A stretch of 64,000 nt of DNA, from the NCBI RefSeq assembly GCF_014145325.1, contig NZ_JACHTF010000019.1, positions 1 to 64,000 of the forward strand. The letters run 5' to 3'. Under the pieces are notes generated by a model. It was not told the origin of the DNA, searched no databases, and saw only the letters and a list, made by a program, of their open reading frames with translations. Below are positions 1 through 64,000 of this stretch, one piece after another. The position numbers and the translations under genes were made by a program. Within the stretch, counting starts at the first letter, position 1. Every line of letters starts with the position of its first letter. This DNA is from Marilutibacter spongiae (GTDB lineage: Bacteria; Pseudomonadota; Gammaproteobacteria; Xanthomonadales; Xanthomonadaceae).

Positions 1-58
1 CGGCCTCGACCTCACGCAGGAAGCCGATGATCTGCTCTTCGGAAAAGCGCTTCTTCAC
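1..58 (-). CDS. IS3-family transposase OrfA, N-terminal fragment
   Basis: A GTG start at 58 (minus strand) gives V/M-KKRFSEEQIIGFLREVEA, the conserved beginning of IS3-family OrfA proteins, which carry an N-terminal helix-turn-helix that binds the element ends. An AAGGAG ribosome binding site lies a few bases upstream. Only the first 19 residues are in the window, so whether the gene is intact cannot be told. Confidence 0.7.
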   Translation of the reverse strand, partial: MKKRFSEEQIIGFLREVEA

Positions 59-120
59 GTCCAATCTCCTTACTCTGGGGAATTGGACTCCAGATCGCCG
101 CGCTACTCAAAACCGGGGGG
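1..120 (-). mobile_element. End of an IS3-family insertion sequence, cut by the window edge
   Basis: The minus strand starts a typical IS3-family OrfA at position 58, and the upstream side has the short leader expected between such an ORF and the element tip. The tip is probably near 110-122, around a run of G residues, but the other terminal repeat is outside the window, so the boundary is a guess. The element marks the left side of an accessory stretch. Confidence 0.6.
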
Positions 121-419
121 ACGTCGCCTCCGCCTGATAGACGGGGAAACCTGTCGAGAACCGCCGGAAAGGGCCGAATTCTGGTTAACTCAAGGTCGAT
201 CGAGCGCTCGACGCTGAAATCCAGGCATCAGAGCGCTTTGATCAGACCTTCCCTAGAGCCTTTTGATCGGCTCAGGAAGAATGGGAGCAAGCAAATCTTC
301 TACCGCCTCCGGGCCATTGCGACGTATTGGTCCAACGCTCCGCGATCCTCGAGGCCCGTGGCCTTCCCAATTCACCGGATAAATTAACCTGAATCCATTC
401 TCGGTGCGGAACGCGCGTG
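121..419. other. Intergenic stretch, no supported gene
   Basis: Between the IS end and the end of pyrC nothing recognisable is seen. The short ORFs here lack a ribosome binding site and have no family-like sequence. The DNA is somewhat less GC-rich than pyrC and may be debris from IS insertion. Confidence 0.4.
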
Positions 420-1502
420 TCAGGCCACCAGCTGCCAGCCCAGCGTTTCCCCGTGGGCCAGCGGGGCGATGTGGCGGTCGCCGTAGGGCAGCACGTCGGG
501 GATCGTCCACTCGCCCTTGCGCAGGGTCACGGTGCCGGTGTTGCGCGGCAACCGGTAGAAGTCCGCGCCGAAATGGCTGGCGAAGCCTTCCAGGCGGTCC
601 AGCTTGCCGGCGGCCTCGAACGCGGTCGCGTACAGCTCCAGCGCGTGCAGGCCGGTGTAGCAGCCGGCGCAGCCGCAGTCGGCTTCCTTGTCGCCGCGCG
701 CGTGCGGGGCGGAGTCCGTGCCCAGGAAGAAGCGCGGATCGCCGCTGGTGGCGGCCTCCAGCAGCGCCTGGCGGTGCGTCTCGCGCTTGAGCACCGGCAG
801 GCAGTAGTAATGCGGCCGCAGTCCGCCGGTGAACAGGGCATTGCGGTTGTACAGCAGGTGGTGCGCGGTGATCGTCGCGCCGATGTCGCCGCCCGAATCG
901 CGCACGTAGTCGGCGGCATCGCGGGTGGTGATGTGCTCCAGCACCACGCGCAGGCCGGGGAAATCGCGGCGCAGCGGGGCCAGCACGGTTTCGATGAACA
1001 CCCGCTCGCGGTCGAACACGTCGATGTCGCGGTCGGTCACCTCGCCATGGACCGCCAGCACCATGCCCAGTGCCTGCATGGCCTCCAACGCCGGATAGGC
1101 GCGCCTGGGGTCGGTGAGTCCGGAATCCGAATTGGTGGTCGCACCCGCCGGATACAGCTTGACCGCGTGCACGAAGCCGCTGGCGTGCGCGCGAAGGATT
1201 TCCTCGGCCGGCGTGTTGTCGGTGAGGTACAGCGTCATCAGCGGCTCGAAGTCCGAGCCCGCCGGCCGCGCGTCCAGGATCCGCTCCCGGTAGGCCGCGG
1301 CCAGCGCCGTGGTGGTCACCGGCGGCCGCAGGTTCGGCATGACGATGGCCCGGCGGAACTGCGCCGCCGTGTGCGGCAGCACCGCGGCCAGCTGCGCCCC
1401 ATCGCGCAGGTGCAGGTGCCAGTCGTCGGGGCGGGCCAGCGTGAGGGTGGTGCCGGCAGGTGCCTGGGCGGGATCGGGAACGTGGTGGGCGAGCGAAGTC
1501 AC
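420..1502 (-). CDS. pyrC: Dihydroorotase (homodimeric, class II)
   Basis: Reversibly cyclises N-carbamoyl-L-aspartate to dihydroorotate in cytosolic de novo pyrimidine synthesis. The 360-residue protein has the metal-binding HLHLRDG motif (His29, His31), VMPNLRPPV, the carbamylated-lysine context [14 protein letters not shown] (Lys115), HGEVTD, LEHITT, a tandem His in [13 protein letters not shown], and the catalytic Asp in [13 protein letters not shown]. The length is close to that of E. coli PyrC (about 348) plus a short N-terminal tail. The start is GTG at 1502; a later start would lie inside the tail before the [11 protein letters not shown] core. The gene stands alone and its neighbours are unrelated. 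Product call is firm; the exact start is less so. Confidence 0.95.
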
Positions 1503-1868
1503 GAGGGCGCGGATATCGGGGCGGCTGGGGCGCCTACCCTACCGCAGCGGCGGCGCTGGGTGCAGGGGGGCCATTTCCACGGGTCGCCGGCGCCTGGTGC
1601 GCGGCGCCGCTCGCCACTTCGGGGACAGATGAACCTGACCCCTTCCGGGCCGTTTCACAACGGCGTCGCGACCCCGTTCATCCGGTATGCGCATCCAGCC
1701 TCATCCTGCGCCGCGAAGGGGTGACGCGCTTGTCCGCCCTGCCGCAACCGTGGCGACACATCCGTCGTGAGCACGGCACGGCGACTCGTTCCCCTGCTGC
1801 TGTTCTCACTCCGGGCGTCGCGTCCGCCGCTGGCGGAGCCGGCCCGGACCCCATCCCGGAAAAACCCC

Positions 1869-2378
1869 ATGCTCTGGAAGAACACGAAATGCGAGCTGCT
1901 GCTGAAGAACGCCCAGACCCTGGGCGTGACCGAACAGGGCGCGGCGTTGTACGACCTGGTCCAGCGCCTGCCGCCGGCGCCGGCCGAGATCCGCCCGCTG
2001 TTCGGGGCGGCCAGGCAGGTGCTGGTGCTCTACGCCGATCGCAAACGCTACAAGGCGCATATCGCGGCGATCCGCGACTACATGCTCAAGGGCAGCATCC
2101 GCTGCCGGTTCGACGCCCTGGAGCGCGCCCAAGACAGCGACGGTCCGTCGTTCACCCAGGCATTGATCCAGCTCACCAATGGTGAAGGGGATGCGCGCAG
2201 CATGCAGTTGTCGGGGTCCCCGATGGCAGGCCATTACCCGATCTGCCTGTTGCTGGATAGCGACGAGATCGACCTCTCCCGACCCCGCCAGGTCCTCGCG
2301 TTCTGCATCGGCGAACCGATTTCCGGTATCCGGACGCCCCGTCCCGGAGAAGCCCCGGCCGCCGCCGGGATCGCCTGA
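1869..2378 (+). CDS. Hypothetical protein, 169 aa
   Basis: Not recognised. From the ATG at 1869 it begins MLWKNTKCELLLKNAQTLGV and continues with a soluble alpha/beta-looking sequence without signal peptide or membrane segment. A longer reading from GTG at 1767 adds 34 residues (MSTARRLVPLLLFS...) rich in Arg and Pro that look like untranslated leader, so the ATG is preferred. The last 25 residues are Pro/Ala-rich and low in complexity. It lies about 100 bp before the next unknown gene on the same strand, so the two may be co-transcribed. GC is high as in the host. The reality of the gene is supported mainly by the length of the open frame and its normal amino-acid make-up. Confidence 0.5.
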   Translation: MLWKNTKCELLLKNAQTLGVTEQGAALYDLVQRLPPAPAEIRPLFGAARQVLVLYADRKRYKAHIAAIRDYMLKGSIRCRFDALERAQDSDGPSFTQALIQLTNGEGDARSMQLSGSPMAGHYPICLLLDSDEIDLSRPRQVLAFCIGEPISGIRTPRPGEAPAAAGIA

Positions 2379-2479
2379 ACCCAAGCCACGCATCCATCCG
2401 GATCGCTGTCGCCCGGGCCCCATGGCCACGCATCCATGCCATCGGGCTTGCACCCTTTCCATTCACAAGGAGACGCATC

Positions 2480-3652
2480 ATGTTCGTAGCCAGGCATGGC
2501 CGTGGCATCAGCCGGATATCGGTGAGCGGTGCAGGGTATTGGCCGGCACACGGCCGCTGGTGGCCGGGGTCGCAGCAGGCGTCGAAGCGATGGATTTCCG
2601 TCTCGGTGATGCCCAGTACCAAGCTGCAGGACTACTGGGCATTCCAGCAGGAGCTGCTCGAGGTCTACCCCGCACGCGAGCTTCGCTTCGCGTGGCCGGA
2701 CCTGCCGTCCAGCACCCGGACCGGCAAAGACAGCATCGCCGACGCCGTGGACGCGGGCACGAAGCTGTTCACGGACGAAATGGAACTGGGCGTCATCATC
2801 AGCGCAGCGAGCGAAGACACGCTCTTCATGTCCGACATCGAGTACCGGGACGCGCTGCTGCGAAAGATCGAGCTGTGGCGCGCAACCGGTGCCGGCGCCT
2901 TGTCGAGCCTGGTGGTACGGGGAAGCCAACGCCCCGCCTACGGGGAACCGGCGATGCAGGAACGCGTGGACGAGCGCTACCGCCAGGCATGCGGGATCCT
3001 CAAGGATGCCGACGTCGCGCTGTGGCTGGTGGCCGATCTCTACGGCGAGTCCAAACATGTCCTGGGCGGCCTGGACTTCAAGCTTTCCATGCAACCGTCC
3101 TGCCTGGTGGTGCAGCCGATCAAGCACTGGGCCGGGGTCACCCGCGAGACCCGGGAGGGGCTGGCCAGGCGGCTCAAGCACTTCGGCGGGCTGCTGCAAC
3201 TGGTGCAACTGGAAGAAACGATGGCATTGATCGCCAACCATCGGCGAACTCCGGACACGCTCCAGGTCGGGACGGGCGGTCGCGACCTGTACGTCTACGA
3301 CCCCGACGTGCCCGGCCTGGTGGAAAACCTGGGCAAGGAGCGGATCGAAGCGCTCAACGTCGGCATCGCCCGTTGGGTGCTGGGACCGTTCCTCAAGAAC
3401 GACAAGCCCCATGATTTCTGGTGGACGCGCGTGGGCATGGGCGTGGGCATTGAGTTCTCCAGGCGCCTTGCCATCATGGACAAGGCGTCGCCCGTGTTCC
3501 AGGTGGATGCCTCGAACCCCAGGGAGTTCGAGCGGATGTCGGCCTATATCGACCGATCGAAACGCGGCTTCACCGACGCGGAACTGCGCCAATGGCTGAT
3601 CGACCAACAGCTGCGGACGAACTACGATTTCAAGCAGCTGATGATCGAATGA
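2480..3652 (+). CDS. Hypothetical protein, 390 aa
   Basis: Not recognised. The part from residue 44 on (MPSTKLQDYWAFQQELLEVY...) has balanced composition, many Trp and acidic residues, no signal peptide and no membrane helix, and looks like a cytosolic protein. The start is ambiguous. ATG 2480 has a good AAGGAG seven bases upstream, but the first 43 residues are rich in Gly, Arg, Ser and Trp and look unlike the rest. ATG 2609, at the boundary of the normal-looking sequence, has no clear ribosome binding site. A frame disturbance near the 5' end is possible. It follows another unknown gene on the same strand and is convergent with the lipoprotein gene downstream. Confidence 0.65.
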   Translation: MFVARHGRGISRISVSGAGYWPAHGRWWPGSQQASKRWISVSVMPSTKLQDYWAFQQELLEVYPARELRFAWPDLPSSTRTGKDSIADAVDAGTKLFTDEMELGVIISAASEDTLFMSDIEYRDALLRKIELWRATGAGALSSLVVRGSQRPAYGEPAMQERVDERYRQACGILKDADVALWLVADLYGESKHVLGGLDFKLSMQPSCLVVQPIKHWAGVTRETREGLARRLKHFGGLLQLVQLEETMALIANHRRTPDTLQVGTGGRDLYVYDPDVPGLVENLGKERIEALNVGIARWVLGPFLKNDKPHDFWWTRVGMGVGIEFSRRLAIMDKASPVFQVDASNPREFERMSAYIDRSKRGFTDAELRQWLIDQQLRTNYDFKQLMIE

Positions 3653-3690
3653 GGGGTGAGGCGGCCCCGGTGCGCCTACCGGGGTAATGG

Positions 3691-3719
3691 GGCGCGTTGC
3701 CTGTCGGTCAATGCGCCCT
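3691..3719. repeat. Short palindromic repeat at convergent gene ends
   Basis: Arms GGCGCGTT and AATGCGCC enclose about 12 bases. A close copy lies at 9436-9464. Both copies sit between convergent genes, so the palindrome may act as a bidirectional transcription end. This role is inferred from position only. Confidence 0.55.
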
Positions 3720-3726
3720 GCGCGCC

Positions 3727-4095
3727 CTACTGCAGCGGCGCCAGCCGATCGGCCGCGTCCTGGCACACCACCACCCCACCCTCGCCCGTCGCTTGGCCCA
3801 CGGCCTGCACGCGCATGCCGACCGCCAGCGCCTGCACGTCCACCGGCTCGGCCTTGCACAGGTTCCAGCGCGCCGGCAGCTCCACCCGGACCGCACCCCG
3901 TCCCGATACGTCCAGCTGAACGATGGCGTTGCCGTCATAGGCCCAGGGCTGCGTGTCGATGGAGGTGATGGTGCCTTCGACGCGCATCCGCCCAGCCTCC
4001 GGTCCCGACGTATCCGGTGCGGTGGCACAGGACGCCGCGACCAGCGCCACGACGAGCGCCAGGCTGGCGGGAAGGACGGGGGCGATACGAATCAT
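3727..4095 (-). CDS. Small putative lipoprotein, 122 aa
   Basis: The N-terminus (MIRIAPVLPASLALVVALVA) is a signal peptide followed by AASC, so Cys23 is a likely lipidation site, though Ala rather than Leu at -3 makes the lipobox weak. The mature part of about 100 residues is rich in Val and Gly and is probably a small beta-barrel, with two further Cys that could pair. Function is unknown; it is presumably anchored at the inner face of the outer membrane. It is convergent with the unknown gene at 2480-3652. Confidence 0.7.
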   Translation of the reverse strand: MIRIAPVLPASLALVVALVAASCATAPDTSGPEAGRMRVEGTITSIDTQPWAYDGNAIVQLDVSGRGAVRVELPARWNLCKAEPVDVQALAVGMRVQAVGQATGEGGVVVCQDAADRLAPLQ

Positions 4096-4240
4096 CTGGC
4101 GCTCTCGCTGGGACGGGGGTCAGCGCGAGGGTACTTCATACGGTGTAGCGGTACGTGTTCACGGCCGAACTGATCGCGAACGAGCTGGAGGACCATCAAA
4201 GGAGCCGGATCTAATCAACCGTACTCAGTTCCCCACTATC

Positions 4241-4912
4241 CTACGGGCCTTCGTGTACTTCTATCGACGGCAAACAGTCGGCAAACTGGGCCTGCAGCGT
4301 AGGCAGCATCGGCGAACGCAAACCATGCGCCATACGCACGGCGTTGGTGGCGAGGAACAACATCCCGTTGGCATTGCGCAGCAGAGACCCTGCCTCCTTG
4401 TGCGGGAACGGCGCGAAGCTCTGCACCAAGGGGCGGATGCCGCCGTGGACATACGAGTGCATCGCTCGCCATGTCGCCTCCTTCATGGCCAAGAGGGGCG
4501 CGTGGATTTCAGCGGGATGTTGGACTGCGATCGCCTTTAGCATGGTCGCAACGTCGGGTCCCATTCGGGTCTCCCCACCCGATGCGAGGGCTGCATCATT
4601 CGGCGTCAAGAATTGCGTGATCCAGTCTTCATCAGCACCGCGCATCGACCATATGACGCGAAGCAGGGCCTCATAAGTGGGCCTCACCAGTGCGGCCGCC
4701 GAAACGTCCAGCTCGCGCTGCACCAGCACCAATTGAGCGACCACGTGGTGCCTGACGATGTTCGCGAAACCACGAATCACCAGCTCACGACGGCTCGACG
4801 GATCGGGCAGCTCATCCCATAACGGCTCCAAAGCGGTATGGAGGGCGCGGGTGCCGTAACGGATGGTGTCGAGGCGCCTCATGTCGTCCGTCGCGTCCGA
4901 TTGCTCGCTCAT
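4241..4912 (-). CDS. Hypothetical helical protein, 223 aa
   Basis: Not firmly recognised. The sequence is almost entirely alpha-helical, with a conserved-looking HSYVHGGIRPLV stretch and many His and Arg residues in the middle; it loosely recalls small DUF5677/DUF6988-type families often found in accessory DNA, but this is by eye. There is no signal peptide and no certain membrane helix. Base composition is lower in GC than in the core genes. It is a single gene with no close partner, facing the same way as the membrane protein and nuclease-like genes to its right. The ATG at 4912 is the first in frame. Confidence 0.65.
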   Translation of the reverse strand: MSEQSDATDDMRRLDTIRYGTRALHTALEPLWDELPDPSSRRELVIRGFANIVRHHVVAQLVLVQRELDVSAAALVRPTYEALLRVIWSMRGADEDWITQFLTPNDAALASGGETRMGPDVATMLKAIAVQHPAEIHAPLLAMKEATWRAMHSYVHGGIRPLVQSFAPFPHKEAGSLLRNANGMLFLATNAVRMAHGLRSPMLPTLQAQFADCLPSIEVHEGP

Positions 4913-5048
4913 GCTTGCCGTCCTGGTAGTCCAAGGCCAAAAATGGGGACCTGTTCAGTGCCCATAACAGGCGCAGGCGGAGGCGGAGGTAATCAACTTC
5001 ACATAAATCCATCCGCCCCCCTTTTGTTGCCCTTGTTTGCCTGATCCC

Positions 5049-5633
5049 TTACGTCATCCCTAACCATCTACGGACCACCTTGTGAGCGTCGCGGAGATTG
5101 TCCCCGTACATCAGGGCACCCAGAGCAACTCCACCGCTCAGCAAAACATATGCCCATGCGATCCAAAGGGTCCTTCCATCGAAGCTTCCCGTCAAACACA
5201 AGTACGCGAGAAAAAGGGAGATCGAAGCTAACACGAAATACACGATGGCCAATACACGAATCAGCACCAAACGTGCTTTGACCGATCGTAGGATCTTCCG
5301 CCTCCAAAACAACTCGCCAGTTTCATCATCCATATCGATGAAGTCCCATGCGTTCGCAACTTCGAGTAGCGCTCGTCCAGGCTGTGGGCCGGACATCAAC
5401 TGCCTAATCAGACTTGCGGGCAAGTAGGCGCCGAACACATGTCGAACCGAAACAGTGATCCAAAGATCAGTTTCGTCATTGCCGGCTCGGAACAGATCAA
5501 GAAAATCCTTACGATCCTGGCTCCTAGAACGCGAAAAACTGAAAAGCCCCTTCGCCAACGCCATCCCCACTGACACCACAATCAGCGGGACTATTAGTTT
5601 TCCATCCCCGATCTCAAGCAACTTTTCGATCAT
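5049..5633 (-). CDS. Predicted inner-membrane protein, 194 aa
   Basis: Not recognised. One hydrophobic helix lies near residues 13-31 and two more near 125-150 and 155-178, with a soluble, charged segment of about 90 residues between the first and second. The first helix is followed by a basic SRSRSQDRK stretch, which places the central segment on the cytosolic side by the positive-inside rule. Codons such as AAA, ATC and AGT are more frequent than in core genes, suggesting acquired DNA. It lies about 100 bp downstream of the PD-(D/E)XK-like gene on the same strand and may belong with it. Confidence 0.7.
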   Translation of the reverse strand: MIEKLLEIGDGKLIVPLIVVSVGMALAKGLFSFSRSRSQDRKDFLDLFRAGNDETDLWITVSVRHVFGAYLPASLIRQLMSGPQPGRALLEVANAWDFIDMDDETGELFWRRKILRSVKARLVLIRVLAIVYFVLASISLFLAYLCLTGSFDGRTLWIAWAYVLLSGGVALGALMYGDNLRDAHKVVRRWLGMT

Positions 5634-5737
5634 TTTTCAAACTCAGTCGGGCTTCCGCCCCTCATCAATGTCACTAAAACTGCAAGTGAACCGGACGTAC
5701 TTCCCCGGATCATCTTTTCCTGCAGAGATGCACTTAA

Positions 5738-7141
5738 CTAGGTATCTCCAGAGCTTCCATCACCGAGAGCATTTCGTTCTGACACCCCTAGCTCAGCTTC
5801 CTTCTGCATCGCCTCCGTTCCGACATCCACCGGGTCCGCTCGGGACTCCTTGATCTTCGGAGCCTGGGGCTGCCAGGCCTTCAAGTGCTGGCCCACCTGC
5901 TCGTAGAAGTCGGGGATGGCCTGTTCCAGATCGGCCACGAAATTCTTGCGCTGGGCGAAGCGGCCCGCAAGATCACGTGCGTAGACCACCTCGAAGGAAG
6001 ACACGACCTTTCCGCTCTCCTCCGCCACCTCTGGGCGCTCGCGCAGGACCGTCAAGGGATGTTGCGTGCAGGCGCCCCTCCCGGGCCAGTAGAACCGGAC
6101 ATGCACGCTCTCGGGCTTGGACTTCGACAACTGACGTAGCAGCCAGGTCAACCTTGCCTTGGTCGACTTCCGGTCTCCGGGCGCCGCCACGCGCATCGAC
6201 GCATAGACCGAACGCCTATTGAAGTCCACGGCCACCTCAATGGCAGCTGCCGTGTTTGGGACGGAGAAGATACTGCGCAGGCGGCACTCTTGAGCAAAGC
6301 GCTCAGCGTCCTCTTTTATTCTCAGCCCGGGATCCGCGACATGGGCTCTGGGAACCTTGACGGATACCTCCTCGCCAAGCTGCCGACTGAGGATCAAGCT
6401 CAGGTCCCGGGTCTCCTGATACCAGGCCCCCACGACCTCTTGCACATCACTGGACTTGGCCGACATCGTGCCTCCCGCCTGTACCGCATTGGCCACTGCG
6501 GTCCAAGCTGCGGGCATCTGGTCGAAACCCTTCACGCCAGCACTAGGATGACTGAGGAAACGAATCATCTCATTCAGGATCACGCGTTGCTCGCGGTCCC
6601 CGACGTCGCCATTCTCCAGATGAAGCGTGGCTTGCGTCAGTACATACATCCAAGACCAGTGCCAGAGACTCGCCTTCTTCAAGGAAGCACCGCTCAGTGC
6701 AACCGGGTGGTGACTCGGCAACGGGGCGAACTGGTTGGAGATGGTCAACAGCGCATCGATGCCATTGAGTCTGGCAAGTTCCAAATACGATTCGAGTTGT
6801 TGGGCGGTGAGATCGGTATTTCCCACCTTGGCCTCCACCAGCGCGGTCCATCTAGTAGCTCCGGAACGCAGCACCAGCAGCCCATCCGGTCGGACCTTCG
6901 CGTCGCCCCCTTTTTGCAGGACAACCTCTGTATAGGCCTCCAGCCGCGTTCGCGCTCCGGTCTTGATGCCAAGATCGGAAAGAAGAGCCTTACCGAAGTC
7001 CTCGACGGTTTCCATGCAGGCCAGCACGATAGATAGAGTCCGGCCCTCCTTCGACGTGTCAGCCAATACGGGAAAGAGCCTAGCGCGCTCGCCCCGGACA
7101 AGAAATTCAGGCCGATCTTCCATGCCATACCCCCTTGCCAA
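5738..7141 (-). CDS. PD-(D/E)XK nuclease-like protein, 467 aa
   Basis: The N-terminal third has the layout of a PD-(D/E)XK nuclease: Glu72 in an alpha-helix, then KVRPDG (Asp86), about 16 residues of strand, EAK (Glu103, Lys105) and a following helix with Gln115 (LTAQQLESYLELAR). This fold is common in restriction, repair and defence nucleases, so DNA cleavage is inferred. The rest (about 200-467) is helical with a later alpha/beta part and is not recognised. ATG 7141 is used; ATG 7123 is an alternative six residues in. The gene sits in the accessory stretch upstream of a membrane-protein gene on the same strand. A different role as a DNA-binding or stress protein with a relic nuclease fold is possible. 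Confidence 0.7.
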   Translation of the reverse strand: MARGYGMEDRPEFLVRGERARLFPVLADTSKEGRTLSIVLACMETVEDFGKALLSDLGIKTGARTRLEAYTEVVLQKGGDAKVRPDGLLVLRSGATRWTALVEAKVGNTDLTAQQLESYLELARLNGIDALLTISNQFAPLPSHHPVALSGASLKKASLWHWSWMYVLTQATLHLENGDVGDREQRVILNEMIRFLSHPSAGVKGFDQMPAAWTAVANAVQAGGTMSAKSSDVQEVVGAWYQETRDLSLILSRQLGEEVSVKVPRAHVADPGLRIKEDAERFAQECRLRSIFSVPNTAAAIEVAVDFNRRSVYASMRVAAPGDRKSTKARLTWLLRQLSKSKPESVHVRFYWPGRGACTQHPLTVLRERPEVAEESGKVVSSFEVVYARDLAGRFAQRKNFVADLEQAIPDFYEQVGQHLKAWQPQAPKIKESRADPVDVGTEAMQKEAELGVSERNALGDGSSGDT

Positions 7142-7423
7142 GCCTCGAATCAGGCTTTGATCATGCCACGATCTCAGCAGGGTTACTCGAGAGGCGTGCC
7201 GAACAAAAAGCCGGGGTCAGAGTAGGCTTTCCCCGCACGACGAAGCGCCGTTGCCGATTCCTAGGATGAGAGCGATCTTCCAGCCCGAGTGGCTCCTTCC
7301 ATGGACACGCTCAAGTCACGGCAGTCCCGCATGGCCACTCGCATTCGCCAAGACGTCCTGCAGCGCGGGGAGGAGGAAAGGCCACGAAGGTAATCCAATG
7401 CGCTCGATTGCCTGCGACCTCTT

Positions 7424-8269
7424 TTACTCGGCGAACTCCGGAAACGCGGGCAGCTTCCCGACGTCGCGTGGATCGTGCTGGATGACCACGGTCGCCTTGA
7501 GGTGTTCGGCCATCTTCCGGAACCTGTCGAGCGAGGCGAGCGAGTCGGCGCGGTCGGTGTTCCAGTTGGGGACGCCGTCGGTCGCGTAGTTTTCGTGGAA
7601 GTGGGTCACGTCGCCGCTGAGCAGCACGTTGCCCTGGCCCGCCAGCTTGACCAGCAGGCCGTGGTGGCCGGGCGTGTGGCCTGGCAGGCTGACCATCACC
7701 ACCGTCCCGTCGCCGAACACGTCATGCTGCGGCTGCGACAGCGGTTGCACCGTGCCCTCGCCCGACGTCCAGTGCGCCAGGGGCGCGCGGCGACGGGCAT
7801 AATCCGCGGCCGGCATGCCATCGGGCGGCGTGTCCGGGCGCACGGCGTCCCAGTCCCCGCGGCCGATCAGCAGCGTCGCGTCGGGGAGCGAGGCGAGCTG
7901 CCCGGTGTGGTCGTTGTGGTAGTGGCTGAGGCCGACGAAGTCGATGTCGGCCGGGTCGATGCCGGCCGCGCGGAGCTGGTCGACCAGTGCGACCTTCGGC
8001 GCCCGCGGCGAACCATCCGCCGGCTGGCCCGTGTCCCATACCAGGTAGCGGTCACCGTGGCGCACCAGGTAACAGCTGTACACCAGTTGCAGCTTCAGCT
8101 CGGGATAGGCGTAGGTATCGGAGAACGCAGCGACGCTCTGCGGCGCCGGGGCGCCACCGCAATCCAGGCGGGACAGGGCGACATCGGCGGCGTGGGCGGG
8201 AAGGCCCAGCAACGCGAGCAGCCCGACGGCGGCCCCCATCCGCAAGGGCGAAGCAAGTGCGATGGACAT
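7424..8269 (-). CDS. Exported metallo-beta-lactamase-fold hydrolase (AHL-lactonase-like)
   Basis: The 281-residue product has a signal peptide ending in LPAHA-ADV near residue 28 and the dinuclear zinc motif HYHNDH (His116, His118, Asp120, His121), then His198 in LPGHTPGHH, Asp220 in LSGDVTH and His265 in IQHD. This is the metallo-beta-lactamase fold. The closest known subgroup by eye is the N-acyl-homoserine lactonase family, so a periplasmic lactonase is likely but the substrate is not proven. ATG 8269 is preferred over ATG 8290 because it has GGAG six bases upstream and puts the signal peptide at the start. It is divergent from the SRAP gene. Confidence 0.88.
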   Translation of the reverse strand: MSIALASPLRMGAAVGLLALLGLPAHAADVALSRLDCGGAPAPQSVAAFSDTYAYPELKLQLVYSCYLVRHGDRYLVWDTGQPADGSPRAPKVALVDQLRAAGIDPADIDFVGLSHYHNDHTGQLASLPDATLLIGRGDWDAVRPDTPPDGMPAADYARRRAPLAHWTSGEGTVQPLSQPQHDVFGDGTVVMVSLPGHTPGHHGLLVKLAGQGNVLLSGDVTHFHENYATDGVPNWNTDRADSLASLDRFRKMAEHLKATVVIQHDPRDVGKLPAFPEFAE

Positions 8270-8415
8270 AGCGATCTCCGTTCGTGGCATCCAGTCGCGA
8301 CTATAGCCCGACGGCAGATCGAAGCATCACCGGGGTTTGAGCGGGCGCGTGCCCCTCGATCCCGGCGTCCCACCAGCGTGGCCAAACTGCTCGAACGGTG
8401 CGCTAAGCTCGTGCC

Positions 8416-9345
8416 ATGTGCTACTCCGCCCTGGTCAAAGCAGAGTTCACCCGCTTCGTGCGCGAGTACGGAGCCATCATGGACATCGAGACCTATGTGA
8501 AGACGTACTGGGGCGACGATGGCCGGCCGGTGGGACGCCGGCCCAAGGTCCCCCGCGCGGCGGAGCGCGACATCCTCGAGCACGGGCCACCGGAGGTGGC
8601 CGAACTCATCCGCCAGTGGGACGCCGCTGAGGTCGACGACCTGACCCGGGAGCTCTTCAATCAACGCAAGCGCGTCGCCGATGGCGAGCGGGCCCTGCAG
8701 GCCAAGGCCACGAAGAAGGCCGCGGATGACGTCCGGATCGGCACGAACAAGGTGAACGCGGCCCGCCGCCGGCTGGACACGATCGCCGGGAAGGCGTCAG
8801 AGCAGGACCACCGGATCTACCCCGGGGTCTACTGCCCGGTGCTGGTGATCGAGGACGGGAAGCGCCAGGTGAAGCTGATGCGCTACCAGTGCCGGCCGGC
8901 GGGCAAGCCATCGTTCTACGACCGCAAGTTCCCGGGCACCTACAACGCCAGGCGGGACAACCTGGAGGGCTTCTGGAAGGGCCAGTTCGGCTACAGCCAC
9001 GGAATCATGGTCGCCGACCGGTTCTACGAGAACGTCGAAGGGCCGGACGGCACCAACCAGGTCCTCGAGTTCGAGCCGCGCACCGGCGAGCCGATGCTGG
9101 TGGCCTGCCTGTGGTCCCACTGGACCGACCCCATGGGCAAGGAACCGGACCTGCTGTCGTTCGCCGCCATCACCGACGAGCCGGAGCCCGAGGTCGCCGC
9201 GGCCGGTCACGACCGGACGATCATCAACATCAAGCCCGAGCATCTGGACGCCTGGCTGCAGCCCGACCCGGCCGACCTCGCCGCGCTATACGCGATCTTC
9301 GACGACAAGCGGCACCCCTTCTACGAGCATCGCTTGGCTGCGTAG
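8416..9345 (+). CDS. SRAP-domain protein (YedK/HMCES family), variant with insertion
   Basis: SRAP proteins use Cys2, exposed after Met removal, to form a thiazolidine crosslink with abasic sites in single-stranded DNA and so shield them. The protein begins MCYS, and the other active-site residues are visible as Asn177 (YNAR), Glu205 (RFYEN) and His265 (AGHDR). At 309 residues it is much longer than YedK (about 222). The excess is a charged, helical segment at about 40-130, rich in Arg, Ala, Asp and Glu, placed between the N-terminal strand and the core. The start ATG is fixed by Cys2. It is convergent with the Gabija-like operon, with a hairpin between them. Confidence 0.9.
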   Translation: MCYSALVKAEFTRFVREYGAIMDIETYVKTYWGDDGRPVGRRPKVPRAAERDILEHGPPEVAELIRQWDAAEVDDLTRELFNQRKRVADGERALQAKATKKAADDVRIGTNKVNAARRRLDTIAGKASEQDHRIYPGVYCPVLVIEDGKRQVKLMRYQCRPAGKPSFYDRKFPGTYNARRDNLEGFWKGQFGYSHGIMVADRFYENVEGPDGTNQVLEFEPRTGEPMLVACLWSHWTDPMGKEPDLLSFAAITDEPEPEVAAAGHDRTIINIKPEHLDAWLQPDPADLAALYAIFDDKRHPFYEHRLAA

Positions 9346-9375
9346 GGCGCGCCATATGAAGGATCAGAAGGGGAA

Positions 9376-9413
9376 ATCAAAGGGGACATTCAATTACCTC
9401 CGTCCCCTTTGAT
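9376..9413. terminator. 12-bp inverted repeat between convergent genes
   Basis: ATCAAAGGGGAC and its exact complement GTCCCCTTTGAT flank a 14-base loop. It lies just past the SRAP gene and before the end of the helicase gene, so it could end transcription from both sides. It lacks a long U-tract. Confidence 0.55.
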
Positions 9414-9435
9414 TCCGGCTTCGGATACCTCGTTC

Positions 9436-9464
9436 GGCGCATTGCCTGTTGGTTAATGCGCCCT
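9436..9464. repeat. Short palindromic repeat, second copy
   Basis: GGCGCATT and AATGCGCC form a perfect 8-bp stem. This is the same element as at 3691-3719 with a few base changes, again between convergent genes. Confidence 0.55.
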
Positions 9465-9476
9465 ACGGGGCCTGGG

Positions 9477-11393
9477 TCAATCGAATGCCGCCTCAGTGAA
9501 TATCTCATCGTCCGGAAACAATCTCATCGCCCGGACGGCCTGCTCCGCATTCTCGACGTCATCCGCAAAGTAGACAACAACGAGATCTTTCATCGCACGC
9601 GTGCAACACACATAAAAGAGACGGCGAGTTCGTTCGACTTGGGTCTCCGCCCCTTCGTCAAGGCTCTTTCTGTCGCTAGGCGAAAGGCCTTTGACTCCAA
9701 AATACTTGTCGTAGGAAAACTGAAAATGTGAGCTTTCAGCGTCATCAGCAATGACAAGCACTCTGTCAAACTCGGCACCCTTGATGCCCTGCTGCGTAGA
9801 GAAAGGCGAAAGCTCTTCGATATACTCTCTGTAGCCCCAAAGTTCCGACGCCTTGCACGCGAGAAATGCATCCATTGCGCGCATTTCTATCGACGCATCC
9901 TCATTGTCATCCTGGGCTGATTGTTCGTCATCCTGTTGACCCGGCATGGGCACGCCTGAATCTAGAAAGCTCTCAACTCGAGGATCGAGAGCCATTAATC
10001 TCGAGTCACGCATGTGCTCAAGCACTTCACGAGTTGTTGCTTCAGTCCCAGGTCCCATCAACTCTGCCAACTTCGCAGCGGCTTGCCGAAGGTCGGCGAG
10101 AAGAGAAGAAATGCCATTCGTAGGCATGTTTTCTCTTGCTAGCATTGGTGAGAAGCTCCGCAGAAGAGTCATGGCATCGAACTCGCGCCCCTCGATTGTC
10201 GCGGCAGCAAGTGGCAACGCCAAAGCCATAAAAGGTCGAAGTGGCCATGAGCTGGCATCAAGAAATCCATCCTTGAATGCAGCTGGTGCCTTAGAGTTCA
10301 TCGCCAAATAAAGATCATCAAAGCCTAGCCGCCTAGCTGCCATACGATGCACAATGACGAGATACTTGATCGGACCGTCTCTCCAGGCTTGATCTTTGTT
10401 CTGATTCGCGACCCAGGCGCGAACCTTTGCGATGTTCTCGTCGCGACGCTCGTCAGCTGGCAAGACAAACATTCGCGCCGTACCTGCGACCTGAATCTCG
10501 TCACCCTCTGGCGTCGTGCTCATTCGCCCTCTAGTTTGCTCTAGCCTGTCATCGTCGCGGCGAATAGCGTTCGCGACGGCTAAAACGGTTGTCGGGCACC
10601 GGAAGTTCTCTTCCTTTGTGATCGTAAGCCAGCCATCCTCGGCTTCAATCCGTCCGGCACCCGTCATGTAGATCTGCTGCATGGGGTCGCCAAAAAAGCC
10701 GAGGCAGAACTTACCCTGGGATTCCGCTGCGACCGCCTTTAACGCCGCCACCACGTCATCTGTGGTGTCTTGGCTTTCATCAACGAATACAAACGGGAAC
10801 TGCTGTGCCAGCAGCAACCGGAAGAGAGGGCGTTGATCTAGGAAATCCGTCGCACACCGCAGCACGTCGTCGTGGCCCAAGATGCCTTTCGTATAATCGC
10901 TGCCTGCCCCATACTTAAATGACTGGACTCGATCAATATTCTCCAAAGACTCTTGGAGGCGAGCCAGATCGCGTTGATCCTTATCCTTCGTCCTCTGATG
11001 GACGCGTGGGCCATAAACCTTCTCCTGAAGCGCTCGGATCTTATCTTGGATACGCGACGAGACCCATCTACGAATGTCACTCTGAAACGGGCGAACTAAC
11101 ATCCACATGAAGCTATGAATAGTCGACACATGGACAATATGACTGTTACCGACATCACCCCAAATTTCTTGAGCTGCAATCTCAGTATAGGTAATACACG
11201 CGACACGTTGGCGACGCCCTCTCAAATCCGGACCGTGAAGCTCGATTATCGCTGAGATCGCCTTTATAAGAGATGTGGTTTTACCAGAGCCTGCGCCTGC
11301 GATCATCACGAACGAACGGCGTAGCTTGGAGGAAACGCACTCTCTCAATTCGATGTCGGCGGACGTGTCTGGCTTACCTACCCGCCCGCTCAT
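9477..11393 (-). CDS. gajB: UvrD/PcrA-like helicase of a Gabija-like system (GajB-like)
   Basis: A 638-residue superfamily 1 helicase. Walker A is GAGSGKTT at 33-40, motif II appears as FVDESQDTT, motif III as LGFFGDPMQQIY, and a C-terminal motif-VI-like stretch reads VERTRRLFYVCCTRAMKD. Its ATG overlaps the stop of the upstream OLD-type gene in ATGA, which implies translational coupling. OLD nuclease plus UvrD helicase is the known layout of Gabija anti-phage defence and class 2 OLD systems. In Gabija, GajB is thought to sense DNA ends and drive GajA. It is larger than the model GajB (about 494 residues). GC is clearly lower than in flanking core genes, consistent with transfer. Confidence 0.85.
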   Translation of the reverse strand: MSGRVGKPDTSADIELRECVSSKLRRSFVMIAGAGSGKTTSLIKAISAIIELHGPDLRGRRQRVACITYTEIAAQEIWGDVGNSHIVHVSTIHSFMWMLVRPFQSDIRRWVSSRIQDKIRALQEKVYGPRVHQRTKDKDQRDLARLQESLENIDRVQSFKYGAGSDYTKGILGHDDVLRCATDFLDQRPLFRLLLAQQFPFVFVDESQDTTDDVVAALKAVAAESQGKFCLGFFGDPMQQIYMTGAGRIEAEDGWLTITKEENFRCPTTVLAVANAIRRDDDRLEQTRGRMSTTPEGDEIQVAGTARMFVLPADERRDENIAKVRAWVANQNKDQAWRDGPIKYLVIVHRMAARRLGFDDLYLAMNSKAPAAFKDGFLDASSWPLRPFMALALPLAAATIEGREFDAMTLLRSFSPMLARENMPTNGISSLLADLRQAAAKLAELMGPGTEATTREVLEHMRDSRLMALDPRVESFLDSGVPMPGQQDDEQSAQDDNEDASIEMRAMDAFLACKASELWGYREYIEELSPFSTQQGIKGAEFDRVLVIADDAESSHFQFSYDKYFGVKGLSPSDRKSLDEGAETQVERTRRLFYVCCTRAMKDLVVVYFADDVENAEQAVRAMRLFPDDEIFTEAAFD

Positions 11394-13669
11394 TGGGCCT
11401 GCTCCGGACTTTGTGCCAATTCAACCATCTCGGCCGGAATCGTTTCAGCAGCGGCTTCAACCTCTTCTTCAATTTCTAGGATAATGATCTTCTCTAGCCA
11501 TTGAAGGCCTTCTTGGATGTAAAGAGGCACCGTCCATTGCTCTTCCTTGCGAGCAAGGACGCCGAGCGCGAACTTCGTCTTGTCAAAGTATTGCCCGATG
11601 ACGCGCTTATGTAGACCGGTGGCCAAGGCCGCTGGTGTTGCGATCTGTCCGCGCATTTTCAATCCTAGCGACTTCCGATCCGGATTCTGGCACCATTCCG
11701 CATTTTGTAAACCAAAACTAACTTCCAAGGTACGACCACAGACTGACTCCGAGACATCCTGCCAAGTGACATCGACAACACCTTGGTAGGCAACACGCAC
11801 CTTCGCGTTGTCGGTACCCGGAATTTCTTCGATTTTCTCGTTCTCCGTTGCCGCAAGCAGATCAGCGATCGTCCTCTTCTTTGGAAGCCACTGGATGAGC
11901 GTCTGATTAGCCGTAGCCGCGCCCTCCTCAAGAGGCTCGCAGGTCTTGCCAAACGTCTTTATGAACTGCCCGCCGTCGTCCTCTGCAGGAACTTCAAATT
12001 CCTTCTCGTTCTCCTCTTCGTCCTCGCTTGGAGCTTCGACGATAGCAACGCTGTCCAAATCGGTAATGAGCAGCGTACTGATCCCGAGAAAGCGGATCAG
12101 TTCTCGAAAACGGTGCCCAAATGCTCCTCCGACCTCTAGCACCGACAAAGATGCGGCGGTCAAGCCTTTTGCAACCTTTTCTATCATCAGAGGCAACAGT
12201 AGCCGCTCCACGTTTCCTTCTACCAAAATTGCGGCGTCGGCGAAGAAAAGATCGCAGTGAGTTAGCTTCAAGTATCGCTGTAGGAATTCGCGATCTTTTG
12301 GCGCGTCGCCTGCTTGAAACGTCGACAGATTGAGCACCTGGGTGGACTGCTCGCCATCGGTGATCCGCCGACGGAAGTACCTGATTGGTGTGAACCCCCT
12401 TTCGTAAAGTATGTGCGGCGAGTGCGTGGTAACCACAAGCTGCGAATGGAAGGCACTGTCTTCCTCCCCCTCAACCTTCAGTAGCTCCAAAACATTACGG
12501 ATGAATACCTGCTGCAACTGTGCATGCAAATGAGCTTCCGGCTCCTCCACAAAAACAAGATGCAGTGGAGGCCTGTTCTCTTCGAGCCTCCACTTCTCTT
12601 GACTGTCGAGAATCTCGACAACCATGTAAATGAGATTCTTAAGGCCCAGTCCGTTGTAGCTGTCAGGCAGCCGCAAAGGCATGTCTTCGCCTAGCACGTA
12701 ATGAACTCTTGCGTCCTGGCTCATTACGGTCGCCGGGTTCAGGCCCGACGCGATCTCAAGACGTGGATTGTGTATGCCTGGATAGCCGAGCTTGGCGATC
12801 CGATCCAATGTCGGCCTAAATACGTCCATCAAATGCTCGTTGAGGCTCGCTTCGGAATCGAAAAGAGCCTTCAACGCAACATGATCATCTGGCCTTTGCG
12901 CGAGATTGCGCTCGTAGAAGCGACTTAGGCGACGCGACAAATCTTCCGCACGCCCTATCCCTCCAGCATTATTTGAGTCTGGATCAGCTAGGTGGCGTTG
13001 TGCATGCAGGTAATCCACACGGACCAATGAGCGTAGAATTGCCCCGCCGCCCGGCTCCGCAGCTATCGATTGTGGATTGTAGTCGGCTTCTAACTCAACA
13101 TAAGCATCGTTAAATTGAGCCCGATCAAGAACGAAGTAGCGAAATTCAAACTCTCTTCTTAGTTCCTGCTCAAGAAAGTTCGTTAGGCTTTTCGGCCAAG
13201 GCGTATATGTCCCTGCGTTCTCCCCCAGCGCCTCGATCTGTTCAGCCGCTTTCTGCTGCGCATCCCGAAAACGACTAAGCGTTTCGAATGCATTGACCAC
13301 TCCAAACTCAACACGAATACCCACCTCGTTACCCTGCCACGCCGAACTGGGTAGGATAGGCAAGACTAGATAAAGATCTTCCTCGGCGACATCGAACCAA
13401 AGGTCTAATGTGATAGATGGAAGCGCAGCCTCCGCATCGTTGGCGAGCGGAGCCTCTCCGATCTCGTTCAACTTCTTCCAGACACTGGAACTGAAGTCGA
13501 ATAACGAGATTTTCTCTTTCCGCCCCGAGAGGAACAGTGGAAGTGCCTGAGTAGCAGAAGTCTTTCCGCTGTTGTTAGCCCCAACGAAAATTGAGATATC
13601 CGAGGCTAGTTCAATGTGAACGTCGCGCAGCCGCCTGTAGTTTTGAAGGCGATAAGACTTGAGATGCAT
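11390..13669 (-). CDS. gajA: OLD-family ATPase/TOPRIM endonuclease (GajA-like)
   Basis: A 759-residue protein. An N-terminal ABC-type ATPase has Walker A GANNSGKT at 30-37, a signature-like segment YNGLGLKNL at 338-346, Walker B FVEEPEAHLH at 373-382 and a switch His in TTHSPH at 414-419. It is followed by a TOPRIM nuclease with Glu484 (LVEGNVE) and Asp537/Asp539 (ITDLDS). An acidic linker lies near 548-562, and a C-terminal part of about 190 residues follows that is not recognised. GajA degrades or nicks DNA when nucleotide levels fall. The model GajA has about 578 residues, so this is an enlarged form. GGAGGG lies just upstream of ATG 13669. First gene of the operon, lower GC than the core. 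Confidence 0.85.
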   Translation of the reverse strand: MHLKSYRLQNYRRLRDVHIELASDISIFVGANNSGKTSATQALPLFLSGRKEKISLFDFSSSVWKKLNEIGEAPLANDAEAALPSITLDLWFDVAEEDLYLVLPILPSSAWQGNEVGIRVEFGVVNAFETLSRFRDAQQKAAEQIEALGENAGTYTPWPKSLTNFLEQELRREFEFRYFVLDRAQFNDAYVELEADYNPQSIAAEPGGGAILRSLVRVDYLHAQRHLADPDSNNAGGIGRAEDLSRRLSRFYERNLAQRPDDHVALKALFDSEASLNEHLMDVFRPTLDRIAKLGYPGIHNPRLEIASGLNPATVMSQDARVHYVLGEDMPLRLPDSYNGLGLKNLIYMVVEILDSQEKWRLEENRPPLHLVFVEEPEAHLHAQLQQVFIRNVLELLKVEGEEDSAFHSQLVVTTHSPHILYERGFTPIRYFRRRITDGEQSTQVLNLSTFQAGDAPKDREFLQRYLKLTHCDLFFADAAILVEGNVERLLLPLMIEKVAKGLTAASLSVLEVGGAFGHRFRELIRFLGISTLLITDLDSVAIVEAPSEDEEENEKEFEVPAEDDGGQFIKTFGKTCEPLEEGAATANQTLIQWLPKKRTIADLLAATENEKIEEIPGTDNAKVRVAYQGVVDVTWQDVSESVCGRTLEVSFGLQNAEWCQNPDRKSLGLKMRGQIATPAALATGLHKRVIGQYFDKTKFALGVLARKEEQWTVPLYIQEGLQWLEKIIILEIEEEVEAAAETIPAEMVELAQSPEQAQ

Positions 13670-13949
13670 ATTCCCTCCATAGATACCTCAACTGAGCGGG
13701 CTGCAGTATCGATGGCGGATAACCGGACCCCTCCTCGAGATCTGACGCAAAGCAACCGTACAACTACGCGCTTTGATACCGCCTTAGCCGAACGACAGTC
13801 TGAAATCCCAGCGTCGACTCGACACCTCTCCACCCCCAAAATGCACCAACTATTTATCCACCAACACAGTCGGTTCCCGCTTGTCCCAGGCTGACCACAC
13901 CAATCCGAAAACGTGTGCAGCACACACTTCGTCTGCGGCTTACCAGGTG
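13670..13949. other. Leader of the Gabija-like operon and island boundary
   Basis: This 280-bp gap is AT-richer than the icmF side and carries the promoter region of the operon transcribed leftward. No ORF here is convincing. The composition switches to high GC close to 13950, where icmF ends, so the right junction of the acquired segment is probably around 13900-13950. Confidence 0.45.
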
Positions 13950-16900
13950 CTACATATTCCGTCGATACTCCCCACCCACGTCATACAACGCGTGCGAGAT
14001 CTGCCCCAGGCTGTGGGTCTTCACCGCCTCCATGAGCGATTCAAACACATTCCGGCGCTCGCGGGCGGTGGCTTGGAGGTAGGAGAGTCCGTTGGTGGTC
14101 GGCCCCTCACCCCCGGCCCCTCTCCCGCCGGGAGAGGGGAGCAAGGCCGCGTTGCGGTTGGCCTGGAAGCCCGCGACGTTGTCGATCTGCTGGCCCTTCT
14201 CCCCTTCGGTCGAGCGGATCAGTTCGATCTCGGTGACGATGTCGCCGCCGTGGTCCTTGGGCAGGAAGGTGTTGACGCCGACCAGGGGCAGGCTGCCGTC
14301 GTGCTTCTTGTGCTCGTAGTAGAGGCTTTCTTCCTGGATCTTGCCGCGCTGGTACATGGTGTCCATGGCGCCCAGGACGCCGCCGCGCTCGCTGATGGCC
14401 TCGAACTCCTTGTAGACGGCCTCTTCGACGATGTCGGTGAGCTTGTCGACGATGAAGCTGCCTTGCCAGGGGTTCTCGCAGAAGTTCAGCCCCAGTTCTT
14501 TGTTGATGATCATCTGGATGGCCACGGCGCGGCGCACGGATTCCTCGGTGGGCGTGGTGATGGCCTCGTCGTAGGCGTTGGTGTGCAGGCTGTTGCAGTT
14601 GTCGAACAGGGCGTACAGGGCCTGCAGGGTGGTGCGGATGTCGTTGAACTGGATCTCCTGCGCGTGCAGTGAGCGGCCGCTGGTCTGGATGTGGTACTTC
14701 ATCATCTGGCTGCGGGCGCTGGCGCCGTAGCGCTCGCGCATGGCGCGGGCCCAGATGCGGCGGGCGACGCGGCCGATGACGGTGTATTCGGGGTCCATGC
14801 CGTTGGAGAAAAAGAACGACAGGTTGGGGGCGAAGTCGTCGATCTTCATCCCGCGCGCGAGGTAGTACTCGACGATGGTGAAACCGTTGCTCAGGGTGAA
14901 GGCAAGCTGGCTGATCGGGTTCGCGCCGGCCTCGGCGATGTGGTAGCCGGAGATCGACACGGAATAGAAATTCCGCACGCCCTTGTCGACGAAGTACTGC
15001 TGGATGTCGCCCATCATGCGCAGGGCGAACTCGGTGCTGAAGATGCAGGTGTTCTGGGCCTGGTCTTCCTTGAGGATGTCGGCCTGGACGGTGCCGCGCA
15101 CGGTCTTGAGGGTCTCGGCCTTGATGCGGGCGTAGGTCTCGGCATCGACGACCTGGTCGCCGGTGACGCCCAGCAGGCCCAGGCCGAGGCCGTCGTTGGT
15201 GTCGGGCAGGCTGCCGGAGTACTCGGGGCGCTTCTTGCCTTCGAAGAGCTTCTCGATGGTGTCGTGGGCGGCATCCCAGCGCGCCTGGTCCTCGCGCAGG
15301 TACTTCTCGACCTGCTGGTCGATGGCGGTGTTCATGAACATCGCCAGGATCATCGGCGCGGGGCCGTTGATGGTCATCGACACGCTGGTGGTCGGCGCGC
15401 ACAGGTCGAAGCCGGAGTACAGCTTCTTCATGTCGTCGAGCGTGGCGATGTTGACGCCGGAGTTGCCGATCTTGCCGTAGATGTCCGGACGCGGCGCCGG
15501 GTCCTCGCCGTAGAGGGTGACCGAGTCGAACGCGGTGGACAGGCGCGCGGCCGGCTGGCCGACGCTGAGGTAGTGGAAGCGGCGGTTGGTGCGCTCCGGG
15601 GTGCCCTCGCCCGCGAACATGCGGATGGGGTCCTCACCGGTGCGGCGGTAGGGGTAGACGCCGCCCGTGTACGGATAGGCGCCCGGCAGGTTTTCCTTCT
15701 GCAGGAAGGTCAGCAGCTCGCCCCAGGCCTTGTAGGTCGGCGCTGCGATCTTGGGCACCATCTGGTGGCTGAGCGACTCGCGGTAGTTCTCGACACGGAT
15801 GGTCTTGTCGCGGACCTTGTACTCGTTGACCTCGTCGGTGATCGACTTCAGCCGCGCCGGCCACTCGCGGAGCAGCTTGAGGGCTTCGGACGACAGCGAC
15901 TGCACCGCATCGTTGTAGCGCTGGCGCAGGGTCAGCAGGGTGGCGTCGGGTTTGGCCCCCTCTCCCTCCGGGAGAGGGTTGGGGTGAGGGTTCGCAGCAC
16001 CTGAAGGTACGACTGCGGCCGAACCCTCACCCCCGACCCGCACCCCGGCCCCCGCGCCTGCATGCGCGGGGGCGTTCGCGGGCTCGCCGCTGCGCGACTC
16101 GAAAGCCCCGCTCACCCCGTGGGGAGAGGGGAGCAGGTCTTCGGCATCGAACAGGTCCAGCGCCTTCGGCAGCTTGGCGTCTTCCAGCGCTTCCAGCGCC
16201 TGCCAGCAGGCCTGGGCGCGGTCGGCGATTTCGGCGGCGGTCTCGATCTGGCGGTTGATGGCGCGGCCCTGCTCGGCGATCTCGGCCAGGTAGCGCACGC
16301 GGCTGCCGGGGATCAGGACGGTGGCGCGCGGTTCCTTGAGCGAGGTGTCGATGTCGGGGGTGAAGTCACAGTGGGGCGACGCGAAGCCAGCACCCGCGCC
16401 CTGCTTTGCCTCGTCTCCCGATTCCCCATTCCCCATTCCCCGCTTCTTGAGCAGGCGACACAGGTTGGCGAACATCCAGCTGACGCCGGGGTCGTTGAAC
16501 TGGCTGGCGATGGTCGGGTAGACCGGCACGTCCTCGTCCTTCATGTCGAAGGCGACGCGGTTGCGCTTCCACTGCTTGCGGACGTCGCGCAGGGCGTCTT
16601 CGGCGCCGCGCTTGTCGAACTTGTTGAGCACGACCAGCTCGGCGAAATCGAGCATGTCGATCTTCTCCAGCTGGCTGGGCGCGCCGAAGTCGCTGGTCAT
16701 GACGTACATGGGGAAGTCGACCAGGTCGACGATCTCCGAGTCGCTCTGGCCGATGCCGGCGGTCTCGACGATCACCAGGTCGAAGCCCAGGCCCTTGAGG
16801 AAGGCGATGGAGTCCTTGAGCACGACGTTGGTCGCCGCGTGCTGGCGGCGCGTGGCCATGGAGCGCATGTACACGCGCGGGGAGCGCAGCGAGTTCATGC

Positions 16901-17729
16901 GGATGCGGTCGCCCAGCAGCGCGCCACCGGTGCGGCGGCGGGTCGGGTCGACCGAGATCACCGCGATGCGCATCTCCGGGAAGCTGGACAGGAAACGGTT
17001 GAGCAGCTCGTCGGTCACCGAGGACTTGCCGGCGCCGCCGGTGCCGGTGATGCCCACGACAGGGCTCGTGGGCGGGGAATGGGGGTTGGGGAATGGGGAT
17101 TGGGAAGAGCGGTTCGCCCACTCCTTTCGCAGTTTGACCAGCTCGGCCTCGGTGTAGACGCCATCTTCGATGGCGCTGAGCATGCGTCCGATCGAGATTT
17201 CATCGTCAATGCTGGCCGCGCCCGGCTTTGCCGATTCCCCATTCCCCATTCCCGATTCCCGACCTTCCCTGGCCCTGCGCACCACGTCTTCGATCATCGC
17301 CAGCAGGCCCATGTGCATGCCGTCGTTGGGGTGGTAGATGCGTTCCACGCCGTAGGCCTGCAGCTCCTTGATCTCCTCGGGGGTGATGGTGCCGCCGCCG
17401 CCGCCGAAGACTTTGATATGGCCGGCGCCGCGTTCCTTCAGCATGTCGACCATGTACTTGAAGTACTCGACGTGGCCGCCCTGGTAGGACGACAGCGCGA
17501 TGCCGTCGGCGTCTTCCTGCAGCGCGGCGCGGACGACGTCCTCGACCGAGCGGTTGTGGCCGAGGTGGATGACCTCGGCGCCCTGCCCCTGGATCAGCCG
17601 GCGCATGATGTTGATCGCGGCGTCGTGGCCGTCGAACAGGCTGGCGGCGGTGACGAAGCGCAGCGGCGTGGTGCTCGGGTCGATGTCCGGGCTGTCGGCC
17701 TGGGGGAGTTGGCTGGCGGGCGTGCTCAT
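13950..17729 (-). CDS. icmF: Fused isobutyryl-CoA/methylmalonyl-CoA mutase with G-protein chaperone (IcmF type)
   Basis: Adenosylcobalamin-dependent carbon-skeleton mutase that moves the CoA-carboxyl group of a branched acyl-CoA. Domain order is that of IcmF: B12-binding domain (about 20-150, with FDGHDAA), MeaI-like GTPase (P-loop GTGGAGKSS at 228-236, then [11 protein letters not shown]) and the TIM-barrel mutase (about 600 to the end; [39 protein letters not shown]). Isobutyryl- versus methylmalonyl-CoA preference cannot be decided by eye. The protein has 1259 residues against about 1090 in the family; much of the excess comes from five repeat-derived peptides inside it (separate entries). 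Start ATG 17729 gives [10 protein letters not shown] and precedes the conserved core by about 22 residues. Divergent from the Sel1/oxygenase gene. Confidence 0.92.
14088..14147. repeat. icmF: Repeat DNA inside icmF, copy 5 (C-terminal)
   Basis: Codons 1195-1214 ([20 protein letters not shown]) come from a GC-rich hairpin element, with CCCCTCTCCCGCCGGGAGAG as palindromic centre, that also occurs between sucB and lpdA. The frame stays open on both sides, and the normal mutase C-terminus resumes at [12 protein letters not shown]. Confidence 0.75.
15951..16136. repeat. icmF: Repeat DNA inside icmF, copy 4 (largest)
   Basis: Codons 532-593, about 62 residues, are repeat-derived. The DNA holds two oppositely directed GGGAGAGG hairpin elements and the inverted pair GAGGGTTCG/CGAACCCTC around a short centre. 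It falls in the linker between the GTPase part and the mutase barrel. Confidence 0.8.
16383..16439. repeat. icmF: Repeat DNA inside icmF, copy 3
   Basis: Codons 431-449 include [16 protein letters not shown], the translation of a GGGAATGGGGAATCGGGAG-type intergenic repeat. It lies at the end of the GTPase domain after the CRLLKKR helix. Confidence 0.75.
17064..17105. repeat. icmF: Repeat DNA inside icmF, copy 2
   Basis: Codons 209-222 ([14 protein letters not shown]) come from the same GGGGAATGGGG repeat type in the opposite orientation. It sits directly before the GTPase P-loop strand [12 protein letters not shown]. Confidence 0.75.
17226..17261. repeat. icmF: Repeat DNA inside icmF, copy 1
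   Basis: Codons 157-168 ([12 protein letters not shown]) derive from ATTCCCCATTCCCC-type repeat DNA. It falls between the B12-binding domain and the GTPase domain. Confidence 0.75.
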
Positions 17730-17870
17730 GGGGCGACTCAATACGTTCGGGTCAATTGCACGATTGTAGCGTGTCGCCCCATGGCCCTCCCCGTCCGAAG
17801 GCGTATGGCGGCGCCCCCACGGGCGGACCCGGGCTGCGCGGCGCGCGGCATCGCGGGTAGGCTGTGGGCC

Positions 17871-19118
17871 ATGGATACGCCCCCGGCCAACGACACCCGC
17901 GCCCGCGCGGACGCGCTTCACCGCGAGGCCACCGCCTGCGTGGCGACCCGCGACCTCGAGACCGCCGCGGCGCGCTACCGCGAAGCGGCGACGCTGGGCC
18001 ATCCGGGCGCGCAACTGGAGCTGGCGCGCATGCGCCTGCACGGCATCGACGGCCCGGCCGACGCGGCCGAGGCCGTGCACTGGCTGCAGCACGCCGAGGC
18101 CGGCGGCCACCCGGGCGCGGCGTACCTGCTGGCCCTGGTCGCGCTGGGCGGCACCGCCCTGCCCCGCGACGCCCGGATCAACACGCGCATGATGCAGGCC
18201 GTCCAGCACCGCCTGCCGCCCGCGCTGCGCGCGGTGGCGATCCACTTCGGCCGCAAGCCCGATCCCGCCGACCAGACGCGTTGCCTGCAGCTGCTGCAGG
18301 CCGCGGCCGACGGCGGCGACGTGGTCGCCGCGCAACTGCTCGCCGAGCGCCTGGCACGTGGGGAAGGCTGCCCGGTGCAGCTCGAATCGGCCGAGGCGCT
18401 GTGGGCGCAGCTCGACCCGCTGGGGGTGCCGCGCCTGCCGTCGATCGAGGCGCCTGTCCCGGCACAGCCCCAGGCCACGCCCGGCACGCTGACCCTGGAA
18501 GACGCGCTGTCGCCGCCGCCGACCGTGTCGCTGGCGACGTCGCCGCGCGTGGGACGCGTGGAGGCCTTGCTGTCGGCCGACGAGTGCCGCCTGCTGGTCG
18601 CCAGCGCGCATCCACAGCTGCGCCGCTCGATGACGGTCGACCCGGTCACCGGCGCGGCGGTCGACCACCCCATCCGCAGCAGCAGCGATGCCAGCTTCGA
18701 TCCCCTGCACGAGGATTTCGCGCTGCGCCTGGTGCAGCTGCGCATCGCCCGTGCCGCGGGCATGGAGCTGGTCAACGCCGAGCAGTTGATCGTGCTGCGC
18801 TACGCGCCGGGCCAGGAGTACCGCCCGCATCGCGATTACCTCCCGCCGTCGACCCTCGCGGCCGACCACCCGGCGGCCGGCAACCGGCGGCGCACGATCT
18901 GCGTGTACCTCAACGCCGTGGACGAAGGTGGCGCGACGGCTTTTCCGCGCGCCGGCCTCAGCGTGTCGCCGGTGCCCGGCCAGGCGGTGGTGTTCGACAA
19001 CCTCGACGCGAGCGGCGAGGCCGATCCGGAGTCGCTGCACGCCGGCGAGCCGGTCGTCGCCGGGGAAAAGTGGCTGGCGACCTTGTGGCTGCGGGAACGG
19101 GCGTATCGCGCGTTTTGA
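17871..19118 (+). CDS. Sel1-repeat / 2OG-Fe(II) prolyl-4-hydroxylase-like oxygenase
   Basis: A 415-residue fusion. Residues about 10-190 are Sel1/TPR-type helical repeats ([59 protein letters not shown]). Residues about 215-415 form a P4Hc oxygenase with iron ligands His320 and Asp322 in RPHRDY, the distal His390 in SLHAGEPV and the 2-oxoglutarate-binding Lys400 in AGEKW. Such enzymes hydroxylate a prolyl or related residue, using the Sel1 repeats to bind a partner; the target is unknown. The start is ATG 17871; the open frame continues upstream but that part is the shadow of icmF. Divergent from icmF across about 140 bp that must hold both promoters. Confidence 0.88.
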
Positions 19119-19523
19119 GGGTGATGACGGGGTACGGAGATGGGTTGCGCTTCGCTTTACCCATCCTACGGGCGCGATTCAGCCGCGATCACCGCAGGGT
19201 GCAATGAGCGAAGCGCATTGCACCTTGGAAGGTCACGGCGTGGGACCGTGTCTGGTGCAATTCGCGTTGCTCAACGCAGTCTTCGATTGGCTGAGGCCCC
19301 CGCCTCTGCCTGAACGGCCGGGAGGCCCGGAAAACCGGGGTTTCATGCCGCAGCGCAGCATCCGACCATACCTATCCGTATCCGACTAATGGATTAGACT
19401 AGCGCCCGCCGGAACGGCTGTTGGCCGCTTCCTGGGCAGCACGAATCCCCAAGATTCAACTACTTACAAAAATCTGCCGACGTTGCGCATCACGCGCGGA
19501 CATACGCCGGCACGGAGCACCCG
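19119..19523. repeat. Repeat-bearing leader before ldh
   Basis: Holds one copy of the ATGGGT...ACCCATCCTAC hairpin repeat (about 19141-19170) and one copy of the repeat that begins GGGTGCAATGAGCGAAGCG and ends in GCACC (19197-19224). Both families recur at 24.6-25.2 and 31.4-32.2 kb. The second half (19380-19520) is AT-richer and probably carries the ldh promoter, but no clear -35/-10 pair was found. Confidence 0.65.
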
Positions 19524-20627
19524 ATGATTTTCGAAACCCTCGAAAGCTACGGCCACGAGCAGGTCGTGTTTTGCCACAACAAGGACGCGGGCCTGAAGGC
19601 CATCATCGCGATCCACAACACGGTCCTGGGCCCGGCGCTGGGCGGTACGCGCATGTGGCCGTACAAGACCGAGCAGGACGCGCTGAACGACGTGCTCCGC
19701 CTTTCGCGCGGCATGACCTACAAGAACGCGGTCGCCGGCCTGGACATCGGCGGCGGCAAGGCCGTGATCATCGGCGATCCCGCCACCGACAAGTCCGAGG
19801 CCCTGTTCCGCGCCTTTGGCCAGTTCGTGCAGTCGCTGGGCGGCCGCTACATCACCGCCGAGGACGTCGGCATCGACGTCAACGACATGGAATACGTGTA
19901 CCGCGAGACCGAGTTCGTCACCGGCGTGCACCAGGTCCACGGCGGTTCGGGCGATCCCTCGCCGTTCACCGCCTACGGCACCCTGCAGGGCCTGATGGCC
20001 TCGCTCAACAAGCGCTTCGGCGACGAAGAAGTCGGCAAGTACAGCTACGCCGTGCAGGGCCTGGGCCATGTCGGCATGGAGTACGTGAAGCTCCTGAAGG
20101 AGCGCGGCGCGAAGATCTTCGTGACCGACATCAACCAGGGCCTGGTCGACAAGGCCGTGTCCGAGTACGGCGCCGAGGCCGTGGGCCTGGACGAGATCTA
20201 CGACGTCAACGCCGACGTGTACTCGCCCTGCGCGCTGGGCGGCACCGTCAACGAGCAGACCCTGCCCCGCCTGAAGGCGAAGGTCATCTGCGGCGCGGCC
20301 AACAACCAGCTGGCCAACAACGCCATCGGCGACGAAGTGGCCAAGCGCGGCATCCTCTACGCCCCCGACTACGCGGTCAACGCCGGCGGCGTGATGAACG
20401 TGGCGCTGGAGATCACCGGCTACAACCGCGAGCGCGCGATGCGCATGATGCGGACGATCTACCACAACCTCACCCGCATCTTCGAGATCGCCGAGCGCGA
20501 CAGCATCCCGACCTACAAGGCGGCCGACCGCATGGCCGAAGAGCGCATCCAGGTGATGGGCAGGCTGAAGCTGCCGATGGGCCGCACCACGCCGCGTTTC
20601 CAGGGGCGTATCCGCGGGGGGCATTGA
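19524..20627 (+). CDS. ldh: Leucine dehydrogenase
   Basis: NAD-dependent oxidative deamination of leucine, valine and isoleucine to 2-oxo acids, the first step of branched-chain amino-acid breakdown. The 367-residue protein shows the Glu/Leu/Phe/Val dehydrogenase fold: GPALGGTRMWPY, the catalytic Lys79 in DIGGGKAVI, TAEDVG, the Rossmann loop GLGHVG, CGAANNQLA and YAPDYAVNAGGVMNVALE. Length and motifs match Bacillus and xanthomonad leucine dehydrogenases. GGAG precedes ATG 19524 by several bases. It is followed by two hairpins and then ivd, both on the plus strand. Confidence 0.95.
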   Translation: MIFETLESYGHEQVVFCHNKDAGLKAIIAIHNTVLGPALGGTRMWPYKTEQDALNDVLRLSRGMTYKNAVAGLDIGGGKAVIIGDPATDKSEALFRAFGQFVQSLGGRYITAEDVGIDVNDMEYVYRETEFVTGVHQVHGGSGDPSPFTAYGTLQGLMASLNKRFGDEEVGKYSYAVQGLGHVGMEYVKLLKERGAKIFVTDINQGLVDKAVSEYGAEAVGLDEIYDVNADVYSPCALGGTVNEQTLPRLKAKVICGAANNQLANNAIGDEVAKRGILYAPDYAVNAGGVMNVALEITGYNRERAMRMMRTIYHNLTRIFEIAERDSIPTYKAADRMAEERIQVMGRLKLPMGRTTPRFQGRIRGGH

Positions 20628-20650
20628 CCTGGGCTACGCCCAAGGTCAAT

Positions 20651-20678
20651 CCCAAAGTTTGTCCTGACAAACTTTGGG
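20651..20678 (+). terminator. Perfect 13-bp hairpin after ldh
   Basis: CCCAAAGTTTGTC, a two-base CT loop, and GACAAACTTTGGG. It lies 24 bp past the ldh stop. There is no U-tract, so it may be a weak terminator, an mRNA-stabilising hairpin or a repeat element. Confidence 0.55.
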
Positions 20679-20720
20679 CCCCGGCCCTGCCTTGCCGAAT
20701 CCCCCGCCGCTGTCGCGGCG

Positions 20721-20741
20721 CCCCCCTTTACCAAAGGGGGG
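20721..20741. repeat. CCCCCCTTT/AAAGGGGGG hairpin
   Basis: Nine-bp perfect stem with a three-base ACC loop, of the kind scattered between xanthomonad genes. It is followed at about 20789-20819 by short direct repeats of CGAATCAC. Confidence 0.55.
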
Positions 20742-20828
20742 CTAGGGACTCCGGAAACGTTGTGATGGTCTGGGGCCCGCTCCGGATACGAATCACCAAT
20801 AACGAATCACGAATCACGGATACCCCCA

Positions 20829-21986
20829 ATGCGTCCATTCCCCCTGGGTGACGAGATCGATGCGCTTCGCGAGGCGGTGCGCCGCTTCGCCGAGTCCGAG
20901 ATCGCGCCGAACGCCGAGCAGATCGACCACGACAACGCGTTCCCGCAGGCGCTCTGGCCGAAGCTGGGCGAGATGGGCCTGCTGGGGCTGACCGTGCCGG
21001 CCGAGTTCGGCGGCAGCGAGATGGGCTACCTCGCCCACCTGGTGGCGATGGAGGAAATTTCCCGCGCGTCGGGTTCGGTCGGCCTGAGCTACGGCGCGCA
21101 TTCCAACCTGTGCGTCAACAACCTCTACGCCAACGGCAACACCGCCCAGCGCGAGAAGTACCTGCCGAAGCTGTGCACCGGCGAATGGAAGGGCGCGCTG
21201 GCGATGAGCGAGCCGGGCGCGGGCTCGGACGTGGTCGGTTCCATGAGCTGCCGGGCCGAGCTCAAGGGCGACACCTGGATCGCCAACGGCAACAAGATGT
21301 GGATCACCAACGGCCCCGAGGCCGACGTCCTCATCGTCTACATGCGCACCGCCAGCCGCGAGCTGGGCTCCAAGTGCATGACCGCCTTCATCATCGAGCG
21401 CGGCATGAAGGGGTTCTCGACGGCGCAGAAGCTCGACAAGCTGGGCATGCGCGGCTCCAACACCTGCGAGCTGGTGTTCGACAACTGCGAGATTCCCGCC
21501 GAAAACGTGCTGGGCGAAGTCAACAACGGCGTCAAGGTCCTCATGAGCGGCCTCAACACCGAGCGCCTGGTGCTCAGCGGCGGCCCACTGGGGCTGATGC
21601 AGTGCGCGCTCGACATCGCCCTGCCCTACGTCCGCGACCGCCGCCAGTTCGGCCAGGCCATCGGCACCTTCGGCCTGATGCAGGGGAAGGTCGCCGACAT
21701 GTACACCGCGCTGCAGTCCAGCCGCGCCTTCGCCTACCAGGTCGCGCGCGACTACGATGCCGGCCACAAGAGCCGCGTCGACGCCGCCAGCTGCCTGCTG
21801 CACGCGTCCGAGGCGGCCGTGCAGGTCGCGCTGGAAGCGATCCAGTCGCTGGGCGGCAACGGTTACATCAACGAATACCCCACCGGCCGCATCCTGCGCG
21901 ATGCCAAGCTGTACGCGATCGGCGCCGGCACCAACGAAATCCGCCGCATGCTGATCGGCCGCGAGCTGTTCAACGGCAACAGCTGA
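20829..21986 (+). CDS. ivd: Isovaleryl-CoA dehydrogenase
   Basis: FAD enzyme that oxidises isovaleryl-CoA to 3-methylcrotonyl-CoA in leucine degradation, passing electrons to ETF. The 385-residue protein has the acyl-CoA dehydrogenase signatures [11 protein letters not shown] and [20 protein letters not shown]. The catalytic base is Glu245 in [12 protein letters not shown], the helix position that sets isovaleryl-CoA dehydrogenases apart from most other acyl-CoA dehydrogenases. The C-terminus reads [17 protein letters not shown]. The ATG at 20829 starts [17 protein letters not shown], the expected family start. It lies in the leucine cluster between ldh and a thiolase. Confidence 0.94.
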
Positions 21987-22158
21987 CGCCCCGCGCGCCT
22001 GTCACGCGCGCGTCGCCGGGCGCGCGCGATGATGGACGCGACACGGCACGGCGCGCGCCGCCCATCCCCTTCCGCCCCGGGTTTGCCGCAGTGCAGCACC
22101 GGGTCGCATAATCGGGGGATCGACCCCCGGGTCGCCCCCGCTTCGCAGGAGTCCCCAC

Positions 22159-23340
<1,182 letters not shown>

Positions 23341-23488
23341 CCAATAATTAACTTAACAGGGTGTCCACCTCGCTGAAGATCGCATGCCGGAAGCCCACAA
23401 GCCGCTTGACACGCGTAATCGGCTTGTCATCATGTTATCGGCGCGCTTCTGCGCGTTGCCCAAAATTAAACGACGAGGATTTTGAATC

Positions 23489-23866
23489 ATGACCATGAAC
23501 AAGGCACTGCTTGCCCTTGCCCTGGGCTTCGCCCTGGCAGCCTGCTCCAACCAGCAGCAGGCCGAGAACGCCGCTGCGGACGCTTCCGAAGCCGCGACCG
23601 AAGCCGCTGAAGCCGCCACCGCTGCCGCCGAGACCGGCGACAACATCGGCGCCGACGCTGCCCAGGCTGCTGCCGACCAGGCCGCCGAGGCTGCCGAGGC
23701 TGCTGCTACCTCGGCCGACGCTGCTGCCGCCGCCGGCACCGAAGAGGCTGCCGACGTGGCCGCCGACATGGCCGACGAAGCCAAGAACGTCGCCGAGGAC
23801 GCGAAGGACGCGGCCGAAGACGCGAAGGACGCGGCTGAAGACATCCAGGACGCCACCGAGCACTAA
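23489..23866 (+). CDS. Small Ala-rich lipoprotein, 125 aa (copy 1)
   Basis: A signal peptide ends in LAAC, with Cys19 as lipid anchor. The mature part is almost only Ala, Glu, Asp and Thr in heptad-like order (AAEAATAAAE, then repeated AKDAAED), predicted as one long amphipathic, acidic helix or coiled coil. It resembles in style the Lpp-like and stress-induced Ala-rich lipoproteins, but no family can be named. A second gene of the same kind follows 173 bp later. A GAGGA-type ribosome binding site precedes ATG 23489, and a strong hairpin follows the stop. Confidence 0.8.
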   Translation: MTMNKALLALALGFALAACSNQQQAENAAADASEAATEAAEAATAAAETGDNIGADAAQAAADQAAEAAEAAATSADAAAAAGTEEAADVAADMADEAKNVAEDAKDAAEDAKDAAEDIQDATEH

Positions 23867-23887
23867 TCGCGTCCATTGATTGTCCCG

Positions 23888-23919
23888 GGAAGGGCCGCCG
23901 GCCAGCCGACGGCCCTTCC
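23888..23919 (+). terminator. Hairpin terminator after lipoprotein copy 1
   Basis: GGAAGGGCCG pairs with CGGCCCTTCC around a 12-base loop, 21 bp past the stop, followed by TTGGTTT. A likely intrinsic terminator. Confidence 0.7.
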
Positions 23920-24039
23920 TTGGTTTCAGGTCCCGCGTTTTTACGATCATGCCCCCGCACGCACGGCTCAGTTTTGTCGACAGTGCATTGACGGCAGGTC
24001 CGTTCTAATCGACTCAGCCCTTACCGATCTGGAGACACC

Positions 24040-24435
24040 ATGAACAAGAAGCTTTTCATCCTCGCCGCTGCCGCCGTGTTCGCCCTGTCGGCCTGCAAGA
24101 ACGAAACCCCGACCGCCCAGAACGAAGCGGCTGAAGCCGAAGCCGCCGCCCAGGAAGCCGGTGCCGCTGCCGCCGACGCCGTCGACGCCGCTGGCAACGC
24201 CGCTTCCCAGAGCGTTGACGCCGCCGCCGCCGCGACCGGCGAGGCTGCTGCCGAAGTCGGCAACGCCGTGGAAGACGCCACCGCCGAAGCCCGCGCCGCT
24301 GCCAACGAAGCCAAGGCCGACGCTGCTGCCGCCACTGCCGAGGCCGCCGACGCGACCGCCGACAAGGCGCAGGAAATCGCCGACGACGCCGAGGCCGCTG
24401 CTGCCGAGGCCGACGCCGAAGCCGACAAGCACTAA
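24040..24435 (+). CDS. Small Ala-rich lipoprotein, 131 aa (copy 2)
   Basis: A signal peptide ends in LSAC (Cys19), followed by an Ala/Glu/Asp-rich helix (EAEAAAQEAGAAAADAVDAA) with heptad-like spacing and an acidic end EADADAEADKH-like in composition. It has the same length, composition and anchor as the gene before it and is probably an ancient duplicate, although the linear sequences have diverged. Likely an outer-membrane-anchored periplasmic helix; function unknown. GGAGAC lies before ATG 24040. A textbook terminator follows the stop. Confidence 0.8.
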   Translation: MNKKLFILAAAAVFALSACKNETPTAQNEAAEAEAAAQEAGAAAADAVDAAGNAASQSVDAAAAATGEAAAEVGNAVEDATAEARAAANEAKADAAAATAEAADATADKAQEIADDAEAAAAEADAEADKH

Positions 24436-24462
24436 GCCATCGCTTGTCGACACCGCTGTACG

Positions 24463-24492
24463 AAAGGCCGCGCACCGCGCGGCCTTTTTTTT
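24463..24492 (+). terminator. Strong intrinsic terminator after lipoprotein copy 2
   Basis: AAAGGCCGCG pairs with CGCGGCCTTT around a five-base loop and runs into eight T residues (24485-24492). This closes the lipoprotein unit and separates it from the mccB leader. Confidence 0.9.
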
Positions 24493-24577
24493 GCCCGAGA
24501 TTTCATGGCGGGCGTGCCCTGCCCACCTGCAGCGATACCCATCACCCACCACCGGCGCGCGCTCAAACGCCACGCCA

Positions 24578-24874
24578 AAGGCTGGATTCCAGCGTTCGCT
24601 GGAATGACGGCCTGGGGGTCCCCGTAGCAACCGTGTTCGTCAGATGGCGATGTAGGGTGGGTAGAGCCGAAGGCGAAACCCACCGTCGCGAAGCTGCACG
24701 CACGACGCGCGATGGGTTTTCCTTCGCGCTACCCATCCTACGAGGCGCGTAGGATCGCGAGGCAACCGCAGAGGCGACTCGCCCCCGGGTAAGCAAAGCG
24801 CACCCACCGAGAGTTGGAAAGGCCTCGTGCAACAAGCGAAGCGCATTGCACCATGGGCCGCCGCAGACGCCCCA
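24578..24874. repeat. Composite 297-bp direct repeat, copy 1
   Basis: A nearly identical copy lies at 24946-25243. The unit contains the CTGGATTCCAGCGTTCG palindrome, an ATGGGT/ACCCATCCTAC hairpin and an AAGCGAAGCGCATTGCACC element, that is, three repeat families joined in one block. The whole region 24436-25411 has no gene. Confidence 0.85.
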
Positions 24875-24945
24875 GGCCCTCGCATCCACAGGATGGGTCG
24901 AGCGAAGCGATGGCCACCGCAGGCGCGCGCACGACCGCCACCCGA

Positions 24946-25243
24946 AAGGCTGGATTCCAGCGTTCGCTGGAATGACGGCCTGTGGGTCCGCCGTAGCAAC
25001 CGTGTTCGTCAGATGGCGATGTAGGGTGGGTAGAGCCGAAGGCGAAACCCACCGTCGCGAAGCTGCACGCACGACGCGCGATGGGTTTTGCTTCGCGCTA
25101 CCCATCCTACGAGGCGCGTAGGATCGCGAGGCAACCGCAGAGGCGACTCGCCCCCGGGTAAGCAAAGCGCACCCACCGAGAGTTGGAAAGGCCTCGTGCA
25201 ACAAGCGATGCGCATTGCACCATGGGCCGCCGCAGACGCCCCA
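24946..25243. repeat. Composite 298-bp direct repeat, copy 2
   Basis: Matches copy 1 with one single-base gap and a few substitutions at a period of 368-369 bp. It ends about 170 bp before mccB. Near-identity implies a recent duplication or gene conversion. Confidence 0.85.
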
Positions 25244-25411
25244 CCCCATCTCAACCGCGGGATGGACCCGGCAAAGCAATGCCCATCGCCCCATCCGACA
25301 GGCCGCGCCGCCCCTACCGCGCCTGCCATGCCCCGCCCCCGGGCGCAAGCGCGAACTGGCCGCGCCTCCCGGCTATCATGCAAGGCTGCTTCTCACGGAT
25401 CGATACAGAAG

Positions 25412-27022
25412 ATGCCCGCCATCCAGTCGCAGCTAGACCCGCGTTCGCAGGACTTCCAGGACAACGTCGCCTTCCATCGCGCCCTCGTCGATGAGCTCGA
25501 CGCCCGCCTGGCCCGTGCCGCCGGCGGCGGTGGCGAGAAGGCCCGCGAGAAGCACACCGCGCGCGACAAGCTGCTGGTGCGCGATCGCATCACCGCCCTG
25601 CTCGACACCGGCTCGCCCTTCCTGGAAATCGCGCCCCTTGCCGCCGAGGGCATGTACGACGACGCCGCGCCGGCGGCCGGCATGGTCTGCGGCATCGGCC
25701 GGGTCATGGGCCAGGAGGTGGTGATCGTGGCCAACGACGCCACGGTCAAGGGCGGTACCTATTTCCCGATGACGGTGAAGAAGCACCTGCGCGCGCAGGA
25801 GATCGCCCGCGAGAACCGCTTGCCCTGCGTCTACCTGGTCGATTCCGGCGGCGCGTTCCTGCCGCTGCAGGACCAGGTCTTTCCCGACAAGGAACACTTC
25901 GGGCGGATCTTCTACAACCAGGCACGGCTGAGCGCGGAGAACATCCCGCAGATCGCCGTGGTGATGGGCAGTTGCACCGCCGGTGGCGCCTACGTGCCGG
26001 CGATGTGCGACGAGTCGGTCATCGTCAAGGAACAGGGCACGATCTTCCTGGGCGGCCCGCCGCTGGTGAAGGCCGCGACCGGCGAGGTGGTCGATGCCGA
26101 GACCCTGGGCGGCGCCGACGTGCACACCAGCGTCTCCGGCGTGGCCGACCACTTCGCCGAGGACGACCGCCACGCGCTGGAGATCGCGCGCGACATCGTC
26201 GGCACGCTCAACCGCACCAAGACCCTGCCGGTCACGGTGCGCCCGGTCGTCGAACCACGCTACGCGGCCGAGGAGCTGTACGGCATCGTGCCGCGCGACA
26301 CGCGCCGGCCCTTCGACATCCGCGAGGTCATCGCGCGCGTGGTCGACGGCAGCGAGTTCCAGGAGTTCAAGGCCCGCTACGGCAAGACCCTGGTGACCGG
26401 TTTCGCCCACATCCATGGCTACCCGGTCGGCATCGTCGCCAACAACGGCATCCTGTTCGCCGAGAGCGCGCTCAAGGGCGCGCACTTCATCGAGCTGTGC
26501 AACCAGCGCGGCATCCCGCTGGTGTTCCTGCAGAACATCACCGGCTTCATGGTCGGCAAGAAATACGAGCAGGCCGGCATCGCCAAGGACGGGGCGAAGA
26601 TGGTCACCGCGGTGGCCTGTTCGCACGTACCCAAGTTCACCGTGGTCATCGGCGGCAGCTTCGGCGCGGGCAACTACGCCATGTGCGGCCGCGCCTATGG
26701 CGCCCGCTTCCTGTGGATGTGGCCGAACGCGCGCATCAGCGTGATGGGCGGCGAGCAGGCGGCCAGCGTGCTGGCGACCGTGCGGCGCGACGGCATCGAG
26801 GCCAAGGGCGGCCAGTGGAGCGCCCAGGAGGAAGAGGCGTTCAAGCTTCCCATCCGCGACCAGTACGAGTCCCAGGGCAGCCCCTGGTACGCCACGGCGC
26901 GGCTGTGGGACGACGGCATCATCGACCCGGCCGACACCCGTCGCGTGCTCGGCCTGGGCCTGTCGGCCAGCCTGAACGCGCCGATCGAGGACCGCACCCG
27001 CTTCGGTGTGTTCCGGATGTAG
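25412..27022 (+). CDS. mccB: Methylcrotonyl-CoA carboxylase, carboxyltransferase (beta) subunit
   Basis: Transfers CO2 from carboxybiotin to 3-methylcrotonyl-CoA, giving 3-methylglutaconyl-CoA in leucine degradation. The 536-residue protein shows the two crotonase-like halves of biotin-dependent carboxyltransferases: [44 protein letters not shown], then [31 protein letters not shown] and the end RTRFGVFRM, a hallmark of this subunit. ATG 25412 gives the family start ([15 protein letters not shown]); upstream codons belong to repeat DNA. The biotin carboxylase subunit, hydratase and lyase that usually accompany it are not in this window. The next gene encodes an Hsp70, so the usual liu operon is broken up. 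Confidence 0.95.
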
Positions 27023-27075
27023 CACCGGCCACCACGACGACGACTGGACTTGGGCAATCGGGGGATTTGCAGGGG

Positions 27076-28764
27076 ATGATCGTAGGCATCGATCTGGGGA
27101 CCACGCATTCGCTGGTCGGCGTGTATGGGGAAACGGGGAGCCAGCTGTTCCCCAACGCACTGGGAGACGTCCTGACGCCTTCGGTGGTAAGCGTGGACGA
27201 AAGCGGCGTGCTGGTGGGACAGCCGGCCCGCGAGCGGCTGATCAGCCACCCGCAGCGGACGGTCGCGAACTTCAAACGCTGGATGGGCTCCTCGCGCGAG
27301 ACCCGGCTCGGCGACCGCGGTTTCCGGCCGGAGGAGCTCTCGGCGATGGTGCTGCGCTCGCTGGTCGCCGATGCAGAGGCGGCGCTGGGCGAGCCGGTCC
27401 GCGAAGCGGTGATCAGCGTGCCGGCCTACTTTTCCGACGCGCAGCGCAAGGCGACGCGCACGGCGGGCGAACTGGCCGGGCTGAAGGTCGAGCGACTGGT
27501 CAACGAACCCACCGCGGCCGCCCTGGCATACGGCCTGCAGGACCGCGAGGGCGAAGGCCGTTTCCTGGTGTTCGACCTCGGCGGCGGCACCTTCGACGTG
27601 TCCATCCTGGAACTCTTCGACGGCGTGGTCGAGGTGCATGCGAGCACCGGCGACAACTACCTGGGCGGCGAGGACTTCCTCGACGCACTGGTCGAGGCGT
27701 TCGTGCGGGACCATGCCATCACCCTGCGCGACCTGGCCCCGCACGAGCTGGCGCAGCTGCGCAGGCGGCTCGAACAGGCCAAGCGCTCGCTCGGCCAGGA
27801 CGGCAGCGCATCGGTCGAGGTGAGCCTGCAGGGCCGCGCGCTGGAGTGGCGCATCGACGAAGCGCGCTTCTCCAGCCTCGGCGAGCCGTTGATCCAGCGC
27901 ATGCGCGCACCGGTGGAGCGCGCCATGCGCGACGCCCGCCTGCAGCCGGGCCAGCTGGACGAGATCGTGCTGGTCGGCGGTGCGAGCCGCATGCCCCAGG
28001 TGGCGCGGCTGGTGTCGCGGATGTTCGGGCGGCTGCCGCTGCGCCACGTCAACCCGGACCAGGCGGTGGCCCTGGGCGCGACGGTCGCGGCCGGCCTGAA
28101 GGCGCGCGACGCGCGCCTGGAGGAGATCATCCTGACCGACGTCTGCCCGTACACCCTGGGCACCCAGGTGTCGCGCCGCGAAGACAACGGCCAGGTCCGC
28201 AATGGCTACTTCCACCCCATCATCCCGCGCAACAGCACGGTGCCGGTGAGTCGCGAAGACGACTTCTACCCGATGAGCGCCGAGCAGAAGCAGCTGCAGA
28301 TCGATGTCTACCAGGGCGAGAGCCCGATGGTGGCCAACAACATCAAGCTGGGCGAGATCAACGTCCCCATCGCCGCCCATGCCGCGCCCGAGCAGCGCGG
28401 CGTGACCGTGCGCTTCACCTACGACGTGAACGGCCTGCTGCAGGTGGAGGTCCGCGAACACGCCACGGACAAGGTCCACGAGCTGGTGCTCGAGCAGAAC
28501 CCGGGCCTGCTGGGCGCGGACGAGATCCGCGAACGCCTCGCCGCCCTGGAAGCGCTGAAGGTCCACCCGCGCGAGCAGCAGGAGAACCTGCAGGCGCTGG
28601 CACGGGCCGAGCGCCTGTACGAGGAACACCTGGCGCAGCGCAACCTGCTGCAGGAATGGATCGCGCGCTTCCGCAGCGTGCTCGAGACCCAGGACACGGC
28701 CCTGGTGGACGCGCATCGTCGCCAATTGCACGAGGCCATGGACGACCTGGAGGCGCAGGCCTGA
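27076..28764 (+). CDS. hscC: Hsp70-family chaperone, HscC type
   Basis: The 562-residue Hsp70 has phosphate-loop GIDLGTTHS at the start, VPAYFSDAQRKAT, NEPTAAALAYG, FDLGGGTFDVSI and VGGASRMPQV, then a substrate-binding domain (CPYTLGTQVSR, PIIPRNSTVPVSR) and a short lid. The start MIVGIDLGTTHSLVG, lack of the long lid and C-terminal EEVD-type tail, and length near 556 fit HscC rather than DnaK. AGGGG lies just before ATG 27076. The stop overlaps the ATG of a J-like protein by one base (TGATG), matching the E. coli pairing of HscC with DjlB/DjlC. Substrates are unknown. Confidence 0.92.
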   Translation: MIVGIDLGTTHSLVGVYGETGSQLFPNALGDVLTPSVVSVDESGVLVGQPARERLISHPQRTVANFKRWMGSSRETRLGDRGFRPEELSAMVLRSLVADAEAALGEPVREAVISVPAYFSDAQRKATRTAGELAGLKVERLVNEPTAAALAYGLQDREGEGRFLVFDLGGGTFDVSILELFDGVVEVHASTGDNYLGGEDFLDALVEAFVRDHAITLRDLAPHELAQLRRRLEQAKRSLGQDGSASVEVSLQGRALEWRIDEARFSSLGEPLIQRMRAPVERAMRDARLQPGQLDEIVLVGGASRMPQVARLVSRMFGRLPLRHVNPDQAVALGATVAAGLKARDARLEEIILTDVCPYTLGTQVSRREDNGQVRNGYFHPIIPRNSTVPVSREDDFYPMSAEQKQLQIDVYQGESPMVANNIKLGEINVPIAAHAAPEQRGVTVRFTYDVNGLLQVEVREHATDKVHELVLEQNPGLLGADEIRERLAALEALKVHPREQQENLQALARAERLYEEHLAQRNLLQEWIARFRSVLETQDTALVDAHRRQLHEAMDDLEAQA

Positions 28765-30251
28765 TGTGGGCTTTCGCCGAACTCGGCCTCGACGCCGATG
28801 CCGATGTCCGCACGGTCAAGCGCGCCTATGCGGCGCGCCTGAAGACCACCCGGCCCGACACCGATCCGGAGGGTTTCCAGCGCCTGCACGCCGCCTACCA
28901 GGCCGCGCTGGCAGCGGTGCAGGCCGACGCCCCCGCGCACGCGCAGGCAACGCCACCCGAAGTCGAGCCCTCGCCTCCGCCTGCGCCGCCTACCCCGTCG
29001 GCCGGGGCGTCGACCGATGCCCCGGCCGAGGTCACCGACGACACGGTCGAACCCGCGCTCGAAGCCTTCGATGCCGACGCCTTCCTGGCGGGCTGCATCG
29101 AGCAACTGGTGCACGGCGAACCCGACGACGTGCGCCGCTGGCTGGAGGCGCAACCGGCCCTGTGGTCGCTGCAGCTCAAGGGCCAGCTGGGCTACTGGCT
29201 CCTCAACCAGCTCCACGAGCGCAGCCCGCCCGTGGCCGAGGAGAACCTGGACGCGCTGCTCGGCTTTTTCGACCTCGACCATGTGCTGAGCGGGGTCGAC
29301 CCCGACGCGCTGGCGCAGCTGCGCAGCCGGCTGGGGTTCCGTCGCGACCTGCAGCCTGGGCGCGAGCGCTCGCTGGGCAACCGCATCTTCCAGGCCCGCC
29401 CGGTCCACGATCGCCACGAACCGGCCCTGAGGATGATGCGCCAGCTGCGCCGACCCCTCCGCTGGGCGCAGGTGCTGGCATTCTCGGTACCTTCGCGCCG
29501 CGCGCTGGAGATGCGCCACCTGGTGCTCGCACTGGACGATGGCGACCTCGACAGCCTCGGCGACCTGATCGACCTGCGTCAGGCCCGATTCTGGCTCGCC
29601 GCCGGCGATGCCGGCCGGCAATCGAAGGCGCGTCGCCTCGTCGCGCTCGCGCGCTGTCTGGTCGCCGCTGCCTGCATGGGCACGGTGTTCGGACTGGTGC
29701 ACTGGCTGACCGGCGACCTGCCCGGCCGCGCCACCCTGGCGCCGGCGGCGGGCTTTGGCGCCGCGACCTTCGGCTACGCGCTCTTCGGCCTGTACGCAGC
29801 CTGGGAGGCCTGGGTGGCGGTCGCCGGCTATTTCAACTGGCAGTCGGCGCCGGACGAGGGCCCCACCGCCCGGCCGATGCTGCGCCTGTTCTGGGTGCCG
29901 TTGCTGGCCGCCCTGACCGGGTTGTTTTCGCTGCTGCCGGCACCCCATGACGCGCTGGCGATGTCCGCCGGCAGCCTGGCCGCGCTGACCGGCCTGGTGC
30001 GCTGCTTCCGCCGAGCGGGGCTGCGCCTGAATTTCGGCGGCTGGCGGCTGATCCTGGTGATCCCCTTCCTGAAGGGACTCGCGGGGCTGGCAGCGCTCGT
30101 CGTCGCGACCAGCAGTAAGGCGCTGGGACTCGGCCTGGCCGCGACGGGCCTGCTGTTGTGGTCGATCGATGCCTGGCGGCAGCGCGCCTCGTGGTGGCCG
30201 ATGCTGCGCCTGCGCCTGCCATGGCGCGCCAGCGCCGAACCCGGCCGCTGA
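28764..30251 (+). CDS. Membrane J-like protein, DjlB/DjlC type partner of HscC
   Basis: The 495-residue protein begins with a J-like domain (WAFAELGLDADADVRTVKRA, then helix II and a following loop). The loop reads RPD where a classical J-domain has HPD, a trait recalled for DjlB/DjlC-like proteins. A Pro/Ala-rich linker (about 55-85) precedes a helical middle part, and the last about 190 residues have several hydrophobic helices, so it is an inner-membrane protein with the J-like part in the cytosol. Translation is coupled to hscC by a TGATG overlap. It presumably recruits HscC to the membrane; whether it stimulates ATPase without the His is open. Confidence 0.85.
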   Translation: MWAFAELGLDADADVRTVKRAYAARLKTTRPDTDPEGFQRLHAAYQAALAAVQADAPAHAQATPPEVEPSPPPAPPTPSAGASTDAPAEVTDDTVEPALEAFDADAFLAGCIEQLVHGEPDDVRRWLEAQPALWSLQLKGQLGYWLLNQLHERSPPVAEENLDALLGFFDLDHVLSGVDPDALAQLRSRLGFRRDLQPGRERSLGNRIFQARPVHDRHEPALRMMRQLRRPLRWAQVLAFSVPSRRALEMRHLVLALDDGDLDSLGDLIDLRQARFWLAAGDAGRQSKARRLVALARCLVAAACMGTVFGLVHWLTGDLPGRATLAPAAGFGAATFGYALFGLYAAWEAWVAVAGYFNWQSAPDEGPTARPMLRLFWVPLLAALTGLFSLLPAPHDALAMSAGSLAALTGLVRCFRRAGLRLNFGGWRLILVIPFLKGLAGLAALVVATSSKALGLGLAATGLLLWSIDAWRQRASWWPMLRLRLPWRASAEPGR

Positions 30252-30423
30252 CCCGGCATGCCGTCGACAACGCGATCGATCCCGATCACGCTATGCGCCG
30301 TTCATCGGAAATGCTGTCGGTTATCGCGACATCTCGCACGAAAGCGGTAAAGACGGGGTGCTAGCCTCGGAAGTCCGAGCTGTTTCGTGCAGTCGGCCAG
30401 TCCCGTCAGAGGAAATCCGCCCC

Positions 30424-30978
30424 ATGGCTATTTTTGGCAACCAGCCCACGTCCCAGAAGTCCGATTCCCCCGCCCCGCCGCAGGAAGTGCCGCGTGCCCA
30501 GGACAAGCGCGCCGAGCCGGCCTCGTTCGGCAGCCCCGCGCCCGCCAGCACGCCCGCCGCCGCCCCTACGCCGACGCCGTCCACCCGCAGCGCGGGCAGC
30601 GAGGGCAAGGAGTCGGTGATCGCGTCCGACCTGACCATCGAAGGCAAGATCGAGGGCTCCGGCCACGTCCGCCTGGCGGGTAAGTTCAAGGGCGACGTCA
30701 ACGTGCAGGGCGACCTGACCATCGAGGTCGGCGCCAAGCTCAACGGCGGCGTCAAGGCGCGCAAGGTGATCATCGCCGGCGAGCTCGAGGGCAACATCGA
30801 TGCCGCCGAGCGGGTCGAGCTCCTCGACAGCGGTGCCATGGTCGGCGACATCAAGGCCGGTTCCGTCACCGTCGCACCGGGTTCCAAGATGCGCGGCCAG
30901 GTCGAGTTCGGCTGGGGCAAGGACGGCCACAAGGCCAACGGCAAGGGTAGCGCCGGGGAGAACGGCTCCGGCTCATGA
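30424..30978 (+). CDS. Bactofilin family protein
   Basis: Polymer-forming cytoskeletal protein. The 184-residue product has a disordered N-terminus rich in Pro, Ala and Ser (1-60), a right-handed beta-helix core (about 65-165; SVIASDLTIEGKIEGSGHVR, GKFKGDVNVQGDLTIE, GGVKARKVIIAGELEGNIDA) and a Gly/Lys-rich tail. Bactofilins form filaments that position cell-wall or polar machinery. The start ATG 30424 gives MAIFGNQPTSQK. The stop overlaps the next gene in ATGA. The strand-plus-turn period of about 17 residues is visible. Confidence 0.93.
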   Translation: MAIFGNQPTSQKSDSPAPPQEVPRAQDKRAEPASFGSPAPASTPAAAPTPTPSTRSAGSEGKESVIASDLTIEGKIEGSGHVRLAGKFKGDVNVQGDLTIEVGAKLNGGVKARKVIIAGELEGNIDAAERVELLDSGAMVGDIKAGSVTVAPGSKMRGQVEFGWGKDGHKANGKGSAGENGSGS

Positions 30979-31346
30979 GCTCGATCCGCGCGGGTTCGCC
31001 CGGCGCGACGCGTACCTGCCCGCACTGCAAGACCACGATCCTGGAGAGTGCGAGCGTCTGCCCGGCCTGCAAGCACCACCTGCGATTCGACTCCGACGCG
31101 GCCGCGTCCAAGCTGGCGCGGTCCGTGCCCCTGCGCGTGGAGGGCACCATCCGACCCCAGCCGACCGACAACGCGCTGGAGTACTCGATGGTCGTGTCGA
31201 TCCGCAACGAACGCGGCGAGGAGATCGACCGACAGGTGATCGGCGTCGGCGCCCTCTACCCCGGCGAGGAACGCAGTTTCACCCTCGCCGTGGAAGCCCA
31301 GGAAGTGAAAGGCTACCGCGCCGGCAAGGGCCGCAGCCGCCATTGA
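30975..31346 (+). CDS. Zinc-ribbon protein downstream of bactofilin, 123 aa
   Basis: Cys15, Cys18, Cys29 and Cys32 (CPHC and CPAC) form a small zinc ribbon. It is followed by an about 80-residue beta-rich domain (VPLRVEGTIRPQPTDNALEY, VSIRNERGEEIDRQVIGVG) and a basic tail (RAGKGRSRH). Not assigned to a named family. The ATGA overlap shows translational coupling with the bactofilin, so it may modulate or anchor that filament, which is inference. No membrane segment is seen. Confidence 0.85.
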   Translation: MSSIRAGSPGATRTCPHCKTTILESASVCPACKHHLRFDSDAAASKLARSVPLRVEGTIRPQPTDNALEYSMVVSIRNERGEEIDRQVIGVGALYPGEERSFTLAVEAQEVKGYRAGKGRSRH

Positions 31347-31445
31347 GCGAGCGATGACAGGGGCGATCCTTCGAGGGTCGCCCCTGAGACCGTTGCGGCG
31401 AAGCCACCACGCACGCCGGCCGCCTCGTGGGATGCGTCGCATCGT

Positions 31446-31660
31446 AGGGTGCAACAAGCGAAGCGCATTGCACCGTCTCGAGCCCAAGCCTGCAGGCCTC
31501 GTAGGATGGGTAGCGCGAAGCAAAACCCATCGCCTGCGAAGGTGTGGAAGAACGACGATGGGTATCGCCTGCGGCTCGACCCATCCTACGGCGTGGCTGC
31601 CCGAGCCAACGTACGCGCCCACACCCCGCTCAGCCCGCCAAACCGTCATCCCGGCATCGC
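31446..31660. repeat. Tandem composite repeat, unit 1 (215 bp)
   Basis: First of three tandem units at a period of 214-215 bp. Each has an AAGCGAAGCGCATTGCACC element, a GTAGGATGGGTAGCGCGAAG hairpin half, its mate in CGACCCATCCTACGG, and a spacer ending in CCGTCATCCCGGCATCGC. Nothing here looks coding. Confidence 0.85.
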
Positions 31661-31874
31661 AGGGTGCAATAAGCGAAGCGCATTGCACCGTCTCAAGCCC
31701 AAGCCTGCAGCCTCGTAGGATGGGTAGCGCGAAGCAAAATCCATCGCCTGCGGACGGGTGGAAGATCGATGATGGGTATCGCCTGCGGCTCGACCCATCC
31801 TACGGCGTGACTGCCCGAGCCAACGTACGCGCCCACACCCCGCTCAGCCCGCCAAACCGTCATCCCGGCATCGC
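31661..31874. repeat. Tandem composite repeat, unit 2 (214 bp)
   Basis: Nearly identical to unit 1, with scattered substitutions and one or two short gaps. Confidence 0.85.
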
Positions 31875-32094
31875 AGGGTGCAGTAAGCGAAGCGCATTGC
31901 ACCCTCGCAAGCGCGCAGCCTCGTAGGATGGGTAGCGCGAAGCAAAACCCATCGCCTGCGGACGGGTGGAAGATCGATGATGGGTATCGCCTGCGGCTCG
32001 ACCCATCCTACGGCGTCGTCGCATGATCCCGCGTACCGACCCAATCTCCGCCCATACCGCTCGAACCGTCATCCCAGCGCACGCTGGGATCCAG
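31875..32094. repeat. Tandem composite repeat, unit 3 (diverged end)
   Basis: Shares the first about 155 bp with units 1 and 2, then diverges and ends in a GTCATCCCAGCGCACGCTGG palindrome of the family seen at 24.6 and 45.9 kb. A reversed copy of the AAGCGAAGCG element follows at 32139-32166. Confidence 0.8.
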
Positions 32095-32165
32095 CTTTTC
32101 GCCTTGAAGGCGTGCTCCCGGGTTGGGCGAAATTCGATGGTGCAATGCGCTTCGCTTATTGCACC

Positions 32166-32339
32166 CTACGGCGTCTTGCCGGTCCGTCGAACCCGGTGGG
32201 GCGAGACGCGGCCGCTTGCGAGCCAACGGCTCGCGCCGCGCCGAGCGCCCGCAGTCTGCGACTGCGGGCCGGGAATCCCACGAATGGGCTCCGGCGCTAT
32301 TGAAGGCTCTGGAACCTTCCAGCGCCCTCGCTCAATCAT
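32166..32339 (-). CDS. Possible Arg-rich peptide in tRNA-linked repeat, 57 aa
   Basis: Starts at an ATG whose A is the last base of the duplicated tRNA 3' CCA. It begins MIERGRWKVPEPSIAPEP and continues with many Arg (ARRGASRW, SGRVSPHR). It shares most of its length with the ORF in the neighbouring repeat unit and differs at its end. No ribosome binding site is visible, so translation is doubtful. It is listed because E. coli tyrT repeats also hold a small basic ORF (tpr). Confidence 0.2.
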   Translation of the reverse strand: MIERGRWKVPEPSIAPEPIRGIPGPQSQTAGARRGASRWLASGRVSPHRVRRTGKTP

Positions 32340-32348
32340 GGCGGAAGC
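32195..32348 (-). repeat. 154-bp repeat downstream of tRNA-Ser, distal copy
   Basis: Differs from the proximal copy at only two of 154 positions. In the tRNA orientation each unit begins with tRNA-derived CCACCGCTTCCGCCA and then carries TGATTGAGCGAGGGCGC and two hairpins, one with stem GCCCGCAGTC/GACTGCGGGC (32247-32269) and one with stem GCGAGCC/GGCTCGC. Confidence 0.9.
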
Positions 32349-32493
32349 GGTGGGGCGAGACGCGGCCGCTTGCGAGCCACCGGCTCGCGCCGCGCCGAGC
32401 GCCCGCAGTCTGCGACTGCGGGCCGGGAATCCCACGAATGGGCTCCGGCGCTATTGAAGGCTCTGGAATCTTCCAGCGCCCTCGCTCAATCAT
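32332..32493 (-). CDS. Possible Arg-rich peptide in tRNA-linked repeat, 53 aa
   Basis: The ATG overlaps the CCA end of the tRNA itself (A is the last tRNA base). The sequence starts MIERGRWKIPEPSIAPEP and is basic towards the end (HRFRHD). Same reservations as for the sister ORF: no ribosome binding site, and the start would be cut off when the tRNA is matured by cleavage after CCA. Confidence 0.2.
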   Translation of the reverse strand: MIERGRWKIPEPSIAPEPIRGIPGPQSQTAGARRGASRWLASGRVSPHRFRHD

Positions 32494-32502
32494 GGCGGAA
32501 GC
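32349..32502 (-). repeat. 154-bp repeat downstream of tRNA-Ser, proximal copy
   Basis: Begins within the tRNA 3' end, so the first unit is continuous with the tRNA gene. The 16 bases at 32339-32354 (TGGCGGAAGCGGTGGG, plus strand) repeat the tRNA bases at 32493-32508 exactly. Confidence 0.9.
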
Positions 32503-32582
32503 GGTGGGATTCGAACCCACGAACGGTTTGACCCGTTGCCGGTTTTCAAGACCGGTGCCTTCAACCACTCGGCCACACTTCC
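32493..32582 (-). tRNA. tRNA-Ser (anticodon UGA)
   Basis: A 90-nt class II tRNA read on the minus strand. The acceptor arm GGAAGTG pairs with CGCTTCC, the anticodon loop CTTGAAA carries TGA (plus-strand bases 32546-32548), there is a long variable arm around CAACGGGTCAAACCGTT, a T-arm GTGGGTTCGAATCCCAC, discriminator G and an encoded CCA. It decodes UCA and related Ser codons. Immediately downstream are two 154-bp repeats that start with its own 3' end. Confidence 0.95.
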
Positions 32583-32634
32583 GTGGCGCACATTGTCGCA
32601 TGGGGCCGGGGCGGATTCACCGGGTGGGACGGGG

Positions 32635-34032
<1,398 letters not shown>

Positions 34033-34127
34033 GCTGTCCTCCTGGATCGATCCGCCCAGCCTACCCGGGACGGCGTGCCCGGGCCGTGAGACGGCCCACG
34101 ACCACGCCGCCCGCCCGACGGCGTTAG

Positions 34128-35534
<1,407 letters not shown>

Positions 35535-35587
35535 GCCACCCCGACCCACCCGCGCGGCGCGATCCGCCTCCCCCCGGACGTCCGACC

Positions 35588-35986
35588 ATGAACCTGCTGC
35601 TCAACATCGACGTGCCGGACATCGCCACGGCCGAGGCCTTCTACGCTGCCGCCTTCGGCCTGCACGCCGGACGCCGCTTCGGCGACGACGGCGTGGAGAT
35701 GCTGGGCGCGGCGGTCCCCGTCTACCTGTTGCGCAAGGCCGCCGGCAGCACAGGCGCCGCGTCGCGCGCGCGCGATTACGACCGCCACTGGACGCCCCTG
35801 CACGTCGACGTCGTGGTCGACGCGCTCGAACCCGCCCTCGACCGCGCGCTCGCCGCCGGCGCCACCCGCGAGGGCGACATCCGCGAAGCCCGCTGGGGCC
35901 GCATCGCCACCATCGCCGACCCCTTCGGCCACGGCTGGTGCCTGCTGCAGTTCCTCGGCCGCGGCTACGACGAGATCCTCCCATGA
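35588..35986 (+). CDS. VOC-superfamily (glyoxalase-like) protein, 132 aa
   Basis: Short protein with the paired beta-alpha-beta-beta-beta layout: DVPDIATAEAFYAAAFGL opens the first module and HVDVVVDALEPALDRALAAG the second, ending in TIADPFGHGWCLLQFLG. The possible metal ligand His in LHVDVV is present, but no full set of ligands can be assigned, so enzyme type is unknown. ATG 35588 lies after a purine-poor leader. Its stop overlaps the ATG of roxA (ATGA), so these two are co-translated. Confidence 0.85.
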   Translation: MNLLLNIDVPDIATAEAFYAAAFGLHAGRRFGDDGVEMLGAAVPVYLLRKAAGSTGAASRARDYDRHWTPLHVDVVVDALEPALDRALAAGATREGDIREARWGRIATIADPFGHGWCLLQFLGRGYDEILP

Positions 35987-37224
35987 GCCCCAAGCCCCGC
36001 CCCACCGCCACCGGTGCGCGCAAGCGCGTCGCGGCGCCGCCGATCGAGGTCGACGCACGCCGGCAGCCGCCGCTGGGCATGCCCGCGGCGACGTTCCTGC
36101 GCGACTACTGGCAAAAGCGCCCGCTGCTGCTGCGCAATGCCTTCCCCGGCTTCGTCTCGCCGCTGGAACCCGAGGACCTCGCCGGCCTGGCCTGCGAGGA
36201 AGCCGCGCTCTCGCGGATCGTCAGCCACGACCGCGCGGCGGACCGCTGGCAGGTGCGCACCGGGCCGTTCGACGAGGGCGAGTTCCCCGGCATGCCCCAC
36301 CAGGACTGGACCCTGCTGGTGCAGGACGTCGACAAATGGGATGCCGACGTCGCCGCGCTGCTCGCGCATTTCGACTTCCTGCCGCGCTGGCGCATCGACG
36401 ACATCATGGTCTCCTTCGCCGCCCCCGGGGGCTCGGTCGGCGCCCATGTCGACCAGTACGACGTGTTCCTGCTGCAGGCGCAGGGCCACCGGCGCTGGCA
36501 GATCGATGCCGGCGACGCGCCGCCGCTGGACTTCCGCCACGACGTGGAGCTGAAGCTGCTGCGCGAGTTCACCCCCACCCACGACTGGGTGCTGGGTCCG
36601 GGCGACATGCTCTACCTGCCGCCGGGCGTGCCCCACCACGGCGTCGCCGAGGATGCCTGCCTCACGTTTTCGGTCGGCATGCGCGCGCCTTCGGCCGCCG
36701 AGCTGCTGGGCGACTTCGTCGACACGCTTGCGGCCGAGGCCGACGAGCGCCTGCGCTACCGCGACCCCGACCTTGCGCCGCCGGCCGATCCGGCCGAGAT
36801 CGACGCCGCGGCGATGGACCGCGCGGTCGAAGCGCTGAACATGCTGCGGATGAACGACCCCGAGCGCCTGGGCGACTGGTTCGGCCGCTTCATCACGCTC
36901 TACCGCAGCGCGGGCGAGGTCATGGCCGGCGGCCCGTCGCGATCGCGGATCGAGGTCGAGTGGGACCTGCGCAACGGCGCCACTCTCGCCCGCCATCCGT
37001 GGTCGCGCATGGCCTGGCGGCGCGGTGCCTCCGGCGGCCCGGCGCGCCTGTTCGTCAATGGCCAGGCGGCCGACGTGGACGCGGCCGACGCCTCGGTCAT
37101 CGCCAACAACGCCCGTCTCGACGGCACCACCTACGCGACGCTGTCGCAGGCGGGCCAGGACCGCGTGTTCGAACTCCTCCAGGATGGCCATTACCATCTG
37201 CTCACCGAGGACGACGAGGCCTGA
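35983..37224 (+). CDS. roxA: JmjC/cupin ribosomal oxygenase (RoxA/YcfD family)
   Basis: 2-Oxoglutarate/Fe(II) oxygenase; in E. coli RoxA hydroxylates Arg81 of ribosomal protein L16. The 413-residue protein has the JmjC iron ligands His155 and Asp157 in GAHVDQYDVFLLQ and the distal His in GVPHHGVAED, plus DYWQKRPLLLRNAFPGF and FPGMPHQDWTLLVQDVD typical of this family, and a C-terminal winged-helix-like part. It has a longer N-terminal extension of about 30 basic residues than YcfD (about 373). Translation is coupled to the VOC gene. Confidence 0.92.
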   Translation: MSPKPRPTATGARKRVAAPPIEVDARRQPPLGMPAATFLRDYWQKRPLLLRNAFPGFVSPLEPEDLAGLACEEAALSRIVSHDRAADRWQVRTGPFDEGEFPGMPHQDWTLLVQDVDKWDADVAALLAHFDFLPRWRIDDIMVSFAAPGGSVGAHVDQYDVFLLQAQGHRRWQIDAGDAPPLDFRHDVELKLLREFTPTHDWVLGPGDMLYLPPGVPHHGVAEDACLTFSVGMRAPSAAELLGDFVDTLAAEADERLRYRDPDLAPPADPAEIDAAAMDRAVEALNMLRMNDPERLGDWFGRFITLYRSAGEVMAGGPSRSRIEVEWDLRNGATLARHPWSRMAWRRGASGGPARLFVNGQAADVDAADASVIANNARLDGTTYATLSQAGQDRVFELLQDGHYHLLTEDDEA

Positions 37225-37229
37225 TCCGC

Positions 37230-38138
37230 ATGAGCGATTCCGCACCCGCCTTCCGCGTCGAGGCCGTCGACTACGCCAGCGCCCTGCCCGAGTTGCGCAG
37301 CGTGCGCGAGACGGTCTTCGTCCAGGAACAGGGCGTGCCACTGGACCTCGAGCTCGACGCCATGGACCCCCAGTGCGACCACGTGCTGGCGCGCGATGCC
37401 GAGGGCCGGCCCATCGGCACCGGCCGCCTGACCCCCGAGCGCCGCATCGGCCGCATGGCGGTGCTGGCCGGGCATCGGGGCCAGGGCGTCGGCGAAGCCA
37501 TGCTCGAGGCCCTGCTGGAACAGGCACGCGCGCACCGCTGGCCGTCGGTCAGCCTGCACGCGCAGGCCGACGCCATCGCCTTCTACAGCCGCCACGGTTT
37601 CCTGCCGCGCGGCCCGCGCTTCGAGGAAGCCGGGATCGTCCACCAGGACATGCACCGCTCCCTCGGCGTGCCGACGCCGGTCGAGGGCTTCGAGGCCGCC
37701 CGCGCGGCGCTGCTGGGCCTGGTCGCGCGGGCCCGGCGCGAGCTGTGCCTGCATACCCGCGAGCTCGACCCCGGCCTGCTCGACCGCCCGGAGGTCATCG
37801 AAGCGATCCGCCGATTCCTGCAGGACGGCGGCGAGCTGCGCGTCCTGCTGCGCGACCCCAAGGCCGCGCAGGACGCGCTGTCGCCGTTGATCAGCCTCGG
37901 CCAGCGTCGTTCCTCGGCGATCGCGTTTCGCGTGATCGAGGAGCCGGTGGACCTCAATTTCGCCGGCGCCTACGCCTTCAACGACCGCGGCGGCTGGTAT
38001 TACCGCCCGCTGGGACACCGCGTGGACGGCGAAACCCGCATCGACGACCCCGCCCGGGTCCGCCAGCTGCGTGCCGCGTTCCAGGAAATCTGGGAGCGCG
38101 CCCGGCCCTGCAGCGAATTCCGGGCGCTCGGACTCTGA
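37230..38138 (+). CDS. GNAT acetyltransferase fused to a second unknown domain, 302 aa
   Basis: N-terminal GNAT domain (about 1-150): VFVQEQGVPLDLELDAMDPQCD start region, acetyl-CoA loop RMAVLAGHRGQGVGEAML and AIAFYSRHGFLPRGPRFEEA. The remaining about 150 residues form another domain (ARRELCLHTRELDPGLLDRP, then VIEAIRRFLQDGGELRVLLR) resembling the phospholipase-D-like helper region annotated as DUF7931 in related proteobacteria; no HKD motif is seen. The target is unknown. ATG 37230 follows the roxA stop by five bases. Last gene of the purB-VOC-roxA run. Confidence 0.87.
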   Translation: MSDSAPAFRVEAVDYASALPELRSVRETVFVQEQGVPLDLELDAMDPQCDHVLARDAEGRPIGTGRLTPERRIGRMAVLAGHRGQGVGEAMLEALLEQARAHRWPSVSLHAQADAIAFYSRHGFLPRGPRFEEAGIVHQDMHRSLGVPTPVEGFEAARAALLGLVARARRELCLHTRELDPGLLDRPEVIEAIRRFLQDGGELRVLLRDPKAAQDALSPLISLGQRRSSAIAFRVIEEPVDLNFAGAYAFNDRGGWYYRPLGHRVDGETRIDDPARVRQLRAAFQEIWERARPCSEFRALGL

Positions 38139-38300
38139 GCCCCGCTTAACCCGCGACCGCCCATCGACCCCATTCGACATAAGGGTGGTGGCCGAAGCCC
38201 CCCCGGCTAACGTTATAATTCCGTGTCTTGGCCCCCGTTAATGTCTCCGCACGCGTTCGACGCGGGCTGCCCCCCTCCCCTAGAGTTTCCCGATGCCATC

Positions 38301-41126
38301 GTGGATAGCCTCCTAAAGCAGTTTTCCCAGTCGTCGCAGCTCGGCGCAAACGCCGCCTACATCGAAGACCTGTACGAGCAGTACCTGGTCGATCCCGACA
38401 GCGTCGGGGCCAAATGGAAGGCTTACTTCGATGACTTCAAGGGCCGCGAGGCCGGGGACGTGCCGCACTCGGCCGTGCTCGACAGCATCGCCGAGGCCGG
38501 CCGACGCGCCGCCCGCGGCGCCGCCGCTTCCGGGATGGGCGACGAACGCGAGCGTTCGGTCGGCCGCCTGATCACCGCCTACCGGTCGCGCGGCCACCTC
38601 GCCGCCGAACTCGACCCGCTGGGCCTGTTCGAGAAGCCCGACGCGCCGGACCTGGACCTGCCGTTCCACCGCCTGAACAAGAGCGACTTCCCGGCCGAGT
38701 TCAGCACCGGCGGCGTCGCCGGCAAGGAACGCATGAAGCTGGGCGACCTGCTCGACCTGCTCAAGGCGACCTACACCGGCCCCATCGGCGCCGAGTTCAT
38801 GCACATCTCCGACGCCGAGCAGCGCCGCTGGGTGTACGAGCGCCTGGAGAAGGCCGGCGGCAAGTACGGCCGCAGCAGCGAGGACAAGAAGCGCATCCTC
38901 GAGCGCCTGACTGCCGCCGAAGGCCTGGAACGCTACCTGGGCACCAAGTACGTGGGCCAGAAGCGCTTCTCGCTGGAAGGCGGCGACGCGCTGATCCCGC
39001 TGATGGACACCATGATCCGCCGCGCCGGCTCCAACGGCGTGCAGGACATCATCATGGGCATGGCCCACCGCGGCCGCCTCAACGTGCTGGTCAACACGCT
39101 CGGCAAGCCGCCGCGCCAGTTGTTCGACGAGTTCGAAGGCAAGTTCGAGCACGTCCAGGACGACCGCGCCCACACCGGCGACGTGAAGTACCACATGGGC
39201 TTCTCGGCCGACATCGCCACGCCCGGCGGTCCGGTGCACCTGGCGCTGGCGTTCAACCCCTCCCACCTGGAGATCGTCGACCCGGTGGTCGCCGGCAGCG
39301 TGCGTTCGCGCCAGGTCCGCCGCGGCGAGAACGGCCGCGCGCAGGTGCTGCCGGTACTGATGCACGGCGACGCCGCGTTCGCCGGCCAGGGCGTGGTGAT
39401 GGAGCTGCTGCAGATGTCGCAGGCCCGCGGCTTCGCGGTCGGCGGCACCGTGCACATCGTCATCAACAACCAGGTCGGCTTCACCACCAGCGACCGCCAG
39501 GACGCGCGCTCCACGTTGTACTGCACCGACGTCGCCAAGATGGTCGGCGCGCCCGTGCTGCACGTGAACGGCGACGACCCGGAGGCCGTGGTCTTCTGCG
39601 CCGAGCTGGCGCTGGACTTCCGCAACACCTTCGGCCGCGACGTGGTCATCGACCTGGTCTGCTACCGCCGCCACGGCCACAACGAGGCCGACGAGCCGGC
39701 GGCCACCCAGCCGCTGATGTACCAGAAGATCCGCAAGCACCCGACGCCGCGCACGATGTACGCCGAGCGCCTGGTCGCCGAGGGCACGGTGAGCGCGGAC
39801 GAGGCCCAGGCCCTGGTCGACGCCTGCCGCGACCGCCTGGACGCCGGCGAAGTCGCCACCGAGCTGGCCGAGACCAAGTCCGACGAGTTCACCATCGACT
39901 GGCCGACCTTCCTCAAGGGCAAGCTCAGCGACCCGGTCGACACCACCTTCGACGGCAAGGAGCTGCGCCGCCTCGCCGGGGTGATCAACGACATCCCCGA
40001 CGAGGTCAAGCTGCATCCGCGCGTGGCCAAGATCTACGAGGACCGTCGCAAGATGGCCGCCGGCGATCTGTCGGGCGACTGGGGCTTCGCCGAGAACCTC
40101 GCCTACGCGACCCTGCTCGAGGACGGCTACAAGCTGCGCCTGGTCGGCCAGGACTGCGGCCGCGGCACCTTCTTCCACCGCCACGCGATCCTGCACGAGC
40201 AGACCACCGACGAGTACATCCTGCCGCTGCGCCGGCTGGTGGACACGCCCTCGGACGTGACCATCATCGACTCGCTGCTCAGCGAGGAGGCGGTGATGGG
40301 CTTCGAGTACGGCTACTCGACCACCGACCCGATGACGCTGGACATCTGGGAAGCCCAGTTCGGCGACTTCGCCAACGGCGCGCAGGTCGTGATCGACCAG
40401 TTCCTGTCCTCCGGCGAGGCCAAGTGGAGCCGCCTGTGCGGCCTGGCGCTGTTCCTGCCGCACGGCTACGAAGGCCAGGGCCCCGAGCACAGCTCGGCGC
40501 GGCTCGAGCGCTTCCTGCAGCTGTGCGCGCTCGACAACATGATCGTCTGCACGCCGACCACGCCGGCGCAGGCCTACCACATGATCCGCCGCCAGATGCA
40601 CATGACCACGCGCAAGCCGCTGGTGGTCATGACGCCCAAGTCGCTGCTGCGCCACAAGCTGGCCGTGTCGACGCTGGACGAGCTGGCCAAGGGCGGGTTC
40701 CAGCAGCTCATCCCGGACAACGACGCCGACCCGAAGAAGGTCAAGCGCGTGGTGGTCTGCGGCGGCAAGGTCTACTACGACCTGCTCGAGCAGGCGCGCA
40801 AGGACGAACTCGACGACGTCGCGATCGTGCGCGTCGAGCAGCTCTACCCGTTCCCGCGCGAGCTGCTGTCGGCCGAGCTCAAGCGCTTCGGCAAGGCCAC
40901 CGACGTGGTCTGGTGCCAGGAAGAGCCGCAGAACCAGGGCGCGTGGTACCAGATCCGCCACCACCTGACGCACTGCCTGCAGGGCAAGCAGGCGCTCCAC
41001 TACGCCGGCCGCCTGCGCTCGCCTTCACCGGCGGCGGGGCATTATGCCGACCATGTCGCCGAGCAGGCCCAGCTCGTCGCCGATGCGCTGACCAACCCGC
41101 TGCAGGGCGACGCCAGCCCCGAATGA
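38301..41126 (+). CDS. sucA: 2-Oxoglutarate dehydrogenase E1 component
   Basis: Thiamine-diphosphate decarboxylase of the TCA 2-oxoglutarate dehydrogenase complex. The 941-residue protein starts with the E2-binding N-terminus ([22 protein letters not shown]). The start is GTG 38301, since this matches the family start and the frame upstream is atypical. Motifs include [49 protein letters not shown] with the ThDP/Mg loop that follows, and the C-terminal [16 protein letters not shown] at 38214-38219 lies about 80 bp upstream and is a possible -10 box without a clear -35. First gene of sucA-sucB-lpdA. Confidence 0.96.
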
Positions 41127-41196
41127 CGCGGGCCCGGCCCGCGTCCCATCCCCCGCCACACGACATTCCATCTACGCAATCCAGGATGCCCGCCCC

Positions 41197-42420
41197 ATGA
41201 GCACCGAGATCAAAGTTCCGGTACTGCCCGAGTCCGTCTCCGACGCCACCATCGCCACCTGGCACAAGAAGCCGGGCGACGCGGTGAAGCGCGACGAGAA
41301 CCTGGTGGACCTCGAGACCGACAAGGTCGTGCTCGAAGTGCCCTCGCCGGTCGACGGCGTGCTCAAGGAGATCAAGTTCAACGAGGGCGACACCGTCACC
41401 AGCGAGCAGATCCTGGGCCTGGTCGAGGAAGGCGCCGCCGCCGAGGCCGCGCCGCCCGCGCAGAGCAAGAGCGCCGAGCAGGAGGCCCGCAAGCAGGAGG
41501 CCGACGCCAAGCCGGTTCAGCCCAAGGCCGAGGCCGCCAGGGCCAGCGCGCCGAAGGCCGCCGGCAAGACCGACGACCTGCCGCCGGGCGCGCGCTTCAC
41601 CGCCGTCAGCCAGGGCATCGACCCGGCCGGCGTCGAGGGCACCGGCCGTCGCGGCGCGGTGACCAAGGAAGACCTGCTCAACTACGCCCGCAACGGCGGC
41701 GTCGGCCAGGCCGGCGGCGCGCGTCCGGAAGAGCGCGTGCCGATGACCCGCATGCGCAAGCGCATCGCCGAGCGCCTGATGCAGTCGAAGGAATCGATCG
41801 CCATGCTGACCTCGTTCAACGAGGTCAACCTGGGCAAGGTCATGGCCATGCGCAAGCAGCTGGGCGAGGCCTTCCAGAAGGAGCACGGCATCAAGCTCGG
41901 TTTCATGAGCTTCTTCGCCAAGGCCGCCGCCAACGCCCTCGCCCGCCACCCGGCGGTCAACGCCTCGGTCGACGGCGACGACATCATCTACCACGGTTAC
42001 GCCGACATCTCGATCGCGGTGTCGACCGACAAGGGCCTGGTCACGCCGGTGCTGCGCAACGTCGAGCGCATGGGCTTCGCCGAGGTCGAGCAGGGCATCG
42101 CCGACTTCGCGACCAAGGCGCGCGACGGCAAGCTCTCGCTGGACGACCTGCAGGGCGGCACCTTCACCATCACCAACGGCGGCACCTTCGGCTCGCTGAT
42201 GTCGACCCCGATCGTCAACCCGCCGCAGTCCGCCATCCTCGGCATGCACGCCATCAAGGAGCGCGCGATCGTGGAGAACGGGCAGGTCGTCGCCGCGCCG
42301 ATGATGTACATCGCGCTGAGCTACGACCACCGCATCATCGACGGCAAGGACGCGGTGCTGTTCCTGGTCGACATCAAGAACCAGCTCGAGAACCCGCACC
42401 GCATGCTGCTGGGCATGTAG
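41197..42420 (+). CDS. sucB: 2-Oxoglutarate dehydrogenase E2 (dihydrolipoyl succinyltransferase)
   Basis: Carries the lipoyl group and transfers succinyl to CoA. The 407-residue protein has one lipoyl domain with Lys43 in [14 protein letters not shown], a Lys/Ala-rich linker, an E3/E1-binding domain ([20 protein letters not shown]) and a catalytic domain ending in [20 protein letters not shown] with His and Asp in place. The length fits the family. It begins 70 bp after sucA. A repeat-filled gap of 186 bp separates it from lpdA. Confidence 0.97.
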
Positions 42421-44049
<1,629 letters not shown>

Positions 44050-44052
44050 GCC

Positions 44053-44075
44053 CGTCCGGAGCCTCGCTCCGGACG
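44053..44075 (+). terminator. Hairpin just after lpdA
   Basis: CGTCCGGAGC, loop CTC, GCTCCGGACG. The 10-bp perfect stem has no T-run. A second stem, CGAAGCCGCCT/AGGCGGCTTCG (44084-44121), follows. Together they likely end the suc operon. Confidence 0.6.
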
Positions 44076-44139
44076 CGACCCCACGAAGCCGCCTCGACGT
44101 CCAGCGCCGCAGGCGGCTTCGTCATTCGAGGCCCTCGCG

Positions 44140-44997
44140 ATGTCCGACCCCCGCCCGATCCGAAACGTGTCCGACACCGCGCTATGGGTCGCGATCTACC
44201 GGGCGATGGAAAGCGAGCGGCCCGACGCGCACTTCCGCGACCCCTTTGCCCGCCGCCTGGGCGGCGAACGCGGCGAGGCGATCGTCCGCTCGATGCCCAA
44301 GGGCACGTCGATGAGTTGGCCGATGGTGGTGCGCACCGCCGTCATGGACGAATTGCTGCTCGCGGCGATCGACGACGGCGTGACCACCGTCCTCAACCTC
44401 GCCGCCGGCCTCGATGCCCGCCCCTGGCGCCTGGACCTGCCGCCGACCCTGCGCTGGCTGCACGTCGACCTGCCGGACATGGTCGAGTACTTCCGCGGCC
44501 ACATGGCCGGCGAGACCCCGCGCTGCGAGGTCGAGTTCATCGCCGCCGACCTGCGCGAAGCCGGTCCGCGACGCGCGGCCATCGCCCGCGCCCTGGGCCA
44601 CGGCCCGGTGCTGGCGATCACCGAGGGCCTGCTGGTCTACCTGGAGAGCGAACAGGTCGCCGAACTCGCGCGCGAGATCCATACCCTCGGCCAGGGCACC
44701 CTGTGGCTGAGCGACCTGGCCTCGCCAAGGCTGCTGCGGATGCTGGCGCGCAACTGGCAGCGCAACCTGCAGCAGGGCAACGCGCCCTTCCGCTTCGGGC
44801 CGGAGGAGAACACCGGCTTCTTCGCGCCCCTGGGCTGGCGCGAACTGGCGTTCCGCTCGACCTGGGCGGAGGCCCTGCGCCTGAAGCGCACCATGCGCGG
44901 CGCATGGATGTGGCAACTGCTTTCGCACCTGCAGTCGGCGAAGCAGCGCGATGCCATGCACCGCATGTCCGGGATCATGCTGTTGGAGGCCGAATGA
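44140..44997 (+). CDS. Class I SAM-dependent methyltransferase (LCMT/TIGR00027-like), 285 aa
   Basis: Leucine-carboxyl-methyltransferase-like fold: N-terminal VSDTALWVAIYRAMESERPD and FRDPFARRLGG, SAM loop VLNLAAGLDARPWRLDLP, HVDLPDMVEYF and AITEGLLVYLESEQVAELA. Proteins of this group methylate small polar or polyketide-like acids; the substrate here is unknown. Its stop overlaps the ATG of the LOG gene (ATGA), showing coupling. GC and codon use are as in the core. Confidence 0.85.
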   Translation: MSDPRPIRNVSDTALWVAIYRAMESERPDAHFRDPFARRLGGERGEAIVRSMPKGTSMSWPMVVRTAVMDELLLAAIDDGVTTVLNLAAGLDARPWRLDLPPTLRWLHVDLPDMVEYFRGHMAGETPRCEVEFIAADLREAGPRRAAIARALGHGPVLAITEGLLVYLESEQVAELAREIHTLGQGTLWLSDLASPRLLRMLARNWQRNLQQGNAPFRFGPEENTGFFAPLGWRELAFRSTWAEALRLKRTMRGAWMWQLLSHLQSAKQRDAMHRMSGIMLLEAE

Positions 44998-45593
44998 AAC
45001 CACGCACGCTCTGCGTCTATTGCGGATCGAACTCCGGTTCGCGACCCGCCTACACCGAACGCGCCATCGCCCTGGGCACGCGCCTGGCCGCCGATGGCAT
45101 CGGCCTGGTCTACGGTGGCGGCAACGTCGGCCTGATGGGCGCCGTCGCCGACGCGGTGCTCGAGGCCGGTGGCGAGGTCACCGGTGTGATCCCGGAGCAG
45201 CTGGTCGGCTGGGAAGTCGCGCACCGTGGCGTCACCCGTCTGGAGATCGTGGCGAACATGCACGAGCGCAAGGCGCGCATGTTCGACATCGCCGACGGCT
45301 TCGTCGCCCTGCCCGGCGGCTTCGGCACGCTGGACGAGATGTTCGAGATGCTCACCTGGCGCCAGCTGGGGATCGGCAACAAACCCTGCGCCTTCCTCGA
45401 TGTCGAGGGTTTCTACGCGCCGCTGGTGGCGATGATCGACCGCATGGTCGACGAACGCTTCCTGCACCCCGACCAGCGCGCCGACCTGTGGCACGGCGAC
45501 GACCTCGACGCCATGCTCGCGTGGATGCAGGACTACCGCCCGGCGCAGGCGGACAAATGGATGGACGAAAAGCGGCGCGGTTCGCTGCGTTGA
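44994..45593 (+). CDS. LOG-family nucleotide phosphoribohydrolase (TIGR00730), 199 aa
   Basis: Rossmann-like protein of the cytokinin-activating LOG family: VYCGSNSGSRPAYTERAI, VYGGGNVGLMGAVADAVL and the catalytic PGGFGTLDEMFEMLTW, which carries the PGGxGTxxE motif. LOG proteins release the ribose-5-phosphate from nucleoside monophosphates; in non-plant-associated bacteria the role is less clear. The 199-residue length is usual. ATG 44994 overlaps the methyltransferase stop. Last gene of this two-gene unit; a repeat field follows. Confidence 0.93.
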   Translation: MKPRTLCVYCGSNSGSRPAYTERAIALGTRLAADGIGLVYGGGNVGLMGAVADAVLEAGGEVTGVIPEQLVGWEVAHRGVTRLEIVANMHERKARMFDIADGFVALPGGFGTLDEMFEMLTWRQLGIGNKPCAFLDVEGFYAPLVAMIDRMVDERFLHPDQRADLWHGDDLDAMLAWMQDYRPAQADKWMDEKRRGSLR

Positions 45594-45720
45594 GGCGGTG
45601 CGGGTTCGAACCTCGCCGCACGCACGCATTTTCATCGGTCGCCCAAGCGCCCGCCTCAGGCTGGATCCCAGCGTTCGCTGGGGTGAGGCAAGGCCGTTTG
45701 CGCGGCACCGCCGCGCGGTC

Positions 45721-45807
45721 TTGCCGAACGCCCGGCGCGCCGCGCCGGGCCGGGGGCCAAGTCTAATGCAAAGGCTAGATCCCAGCGTTCGCTGGAATGA
45801 CGATCAA
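45721..45807. repeat. Left flanking direct repeat of the GIY-YIG unit
   Basis: Matches 46343-46430 in order and orientation with some substitutions: a GCCCGGCGCGC hairpin, AATGCAAAGGCT, then GATCCCAGCGTTCGCTGG and ATGACGATCAA. Confidence 0.75.
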
Positions 45808-45900
45808 GAGCAGAAGCAAAGGCAAGAACAAAGGCAAAGGAAAGAAACAAAAACAAGGACAAAGGCAAAGGCAAAGGCAGAGGCTGGCCAAGCGAATGTC

Positions 45901-45929
45901 CCGTCATCCCAGCGAACGCTGGGATCCAG
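45901..45929. repeat. CCAGCG palindrome, inverted copy
   Basis: CATCCCAGCGAACGCTGGGA with flanks, the exact reverse of the copy at 46397-46425, so the nuclease gene lies between an inverted pair. Confidence 0.75.
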
Positions 45930-46027
45930 CTCTTGCTCCTCCACTGGCCACAGCCATTCGTTCCACCTTGTTTCGCGTCGAGTGCTATCGTCGCGTCTGT
46001 CGACGACAGGTCTCCAAGGAGGGAGCC

Positions 46028-46315
46028 ATGAAGCACCCTTGTGTGTACATGCTGGCCAGCGACCACCACGGCACGCTTTACGTGGGGGTGACTTCAAACC
46101 TTCTCACTCGTGTCTGGCAGCACCGGAACGACGTGACAGAGGGTTTCACGCGGAAGTACGGTGTCCATGACCTCGTGTGGTTCGAATCTCACGAGAGCAT
46201 GGCGCCCGCCATCCAACGGGAGAAAACCATCAAGGCCTGGCGGCGCGAATGGAAGATCCAGCTGATCGAGGAATGCAATCCGCGGTGGCTGGACCTGTAC
46301 CCCACACTTCTCTAG
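46028..46315 (+). CDS. GIY-YIG nuclease-domain protein, 95 aa
   Basis: A small stand-alone GIY-YIG domain: CVYMLAS (the GIY position as CVY), LYVGVTSNLLTRVWQH with YVG, the conserved Arg and His, then QREKTIKAWRREWKIQLIEE with the metal-binding Glu and NPRWLDLYP. Known members of this group are COG2827-type proteins whose role is not settled. AAGGAGGGAGCC precedes ATG 46028. The gene stands in repeat DNA and is bracketed by direct and inverted copies, which suggests that it travels with, or acts on, these repeats. Confidence 0.9.
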   Translation: MKHPCVYMLASDHHGTLYVGVTSNLLTRVWQHRNDVTEGFTRKYGVHDLVWFESHESMAPAIQREKTIKAWRREWKIQLIEECNPRWLDLYPTLL

Positions 46316-46342
46316 CAGGCACGCAAGCAGTGCATCGCGGTG

Positions 46343-46430
46343 TTGCTGAATGCCCGGCGCGCTGCGCCGGGCCGCGGCGTCAAGTCCAATGCAAAGGCTG
46401 GATCCCAGCGTTCGCTGGGATGACGATCAA
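46343..46430. repeat. Right flanking direct repeat of the GIY-YIG unit
   Basis: Partner of 45721-45807. The palindrome CTGGATCCCAGCGTTCGCTG is at 46397-46418 and is followed by ATGACGATCAAAGGC. The GIY-YIG stop is 27 bp before this repeat. Confidence 0.75.
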
Positions 46431-46581
46431 AGGCAAAAAGCGAAAGCCCATGGCCCGCTCATGCGAGATTCGCTCCAGTCCCATGGCTGGTAAAGTGCCC
46501 CCGAACGCCAGCGACACGAGGCTCCGTCCCGACCCGCTGCATGAGCCCTCTGCAGCGCCTCGCATTTCCAGGACCACCAGC

Positions 46582-47583
46582 ATGACCCTCCCCACGCAAT
46601 TCAACGCTTTCCGCATCCACGACGACGACCAGGGCTACCGCAGTGGCATCGAGCGCCTGTCGCTCGACGACCTGTCGCCGGGCGAGGTCGTGGTCAAGAG
46701 CGCCTATTCGTCGGTCAACTTCAAGGACGCGCTGGCCGGCACCGGCAAGGGCAAGATCCTGCGACGCTTCCCGCTGGTCGGCGGCATCGACGTGGCCGGG
46801 CACGTGGTGGCGTCGAGCGATCCGCGCTTCCGCGAGGGCGACGCGGTGCTGACCACCGGCTGCGGGCTGAGCGAGACGCGCGACGGCGGGTACTCCGAAT
46901 ACGTCCGGCTGGAGGGCCAATGGGTCATCGCGCTGCCCGACGGCCTGGACCTGCGCGAGAGCATGGTCCTGGGCACTGCCGGCTTCACCGCCGCGCTGGC
47001 CCTGCTGCGGATGACCGAGAACCGGCAGACGCCCGGGCTGGGCCCGCTCGCGGTCACCGGGGCCACCGGTGGGGTGGGCTCGCTGGCGCTGGACATCTTC
47101 AGCCGCGCGGGCTTCGAGGTCCATGCCGTCAGCGGCAAGACCGACCAGGCCGAGTACCTCAAGGCGATCGGCGCCACCGAGGTGGTCGGGCGCGACGCGC
47201 TGGCGACCACCCGGCCAATGGAGTCCACCCGCTTCGGCGGCGGCCTCGACAACGTCGGTGGGCCCATGCTCGCCAGCCTGCTGGCCCAGACCGCCCCCTA
47301 CGGCAACGTCGCCAGCGCGGGGCTGGCCGCCACCCACGCGCTGGACACCACCGTGATGCCCTTCATCATCCGCGGGGTGTCGCTGCTGGGCGTGGCCTCG
47401 GCAGGGACCGCCCGCGACATCCGCGAGACGGTCTGGCAACGCCTGGCCAGCGACTGGAAGCCGCGGCACCTGGACCGCATCTGCACCCGCGTGGTCGGCC
47501 TGGACGGCCTCCCCGGGGTGTTCGACACCATGCTCGAAGGGGGTTCGTTCGGTCGTACCCTGGTGGACTTCCAGGCGGCCTGA
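46582..47583 (+). CDS. acuI: Acrylyl-CoA reductase (AcuI/YhdH-type NADPH oxidoreductase)
   Basis: MDR-family NADPH reductase; AcuI converts acrylyl-CoA to propionyl-CoA. The 333-residue protein shows VKSAYSSVNFKDALAGTGKG, VGGIDVAGHVV, the nucleotide loop TGATGGVGSLALDIFSRAG, GGLDNVGGPML and the C-terminal GLDGLPGVFDTMLEG, which match YhdH/AcuI. The catalytic zinc of classical ADHs is absent, as expected. ATG 46582 begins MTLPTQFNAF; the upstream open frame is repeat sequence. Stands alone before pilH. Confidence 0.92.
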   Translation: MTLPTQFNAFRIHDDDQGYRSGIERLSLDDLSPGEVVVKSAYSSVNFKDALAGTGKGKILRRFPLVGGIDVAGHVVASSDPRFREGDAVLTTGCGLSETRDGGYSEYVRLEGQWVIALPDGLDLRESMVLGTAGFTAALALLRMTENRQTPGLGPLAVTGATGGVGSLALDIFSRAGFEVHAVSGKTDQAEYLKAIGATEVVGRDALATTRPMESTRFGGGLDNVGGPMLASLLAQTAPYGNVASAGLAATHALDTTVMPFIIRGVSLLGVASAGTARDIRETVWQRLASDWKPRHLDRICTRVVGLDGLPGVFDTMLEGGSFGRTLVDFQAA

Positions 47584-47615
47584 GCGCCCGCCGGTCGATT
47601 TTGGCGCGAATGAAC

Positions 47616-47643
47616 TTGCGGAGTGCCCCGCCCCGGATACAAT
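47616..47643 (+). promoter_or_regulatory. pilH: Sigma-70-type promoter for pilH
   Basis: TTGCGG at 47616-47621 and TACAAT at 47638-47643, separated by 16 bp, 26 bp before the pilH ATG. The -10 box is one base off consensus and the -35 two bases off. Confidence 0.55.
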
Positions 47644-47669
47644 CGTCTTCAGGTTATTGGGGGAACACC

Positions 47670-48035
47670 ATGGCGCGTATCCTGATCGTCGACGACTCTC
47701 CGTCCCAGCTGATGGGCATTCGTCGCATTGTCGAAAAGCTGGGCCACGATGCGGTCACCGCCGAAGACGGTGCCGCCGGCGTGGAGGCGGCCAAGCGCGA
47801 GCTGCCCGACCTCGTCCTGATGGACGTGGTGATGCCCAACCTGAACGGGTTCCAGGCGACCCGTTCGATCTGCAGGGACGCGACCACCAAGCACATCCCC
47901 GTGGTGCTGGTGACGACCAAGGACCAGGACACCGACCGCGTCTGGGGCATGCGCCAGGGCGCCAAGGCGTACATCACCAAGCCCTTCAGCGAGAACGACC
48001 TGGCGGAAGTCATCGGCCAGTTGATCCCCAACTGA
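47670..48035 (+). CDS. pilH: Type IV pilus twitching-motility response regulator PilH
   Basis: A stand-alone CheY-like receiver of 121 residues: acidic pocket Asp8/Asp9 (LIVDDSPSQLMG), phospho-acceptor Asp52 (VLMDVVMPNLNGFQATR), VVLVTTKDQDTDRVWGMRQG with the conserved Thr, and Lys in YITKPFSE. The NLNGFQATRSICRD and TTKDQDTDRVWG segments match PilH. It would receive phosphate from the Chp/ChpA histidine kinase and tune PilB/PilT-driven pilus dynamics. Unlike in Pseudomonas it is not followed here by pilI-chpA; pilG may lie elsewhere. Followed by a strong terminator. Confidence 0.9.
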   Translation: MARILIVDDSPSQLMGIRRIVEKLGHDAVTAEDGAAGVEAAKRELPDLVLMDVVMPNLNGFQATRSICRDATTKHIPVVLVTTKDQDTDRVWGMRQGAKAYITKPFSENDLAEVIGQLIPN

Positions 48036-48057
48036 GCGTCGCCTTCCTCCGACACGG

Positions 48058-48084
48058 AAAAGCCCCGGCCAGGCCGGGGCTTTT
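48058..48084. terminator. Bidirectional terminator between pilH and cbpA
   Basis: AAAAGCCCCGG, loop CCAGG, CCGGGGCTTTT plus T. T-runs on both strands fit the convergent genes on either side. Confidence 0.9.
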
Positions 48085-48102
48085 TCGTTGCCGGCTACCG
48101 GC

Positions 48103-49014
48103 TCAGGCGCGGCGCCAGTCCTCGCCGAAGGCATCGCGCAGGGTGGCGTAGGCCTCGCGCTGGGCGTCGGTGGCCGGCCGTGGCGCAAGCACTTCCAGTT
48201 CGACGATCTGGTCGCCGTCGGGGCTGCCGGGCAGACCGCGGCCACGCAGGCGAAGCTTGCGCCCGGCTTCGGAGTCGGGCGGGATCTTCAGCTCCACCGC
48301 ACCGCCCAGGGTCGGCACGCTGAGCGTCGCGCCCAACGCGGCCTCCCATGGGGCCAGCGGCAGCACATGGATGACGTTGCGGCCGTCGACCTCGAACTGC
48401 GGATGCGCGGCGTATTCGATTTCCAGCAGCAGGTCGCCCGCACCGCCCTGCCCCGCGAGGCGGATCACCTGGCCCTCGCGGATGCCCTTGGGCACGCGCA
48501 CGTCGAGGGTCTTGTCGTTGACCGAGATCCTTACGCTGTTGCCGGTGTAGACCGTCTCCAGCGACACCGCCAGCTTGGCGCGGGTGTCGCGCGGCGGCGC
48601 CGGCCCGCGGCCCATGCCCGGACCCGGCCCGGGTCCCGCGCCACCGGGTCGGCGGCCGCGGCCGAACAGGCCCTCGAAGAAATCGCTGAAGCCACCGCCT
48701 GCGCCACCGCCGGCGAAGATCTCCTCGAAGTCGACGCCACCGTAACCGCCGCCGCCGAAGCCGCCGGGCGGCGGTTGCACTTCGTCGCCCGGGCGGTAGC
48801 CTCGCGCGCGCAACTGGTCGTAGGCCTTGCGCTTTTCGGGGTCGCGCAGGGCCTCGTAGGCCTCGTTGACCGCCTTGAAGCGCTCCTCGGCATCGTCTTC
48901 CTTGCTGACGTCGGGGTGGTACTTGCGGGCAAGGCGCCGGTAGGCGGTCTTGATCTCCGCGTCGCCCGCGCCCGGCTCGACGCCGAGAATCTGGTAGTAA
49001 TCCTTGAACTGCAT
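48103..49014 (-). CDS. cbpA: Curved DNA-binding J-protein CbpA
   Basis: DnaJ paralogue that stimulates DnaK and binds nucleoid DNA. The 303-residue protein has a J-domain with HPD (His33-Pro-Asp in RKYHPDVSKE), a Gly/Phe-rich region about 72-130 (GGFGGGGYGG) and two DnaJ C-terminal domains (LAVSLETVYTGNSVRISVND, IPPDSEAGRKLRLRGRGLPG). It has no CXXCXGXG zinc centre, as expected for CbpA. ATG 49014 is chosen because the J-domain starts MQFKDYYQILGV; longer readings add random basic residues. Stands alone, convergent with pilH. Confidence 0.93.
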   Translation of the reverse strand: MQFKDYYQILGVEPGAGDAEIKTAYRRLARKYHPDVSKEDDAEERFKAVNEAYEALRDPEKRKAYDQLRARGYRPGDEVQPPPGGFGGGGYGGVDFEEIFAGGGAGGGFSDFFEGLFGRGRRPGGAGPGPGPGMGRGPAPPRDTRAKLAVSLETVYTGNSVRISVNDKTLDVRVPKGIREGQVIRLAGQGGAGDLLLEIEYAAHPQFEVDGRNVIHVLPLAPWEAALGATLSVPTLGGAVELKIPPDSEAGRKLRLRGRGLPGSPDGDQIVELEVLAPRPATDAQREAYATLRDAFGEDWRRA

Positions 49015-49259
49015 CCGGGTCTCCCATGCCGGCCGGCCGCGAGCGGCGGCGACCGGGGTTCCAAAATCCGTCGATGCGCGGCGGCGGCCGGGCGCATCCC
49101 GAGGCACCCATCCTACCGATCCGCCGCGAAAACGAGGTCATCACACAGGTAGGCACGGCGCGGCCCGCTTTCAAGCCGGTCATGACCAACGGACGATGGG
49201 CCTTCACGCTGCAGCGCCTACACTGCCAGGCTCCCGCCTCCCCCAAGCAGGTACCTTGC

Positions 49260-49739
49260 ATGAGCATCCAGATCGGCGACACCCTCCCCGACACCGTGGT
49301 CCAGCGCGTCGGCGCGGAGATCGAACCCGTGCAGTCGCGCGCGGTCCTCGGCGGCGCCCGCGCGGTACTGTTCGCGGTCCCGGGGGCGTTCACCCCGACC
49401 TGTTCGGAAAAGCACCTGCCCGGCTTCGTCGAGCACTTCGGTTCGTTCCGCGACAAGGGCATCGACGTCGCCTGCCTGTCGGTCAACGACCCGTTCGTGA
49501 TGCAGGCCTGGGCGCAGGACCAGCACGTCCCGGACGGACTGTCCATGCTCGCCGACGGCAACGCCGACTTCACCCGGGCACTCGGCCTGGAACTCGACGC
49601 CACCGGCTATGGCATGGGCCTGCGCGCCAAGCGCTTCGCGCTCTACGCCGAGGACGGCGTGGTCAAGCAGCTGTTCGTCGAAGCGCCGGGCGAATTCCGC
49701 GTCTCCTCGGCCGAACACGTGCTGGCGGAGATCGGCTGA
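49260..49739 (+). CDS. Peroxiredoxin, Prx5 type
   Basis: Reduces hydroperoxides with a peroxidatic Cys. The 159-residue protein carries PGAFTPTCSEKHLPGFVEH with the conserved Thr-x-x-Cys, VACLSVNDPFVMQAWA, and RAKRFALYAEDGVVKQLFVE, as in bacterial Prx5 proteins. No C-terminal resolving Cys or fused glutaredoxin is seen, so a thiol partner must act in trans. ATG 49260 opens MSIQIGDTLPDTV. Three bases separate it from the GNAT gene, so the two are likely co-transcribed. Confidence 0.94.
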   Translation: MSIQIGDTLPDTVVQRVGAEIEPVQSRAVLGGARAVLFAVPGAFTPTCSEKHLPGFVEHFGSFRDKGIDVACLSVNDPFVMQAWAQDQHVPDGLSMLADGNADFTRALGLELDATGYGMGLRAKRFALYAEDGVVKQLFVEAPGEFRVSSAEHVLAEIG

Positions 49740-49742
49740 GCC

Positions 49743-50237
49743 ATGGCCGGGGCCGCCCCGGTCGCCGGATCGCTGCGCATCAGCACCGATCCGGCCGAAC
49801 TCGACGTCGACCTGATCCACCACTTCCTCGCCACCCAGAGCACCTGGGCGCGCGGCATTCCGCGCGCGCGGGTGGAAACCTCGATCCGCCACTCCCTGTG
49901 CTTCGGCGGTTTCCTCGGCGAGGGCCAGGTCGCGTTCGCCCGCGTGATCACCGATCGCGCGACGTTCGCCAACCTGGTCGACGTCTTCGTGCTGCCTGCC
50001 TTCCGCGGGCGCGCCTACGCGACCGCGCTGATGCAGGCCATCGACGCCCACCCCGACCTTCAGGGCCTGCGCCGGTTCACCCTGGCGACGTTCGACGCCC
50101 ACGCGCTGTATCGCCGCCACGGTTTCACCGCCCCGGCGGCACCGTCGACGCTGATGGAGCGCTACGTGCCCGACATCTACGCGCGCGGCGCCCGCGCCGA
50201 GGACGGCGAGGCAGGCACCGGCCTCACCCCGGCCTGA
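49743..50237 (+). CDS. GNAT-family N-acetyltransferase, 164 aa
   Basis: Acetyl-CoA-binding fold: HHFLATQSTWARGIPRARVE start region, VDVFVLPAFRGRAYATALMQAI with the pyrophosphate loop as RGRAYA, and HALYRRHGFTAP followed by MERY. Similar small GNAT proteins act on amines or amino acids, but the substrate is unknown. The last about 20 residues are a Gly/Ala-rich tail. ATG 49743 follows the peroxiredoxin stop at once. It is convergent with pbpC. Confidence 0.88.
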   Translation: MAGAAPVAGSLRISTDPAELDVDLIHHFLATQSTWARGIPRARVETSIRHSLCFGGFLGEGQVAFARVITDRATFANLVDVFVLPAFRGRAYATALMQAIDAHPDLQGLRRFTLATFDAHALYRRHGFTAPAAPSTLMERYVPDIYARGARAEDGEAGTGLTPA

Positions 50238-50250
50238 GCGCTTCGCGCGC

Positions 50251-52617
50251 TCAGCGACCGGGTCGCGGCAGCACCCGGAACTCGACCCGGGCCCAGGCCC
50301 CGGTCTCCGCCAGCGCGGTGAGCGTATGCGTGCCGGGTTCGCCGAAGTCGTGCTCGAAACGCCCGCCGCCCACCGACTCGCCGACCAGGCGACCGTCCAG
50401 CAACCAGCGGATGCGCGCATCGCTGCCCACGGCCCGCAGCGACAGTCGCAGGCCGCGCGCGGCACCCGGCGCGGGCGCCAGGATCGCGCGGTCGTCCAGG
50501 CCTTCGATGCCCAGGTTCTCGTGGCCATCGCGTCCGTCGTCCGTGCAGTCGGCGGCCAGCGGCGGCAAGGCGGCCGCACGACGTTCGGCGCGTGTCAGCC
50601 AGGGCGACGCCAATGCCGGCCATCGCGCACGCTCGGCGGCGACCCGTCGATGCGGGCGCGCACAGTCGGCGGACAGGCGCTTGCCGGTCGTGCCATCGAC
50701 CTGGAAACGCTCGATGCCCGCGTTCCACAGGCGGGCGCCGCGCTCGGCGGCGGTGGGCGGCACCACGCCGGCCAGGGTCCACGCGTCGCGCTTGCGGCGG
50801 CATAGCGAGGGCGCCCGCGGGTCGAAGGCCAGGCCCAGGGGCCAACAGGCCTGGATGGCCTCCACCCCGGGGGGCGGTGGCGAGGCGGCGGCATCGCCGC
50901 GGTGGCGCGGCAAGGCGTTGACCACCTCGAACAACAGGGGCAAGGCAGTGACCGCGCCGTACTGACCCGGCAGCGGCGTGCCGTCGGGCCGCCCCACCCA
51001 CACGCCCACCGTATGCCGGCGGGTGCCGCCGAGCGCCCACGCATCGCGGAAGCCGTAGCTGGTCCCGGTCTTCCAGGCCACGCGGGCGCGCCCGCTGGCG
51101 TCGAAGCTGTCGACGATGCCCGGACGGGGATTGTCCTCGAGGATCCCACGGACGATCCACGCCGCGCCGGGCGACAACAGGCGCCGGTCCGCGCGGGGAT
51201 CGTCCGGCCGATAGCGCACCCGCCCGGCCAGCCCCCCGCGGTTGAGTGCCGCGTGCGCGCCGACGAGGTCCTCCAGGCGCGCGCCGGTACCGCCCAGGAT
51301 CATCGACAGGTTCGGCGCGGCCCCGCGCGGCCAGTGCAGGTCGATCCCGGCATGCGCCAGGCGGGCGGCGAAGCGTACCGGCCCGACACGGTCGAGCAGG
51401 TCCACGGCGGGCACGTTGAGCGAGAGTTGCAGGGCCTCGGCGGCGCTCACGGGGCCGCGGTAGGCCGCGTCGAAGTTGCCCGGTCGGTAGTCGCCGAACG
51501 ACTGTGGTGCGTCGACCATCAGGCTGCCGGAGTGGATCAGGCCATCGTCGATCGCCAATCCGTACAGGAAGGGCTTGAGGGTCGAGCCCGGCGAGCGCCA
51601 GGCGCGCACCATGTCGACGTGGCCCAGCCTCTCGGCATCGGCGAACTCGACCGAACCCACGTACGCGCGCGCTTCCATTGTCGCGTTGTCCACCACCAGC
51701 AGGGCCGCCGAGGTCCGCGGCGGCAGGTCGGAGAAGTAGCTCGCGACGCGCGCCTCCAGGGTGCGCTGGAGGTCGATGTCGAGGGTCGAGACGATGCGGC
51801 GCTCGCGCGGATGCGCCTGGCGCAGGCGGCGTGCCAGCAGGGCGGCGTGGCGCGGCGCATGCAGGCTGCGGGCGACGACCGGTTCGATGCGCGCGTCGGC
51901 CACCTCGCGCGCCGTCCATGTGCCCGTGGCCGCCATGCGGTCGAGCACCTTGTCGCGCGCGGCGCGCGCCGCCTCGGGCTCGCGGTCGGGGCGCCAGCGG
52001 CTGGGCGCCTGCGGCAAGACCACCAGCAGCGCCGCCTCGGCATCGGAGAGCTTCGCCGCGGACTTGCCCAGGTAGGCCCAGCTTGCCGCCTCCACGCCCT
52101 CGATGGTGCCGCCGAAGGGCGCGCGGTCCAGGTACAGGCCCAGGATCTCGCGCTTGGACAGGTGGACCTCCAACTGCAGCGCGCGCAGCACCTGCCGCGC
52201 CTTGGCCCAGGCGGTGCGGCTGCCGCCGGCCGGCGGGTCCAGGATCCTCGCCACCTGCATGGTCAGGGTGGACCCACCCGAGACCACGCGGCCATGCCGC
52301 AGCCATTGCCCGCCGGCCCGCAGCAGGGCGAGCGGATTCACCCCGGGGTGGCGCCAGAACCAGCGGTCCTCGTACGCGAGCAGGGCCTCGAGGTAGCGCG
52401 GCGATACCTCGCCAGGCTCCACCGGATAGCGCCAGATGCCGCCGCGGTCGGCGAAGGCGCGCAGCGGGGTGCCGTCCGCGGCGAGCACCACCGCCCCGGC
52501 GTCGCCCGCGTCGGGCAAGGGCAGCGGGAAGGCAAGGTCGAGCAGCATGGCGATCGTCGCCAGCAACAGGCCGGCGAGCGTGGTCTTGAGCAGGCGGCGG
52601 CGGGCGGTGCGGGTCAT
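50251..52617 (-). CDS. pbpC: Penicillin-binding protein 1C
   Basis: Bifunctional peptidoglycan glycosyltransferase/transpeptidase-like protein with one N-terminal membrane helix (LLATIAMLLDLAFPLPLP). GT51 motifs: EDRWFWRHPGVNPLALLR with the catalytic Glu, GGSTLTMQVARI and RAPFGGTIEGVEAASWAYLG. The transpeptidase domain has STLK in PGSTLKPFLYGLAID, SLN in QLSLNVPAV and KTG in AWKTGTSYGFRDAW. The C-terminal BiPBP-C domain covers about 690-788. Length 788 is near that of E. coli PbpC (770). It follows the macroglobulin gene on the minus strand by about 74 bp, the known yfhM-pbpC pairing. Confidence 0.95.
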   Translation of the reverse strand: MTRTARRRLLKTTLAGLLLATIAMLLDLAFPLPLPDAGDAGAVVLAADGTPLRAFADRGGIWRYPVEPGEVSPRYLEALLAYEDRWFWRHPGVNPLALLRAGGQWLRHGRVVSGGSTLTMQVARILDPPAGGSRTAWAKARQVLRALQLEVHLSKREILGLYLDRAPFGGTIEGVEAASWAYLGKSAAKLSDAEAALLVVLPQAPSRWRPDREPEAARAARDKVLDRMAATGTWTAREVADARIEPVVARSLHAPRHAALLARRLRQAHPRERRIVSTLDIDLQRTLEARVASYFSDLPPRTSAALLVVDNATMEARAYVGSVEFADAERLGHVDMVRAWRSPGSTLKPFLYGLAIDDGLIHSGSLMVDAPQSFGDYRPGNFDAAYRGPVSAAEALQLSLNVPAVDLLDRVGPVRFAARLAHAGIDLHWPRGAAPNLSMILGGTGARLEDLVGAHAALNRGGLAGRVRYRPDDPRADRRLLSPGAAWIVRGILEDNPRPGIVDSFDASGRARVAWKTGTSYGFRDAWALGGTRRHTVGVWVGRPDGTPLPGQYGAVTALPLLFEVVNALPRHRGDAAASPPPPGVEAIQACWPLGLAFDPRAPSLCRRKRDAWTLAGVVPPTAAERGARLWNAGIERFQVDGTTGKRLSADCARPHRRVAAERARWPALASPWLTRAERRAAALPPLAADCTDDGRDGHENLGIEGLDDRAILAPAPGAARGLRLSLRAVGSDARIRWLLDGRLVGESVGGGRFEHDFGEPGTHTLTALAETGAWARVEFRVLPRPGR

Positions 52618-52691
52618 GCCGGGGCGATCCAGGACCTCATGGTCGCCCTGCCCCGCCCGCCTCGTGCGGCGGGGGGACGGGCGAGCCTGCG

Positions 52692-55600
52692 TCAGTGCGT
52701 GCCGGGTGGCACCACGTCGACCGTGGCCGGCGAAGCCTTGCCGATGCCGCGCAACTCGGGGCGGTACATGTCCTCGACCATCGGCGGCGGGACCGTGTAA
52801 TGCCCCGGCGTCACCGCGCGGACCAGGTAGAACAGCCGCGCGGTATTGCCGCGGTCGAGCTTCACCGCGGCGACGTAGCGATCATCGCGGAACTCTTCGT
52901 GCCGGACCTGCGCGGCGTCCTCGCGCTCGCCGAGGTTGATGCCGTCGATGACCACGTCGGCCCACTGCGCGGCGTCGCCGAGGTTGAAGTTCTCGATCTC
53001 CAGGCCCGCGGGCAACAAGTCGGTCAACAGCGCGTCGGGCATGCTGCGGTCGCTGGTGATGCTGACCGCGGCCACCAGCACCTCGCCTTCCTCGAGGTCG
53101 CCCCCGGTCCAGGGCTTGCCGTCGGTGCGGTACCAGCGCCGGACGACCTTCAGGACCGAGTCGTCGGCGGCCGGTGCCGTGCGCGGCACGCCGACGACCT
53201 CGAAGTTCGCGAACAGCGGCGTCGAGCCCTCCGGCTCGAACGCGATGCCCGCGGCCAGGGCGTCGTGGTCGAAGTCGCGACCGATGAAGCGCGCCAGCGC
53301 CGCCTTCGTACGCGCATCTCCCACCGTCCACTCGCCCGACAGCTCGCGCGACTGGTCGGCCAGCAAGGCCTTGCCCAGGCGCGCCAGCGCGACCTGTTCC
53401 TGGGTGCTCAGCCACAGCCAGCCGCGATTGCGACGGGCATCGAGCTCGCGCGCCAGGTCGACCGAGCGCGCGTCGAACTCGGGCCGGGCGAGGTCGTGCT
53501 CGTGCAGCAACGCGATCATCAGGGCGTCGTCGCGCACCAGGCTGCCGTAGTCGCCCAGGTAGCGCGGCCGCTTCGCGCGGTCGCGGGCGAAACCGGCGGC
53601 GATCGCGCGGCCGCCGCGCGCCTTGTCGCCCTGCAGCGAGAGCGCCAGGCCCAGGTGCACGAGCGGCAGCCCGGTCAGGCTGCGGTCGCGGCGGTCGTCG
53701 AACATCGCCCGCAGCGTCCCCAGCGGCGCCCGGTTGACCCGGGCGAGCACGTAGCCGGCGTACGACTGGTAGGCGAAGCGCATGTGCTCGCGCTCGTCGT
53801 AGCCGTGGAAGCCCTGGTTGCCCGACAGCAGGTCCTCGCTGAGCACCTTCAAGGCCTTCTGCAGCATCGCGTCGGGGACATCGAAGCCGGCCTCGCGCGC
53901 GTCGAGCAGGAACTCGACGATGTAGGGGGTGACGATCGGGTTGACGTAGTCGCCGTTGCCCCACATCGAGAAGTGGCCCGAGCTGACCTGCATGGACGAC
54001 AGGCGCGCGAACGCCCCTTCCATGCGCGTCCTGCGCATGGCATCGCCCAGGCCGGCGACGCCGAGCATCCGCGCCGTCGCCTCGTCCAGCTCCAGCGCGG
54101 CATAGCCCTTGCTGGTGGTCTGCTCGGCGCAACCGTAGGGATAGCGCAAGGCATCCTTGAGCGCCGATGCGAACGGGATAGGCGGCATGGCGCTGACGGA
54201 CAGGCGCGCGGTGACCGAATCGGGCATCAGCCCGCTGGCCAGGCCGGCGTCCATCCGCAGCGTGGCCAGCTCGTCCAGGACCTGGGTCCGCGCCCGTAGC
54301 ACCGACGGCCAGCCTGCGCGCACGGGCAGGTCGTACTTGCGGTCGACCTTGAAGCCGTTGCCCTCCACCCGCACCCGCACCTGCGCCGTGGTGTAGCCCT
54401 CACGCGCCTGCAGGGGGAAATCGAGGGTGGTCTTGCCGTCGACGGCGAGCGACGCGGTGCGGCTGGGTTCGCCGACCGACAGCGGGCCGACGCCATCGAC
54501 GCGGACCTTGAACGCGCCGGGCTTGCCGGTGAAGTTCTGCAGGTCGAGCGTGAGCTTGCTGCGGTCGCCCGGCGCGAGCACGCGCGGCAGGCTGGCCTCG
54601 GCCAGGACCGGCGCGCGCACCACCACTTCGGCATCGCGGCTGCCGTAGCGGTCGCCGGCGAAAACCAGCGCCGACACCCGCAGGGTGCCGTTGAAATCCG
54701 GGACCGGCAGCTTGATCCGGGCGATGCCGCGGGCATCGAGCTTGACCGGCCCGGCGAACAGGTCGACCGTCTGCACCCGCGCGGTGGGCCGCCGGGCCTG
54801 CGCCAGCGGCTGCAACGCCATGTCGCCACCGAATCGGATGCGCGCCATCGCGCCGTCGAAGCTCTCGATCACGCGCCCGTACACGTCGTAGGCATCGACG
54901 CCGAGGCGACGCTGGGCGAAGAAGTGGCGGGCCGCGTCGGGCACCGGGAAGCGGGTGATGTTGAGGATGCCGACGTCGACCGCGGACACGGTCGCGTAGG
55001 ACTCCTTGCCGGCCAGCTGCGGCGCGCTGACGGTCACTGCGAGGTCCTGCTCGGGCCGCATCATGTCGGGCACGGCAAGGCCGACGGCCACCGTGCGGTC
55101 GCGGCGATCCATGGGCACGTGGGCCACGCCGACCGCGCGCGCGGGGGTGATCTTGCTCGGTGCGCTGCCGCCGCGGAACACCAGCGCGGTGACGTAGACG
55201 TCGTGCCGCTCCCAGTCTTCGGTCACCGGGATCGACACGGTGGTGCCGGCCTTGGCTTCCACGCCCTGCACGAACAGCATGCGGTCGCTCTCCACCATCA
55301 CCAGGCCCTTGCCCTCGTGCGGCGGCGTCAATGTCACCTCCAGCGTGTCGCCGGCGCGGTAGGCGGTCTTGTCCAGCGCGAGCTTGACCTTGTCGGGGCG
55401 CGCGTCCAGGCCGCGGTTGTCGTCGTTCCAGCTCCAACCGGCGGTGAACGGATACCGGGTGGCCAGGCCGGTGGCGGGATCGACCACGTCCAGCCGGTAG
55501 TCGCCCCACTCGACGGGGAAGTCCAGCTTCAGCGGCGCATCGCCGACGTCGACCGTACGGGTCTCGATGTCTTCGTAACGACGCGTGAAGTCGTGGTCCC

Positions 55601-57641
55601 AGCCGCCGTCCTCGTCGTAGTTCCAGTGGTAGTCGCGATGTTCGCGCACCAGGGTCACGCGCAGGGCCTTGCCCGGTCGCGGCGCGCCCCCGGCATCCAC
55701 GCGCCTGAGCTCGAAGCCGGCCGGGGCATTGGCATCGGTCCCGTCCTTGTCGTCGAACAGCGGCCGGATGCCGACCAGTGCGTCGGCGGGCCACAGCACG
55801 CGCTTGAGCGTGCGGTTGACGCTGCGGCCGCCGGTCTCGAACAGGCTGCCGGACACGATCGCGGCCACCGGGGTGTCGCCCTTGACCTCGTCGGGCAGCG
55901 CGATCGAGGCCTCCAGCCGGCCCTTCCCGTCGAGCGTGGCGTCGATGACGTCGCGCGCCTCGCGCGGCAACGCCCGCGTGGGATCGCCGAAGAAGTAGCC
56001 CGGCAGCGATTCGACGGGATGCTGCTCCACGGCCACCGCCAGCTTCGCGGTGAAGCGGTTGCCGTCGGCGGGCGCGCCATACAGGTAGGCACCCGCGACC
56101 TCGAGCTCCAGCGGCTTGCCCGGCGCCAGCGTCGGCTGCGCGCTGTCGAGTTCGAGCTTCATCCGTTCGGGCAGGAACTCCTCGATGCGCAGGGTCATGC
56201 CCTGCACGGCCTCCTTGCTGTCGGGATCGCTGCGGAACTCGATCTTCCAGCGCCCGGTCGCGGCGTCGGCGGGGATGGCCTGTTCGTGGCGCACATAGCC
56301 CTGCGCATCGGGCGTGACGCGCGATTCGATCAGCGCCTTGCCGTCGGGCTGCACGTAACGCACGTACAGCGGCTGGCGCGCCTTGTCGCCCAGCGGGCGG
56401 CCGTCCTGGTCGCGCAGCAGCGCCGACACGCGAACGGTCTCGCCGGGACGGTACAGGTCGCGGCCGGACCATGCGAACACGTCGAACCAGGCCTGCTCGC
56501 GGCCGGCCACGGCGAACTCCGACAGATCCAGCGCCGGCTGGTTGAAGGGCAGCATGGACACGTCGCTGCCGCGCTGCGCGACGATCACGTGGCCGGCGTC
56601 GAGGCGGTAATCGAGCATCGCGTTGCCATGGCGATCGGTCTCGCCGGTCAACACCGGCTCGCCCCTGGCGTCGAGGATCCGCAGTTCCGCGGTGCTGATC
56701 GGCGCGCCGCTGGCCAGCGAGGCCGCGTGCACGAACAGCTTGTCGCCGTAGGCACGCACGTGCAGGCCGAGGTCGCTGACGGTGAAGAACGCGGTCTCCA
56801 TCTGCTCGCTGAAGCGCCCCACCCGCTTCATGACCGCGAAGTACAGGCCCGGTTCCTGCAGCTCACGGATGTCCTGCAGGGGCAGGTAGGTCAGCACGCG
56901 CTCGTTGGGCTTGCCGTCGAGCGCGAAGCGGTTGACGTAGACCGGGTCGGCCATCTCCGCCAGCGGCACGTTGTCGCCATAGTCGGCGTCGAGCTCCCAG
57001 CCGCTGCGACGCCCGCCGCGCTGGTACTCGCCGAAGAAACGCGGCAGCGATTTCTCGCGCACGCGCAGGAATTCCACGTCGACCTCGGGTACGTTCACCG
57101 AGACCACCGGGAGGCCACGGCTCTCGCGCGCCGGCAGCACGCTGCCCTGCGAGGCGAAGCCCACCACCGGCTCCAGCGGGCCGGTGTGCACGGTCAGGTC
57201 CAGGGCGCGATCGAGGCGGTCGCCCCGCGCCGCCACCAGGCCCGCCTTCACCGCGACCTTGTAGTCCTTGTCCGCCTGTACGTGCGGGAAGCGCAGGATG
57301 CGCGCCTTGTCGTCCAGCACCCAGCCGCCCTTCACCACCGCGCCCTTGTCGTCGGTGACGGAGACCAGCGCGTCGAAATCCTGCGAGTCCACCAGCGGCT
57401 GGGTGAACTCCAGTGCGATGCCCAGCTCGCCATCGACCTCGTCGGGATACGCCGAATCCAGCGCGAAGCCCTCGATCGCGGCCTTCTCCGCGCGCACCGG
57501 CGTCCCGGTGGTTTCGGGCAATTGGCCGTCGGTGTCGCGCCGGCAACCGGCGAGCAAGGCCACGCCCAGGACCACCGCGAGGCTCCAATGCCAGGTGCCG
57601 TGTCCGCCCGATGACCGTCGATTCCAAGCCTGTCCCCGCAT
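52692..57641 (-). CDS. yfhM: Bacterial alpha-2-macroglobulin lipoprotein (YfhM/ECAM type)
   Basis: A 1649-residue protein thought to trap foreign proteases in the periplasm, working with PbpC on the wall. A lipobox LLAGC gives Cys33 as anchor. MG-type beta-sandwich domains and a CUB-like part fill the middle. The thioester motif CAEQ (Cys1171-Gln1174) in YPYGCAEQTTSKGYAAL is intact and lies in the helical thioester domain. The C-terminus is an about 170-residue receptor-like domain. Length matches E. coli YfhM (1653). ATG 57641 gives MRGQAWNRRSSGG; codons further upstream overlap the sigma-factor leader on the other strand. Divergent from the sigma gene. Confidence 0.95.
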   Translation of the reverse strand: MRGQAWNRRSSGGHGTWHWSLAVVLGVALLAGCRRDTDGQLPETTGTPVRAEKAAIEGFALDSAYPDEVDGELGIALEFTQPLVDSQDFDALVSVTDDKGAVVKGGWVLDDKARILRFPHVQADKDYKVAVKAGLVAARGDRLDRALDLTVHTGPLEPVVGFASQGSVLPARESRGLPVVSVNVPEVDVEFLRVREKSLPRFFGEYQRGGRRSGWELDADYGDNVPLAEMADPVYVNRFALDGKPNERVLTYLPLQDIRELQEPGLYFAVMKRVGRFSEQMETAFFTVSDLGLHVRAYGDKLFVHAASLASGAPISTAELRILDARGEPVLTGETDRHGNAMLDYRLDAGHVIVAQRGSDVSMLPFNQPALDLSEFAVAGREQAWFDVFAWSGRDLYRPGETVRVSALLRDQDGRPLGDKARQPLYVRYVQPDGKALIESRVTPDAQGYVRHEQAIPADAATGRWKIEFRSDPDSKEAVQGMTLRIEEFLPERMKLELDSAQPTLAPGKPLELEVAGAYLYGAPADGNRFTAKLAVAVEQHPVESLPGYFFGDPTRALPREARDVIDATLDGKGRLEASIALPDEVKGDTPVAAIVSGSLFETGGRSVNRTLKRVLWPADALVGIRPLFDDKDGTDANAPAGFELRRVDAGGAPRPGKALRVTLVREHRDYHWNYDEDGGWDHDFTRRYEDIETRTVDVGDAPLKLDFPVEWGDYRLDVVDPATGLATRYPFTAGWSWNDDNRGLDARPDKVKLALDKTAYRAGDTLEVTLTPPHEGKGLVMVESDRMLFVQGVEAKAGTTVSIPVTEDWERHDVYVTALVFRGGSAPSKITPARAVGVAHVPMDRRDRTVAVGLAVPDMMRPEQDLAVTVSAPQLAGKESYATVSAVDVGILNITRFPVPDAARHFFAQRRLGVDAYDVYGRVIESFDGAMARIRFGGDMALQPLAQARRPTARVQTVDLFAGPVKLDARGIARIKLPVPDFNGTLRVSALVFAGDRYGSRDAEVVVRAPVLAEASLPRVLAPGDRSKLTLDLQNFTGKPGAFKVRVDGVGPLSVGEPSRTASLAVDGKTTLDFPLQAREGYTTAQVRVRVEGNGFKVDRKYDLPVRAGWPSVLRARTQVLDELATLRMDAGLASGLMPDSVTARLSVSAMPPIPFASALKDALRYPYGCAEQTTSKGYAALELDEATARMLGVAGLGDAMRRTRMEGAFARLSSMQVSSGHFSMWGNGDYVNPIVTPYIVEFLLDAREAGFDVPDAMLQKALKVLSEDLLSGNQGFHGYDEREHMRFAYQSYAGYVLARVNRAPLGTLRAMFDDRRDRSLTGLPLVHLGLALSLQGDKARGGRAIAAGFARDRAKRPRYLGDYGSLVRDDALMIALLHEHDLARPEFDARSVDLARELDARRNRGWLWLSTQEQVALARLGKALLADQSRELSGEWTVGDARTKAALARFIGRDFDHDALAAGIAFEPEGSTPLFANFEVVGVPRTAPAADDSVLKVVRRWYRTDGKPWTGGDLEEGEVLVAAVSITSDRSMPDALLTDLLPAGLEIENFNLGDAAQWADVVIDGINLGEREDAAQVRHEEFRDDRYVAAVKLDRGNTARLFYLVRAVTPGHYTVPPPMVEDMYRPELRGIGKASPATVDVVPPGTH

Positions 57642-57780
57642 GCCGCGCTCCCTTTGTCCCCGACTGATGCTGCATCCGAGTATAGGGACGCCGGCGCGCG
57701 TACAGTAGCGGCCACCGCGCGCGACAGCGCGACGACGGGCGGGTACGATGCGTCGGAGCGCGCCAGGAACGGGGAAAGGC

Positions 57781-58314
57781 ATGGACATCACGCTGTTGCT
57801 CGACCGTGCGCGTGCCGGCGACGGCGAAAGCCTGTCGCGGGCCTATGGCCTGCTGTACGACGAGATGCGCAAGATCGCGCGCGGCCTGTTGCGCGGCGGC
57901 GAGGCGACCCTGACCCCGACCGTCCTGGTCAACGAGGCCTACCTGCGATTGAACGGGGCGAAGCTGTCGCCGGAGAACCGCAAGCACTTCTTCGCCACCT
58001 CCGCCCAGGCGATGCGCTGGATCGTGATGGACCACGCCAAGCGCTCCCGCGCGGCACGCCATGGCGGCGGGCTGGTGCGGGTCGAGCTGGACGGCGACTT
58101 CCCCGCCGAGTTCGACGCCGGCCGGATGCTCGCCCTCGACGCGGCGCTCGAACGCCTGGGCCGGATCGATCCCGCGCGTCGCGAGCTGGTCGAGCTGCGC
58201 TTCTTCGCAGGGCTGGACTATGCCGAGCTCGCGCCGCTGCTGGGACGCTCCGAACGCACGCTCAAGCGCGAGTGGGCGGCGGCCCGCGCGGCACTGCAGG
58301 CGATGATGGAGTAG
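57781..58314 (+). CDS. ECF-type RNA polymerase sigma factor (TIGR02999/ECF43-like)
   Basis: A 177-residue sigma factor: region 2 with DEMRKIARGLLRGG, LTPTVLVNEAYLRLNG, and FFATSAQAMRWIVMDHAKRSRAARHGG, and region 4 with LDAALERLGRIDPARRELVE and GLDYAELAPLLGRSERTLKREW. This is the sigma group commonly placed next to Ser/Thr kinases. Thr45 and Thr47 fall in region 2.2, where related factors are activated by kinase phosphorylation. The GGGGAAAGG purine run before ATG 57781 marks the start. No anti-sigma gene is visible, which fits control by the downstream kinase. Divergent from yfhM. Confidence 0.9.
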   Translation: MDITLLLDRARAGDGESLSRAYGLLYDEMRKIARGLLRGGEATLTPTVLVNEAYLRLNGAKLSPENRKHFFATSAQAMRWIVMDHAKRSRAARHGGGLVRVELDGDFPAEFDAGRMLALDAALERLGRIDPARRELVELRFFAGLDYAELAPLLGRSERTLKREWAAARAALQAMME

Positions 58315-58401
58315 CGGTGGCCCGCGCCCCCGCCGGATGTCGAGTGTCGAAGGGAGGCCGCGCCGCGGCCCCTTCCTTCCGCATACGGAGCCGACACCGT
58401 C

Positions 58402-58788
58402 ATGAATACCCGACACCCCGCCTGCCTGCTCGTGCTGGCGATCGCCATTGCCAATCTCGCCGCCCCGCCGGTCCTTGCGCAGGGCCGTATGACCAGCCGA
58501 CCTGCGCCGCCACGTCCCCCGACCAGCCAGAATGGATGCATGCTCGAGTCCGTCAGCGGCTGGCCCGGCGACCGCTACCGGATCAAGCGGCGGGCCGAGG
58601 ACGCGGCGCGCGACCAATGGAAGGCAATGGTAAGGAGGACCCATGGCGATGACTTCGCCCGTTGGAAGCTGTCGAACCCCCATACCCGGCAGATCGAGTG
58701 CAAGGACTACCGAAACGGTTATGCCTGCTGGGCCAAGGCCACGCCCTGCGACGGGTCCGAGCCGCGCCTGTACGACCAGAGGCGATGA
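58402..58788 (+). CDS. Exported hypothetical protein, 128 aa
   Basis: A signal peptide (MNTRHPACLLVLAIAIANLA, then APPVLA-QG) is cleaved around residue 26. The mature about 100 residues contain four Cys (Cys46 in NGCMLES, Cys100 and Cys109 around KDYRNGYACW, and one in TPCDGSEP) that can form disulphides, and basic central helices (RIKRRAEDAARDQWKAMVRR). Not recognised. It lies between the sigma and kinase genes, four bases before the kinase ATG, so it is likely part of that unit. Confidence 0.8.
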   Translation: MNTRHPACLLVLAIAIANLAAPPVLAQGRMTSRPAPPRPPTSQNGCMLESVSGWPGDRYRIKRRAEDAARDQWKAMVRRTHGDDFARWKLSNPHTRQIECKDYRNGYACWAKATPCDGSEPRLYDQRR

Positions 58789-58791
58789 GCC

Positions 58792-61539
58792 ATGAGCGGC
58801 GGGGCTCCACCGGACGACGCCTCCGTGCCCTGGCTCGCCGCGCTGGCCCTGGTCGAACGCGTGCTCGAACTGCCGGCAGAGCAGCGCCAGGCGGCACTCG
58901 ACCACTTCGGCGGCGATCCTGAAACCCGGGCACTGGCCCGCCGCATGCTCGCGGCGAGCGAGTCGACCAGCGTGCTCGACGCCCCGCTGCCGCCCCTGGC
59001 CGAGGCGAGCGAGGCCGACGAAGCGCACCACGCCTTGCTCGTCGGACAGCGCCTGGGCCGCTGGCTGCTGACCGGGCTGCTGGGCCAGGGTGGCATGTCG
59101 GCGGTCTACCGGGCGCGCTCCCTCACGCCGCCGGTCGGCCAGGAAGCCGCCCTGAAACTGCTCTCGCTGGCAGCCGCCACGCCGGAAGGGCGCATCCGCT
59201 TCCAGCGCGAGATCGACATCCTCGTCCGGCTGCGGCATCCGGGCATCGCCCCGGTCCACGACGCCGGCTTCGCCGCCGACGGCACGCCCTGGTTCGCGAT
59301 GGGCCTGGTGGAAGGGGTGGACATCGCCACCTGGCAGCAGGAGCAGGGCCTCGACGTCAACGACTGCGTGGAGCTGTTCCTGCAGGTCTGCGACGCGGTG
59401 GCCTACGCGCACCGGCACCTGGTGGTCCATCGCGACATCAAGCCTTCGAACGTGCTCGTCGATTCCAGTGGACGGGCGATCCTGCTCGACTTCGGCATCT
59501 CCCGGTTGCTTGAAGGCGACATGCAGGACGCCACGTCGACCGGCCTGTATGCGTTCACACCGCGCTACGCCGCGCCCGAGCAGCTCAACGGCGGTGCGAT
59601 CAGCACGGCTACCGACGTGTTCGGCCTCGGCAGCCTGCTGCACTTGCTCCTGGTGGGCAGGCCGCCGCTCTTCGACGCCAGCGCGGCGGACGCCGAATGC
59701 CGGGCGCCGGCCACCCTGCTCGACCGTCGCAACGATCGGAACCGGCGGCGCCTGTTGGGCGGCGACCTGGGCGCGATCCTGCAGCGCGCGCTCGCCCGAG
59801 ACCCCGCGCGGCGCTATCCCGGCGCGGCGGAACTGGCCATGGACCTGCGTGCCTGGCGCGAAGGGCGGCCGGTCAGCGCACAGCGCGACGGCAAGGCGTA
59901 CCGCTTCCGTCGCTTCGTCGCCCGACATCGCGTTTCCAGCGGCCTGGCGGCGGGACTGGCGATCAGCCTGCTGGCCGGCCTGGCCGGCTTTGCCTGGCAG
60001 GCGCACCACGCTCGCCAGCAAGCTTCCATCGCACGCGACGCCGAACGCGTCGCGGCCGACGCCCAGGCGCGCGCCGAGCGCGAACTGCAACGCTCCGAGG
60101 CCGTGCGCGGGTACATCGGCGAGATATTCGCCGTCGCCAATCCCGGCAGCGGCCGCGAGATCAATCCAACCGAGTTCGTCGCCTCCGCCGACGCCCTGGT
60201 GACCGACGACATGGAGGCGACGCAACCCGAACTTGCCGCGGACCTGCACATCTTCATCAGCGGTCTGCGGAGGGCAACGGGCGACTACGAAGGCGGCATG
60301 GCCTCGCTCACCGAGGCGGTGTCGGTGCTCGACGCGGCGGGCGTGCAGGCGCCCGGCCTTCGCGTGCGCGCCTGGAGCGAGGCCGGCAGTACGTCGCGCA
60401 CACTGGGCCGGCAACGCGAGGCCTTCGACTTCTTCGGCAAGGCACTCGCCGCCGCCGATGCGGCACGACTCGGCGACGACGCCCGGACGATGCTCGCGCT
60501 CGACAGGCTCGCTGCGGAGTCGGCGTTCTCCGGCAAGGACCAGCCCGTCGATGCCCTGTCGACGCTTCTGGGGCGGATCGAGTCCGACGATGCATTGCGC
60601 GGTACCCGGGTCCACATGACGGCACTGGATTACCTGTCGACAGCGGTGCGCCTGGCGGGTGGCGACAACTTTCCGCTCCAGGGCAGGCGCCTGGCCATCG
60701 CACCCGCGGTCTATGCCGACGAACCCGGTTGGCTGGCCTTCACCTATGCCGACGCCGTGCCCACCTACCGCGCCCGGCGCGACTTCGAGACCGCGGGGCG
60801 GCTCGCCGCCGAGGCAATCGAGATCGCCGATCGCGTCTACCAGGCGCCGAACGTTGTCGCCGCCATCGTGTACTGCAATGCCGCGGGGCTGGCGCTGCAG
60901 ACCGGTCGCAACGCCGAGGCCAGGTCCTTGATCGAGCGGGCCATCGCCATCGACGCGGTCCTGCAACGGCGCTACCTGCATGCCGCCTCCTGCCTGTTCC
61001 ACCAGGCCGAAGCAGCGATCGCGACCGGCCACCCCGGCCCGGCGCTCGAGGCGCTGGATGCCACCGACGCCATGCTCGACGCGCTCGCCACGGCCCCTGA
61101 CGCGTCCCTGCGCGGCGAGAGTTGCGGCCTGCGCGCCCTGGTGCACCTGCGCTCGGGCGACGCGACCGCCGCGACACGCGCCCTGTCCGCCTGCGAGGCA
61201 CTCCACGGCCGCATCAACCGCTACCTGCCGCCGGCCCTGGCCTGGCGCGCCGCGTGGATGGGCGACCCGGGCGAGGCATCGCGGGTGCTCGCTCCCTGGC
61301 TGGAGGCTCATCCCCTTCCACACGACGCCCCCGACCGGCTCATGGGCTGGCAGCTCGACTGGATGATCGCCTCGCTCGGGAACATGCCGGACGCCGACGC
61401 CAGGCGCCAGGCATTGCGTGCATCCGTGGCGGCGATTCCCGGAAAATGGGACGATCGCGACGCGCTGCTCGCCTGCCTGGATCGTGGCGACGGGCGGGCG
61501 GGATGCCTGGCCCAAGCCGGGGAGCGGCGGGCACGCTGA
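58792..61539 (+). CDS. Ser/Thr protein kinase with TPR-like sensor region, 915 aa
   Basis: A membrane Hanks-type kinase. The kinase domain (about 85-360) has the Gly loop GQGGMSAVY (98-106), Lys122 in ALKLL, Glu140, HRD (213-215) in VVHRDIKPSNVLV, DFG (233-235) and APEQL. One membrane helix lies near 383-402 (GLAAGLAISLLAGLAGFAW), followed by a heptad segment and about 480 residues of TPR-like helices, probably periplasmic. An N-terminal about 80-residue helical domain (QRQAALDHFGGDPETRALAR) precedes the kinase and is often seen in proteobacterial kinases beside this sigma type. It probably activates the sigma factor two genes upstream. Confidence 0.92.
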   Translation: MSGGAPPDDASVPWLAALALVERVLELPAEQRQAALDHFGGDPETRALARRMLAASESTSVLDAPLPPLAEASEADEAHHALLVGQRLGRWLLTGLLGQGGMSAVYRARSLTPPVGQEAALKLLSLAAATPEGRIRFQREIDILVRLRHPGIAPVHDAGFAADGTPWFAMGLVEGVDIATWQQEQGLDVNDCVELFLQVCDAVAYAHRHLVVHRDIKPSNVLVDSSGRAILLDFGISRLLEGDMQDATSTGLYAFTPRYAAPEQLNGGAISTATDVFGLGSLLHLLLVGRPPLFDASAADAECRAPATLLDRRNDRNRRRLLGGDLGAILQRALARDPARRYPGAAELAMDLRAWREGRPVSAQRDGKAYRFRRFVARHRVSSGLAAGLAISLLAGLAGFAWQAHHARQQASIARDAERVAADAQARAERELQRSEAVRGYIGEIFAVANPGSGREINPTEFVASADALVTDDMEATQPELAADLHIFISGLRRATGDYEGGMASLTEAVSVLDAAGVQAPGLRVRAWSEAGSTSRTLGRQREAFDFFGKALAAADAARLGDDARTMLALDRLAAESAFSGKDQPVDALSTLLGRIESDDALRGTRVHMTALDYLSTAVRLAGGDNFPLQGRRLAIAPAVYADEPGWLAFTYADAVPTYRARRDFETAGRLAAEAIEIADRVYQAPNVVAAIVYCNAAGLALQTGRNAEARSLIERAIAIDAVLQRRYLHAASCLFHQAEAAIATGHPGPALEALDATDAMLDALATAPDASLRGESCGLRALVHLRSGDATAATRALSACEALHGRINRYLPPALAWRAAWMGDPGEASRVLAPWLEAHPLPHDAPDRLMGWQLDWMIASLGNMPDADARRQALRASVAAIPGKWDDRDALLACLDRGDGRAGCLAQAGERRAR

Positions 61540-61621
61540 AACCCGCGTGGCCCCTTTGGCGGCGAAACCTCGAATGTCGGTGCGAGCGGAACGAATCCGC
61601 CACCGACCCGAGGAGTCCGCC

Positions 61622-62743
61622 ATGCAACGATACACCCGTTCCGTCCTGGTCCTGCTGCCGCTCGCGATGCTGCTGGCGGCGCCCCCGCCGGCCGATGCCG
61701 GCGAGTGGTTGCGAAAGCTCAAGCGCGTCGCCGGGGATGCCGTGCAGCAGGAAGTCGAGGACAAGGTCGACGAGCAGAGCCGCCGCGTCGCCCGCTGCGC
61801 GATGGGCGACGAAGCCTGCGTGTCGCGCGCGCAGGCGCGCGGCGACATCGTCCAGATGGAAGTGCAAGGCGACAGCCCTGCCCCGCTGCCAGGCGCTGGC
61901 CCGTCCACCGACATTCCCCTGGTCAGTCCCTACCCCGGCTCGGTGCGGACCGACCGCGACGTCCAGGCCCATGCAGACTACGTCCGCATCACCGGCTTTG
62001 CGAACCGACGGCCCACCACCGAGCCGCTCGAAGGCAGGCTGACCTACGTGCGCTACCGCAACCCGGCCGGACGCTCCACGCTCGAGATCCTGCGCCATTA
62101 CCGCGAAGCGCTGGTCGCGCAGGGGTTTCGCCTCGACTGGGAATGCGCGTCGAGGAAGGCGTGCGGCAGCACCGGCTTCCACGACGGCCGGTCCTACTCG
62201 TGGAAGGACATCAACGGCCTCAACCCCGGCATCGCCGGGGACACGCGCTATTTCACCGGACGCACGTCCCATGAGAACGGCTTCGCGTACGTGTCGATCT
62301 CCATCAATCCCCAGGTCACCGACCTCCAGGTGCTCGAGACTCCGGCGGTACAGGCGAAAGGAGGCGGCGTGACCGCCGATTCCCTCGCCAGCGGCCTCGC
62401 GAAGGACGGCAAGGTCACCCTGGATGGCATCCATTTCGACACCGGGCGGGCGACGCTGCGGTCCGAATCCGGGCCCGCGCTCGACGCGGCCGCGCGCCTC
62501 ATGCGGGAGCAGCCGGCGCTGAGGCTGGCCGTGGTCGGCCACACCGACAGCAGCGGCGATCCAGCGGCGAACCTGCAGCTCTCCAGGCAGCGCGCCGGGA
62601 CTGTCCTCGCGGCGCTCGTCTCGCGAGGCGTGCCCGCGGCGCGCCTGAGCGCGAGCGGTCGCGGCAGCGGCATGCCGGTCGCGAGCAACGCCACCGAAGC
62701 GGGACGTGCACTGAACCGCCGCGTCGAACTGGTGAAGCCGTGA
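61622..62743 (+). CDS. OmpA-family outer-membrane/peptidoglycan-binding protein, 373 aa
   Basis: A signal peptide ends in PPPADA-GEWL. The middle part (about 95-235; VSPYPGSVRTDRDVQAHADY, LRHYREALVAQGFRLDWECA) is similar in style to DUF4892-like OmpA fusions. The last about 115 residues are an OmpA C-terminal domain (VTLDGIHFDTGRATLRSESG, LAVVGHTDSSGDPAANLQLS, ALNRRVELVK) that binds meso-diaminopimelate in the wall; the binding Asp is in HTDSSGD and the Arg in LNRRVEL. ATG 61622 has AGGAG 11 bases upstream. The next gene starts within its stop (TGATG). Confidence 0.88.
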   Translation: MQRYTRSVLVLLPLAMLLAAPPPADAGEWLRKLKRVAGDAVQQEVEDKVDEQSRRVARCAMGDEACVSRAQARGDIVQMEVQGDSPAPLPGAGPSTDIPLVSPYPGSVRTDRDVQAHADYVRITGFANRRPTTEPLEGRLTYVRYRNPAGRSTLEILRHYREALVAQGFRLDWECASRKACGSTGFHDGRSYSWKDINGLNPGIAGDTRYFTGRTSHENGFAYVSISINPQVTDLQVLETPAVQAKGGGVTADSLASGLAKDGKVTLDGIHFDTGRATLRSESGPALDAAARLMREQPALRLAVVGHTDSSGDPAANLQLSRQRAGTVLAALVSRGVPAARLSASGRGSGMPVASNATEAGRALNRRVELVKP

Positions 62744-63306
62744 TGCGCGCGCCTCCGATCACTTGCACGGGCCTCCTGCTGCTGGCGCTCCCCTGGCCAA
62801 TGGCCTCACACGCCGCCGATGCCGCTCCCTCTGCATGGTGCGATCGACTGCTGCCCGTCGCGGCGATCGCCGAGGCGGTGGGCGCGTCCAGCACCGGGCT
62901 CGAGCGCGTCGCCACCGGCGTGGTGGCCGAGGACGACCGGCACTGCCATCGCCGCTACCGGATCGGCCAGGTGCCCGCCAGCGACGAACTGATCCTGATG
63001 GTGACGCCCGCGCGCGACGCGGGCGCGGCCCGTGCCGCGGTCGACGGAATGGCTCGCGACGCCACGGCGGCGCACTACTTCGGTCTGTCGCGACCCACGG
63101 GGCTTGGCGACGCGGCCGTCCACTACCGCCGGCGCGACCCCTTGAGCGAAGCTCGCATGGGACTGCACGTGAACTTCGCGATGTCGGGCCAGGTCGTCGA
63201 GCTGGCGTACCACAACGTCGACGACGGCGAACGCAACAAGTTCGTGCAGGCCAGCAGCGAGGTCGAAGCCATCGCGCGCGGCATCGCCGCGAGGATGACG
63301 CCATGA
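62743..63306 (+). CDS. Exported hypothetical protein, 187 aa
   Basis: A signal peptide (GLLLLALPWPMASHA-ADA) is followed by an about 160-residue domain with a Cys pair (WCDRLL and HCHRRYR) and a strand-rich middle (ELILMVTPARDAGAARAAVD). Not assigned. ATG 62743 is preferred; GTG 62740 would add one residue. It overlaps the stop of the OmpA gene (TGATG), and its own stop overlaps the next gene (ATGA). Part of one secreted-protein operon. Confidence 0.82.
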   Translation: MRAPPITCTGLLLLALPWPMASHAADAAPSAWCDRLLPVAAIAEAVGASSTGLERVATGVVAEDDRHCHRRYRIGQVPASDELILMVTPARDAGAARAAVDGMARDATAAHYFGLSRPTGLGDAAVHYRRRDPLSEARMGLHVNFAMSGQVVELAYHNVDDGERNKFVQASSEVEAIARGIAARMTP

Positions 63307-64000
63307 ACCGCCGCGTCGCCGCCGGCAGCGCGGGCCTGGCCCTGCTCGCCGCGGCGGCGGCATGGGCCTGGGCGAGCGGTGCGATCCCCCACCCGTTCGC
63401 ACCGGCGGACCCGCCGATCGAATTGGTCGAATCAGGCTCCTCGAAGGCCCGCGACCTGGGCGAGCGCTTCGAACCGTCGCCCAAGCCTTCCCTACCCGAC
63501 GGCACCCTGCCAGGCACGGCCGATCCCTTCCATGTACCGGACCGGCTGGTCGACAAGCCTCCGCGGCCCGCCGACGACCCGCCCGGCTGGCAGAACCCCT
63601 TCGACATGCCCAGCGACCTGGTCAAACCCGCGGACCTCACGGCGGAGGCCTGGCAGCGGCGCAAGCGCGCGCGCGAAGCCGCCTTTGGCGCGGAAAGCCG
63701 CTTCCCGGCCAATCCGCAGGACGACCGGGGCAGCTTCCGCTTCGACTGGGCCATCGTGCACACCGTCGACAGCGCCGACCTGCTCGCGGATTTCGAGTAC
63801 CACGTCAACAGCGCGGACGGCAGCGCCCTCGTCGCCGGGGATGCGATCCGCCCCCTGCTGGGGCACCTGCCAGCGGCCGCAGACATCGATTTCTTGCTCC
63901 GCAAGGCGAACGGCGACCTCCTCGCCTGCGGGACGCACGATCGCGTCGGCAAGGCTTGCCTCAAGCTCGGCGAGGACCTGCCCGCGGCCTTCGCCTGGCT
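63303..64000 (+). CDS. Exported hypothetical protein, partial at window end
   Basis: ATG 63303 opens a frame that stays open to the end of the window, at least 232 residues. A signal anchor or signal peptide (GLALLAAAAAWAWASGAI) is followed by a Pro/Asp-rich segment (about 30-105; PPRPADDPPGWQNPFDMPSD) and a domain beginning near FRFDWAIVHTVDSADLLADF. Not recognised. It is coupled to the upstream gene by an ATGA overlap. Confidence 0.8.
   Translation, partial: MNRRVAAGSAGLALLAAAAAWAWASGAIPHPFAPADPPIELVESGSSKARDLGERFEPSPKPSLPDGTLPGTADPFHVPDRLVDKPPRPADDPPGWQNPFDMPSDLVKPADLTAEAWQRRKRAREAAFGAESRFPANPQDDRGSFRFDWAIVHTVDSADLLADFEYHVNSADGSALVAGDAIRPLLGHLPAAADIDFLLRKANGDLLACGTHDRVGKACLKLGEDLPAAFAW

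Follow-up and report, generated by a model that had tools for sequence, protein, structure and literature searches.

A probable degenerate RtT-type array behind tRNA-Ser(UGA) of Marilutibacter spongiae and the cognate tRNA ends of RtT elements

The only tRNA gene that ARAGORN finds in the window (the whole analysed stretch of Marilutibacter spongiae DNA, 64,000 nucleotides) is a minus-strand tRNA-Ser(UGA) gene, and two 154-bp units follow it in tandem. This array is probably a degenerate RtT-type locus that was reshaped by recombination between tRNA ends. The array itself is a worn, lineage-specific derivative, at present putative in any function, and its importance lies in having drawn attention to a family of tRNA-linked elements with a wider spread and a greater regularity than expected from the Rfam entry.

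RtT is an RNA annotated at the E. coli tyrT/tyrV locus. What has been known of it for decades comes mainly from E. coli tyrT, and a role in the stringent response has been suggested, though its function is not settled. In the elements, a 5' arm complementary to the 3' strand of the tRNA acceptor and T-stem is followed by GGTTCGA, a structured core, and a copy of the 3' end of the preceding tRNA up to CCA. The elements that we read are located behind Tyr, Ser, Gln, and Glu tRNA genes, and this design, in which the element ends by copying the tRNA that precedes it, extends over several tRNA isotypes and many genera of the class.

Anatomy of the array

The features of the array are as follows.

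32493..32582, minus strand: tRNA-Ser(UGA) gene with encoded CCA (ARAGORN, anticodon tga; Rfam tRNA, 62.3 bits)
32349..32502, minus strand: repeat unit adjoining the tRNA and overlapping the 3'-terminal 10 nt of its gene (register of the initial annotation)
32195..32348, minus strand: second repeat unit, 152/154 identical to the tRNA-adjoining unit (same register)
32339..32354, minus strand: exact copy of the last 16 nt of tRNA-Ser(UGA) (from the sequence)
32194..32200, minus strand: CCCACCG, the start of a third, truncated tRNA 3' end and a probable deletion point (by comparison with the L. aestuarii locus)
32427..32435, minus strand: GTGGGATTC, 9 nt complementary to the 3' strand of the tRNA T-arm (copy in the second unit at 32273-32281)
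32352..32429 (approximate), plus strand: REP-like palindromic repeat of the tRNA-adjoining unit (a dispersed family in the genus)
32198..32275 (approximate), plus strand: REP-like palindrome of the second unit (a dispersed family in the genus)
32169..32200, minus strand: 32-nt remnant, 29/32 identical to the start of the L. aestuarii RtT-like core (query 401-432 against sister 326-357)

The initial annotation described a tRNA-Ser(UGA) followed by two 154-bp units, and both the ARAGORN call and the repeat search agree with it, the latter giving head-to-tail direct repeats of 154 nt at 32194-32347 and 32348-32501 with 99% identity. The units in its register indeed differ at two of the 154 positions only, 32226 (A/C) and 32315 (C/T). 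The 16-nt 3' end of the tRNA, CCCACCGCTTCCGCCA, recurs exactly 154 bp downstream at 16/16 nt, also as described; an exact 16-nt copy within 1 kb has a chance of about 1000/4^16 and is therefore unexpected. The second unit is followed by only the first 7 nt of the tRNA end, CCCACCG, not by a full copy.

In the orientation of the tRNA, each unit consists of the tRNA 3' end with TGATTGAGC, a small hairpin region, and a large palindrome, which reads GGGGCGAG...GGGCCGGG on the plus strand. The predicted RNA fold has a z of −4.0 for a single unit and −5.8 for both units joined. GC-rich hairpins, as initially described, are present, but the larger palindrome is part of a dispersed repeat of the genus and not specific to the unit: it has many further matches across congener genomes, and of 25 loci scanned for tRNA genes, 22 have none. 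The whole unit is found only in the window genome and in L. aestuarii among the seven genomes of the genus searched. The complete array is single in the window genome, where three further matches are partial.

The units share two features with RtT, namely the location directly 3' of a tRNA on the same strand and the copy of the 3' end of that tRNA. The conserved RtT core (GGTTCGAC, hairpins, and GAGTAATCC) is absent from them, and a 32-nt remnant of its start is found just beyond. Rfam gives no family for the unit between 30000 and 34000 of the window, where the matches are the tRNA itself and sub-threshold ones, and no match of RtT (RF00391) to the units at E ≤5. We also used a covariance model, R1, built from 39 aligned elements (alignment A1), in which an outer helix, P1, encloses five hairpins; with filters off, R1 gives at most 10.4 bits for the units, on the T-arm of the tRNA itself. 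The complementary run GTGGGATTC is a weak candidate for a remnant of an RtT 5' arm; a 9-nt run also arose in one of 110 shuffled controls. Elsewhere in the window, R1 has a weak match at 15922-16051 on the minus strand (19.5 bits, E 0.005 over 106 kb), which lies inside a 1696-aa open reading frame and is probably due to chance.

Beside the array, at 31439-32120, three copies of ~203 nt are spaced by 208-214 bp and contain a GGTGCAATAAGCGAAGCGCATTGCACC-type inverted repeat. They may represent another dispersed repeat family.

The tRNA-Tyr locus of the window genome carries an RtT element that is recognizable in structure, position, and cognate 3' end. Here, 36 nt (18 nt of the tRNA end and GAATTGAAGTGCGACAAT) are repeated 173 bp on. 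The Rfam RtT model matches over its full length (1-130) at 32.3 bits, under the gathering score of 45, with an E value of 0.004 when 11 kb were searched and of 9e-5 when 241 bases were. The R1 score is 92.3 bits, to be read with the presence of a close L. aestuarii counterpart (L191) in the R1 training set.

The same locus in L. aestuarii and other congeners

We compared the array with the locus of Lysobacter aestuarii JCM 31130 (G001), a sister species of the species of the window. There, a single unit lies behind tRNA-Ser(UGA); it is succeeded by a second tRNA 3' end, which is exact, and by a terminator-like hairpin, GGCGCCCCGCATGGGGCGTTTT. A third tRNA 3' end, again with TGATTGAGC, is located ~270 bp past the second, so that the unit is present as one full copy and one rearranged partial copy. 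As to whether the unit always stands behind tRNA-Ser, one junction in L. aestuarii is at the tRNA-Ser gene, whereas the other is ~430 bp further on. The exact junction of the tRNA end and TGATTGAGC occurs in one record, that of L. aestuarii, at two places, in a collection of 84,980 species that possibly leaves out the window genome. The RtT-like arrangement itself extends beyond tRNA-Ser to other tRNA types.

A multi-hairpin element, starting with GGGTTCGA and ending with GAATCC, lies between the hairpin and the third copy in L. aestuarii. Its matches in congeners are near tRNA-Ser(UGA), tRNA-Ser(CGA), and tRNA-Glu genes in 5 of 9 places, and one further match coincides with a contig end at which a tRNA-Ser end is found. 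R1 recognizes the L. aestuarii element at 1700-1835 (L006; 27.6 bits, E 5.8e-5 for 106 kb); the Rfam RtT model misses it, and the sole RF00391 match of this genome at E ≤1 is at tRNA-Tyr. Though not trained on them, R1 also detects elements at tRNA-Ser(UGA) in G003 (29.9 bits), G004 (25.4 and 22.4 bits, split over two contigs), G042 (53.7 bits), and weakly G151 (18.4 bits, E 0.01), as well as at tRNA-Glu in G003 and G004 and as two tandem copies at tRNA-Ser(CGA) in G002. The terminator-like hairpin is located directly behind tRNA-Ser(UGA) in G002 and behind the second tRNA-end copy in L. aestuarii.

Just past the second unit, the window retains 32 nt from the start of the L. aestuarii element, 29/32 (91%) of them identical. 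Several points count against the reading of the array as a degenerate RtT-type locus: the units do not score as RtT, the L. aestuarii element is weak, the remnant is short, the two loci can be aligned in another way at that place, and both genomes are drafts, the L. aestuarii contig ending ~320 bp beyond the array.

In another congener (L187, G004:C189:1-8300), ~7.9 kb separate tRNA-Ser(UGA) from a second occurrence of its 3' end, 15 nt long and with the usual terminator-like hairpin behind it. Judging from the sequence, this stretch is a probable island integrated at tRNA-Ser(UGA).

Cognate tRNA ends of RtT elements in the family and the class

The Rfam RtT model at E ≤0.01 matches in 42 of 247 family genomes (10 over the cut-off) and, in the class, in 81 of 369 genomes (23 over the cut-off) and 69 of 272 genera. 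Among 14 control genomes, only E. coli has a match. A weak match in G005 (E 0.26), with no tRNA beside it in the stretch inspected, was left out.

All 32 family elements that were read, of 55 matches listed, have a same-strand tRNA gene upstream. The tRNAs are Tyr, Ser(GGA), Ser(CGA), Ser(GCU), and Gln(UUG), and 31 of the 32 elements copy the 3' end of their own tRNA at 13/16 or better. For the class, the best 29 of a longer list were read; 25 have a same-strand upstream tRNA, 22 of these with a cognate end at 14/16 or better, and the four loci without a tRNA include two at contig edges. Taken together, the 57 Rfam-found elements with a tRNA have the cognate 16 nt exactly in 40 cases and at 14/16 or better in 52. 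The end of their own tRNA beats other ends of the same isotype in 53 of the 57, with two ties. The Rfam model includes a tRNA-Tyr-like end, so that it may favor intact ends among its matches. None of 120 elements with a tRNA matches the end of another isotype, among the ends in the set, at 14/16 or better.

The 5' arm also resembles the reverse complement of the tRNA end, with a mean of 13.9 for its own tRNA versus 9.4 for others. As a cognate mark it was rejected, being strictly best with its own tRNA in only 27 of 57 elements.

The similarity among cores follows the tRNA in part. The nearest neighbor from another genus is at the same tRNA for 60 of 95 elements (shuffled mean 22.7, maximum 35). 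Core similarity is 0.69 between different tRNAs of one isotype in one genome (17 pairs) versus 0.57 between the same tRNA in different genera (972 pairs). Both inheritance and spread or homogenization within genomes could give this pattern.

Covariance model and pairing of the outer helix

The A1 alignment shows strong covariation, with 198 cells changed on both sides of a pair, versus 64.8 in shuffled controls and 39-63 with slid partners. Helices 3, 4, and 6, three of the five hairpins inside P1, show covariation at every pair, and P1 has both-side changes in 6 of 10 pairs. R1 detects the four E. coli tyrT/tyrV copies at 89.6-95.1 bits, and at E ≤0.001 it matches in 92 of 247 family genomes and 30 of 54 genera. 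From the matches listed, 80 more were read, and 63 of them have a same-strand upstream tRNA. These weaker elements add the tRNA types Glu(CUC), Glu(UUC), and Ser(UGA); their cognate bases reach at least 14/16 in 27 and at least 13/16 in 31, the rest having a decayed end. Cognate copying is the rule for strong elements, not for weak ones.

The covariation of P1 should be treated separately from that of the inner hairpins. Pairing energies were compared for 113 distinct elements, five of which, with 13/16 ends, belong to neither of the following groups. Where the 3' copy is intact, P1 has −21.7 kcal/mol versus −17.5 kcal/mol with swapped partners and is within the best 10% of swaps in 36 of 73 elements. 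Where the copy is decayed, the values are −18.5 versus −16.5 kcal/mol, and only 6 of 35 elements are within the best 10%. Since decayed copies pair only a little better than swaps, P1 covariation was rejected as proof of a selected RNA helix. Both arms of P1 resemble the same tRNA sequence, suggesting that its covariation may be mostly due to common origin. The Rfam RtT structure itself pairs the 5' arm with the tRNA-end copy; on average, the arm pairs slightly better with the upstream tRNA end (−23.7 and −22.7) than with the copy. Such predicted pairing of the 5' arm, with either the copy or the upstream tRNA end, would suit a hypothetical processing or quality-control role.

Survey of tRNA-Ser(UGA) loci and of the tRNAs in the window genome

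Genes resembling tRNA-Ser(UGA) are present in 156 of the 247 family genomes, and 110 loci were read. A 16/16 or 15/16 copy of the own 3' end, starting 88-138 bp downstream, is found in the window genome, L. aestuarii, G042, and G151. One locus (L082) has a 13/16 match 557 bp from the tRNA, an apparent copy at another (L099) looks like an assembly artefact with N, and the remaining 104 loci have no copy at 13/16 or better within about 1 kb. In G003 (L080), a shorter tRNA-end copy stands just ahead of the terminator-like hairpin.

For the 46 tRNAs of the window genome, an exact 16-nt copy of the 3' end that is not itself part of a tRNA occurs within 700 bp only at Ser(UGA) and Tyr. The exact copy behind tRNA-Asp is due to a second tRNA-Asp gene that follows, and 12/16 matches at seven tRNAs were left uncounted.

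We also considered an extended terminator, in which an inverted copy of the tRNA 3' end lies past the hairpin, as in G002. The longest complementary runs exceed those of shuffled sequences at only a few of the 110 loci, and the idea is thus not general. The weak 9-nt run in the units of the window belongs to these few.

Origin of the array

A cognate 3'-end copy turns the tRNA end, the spacer, and the element into a direct repeat, and recombination between such ends can duplicate, delete, or shuffle the intervening DNA. This tendency of identical tRNA ends toward duplication and loss at the DNA level accounts for the array in the window. The common ancestor with L. aestuarii would already have had, at tRNA-Ser(UGA), an RtT-like element, a terminator-like hairpin, and an extra unit with the REP-like palindrome. 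In the lineage of the window, the palindrome-bearing unit would then have been duplicated, and deletions at short repeats (CCCACCG and GCC) would have removed the terminator-like hairpin as well as the RtT-like core except for ~32 nt. The order of these events is the one that we infer from the comparison; as the unit occurs in two species only, the order is not fixed. Presumably, the array is transcribed as a trailer of the tRNA and the units themselves now lack RtT function.

The initial comparison with E. coli tyrT and its rtT repeats pointed in the right direction, though the units themselves lack the RtT core. Its wording, an independent or ancient analogue, is better replaced by a degenerate relative at an RtT locus, given the element in the sister species, the remnant, and the RtT element at tRNA-Tyr.

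The array could also be a plain tandem duplication with its left edge inside the tRNA by chance, in which case the tRNA end would be a bystander and RtT irrelevant. The 99% identity of the units and their failure to score as any RNA family are compatible with such a duplication, and one that starts within the tRNA necessarily repeats the tRNA 3' end. Against this, the unit of L. aestuarii is single and yet closes with a copy of the tRNA end, behind which lie the terminator-like hairpin and the RtT-like element, and neither the remnant in the window nor the similar copies behind other tRNAs would be explained. We consider a plain duplication unlikely. That the array is the scar of an island or phage, with the tRNA 3' end as attachment core and the unit as a leftover between attL and attR, is rather improbable. 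Islands may use this site, judging from the ~7.9 kb between tRNA-Ser(UGA) and the 15-nt end copy in G004, but the copies in the window enclose no cargo or integrase gene, with only 138 bp from the tRNA to the copy. In addition, the junction was in no viral contig when one exact pattern was scanned, and cognate copies with one common structured core behind Tyr, Gln, Glu, and other Ser tRNAs are not predicted by a scar.

The initial annotation proposed that the units give a functional RtT-like small RNA cut at the CCA ends. The predicted hairpins are stable, Northern signals have been described for RtT RNAs in Actinobacillus (available passages of PMC4986893), and the family sX4, which spans tRNA-Ser(CGA) into an RtT element as described below, indicates that such trailers can be transcribed. 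The absence of the conserved core from the units stands against this proposal, as does the presence of the unit in two species only, the second of which has one full and one rearranged partial copy; it is the least probable of the readings weighed here. A degenerate RtT-type locus shaped by recombination remains the reading that we prefer.

Relation to known elements

The array and the RtT RNA of E. coli (RF00391; rttR) share the location directly behind a tRNA, repeats that end in a copy of the tRNA 3' end with CCA, and the tandem arrangement, and the sister-species locus carries a recognizable RtT-like element. They differ in that the window units lack the core, have a period of 154 bp instead of 178 bp, follow tRNA-Ser rather than tRNA-Tyr, and contain inserted REP-like palindromes.

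The Xanthomonas small RNA family sX4 (RF02223) likewise comprises a tRNA-Ser followed by a trailer. Membership of the window in sX4 was rejected: its score of 31.4-31.8 bits, against a gathering score of 70, is carried mainly by the tRNA itself. At a locus of another member of the bacterial family (L211), an sX4 match at 1360-1526 (205 bits) runs from before tRNA-Ser(CGA), across the trailer, and into an RtT element at 1501-1622, of which it covers the first 26 nt. From this overlap, sX4 appears to be a tRNA-Ser(CGA) precursor that extends into RtT, and the Xanthomonas family is thereby linked to RtT. The available part of PMC6337395 ascribes sX4 to Xanthomonas campestris pv. vesicatoria and mentions its expression.

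REP/BIME repeats are dispersed palindromes, and a core-only RtT model also finds dispersed copies (see below), but the RtT core differs from them in its several hairpins and its tRNA-linked form. Within the text available, PMC2965389 likens rtT to BIMEs in enterobacteria, with which the dispersed copies agree, and PMC12306157 lists E. coli rttR as REP-containing. Phage and island attachment sites share with RtT the direct repeat of a tRNA 3' end; they differ in that RtT has one kind of core behind several tRNA isotypes.

Judging from the accessible portions of the published reports, the wide spread of RtT is in itself not new. The two Actinobacillus RtT RNAs are located upstream of tRNA-Asn and tRNA-Lys genes according to the passages of PMC4986893 cited above, suggesting that RtT is not always downstream of a tRNA. 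Upregulation of RtT in Thioalkalivibrio at 10 degrees is stated in the available text of PMC8092127. A table row of PMC4606813 gives RttR as 97 ± 9% in the first column and unchanged in the other four, which, as far as this row goes, speaks against a strong regulatory role. The open-access literature, as far as its searchable text extends, gave no account of Ser, Gln, or Glu tRNAs followed by copies of their own 3' ends. The present comparison opens to test why tRNA ends are copied, whether the partner of the 5' arm is the tRNA end or its copy, and whether RtT acts as a regulator or was once a mobile element.

Copies of the core outside the T-loop

Among the 80 additional R1 matches read, 17 are listed without an upstream tRNA. 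L319, one of these, overlaps its tRNA, and L316 is beside a tRNA on the opposite strand. L254, L257, and L260 have tRNA-Ser-like ends, yet no tRNA gene lies within 700 bp. In L307 (G030) and L317 (G037), which belong to different genera, the core is located in the anticodon loop of a partial tRNA-Ser(UGA) copy as CTTGA-core-AAACCGG, with an intact tRNA-Ser gene downstream. In L327, a nearly complete tRNA-Ser copy holds the core in its T-loop, and an intact tRNA-Ser follows downstream. As read from the sequences, the T-loop and the anticodon loop are both 7-nt loops, and the core breaks each after its fifth base. The open-access literature that could be searched, in the parts available, contained no account of core copies in anticodon loops.

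We searched further with a core-only model (R2), the structure without the first hairpin. R2 matches at E ≤1e-4 are present in 54 of 247 genomes, and a single genome has as many as 11. Sixteen such places were read, of 30 loci chosen mostly among those not already identified as RtT elements; 13 of the 16 have no tRNA within 700 bp. The RtT core is thus also a dispersed repeat. Three of the 16 (L349, L351, and L359) have candidate inverted flanks of 12-13 bp around the core.

As a tentative reading, somewhat short of an even chance in our judgment, the RtT core could be a mobile element that enters the loops of DNA hairpins, RtT RNA being a transcribed remnant and the cognate CCA a mark of the target. 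The T-arms and anticodon arms of tRNAs would then be natural targets, with TTCGA-core-AT and, in two genera, CTTGA-core-AA as the resulting junctions, and some copies elsewhere in genomes would lie inside other inverted repeats. The persistence of the core at tRNAs would be explained by the intact tRNA gene kept beside the interrupted copy, and the RtT RNA remnants may sometimes have been domesticated.

In L325 (G143:C236), the core directly adjoins a palindrome, GCTTGCGAACCATTGGTTCGCGC, that resembles part of the REP-like palindrome of the window. From its sequence, this locus is possibly a mosaic of the RtT core and REP-like repeat families.
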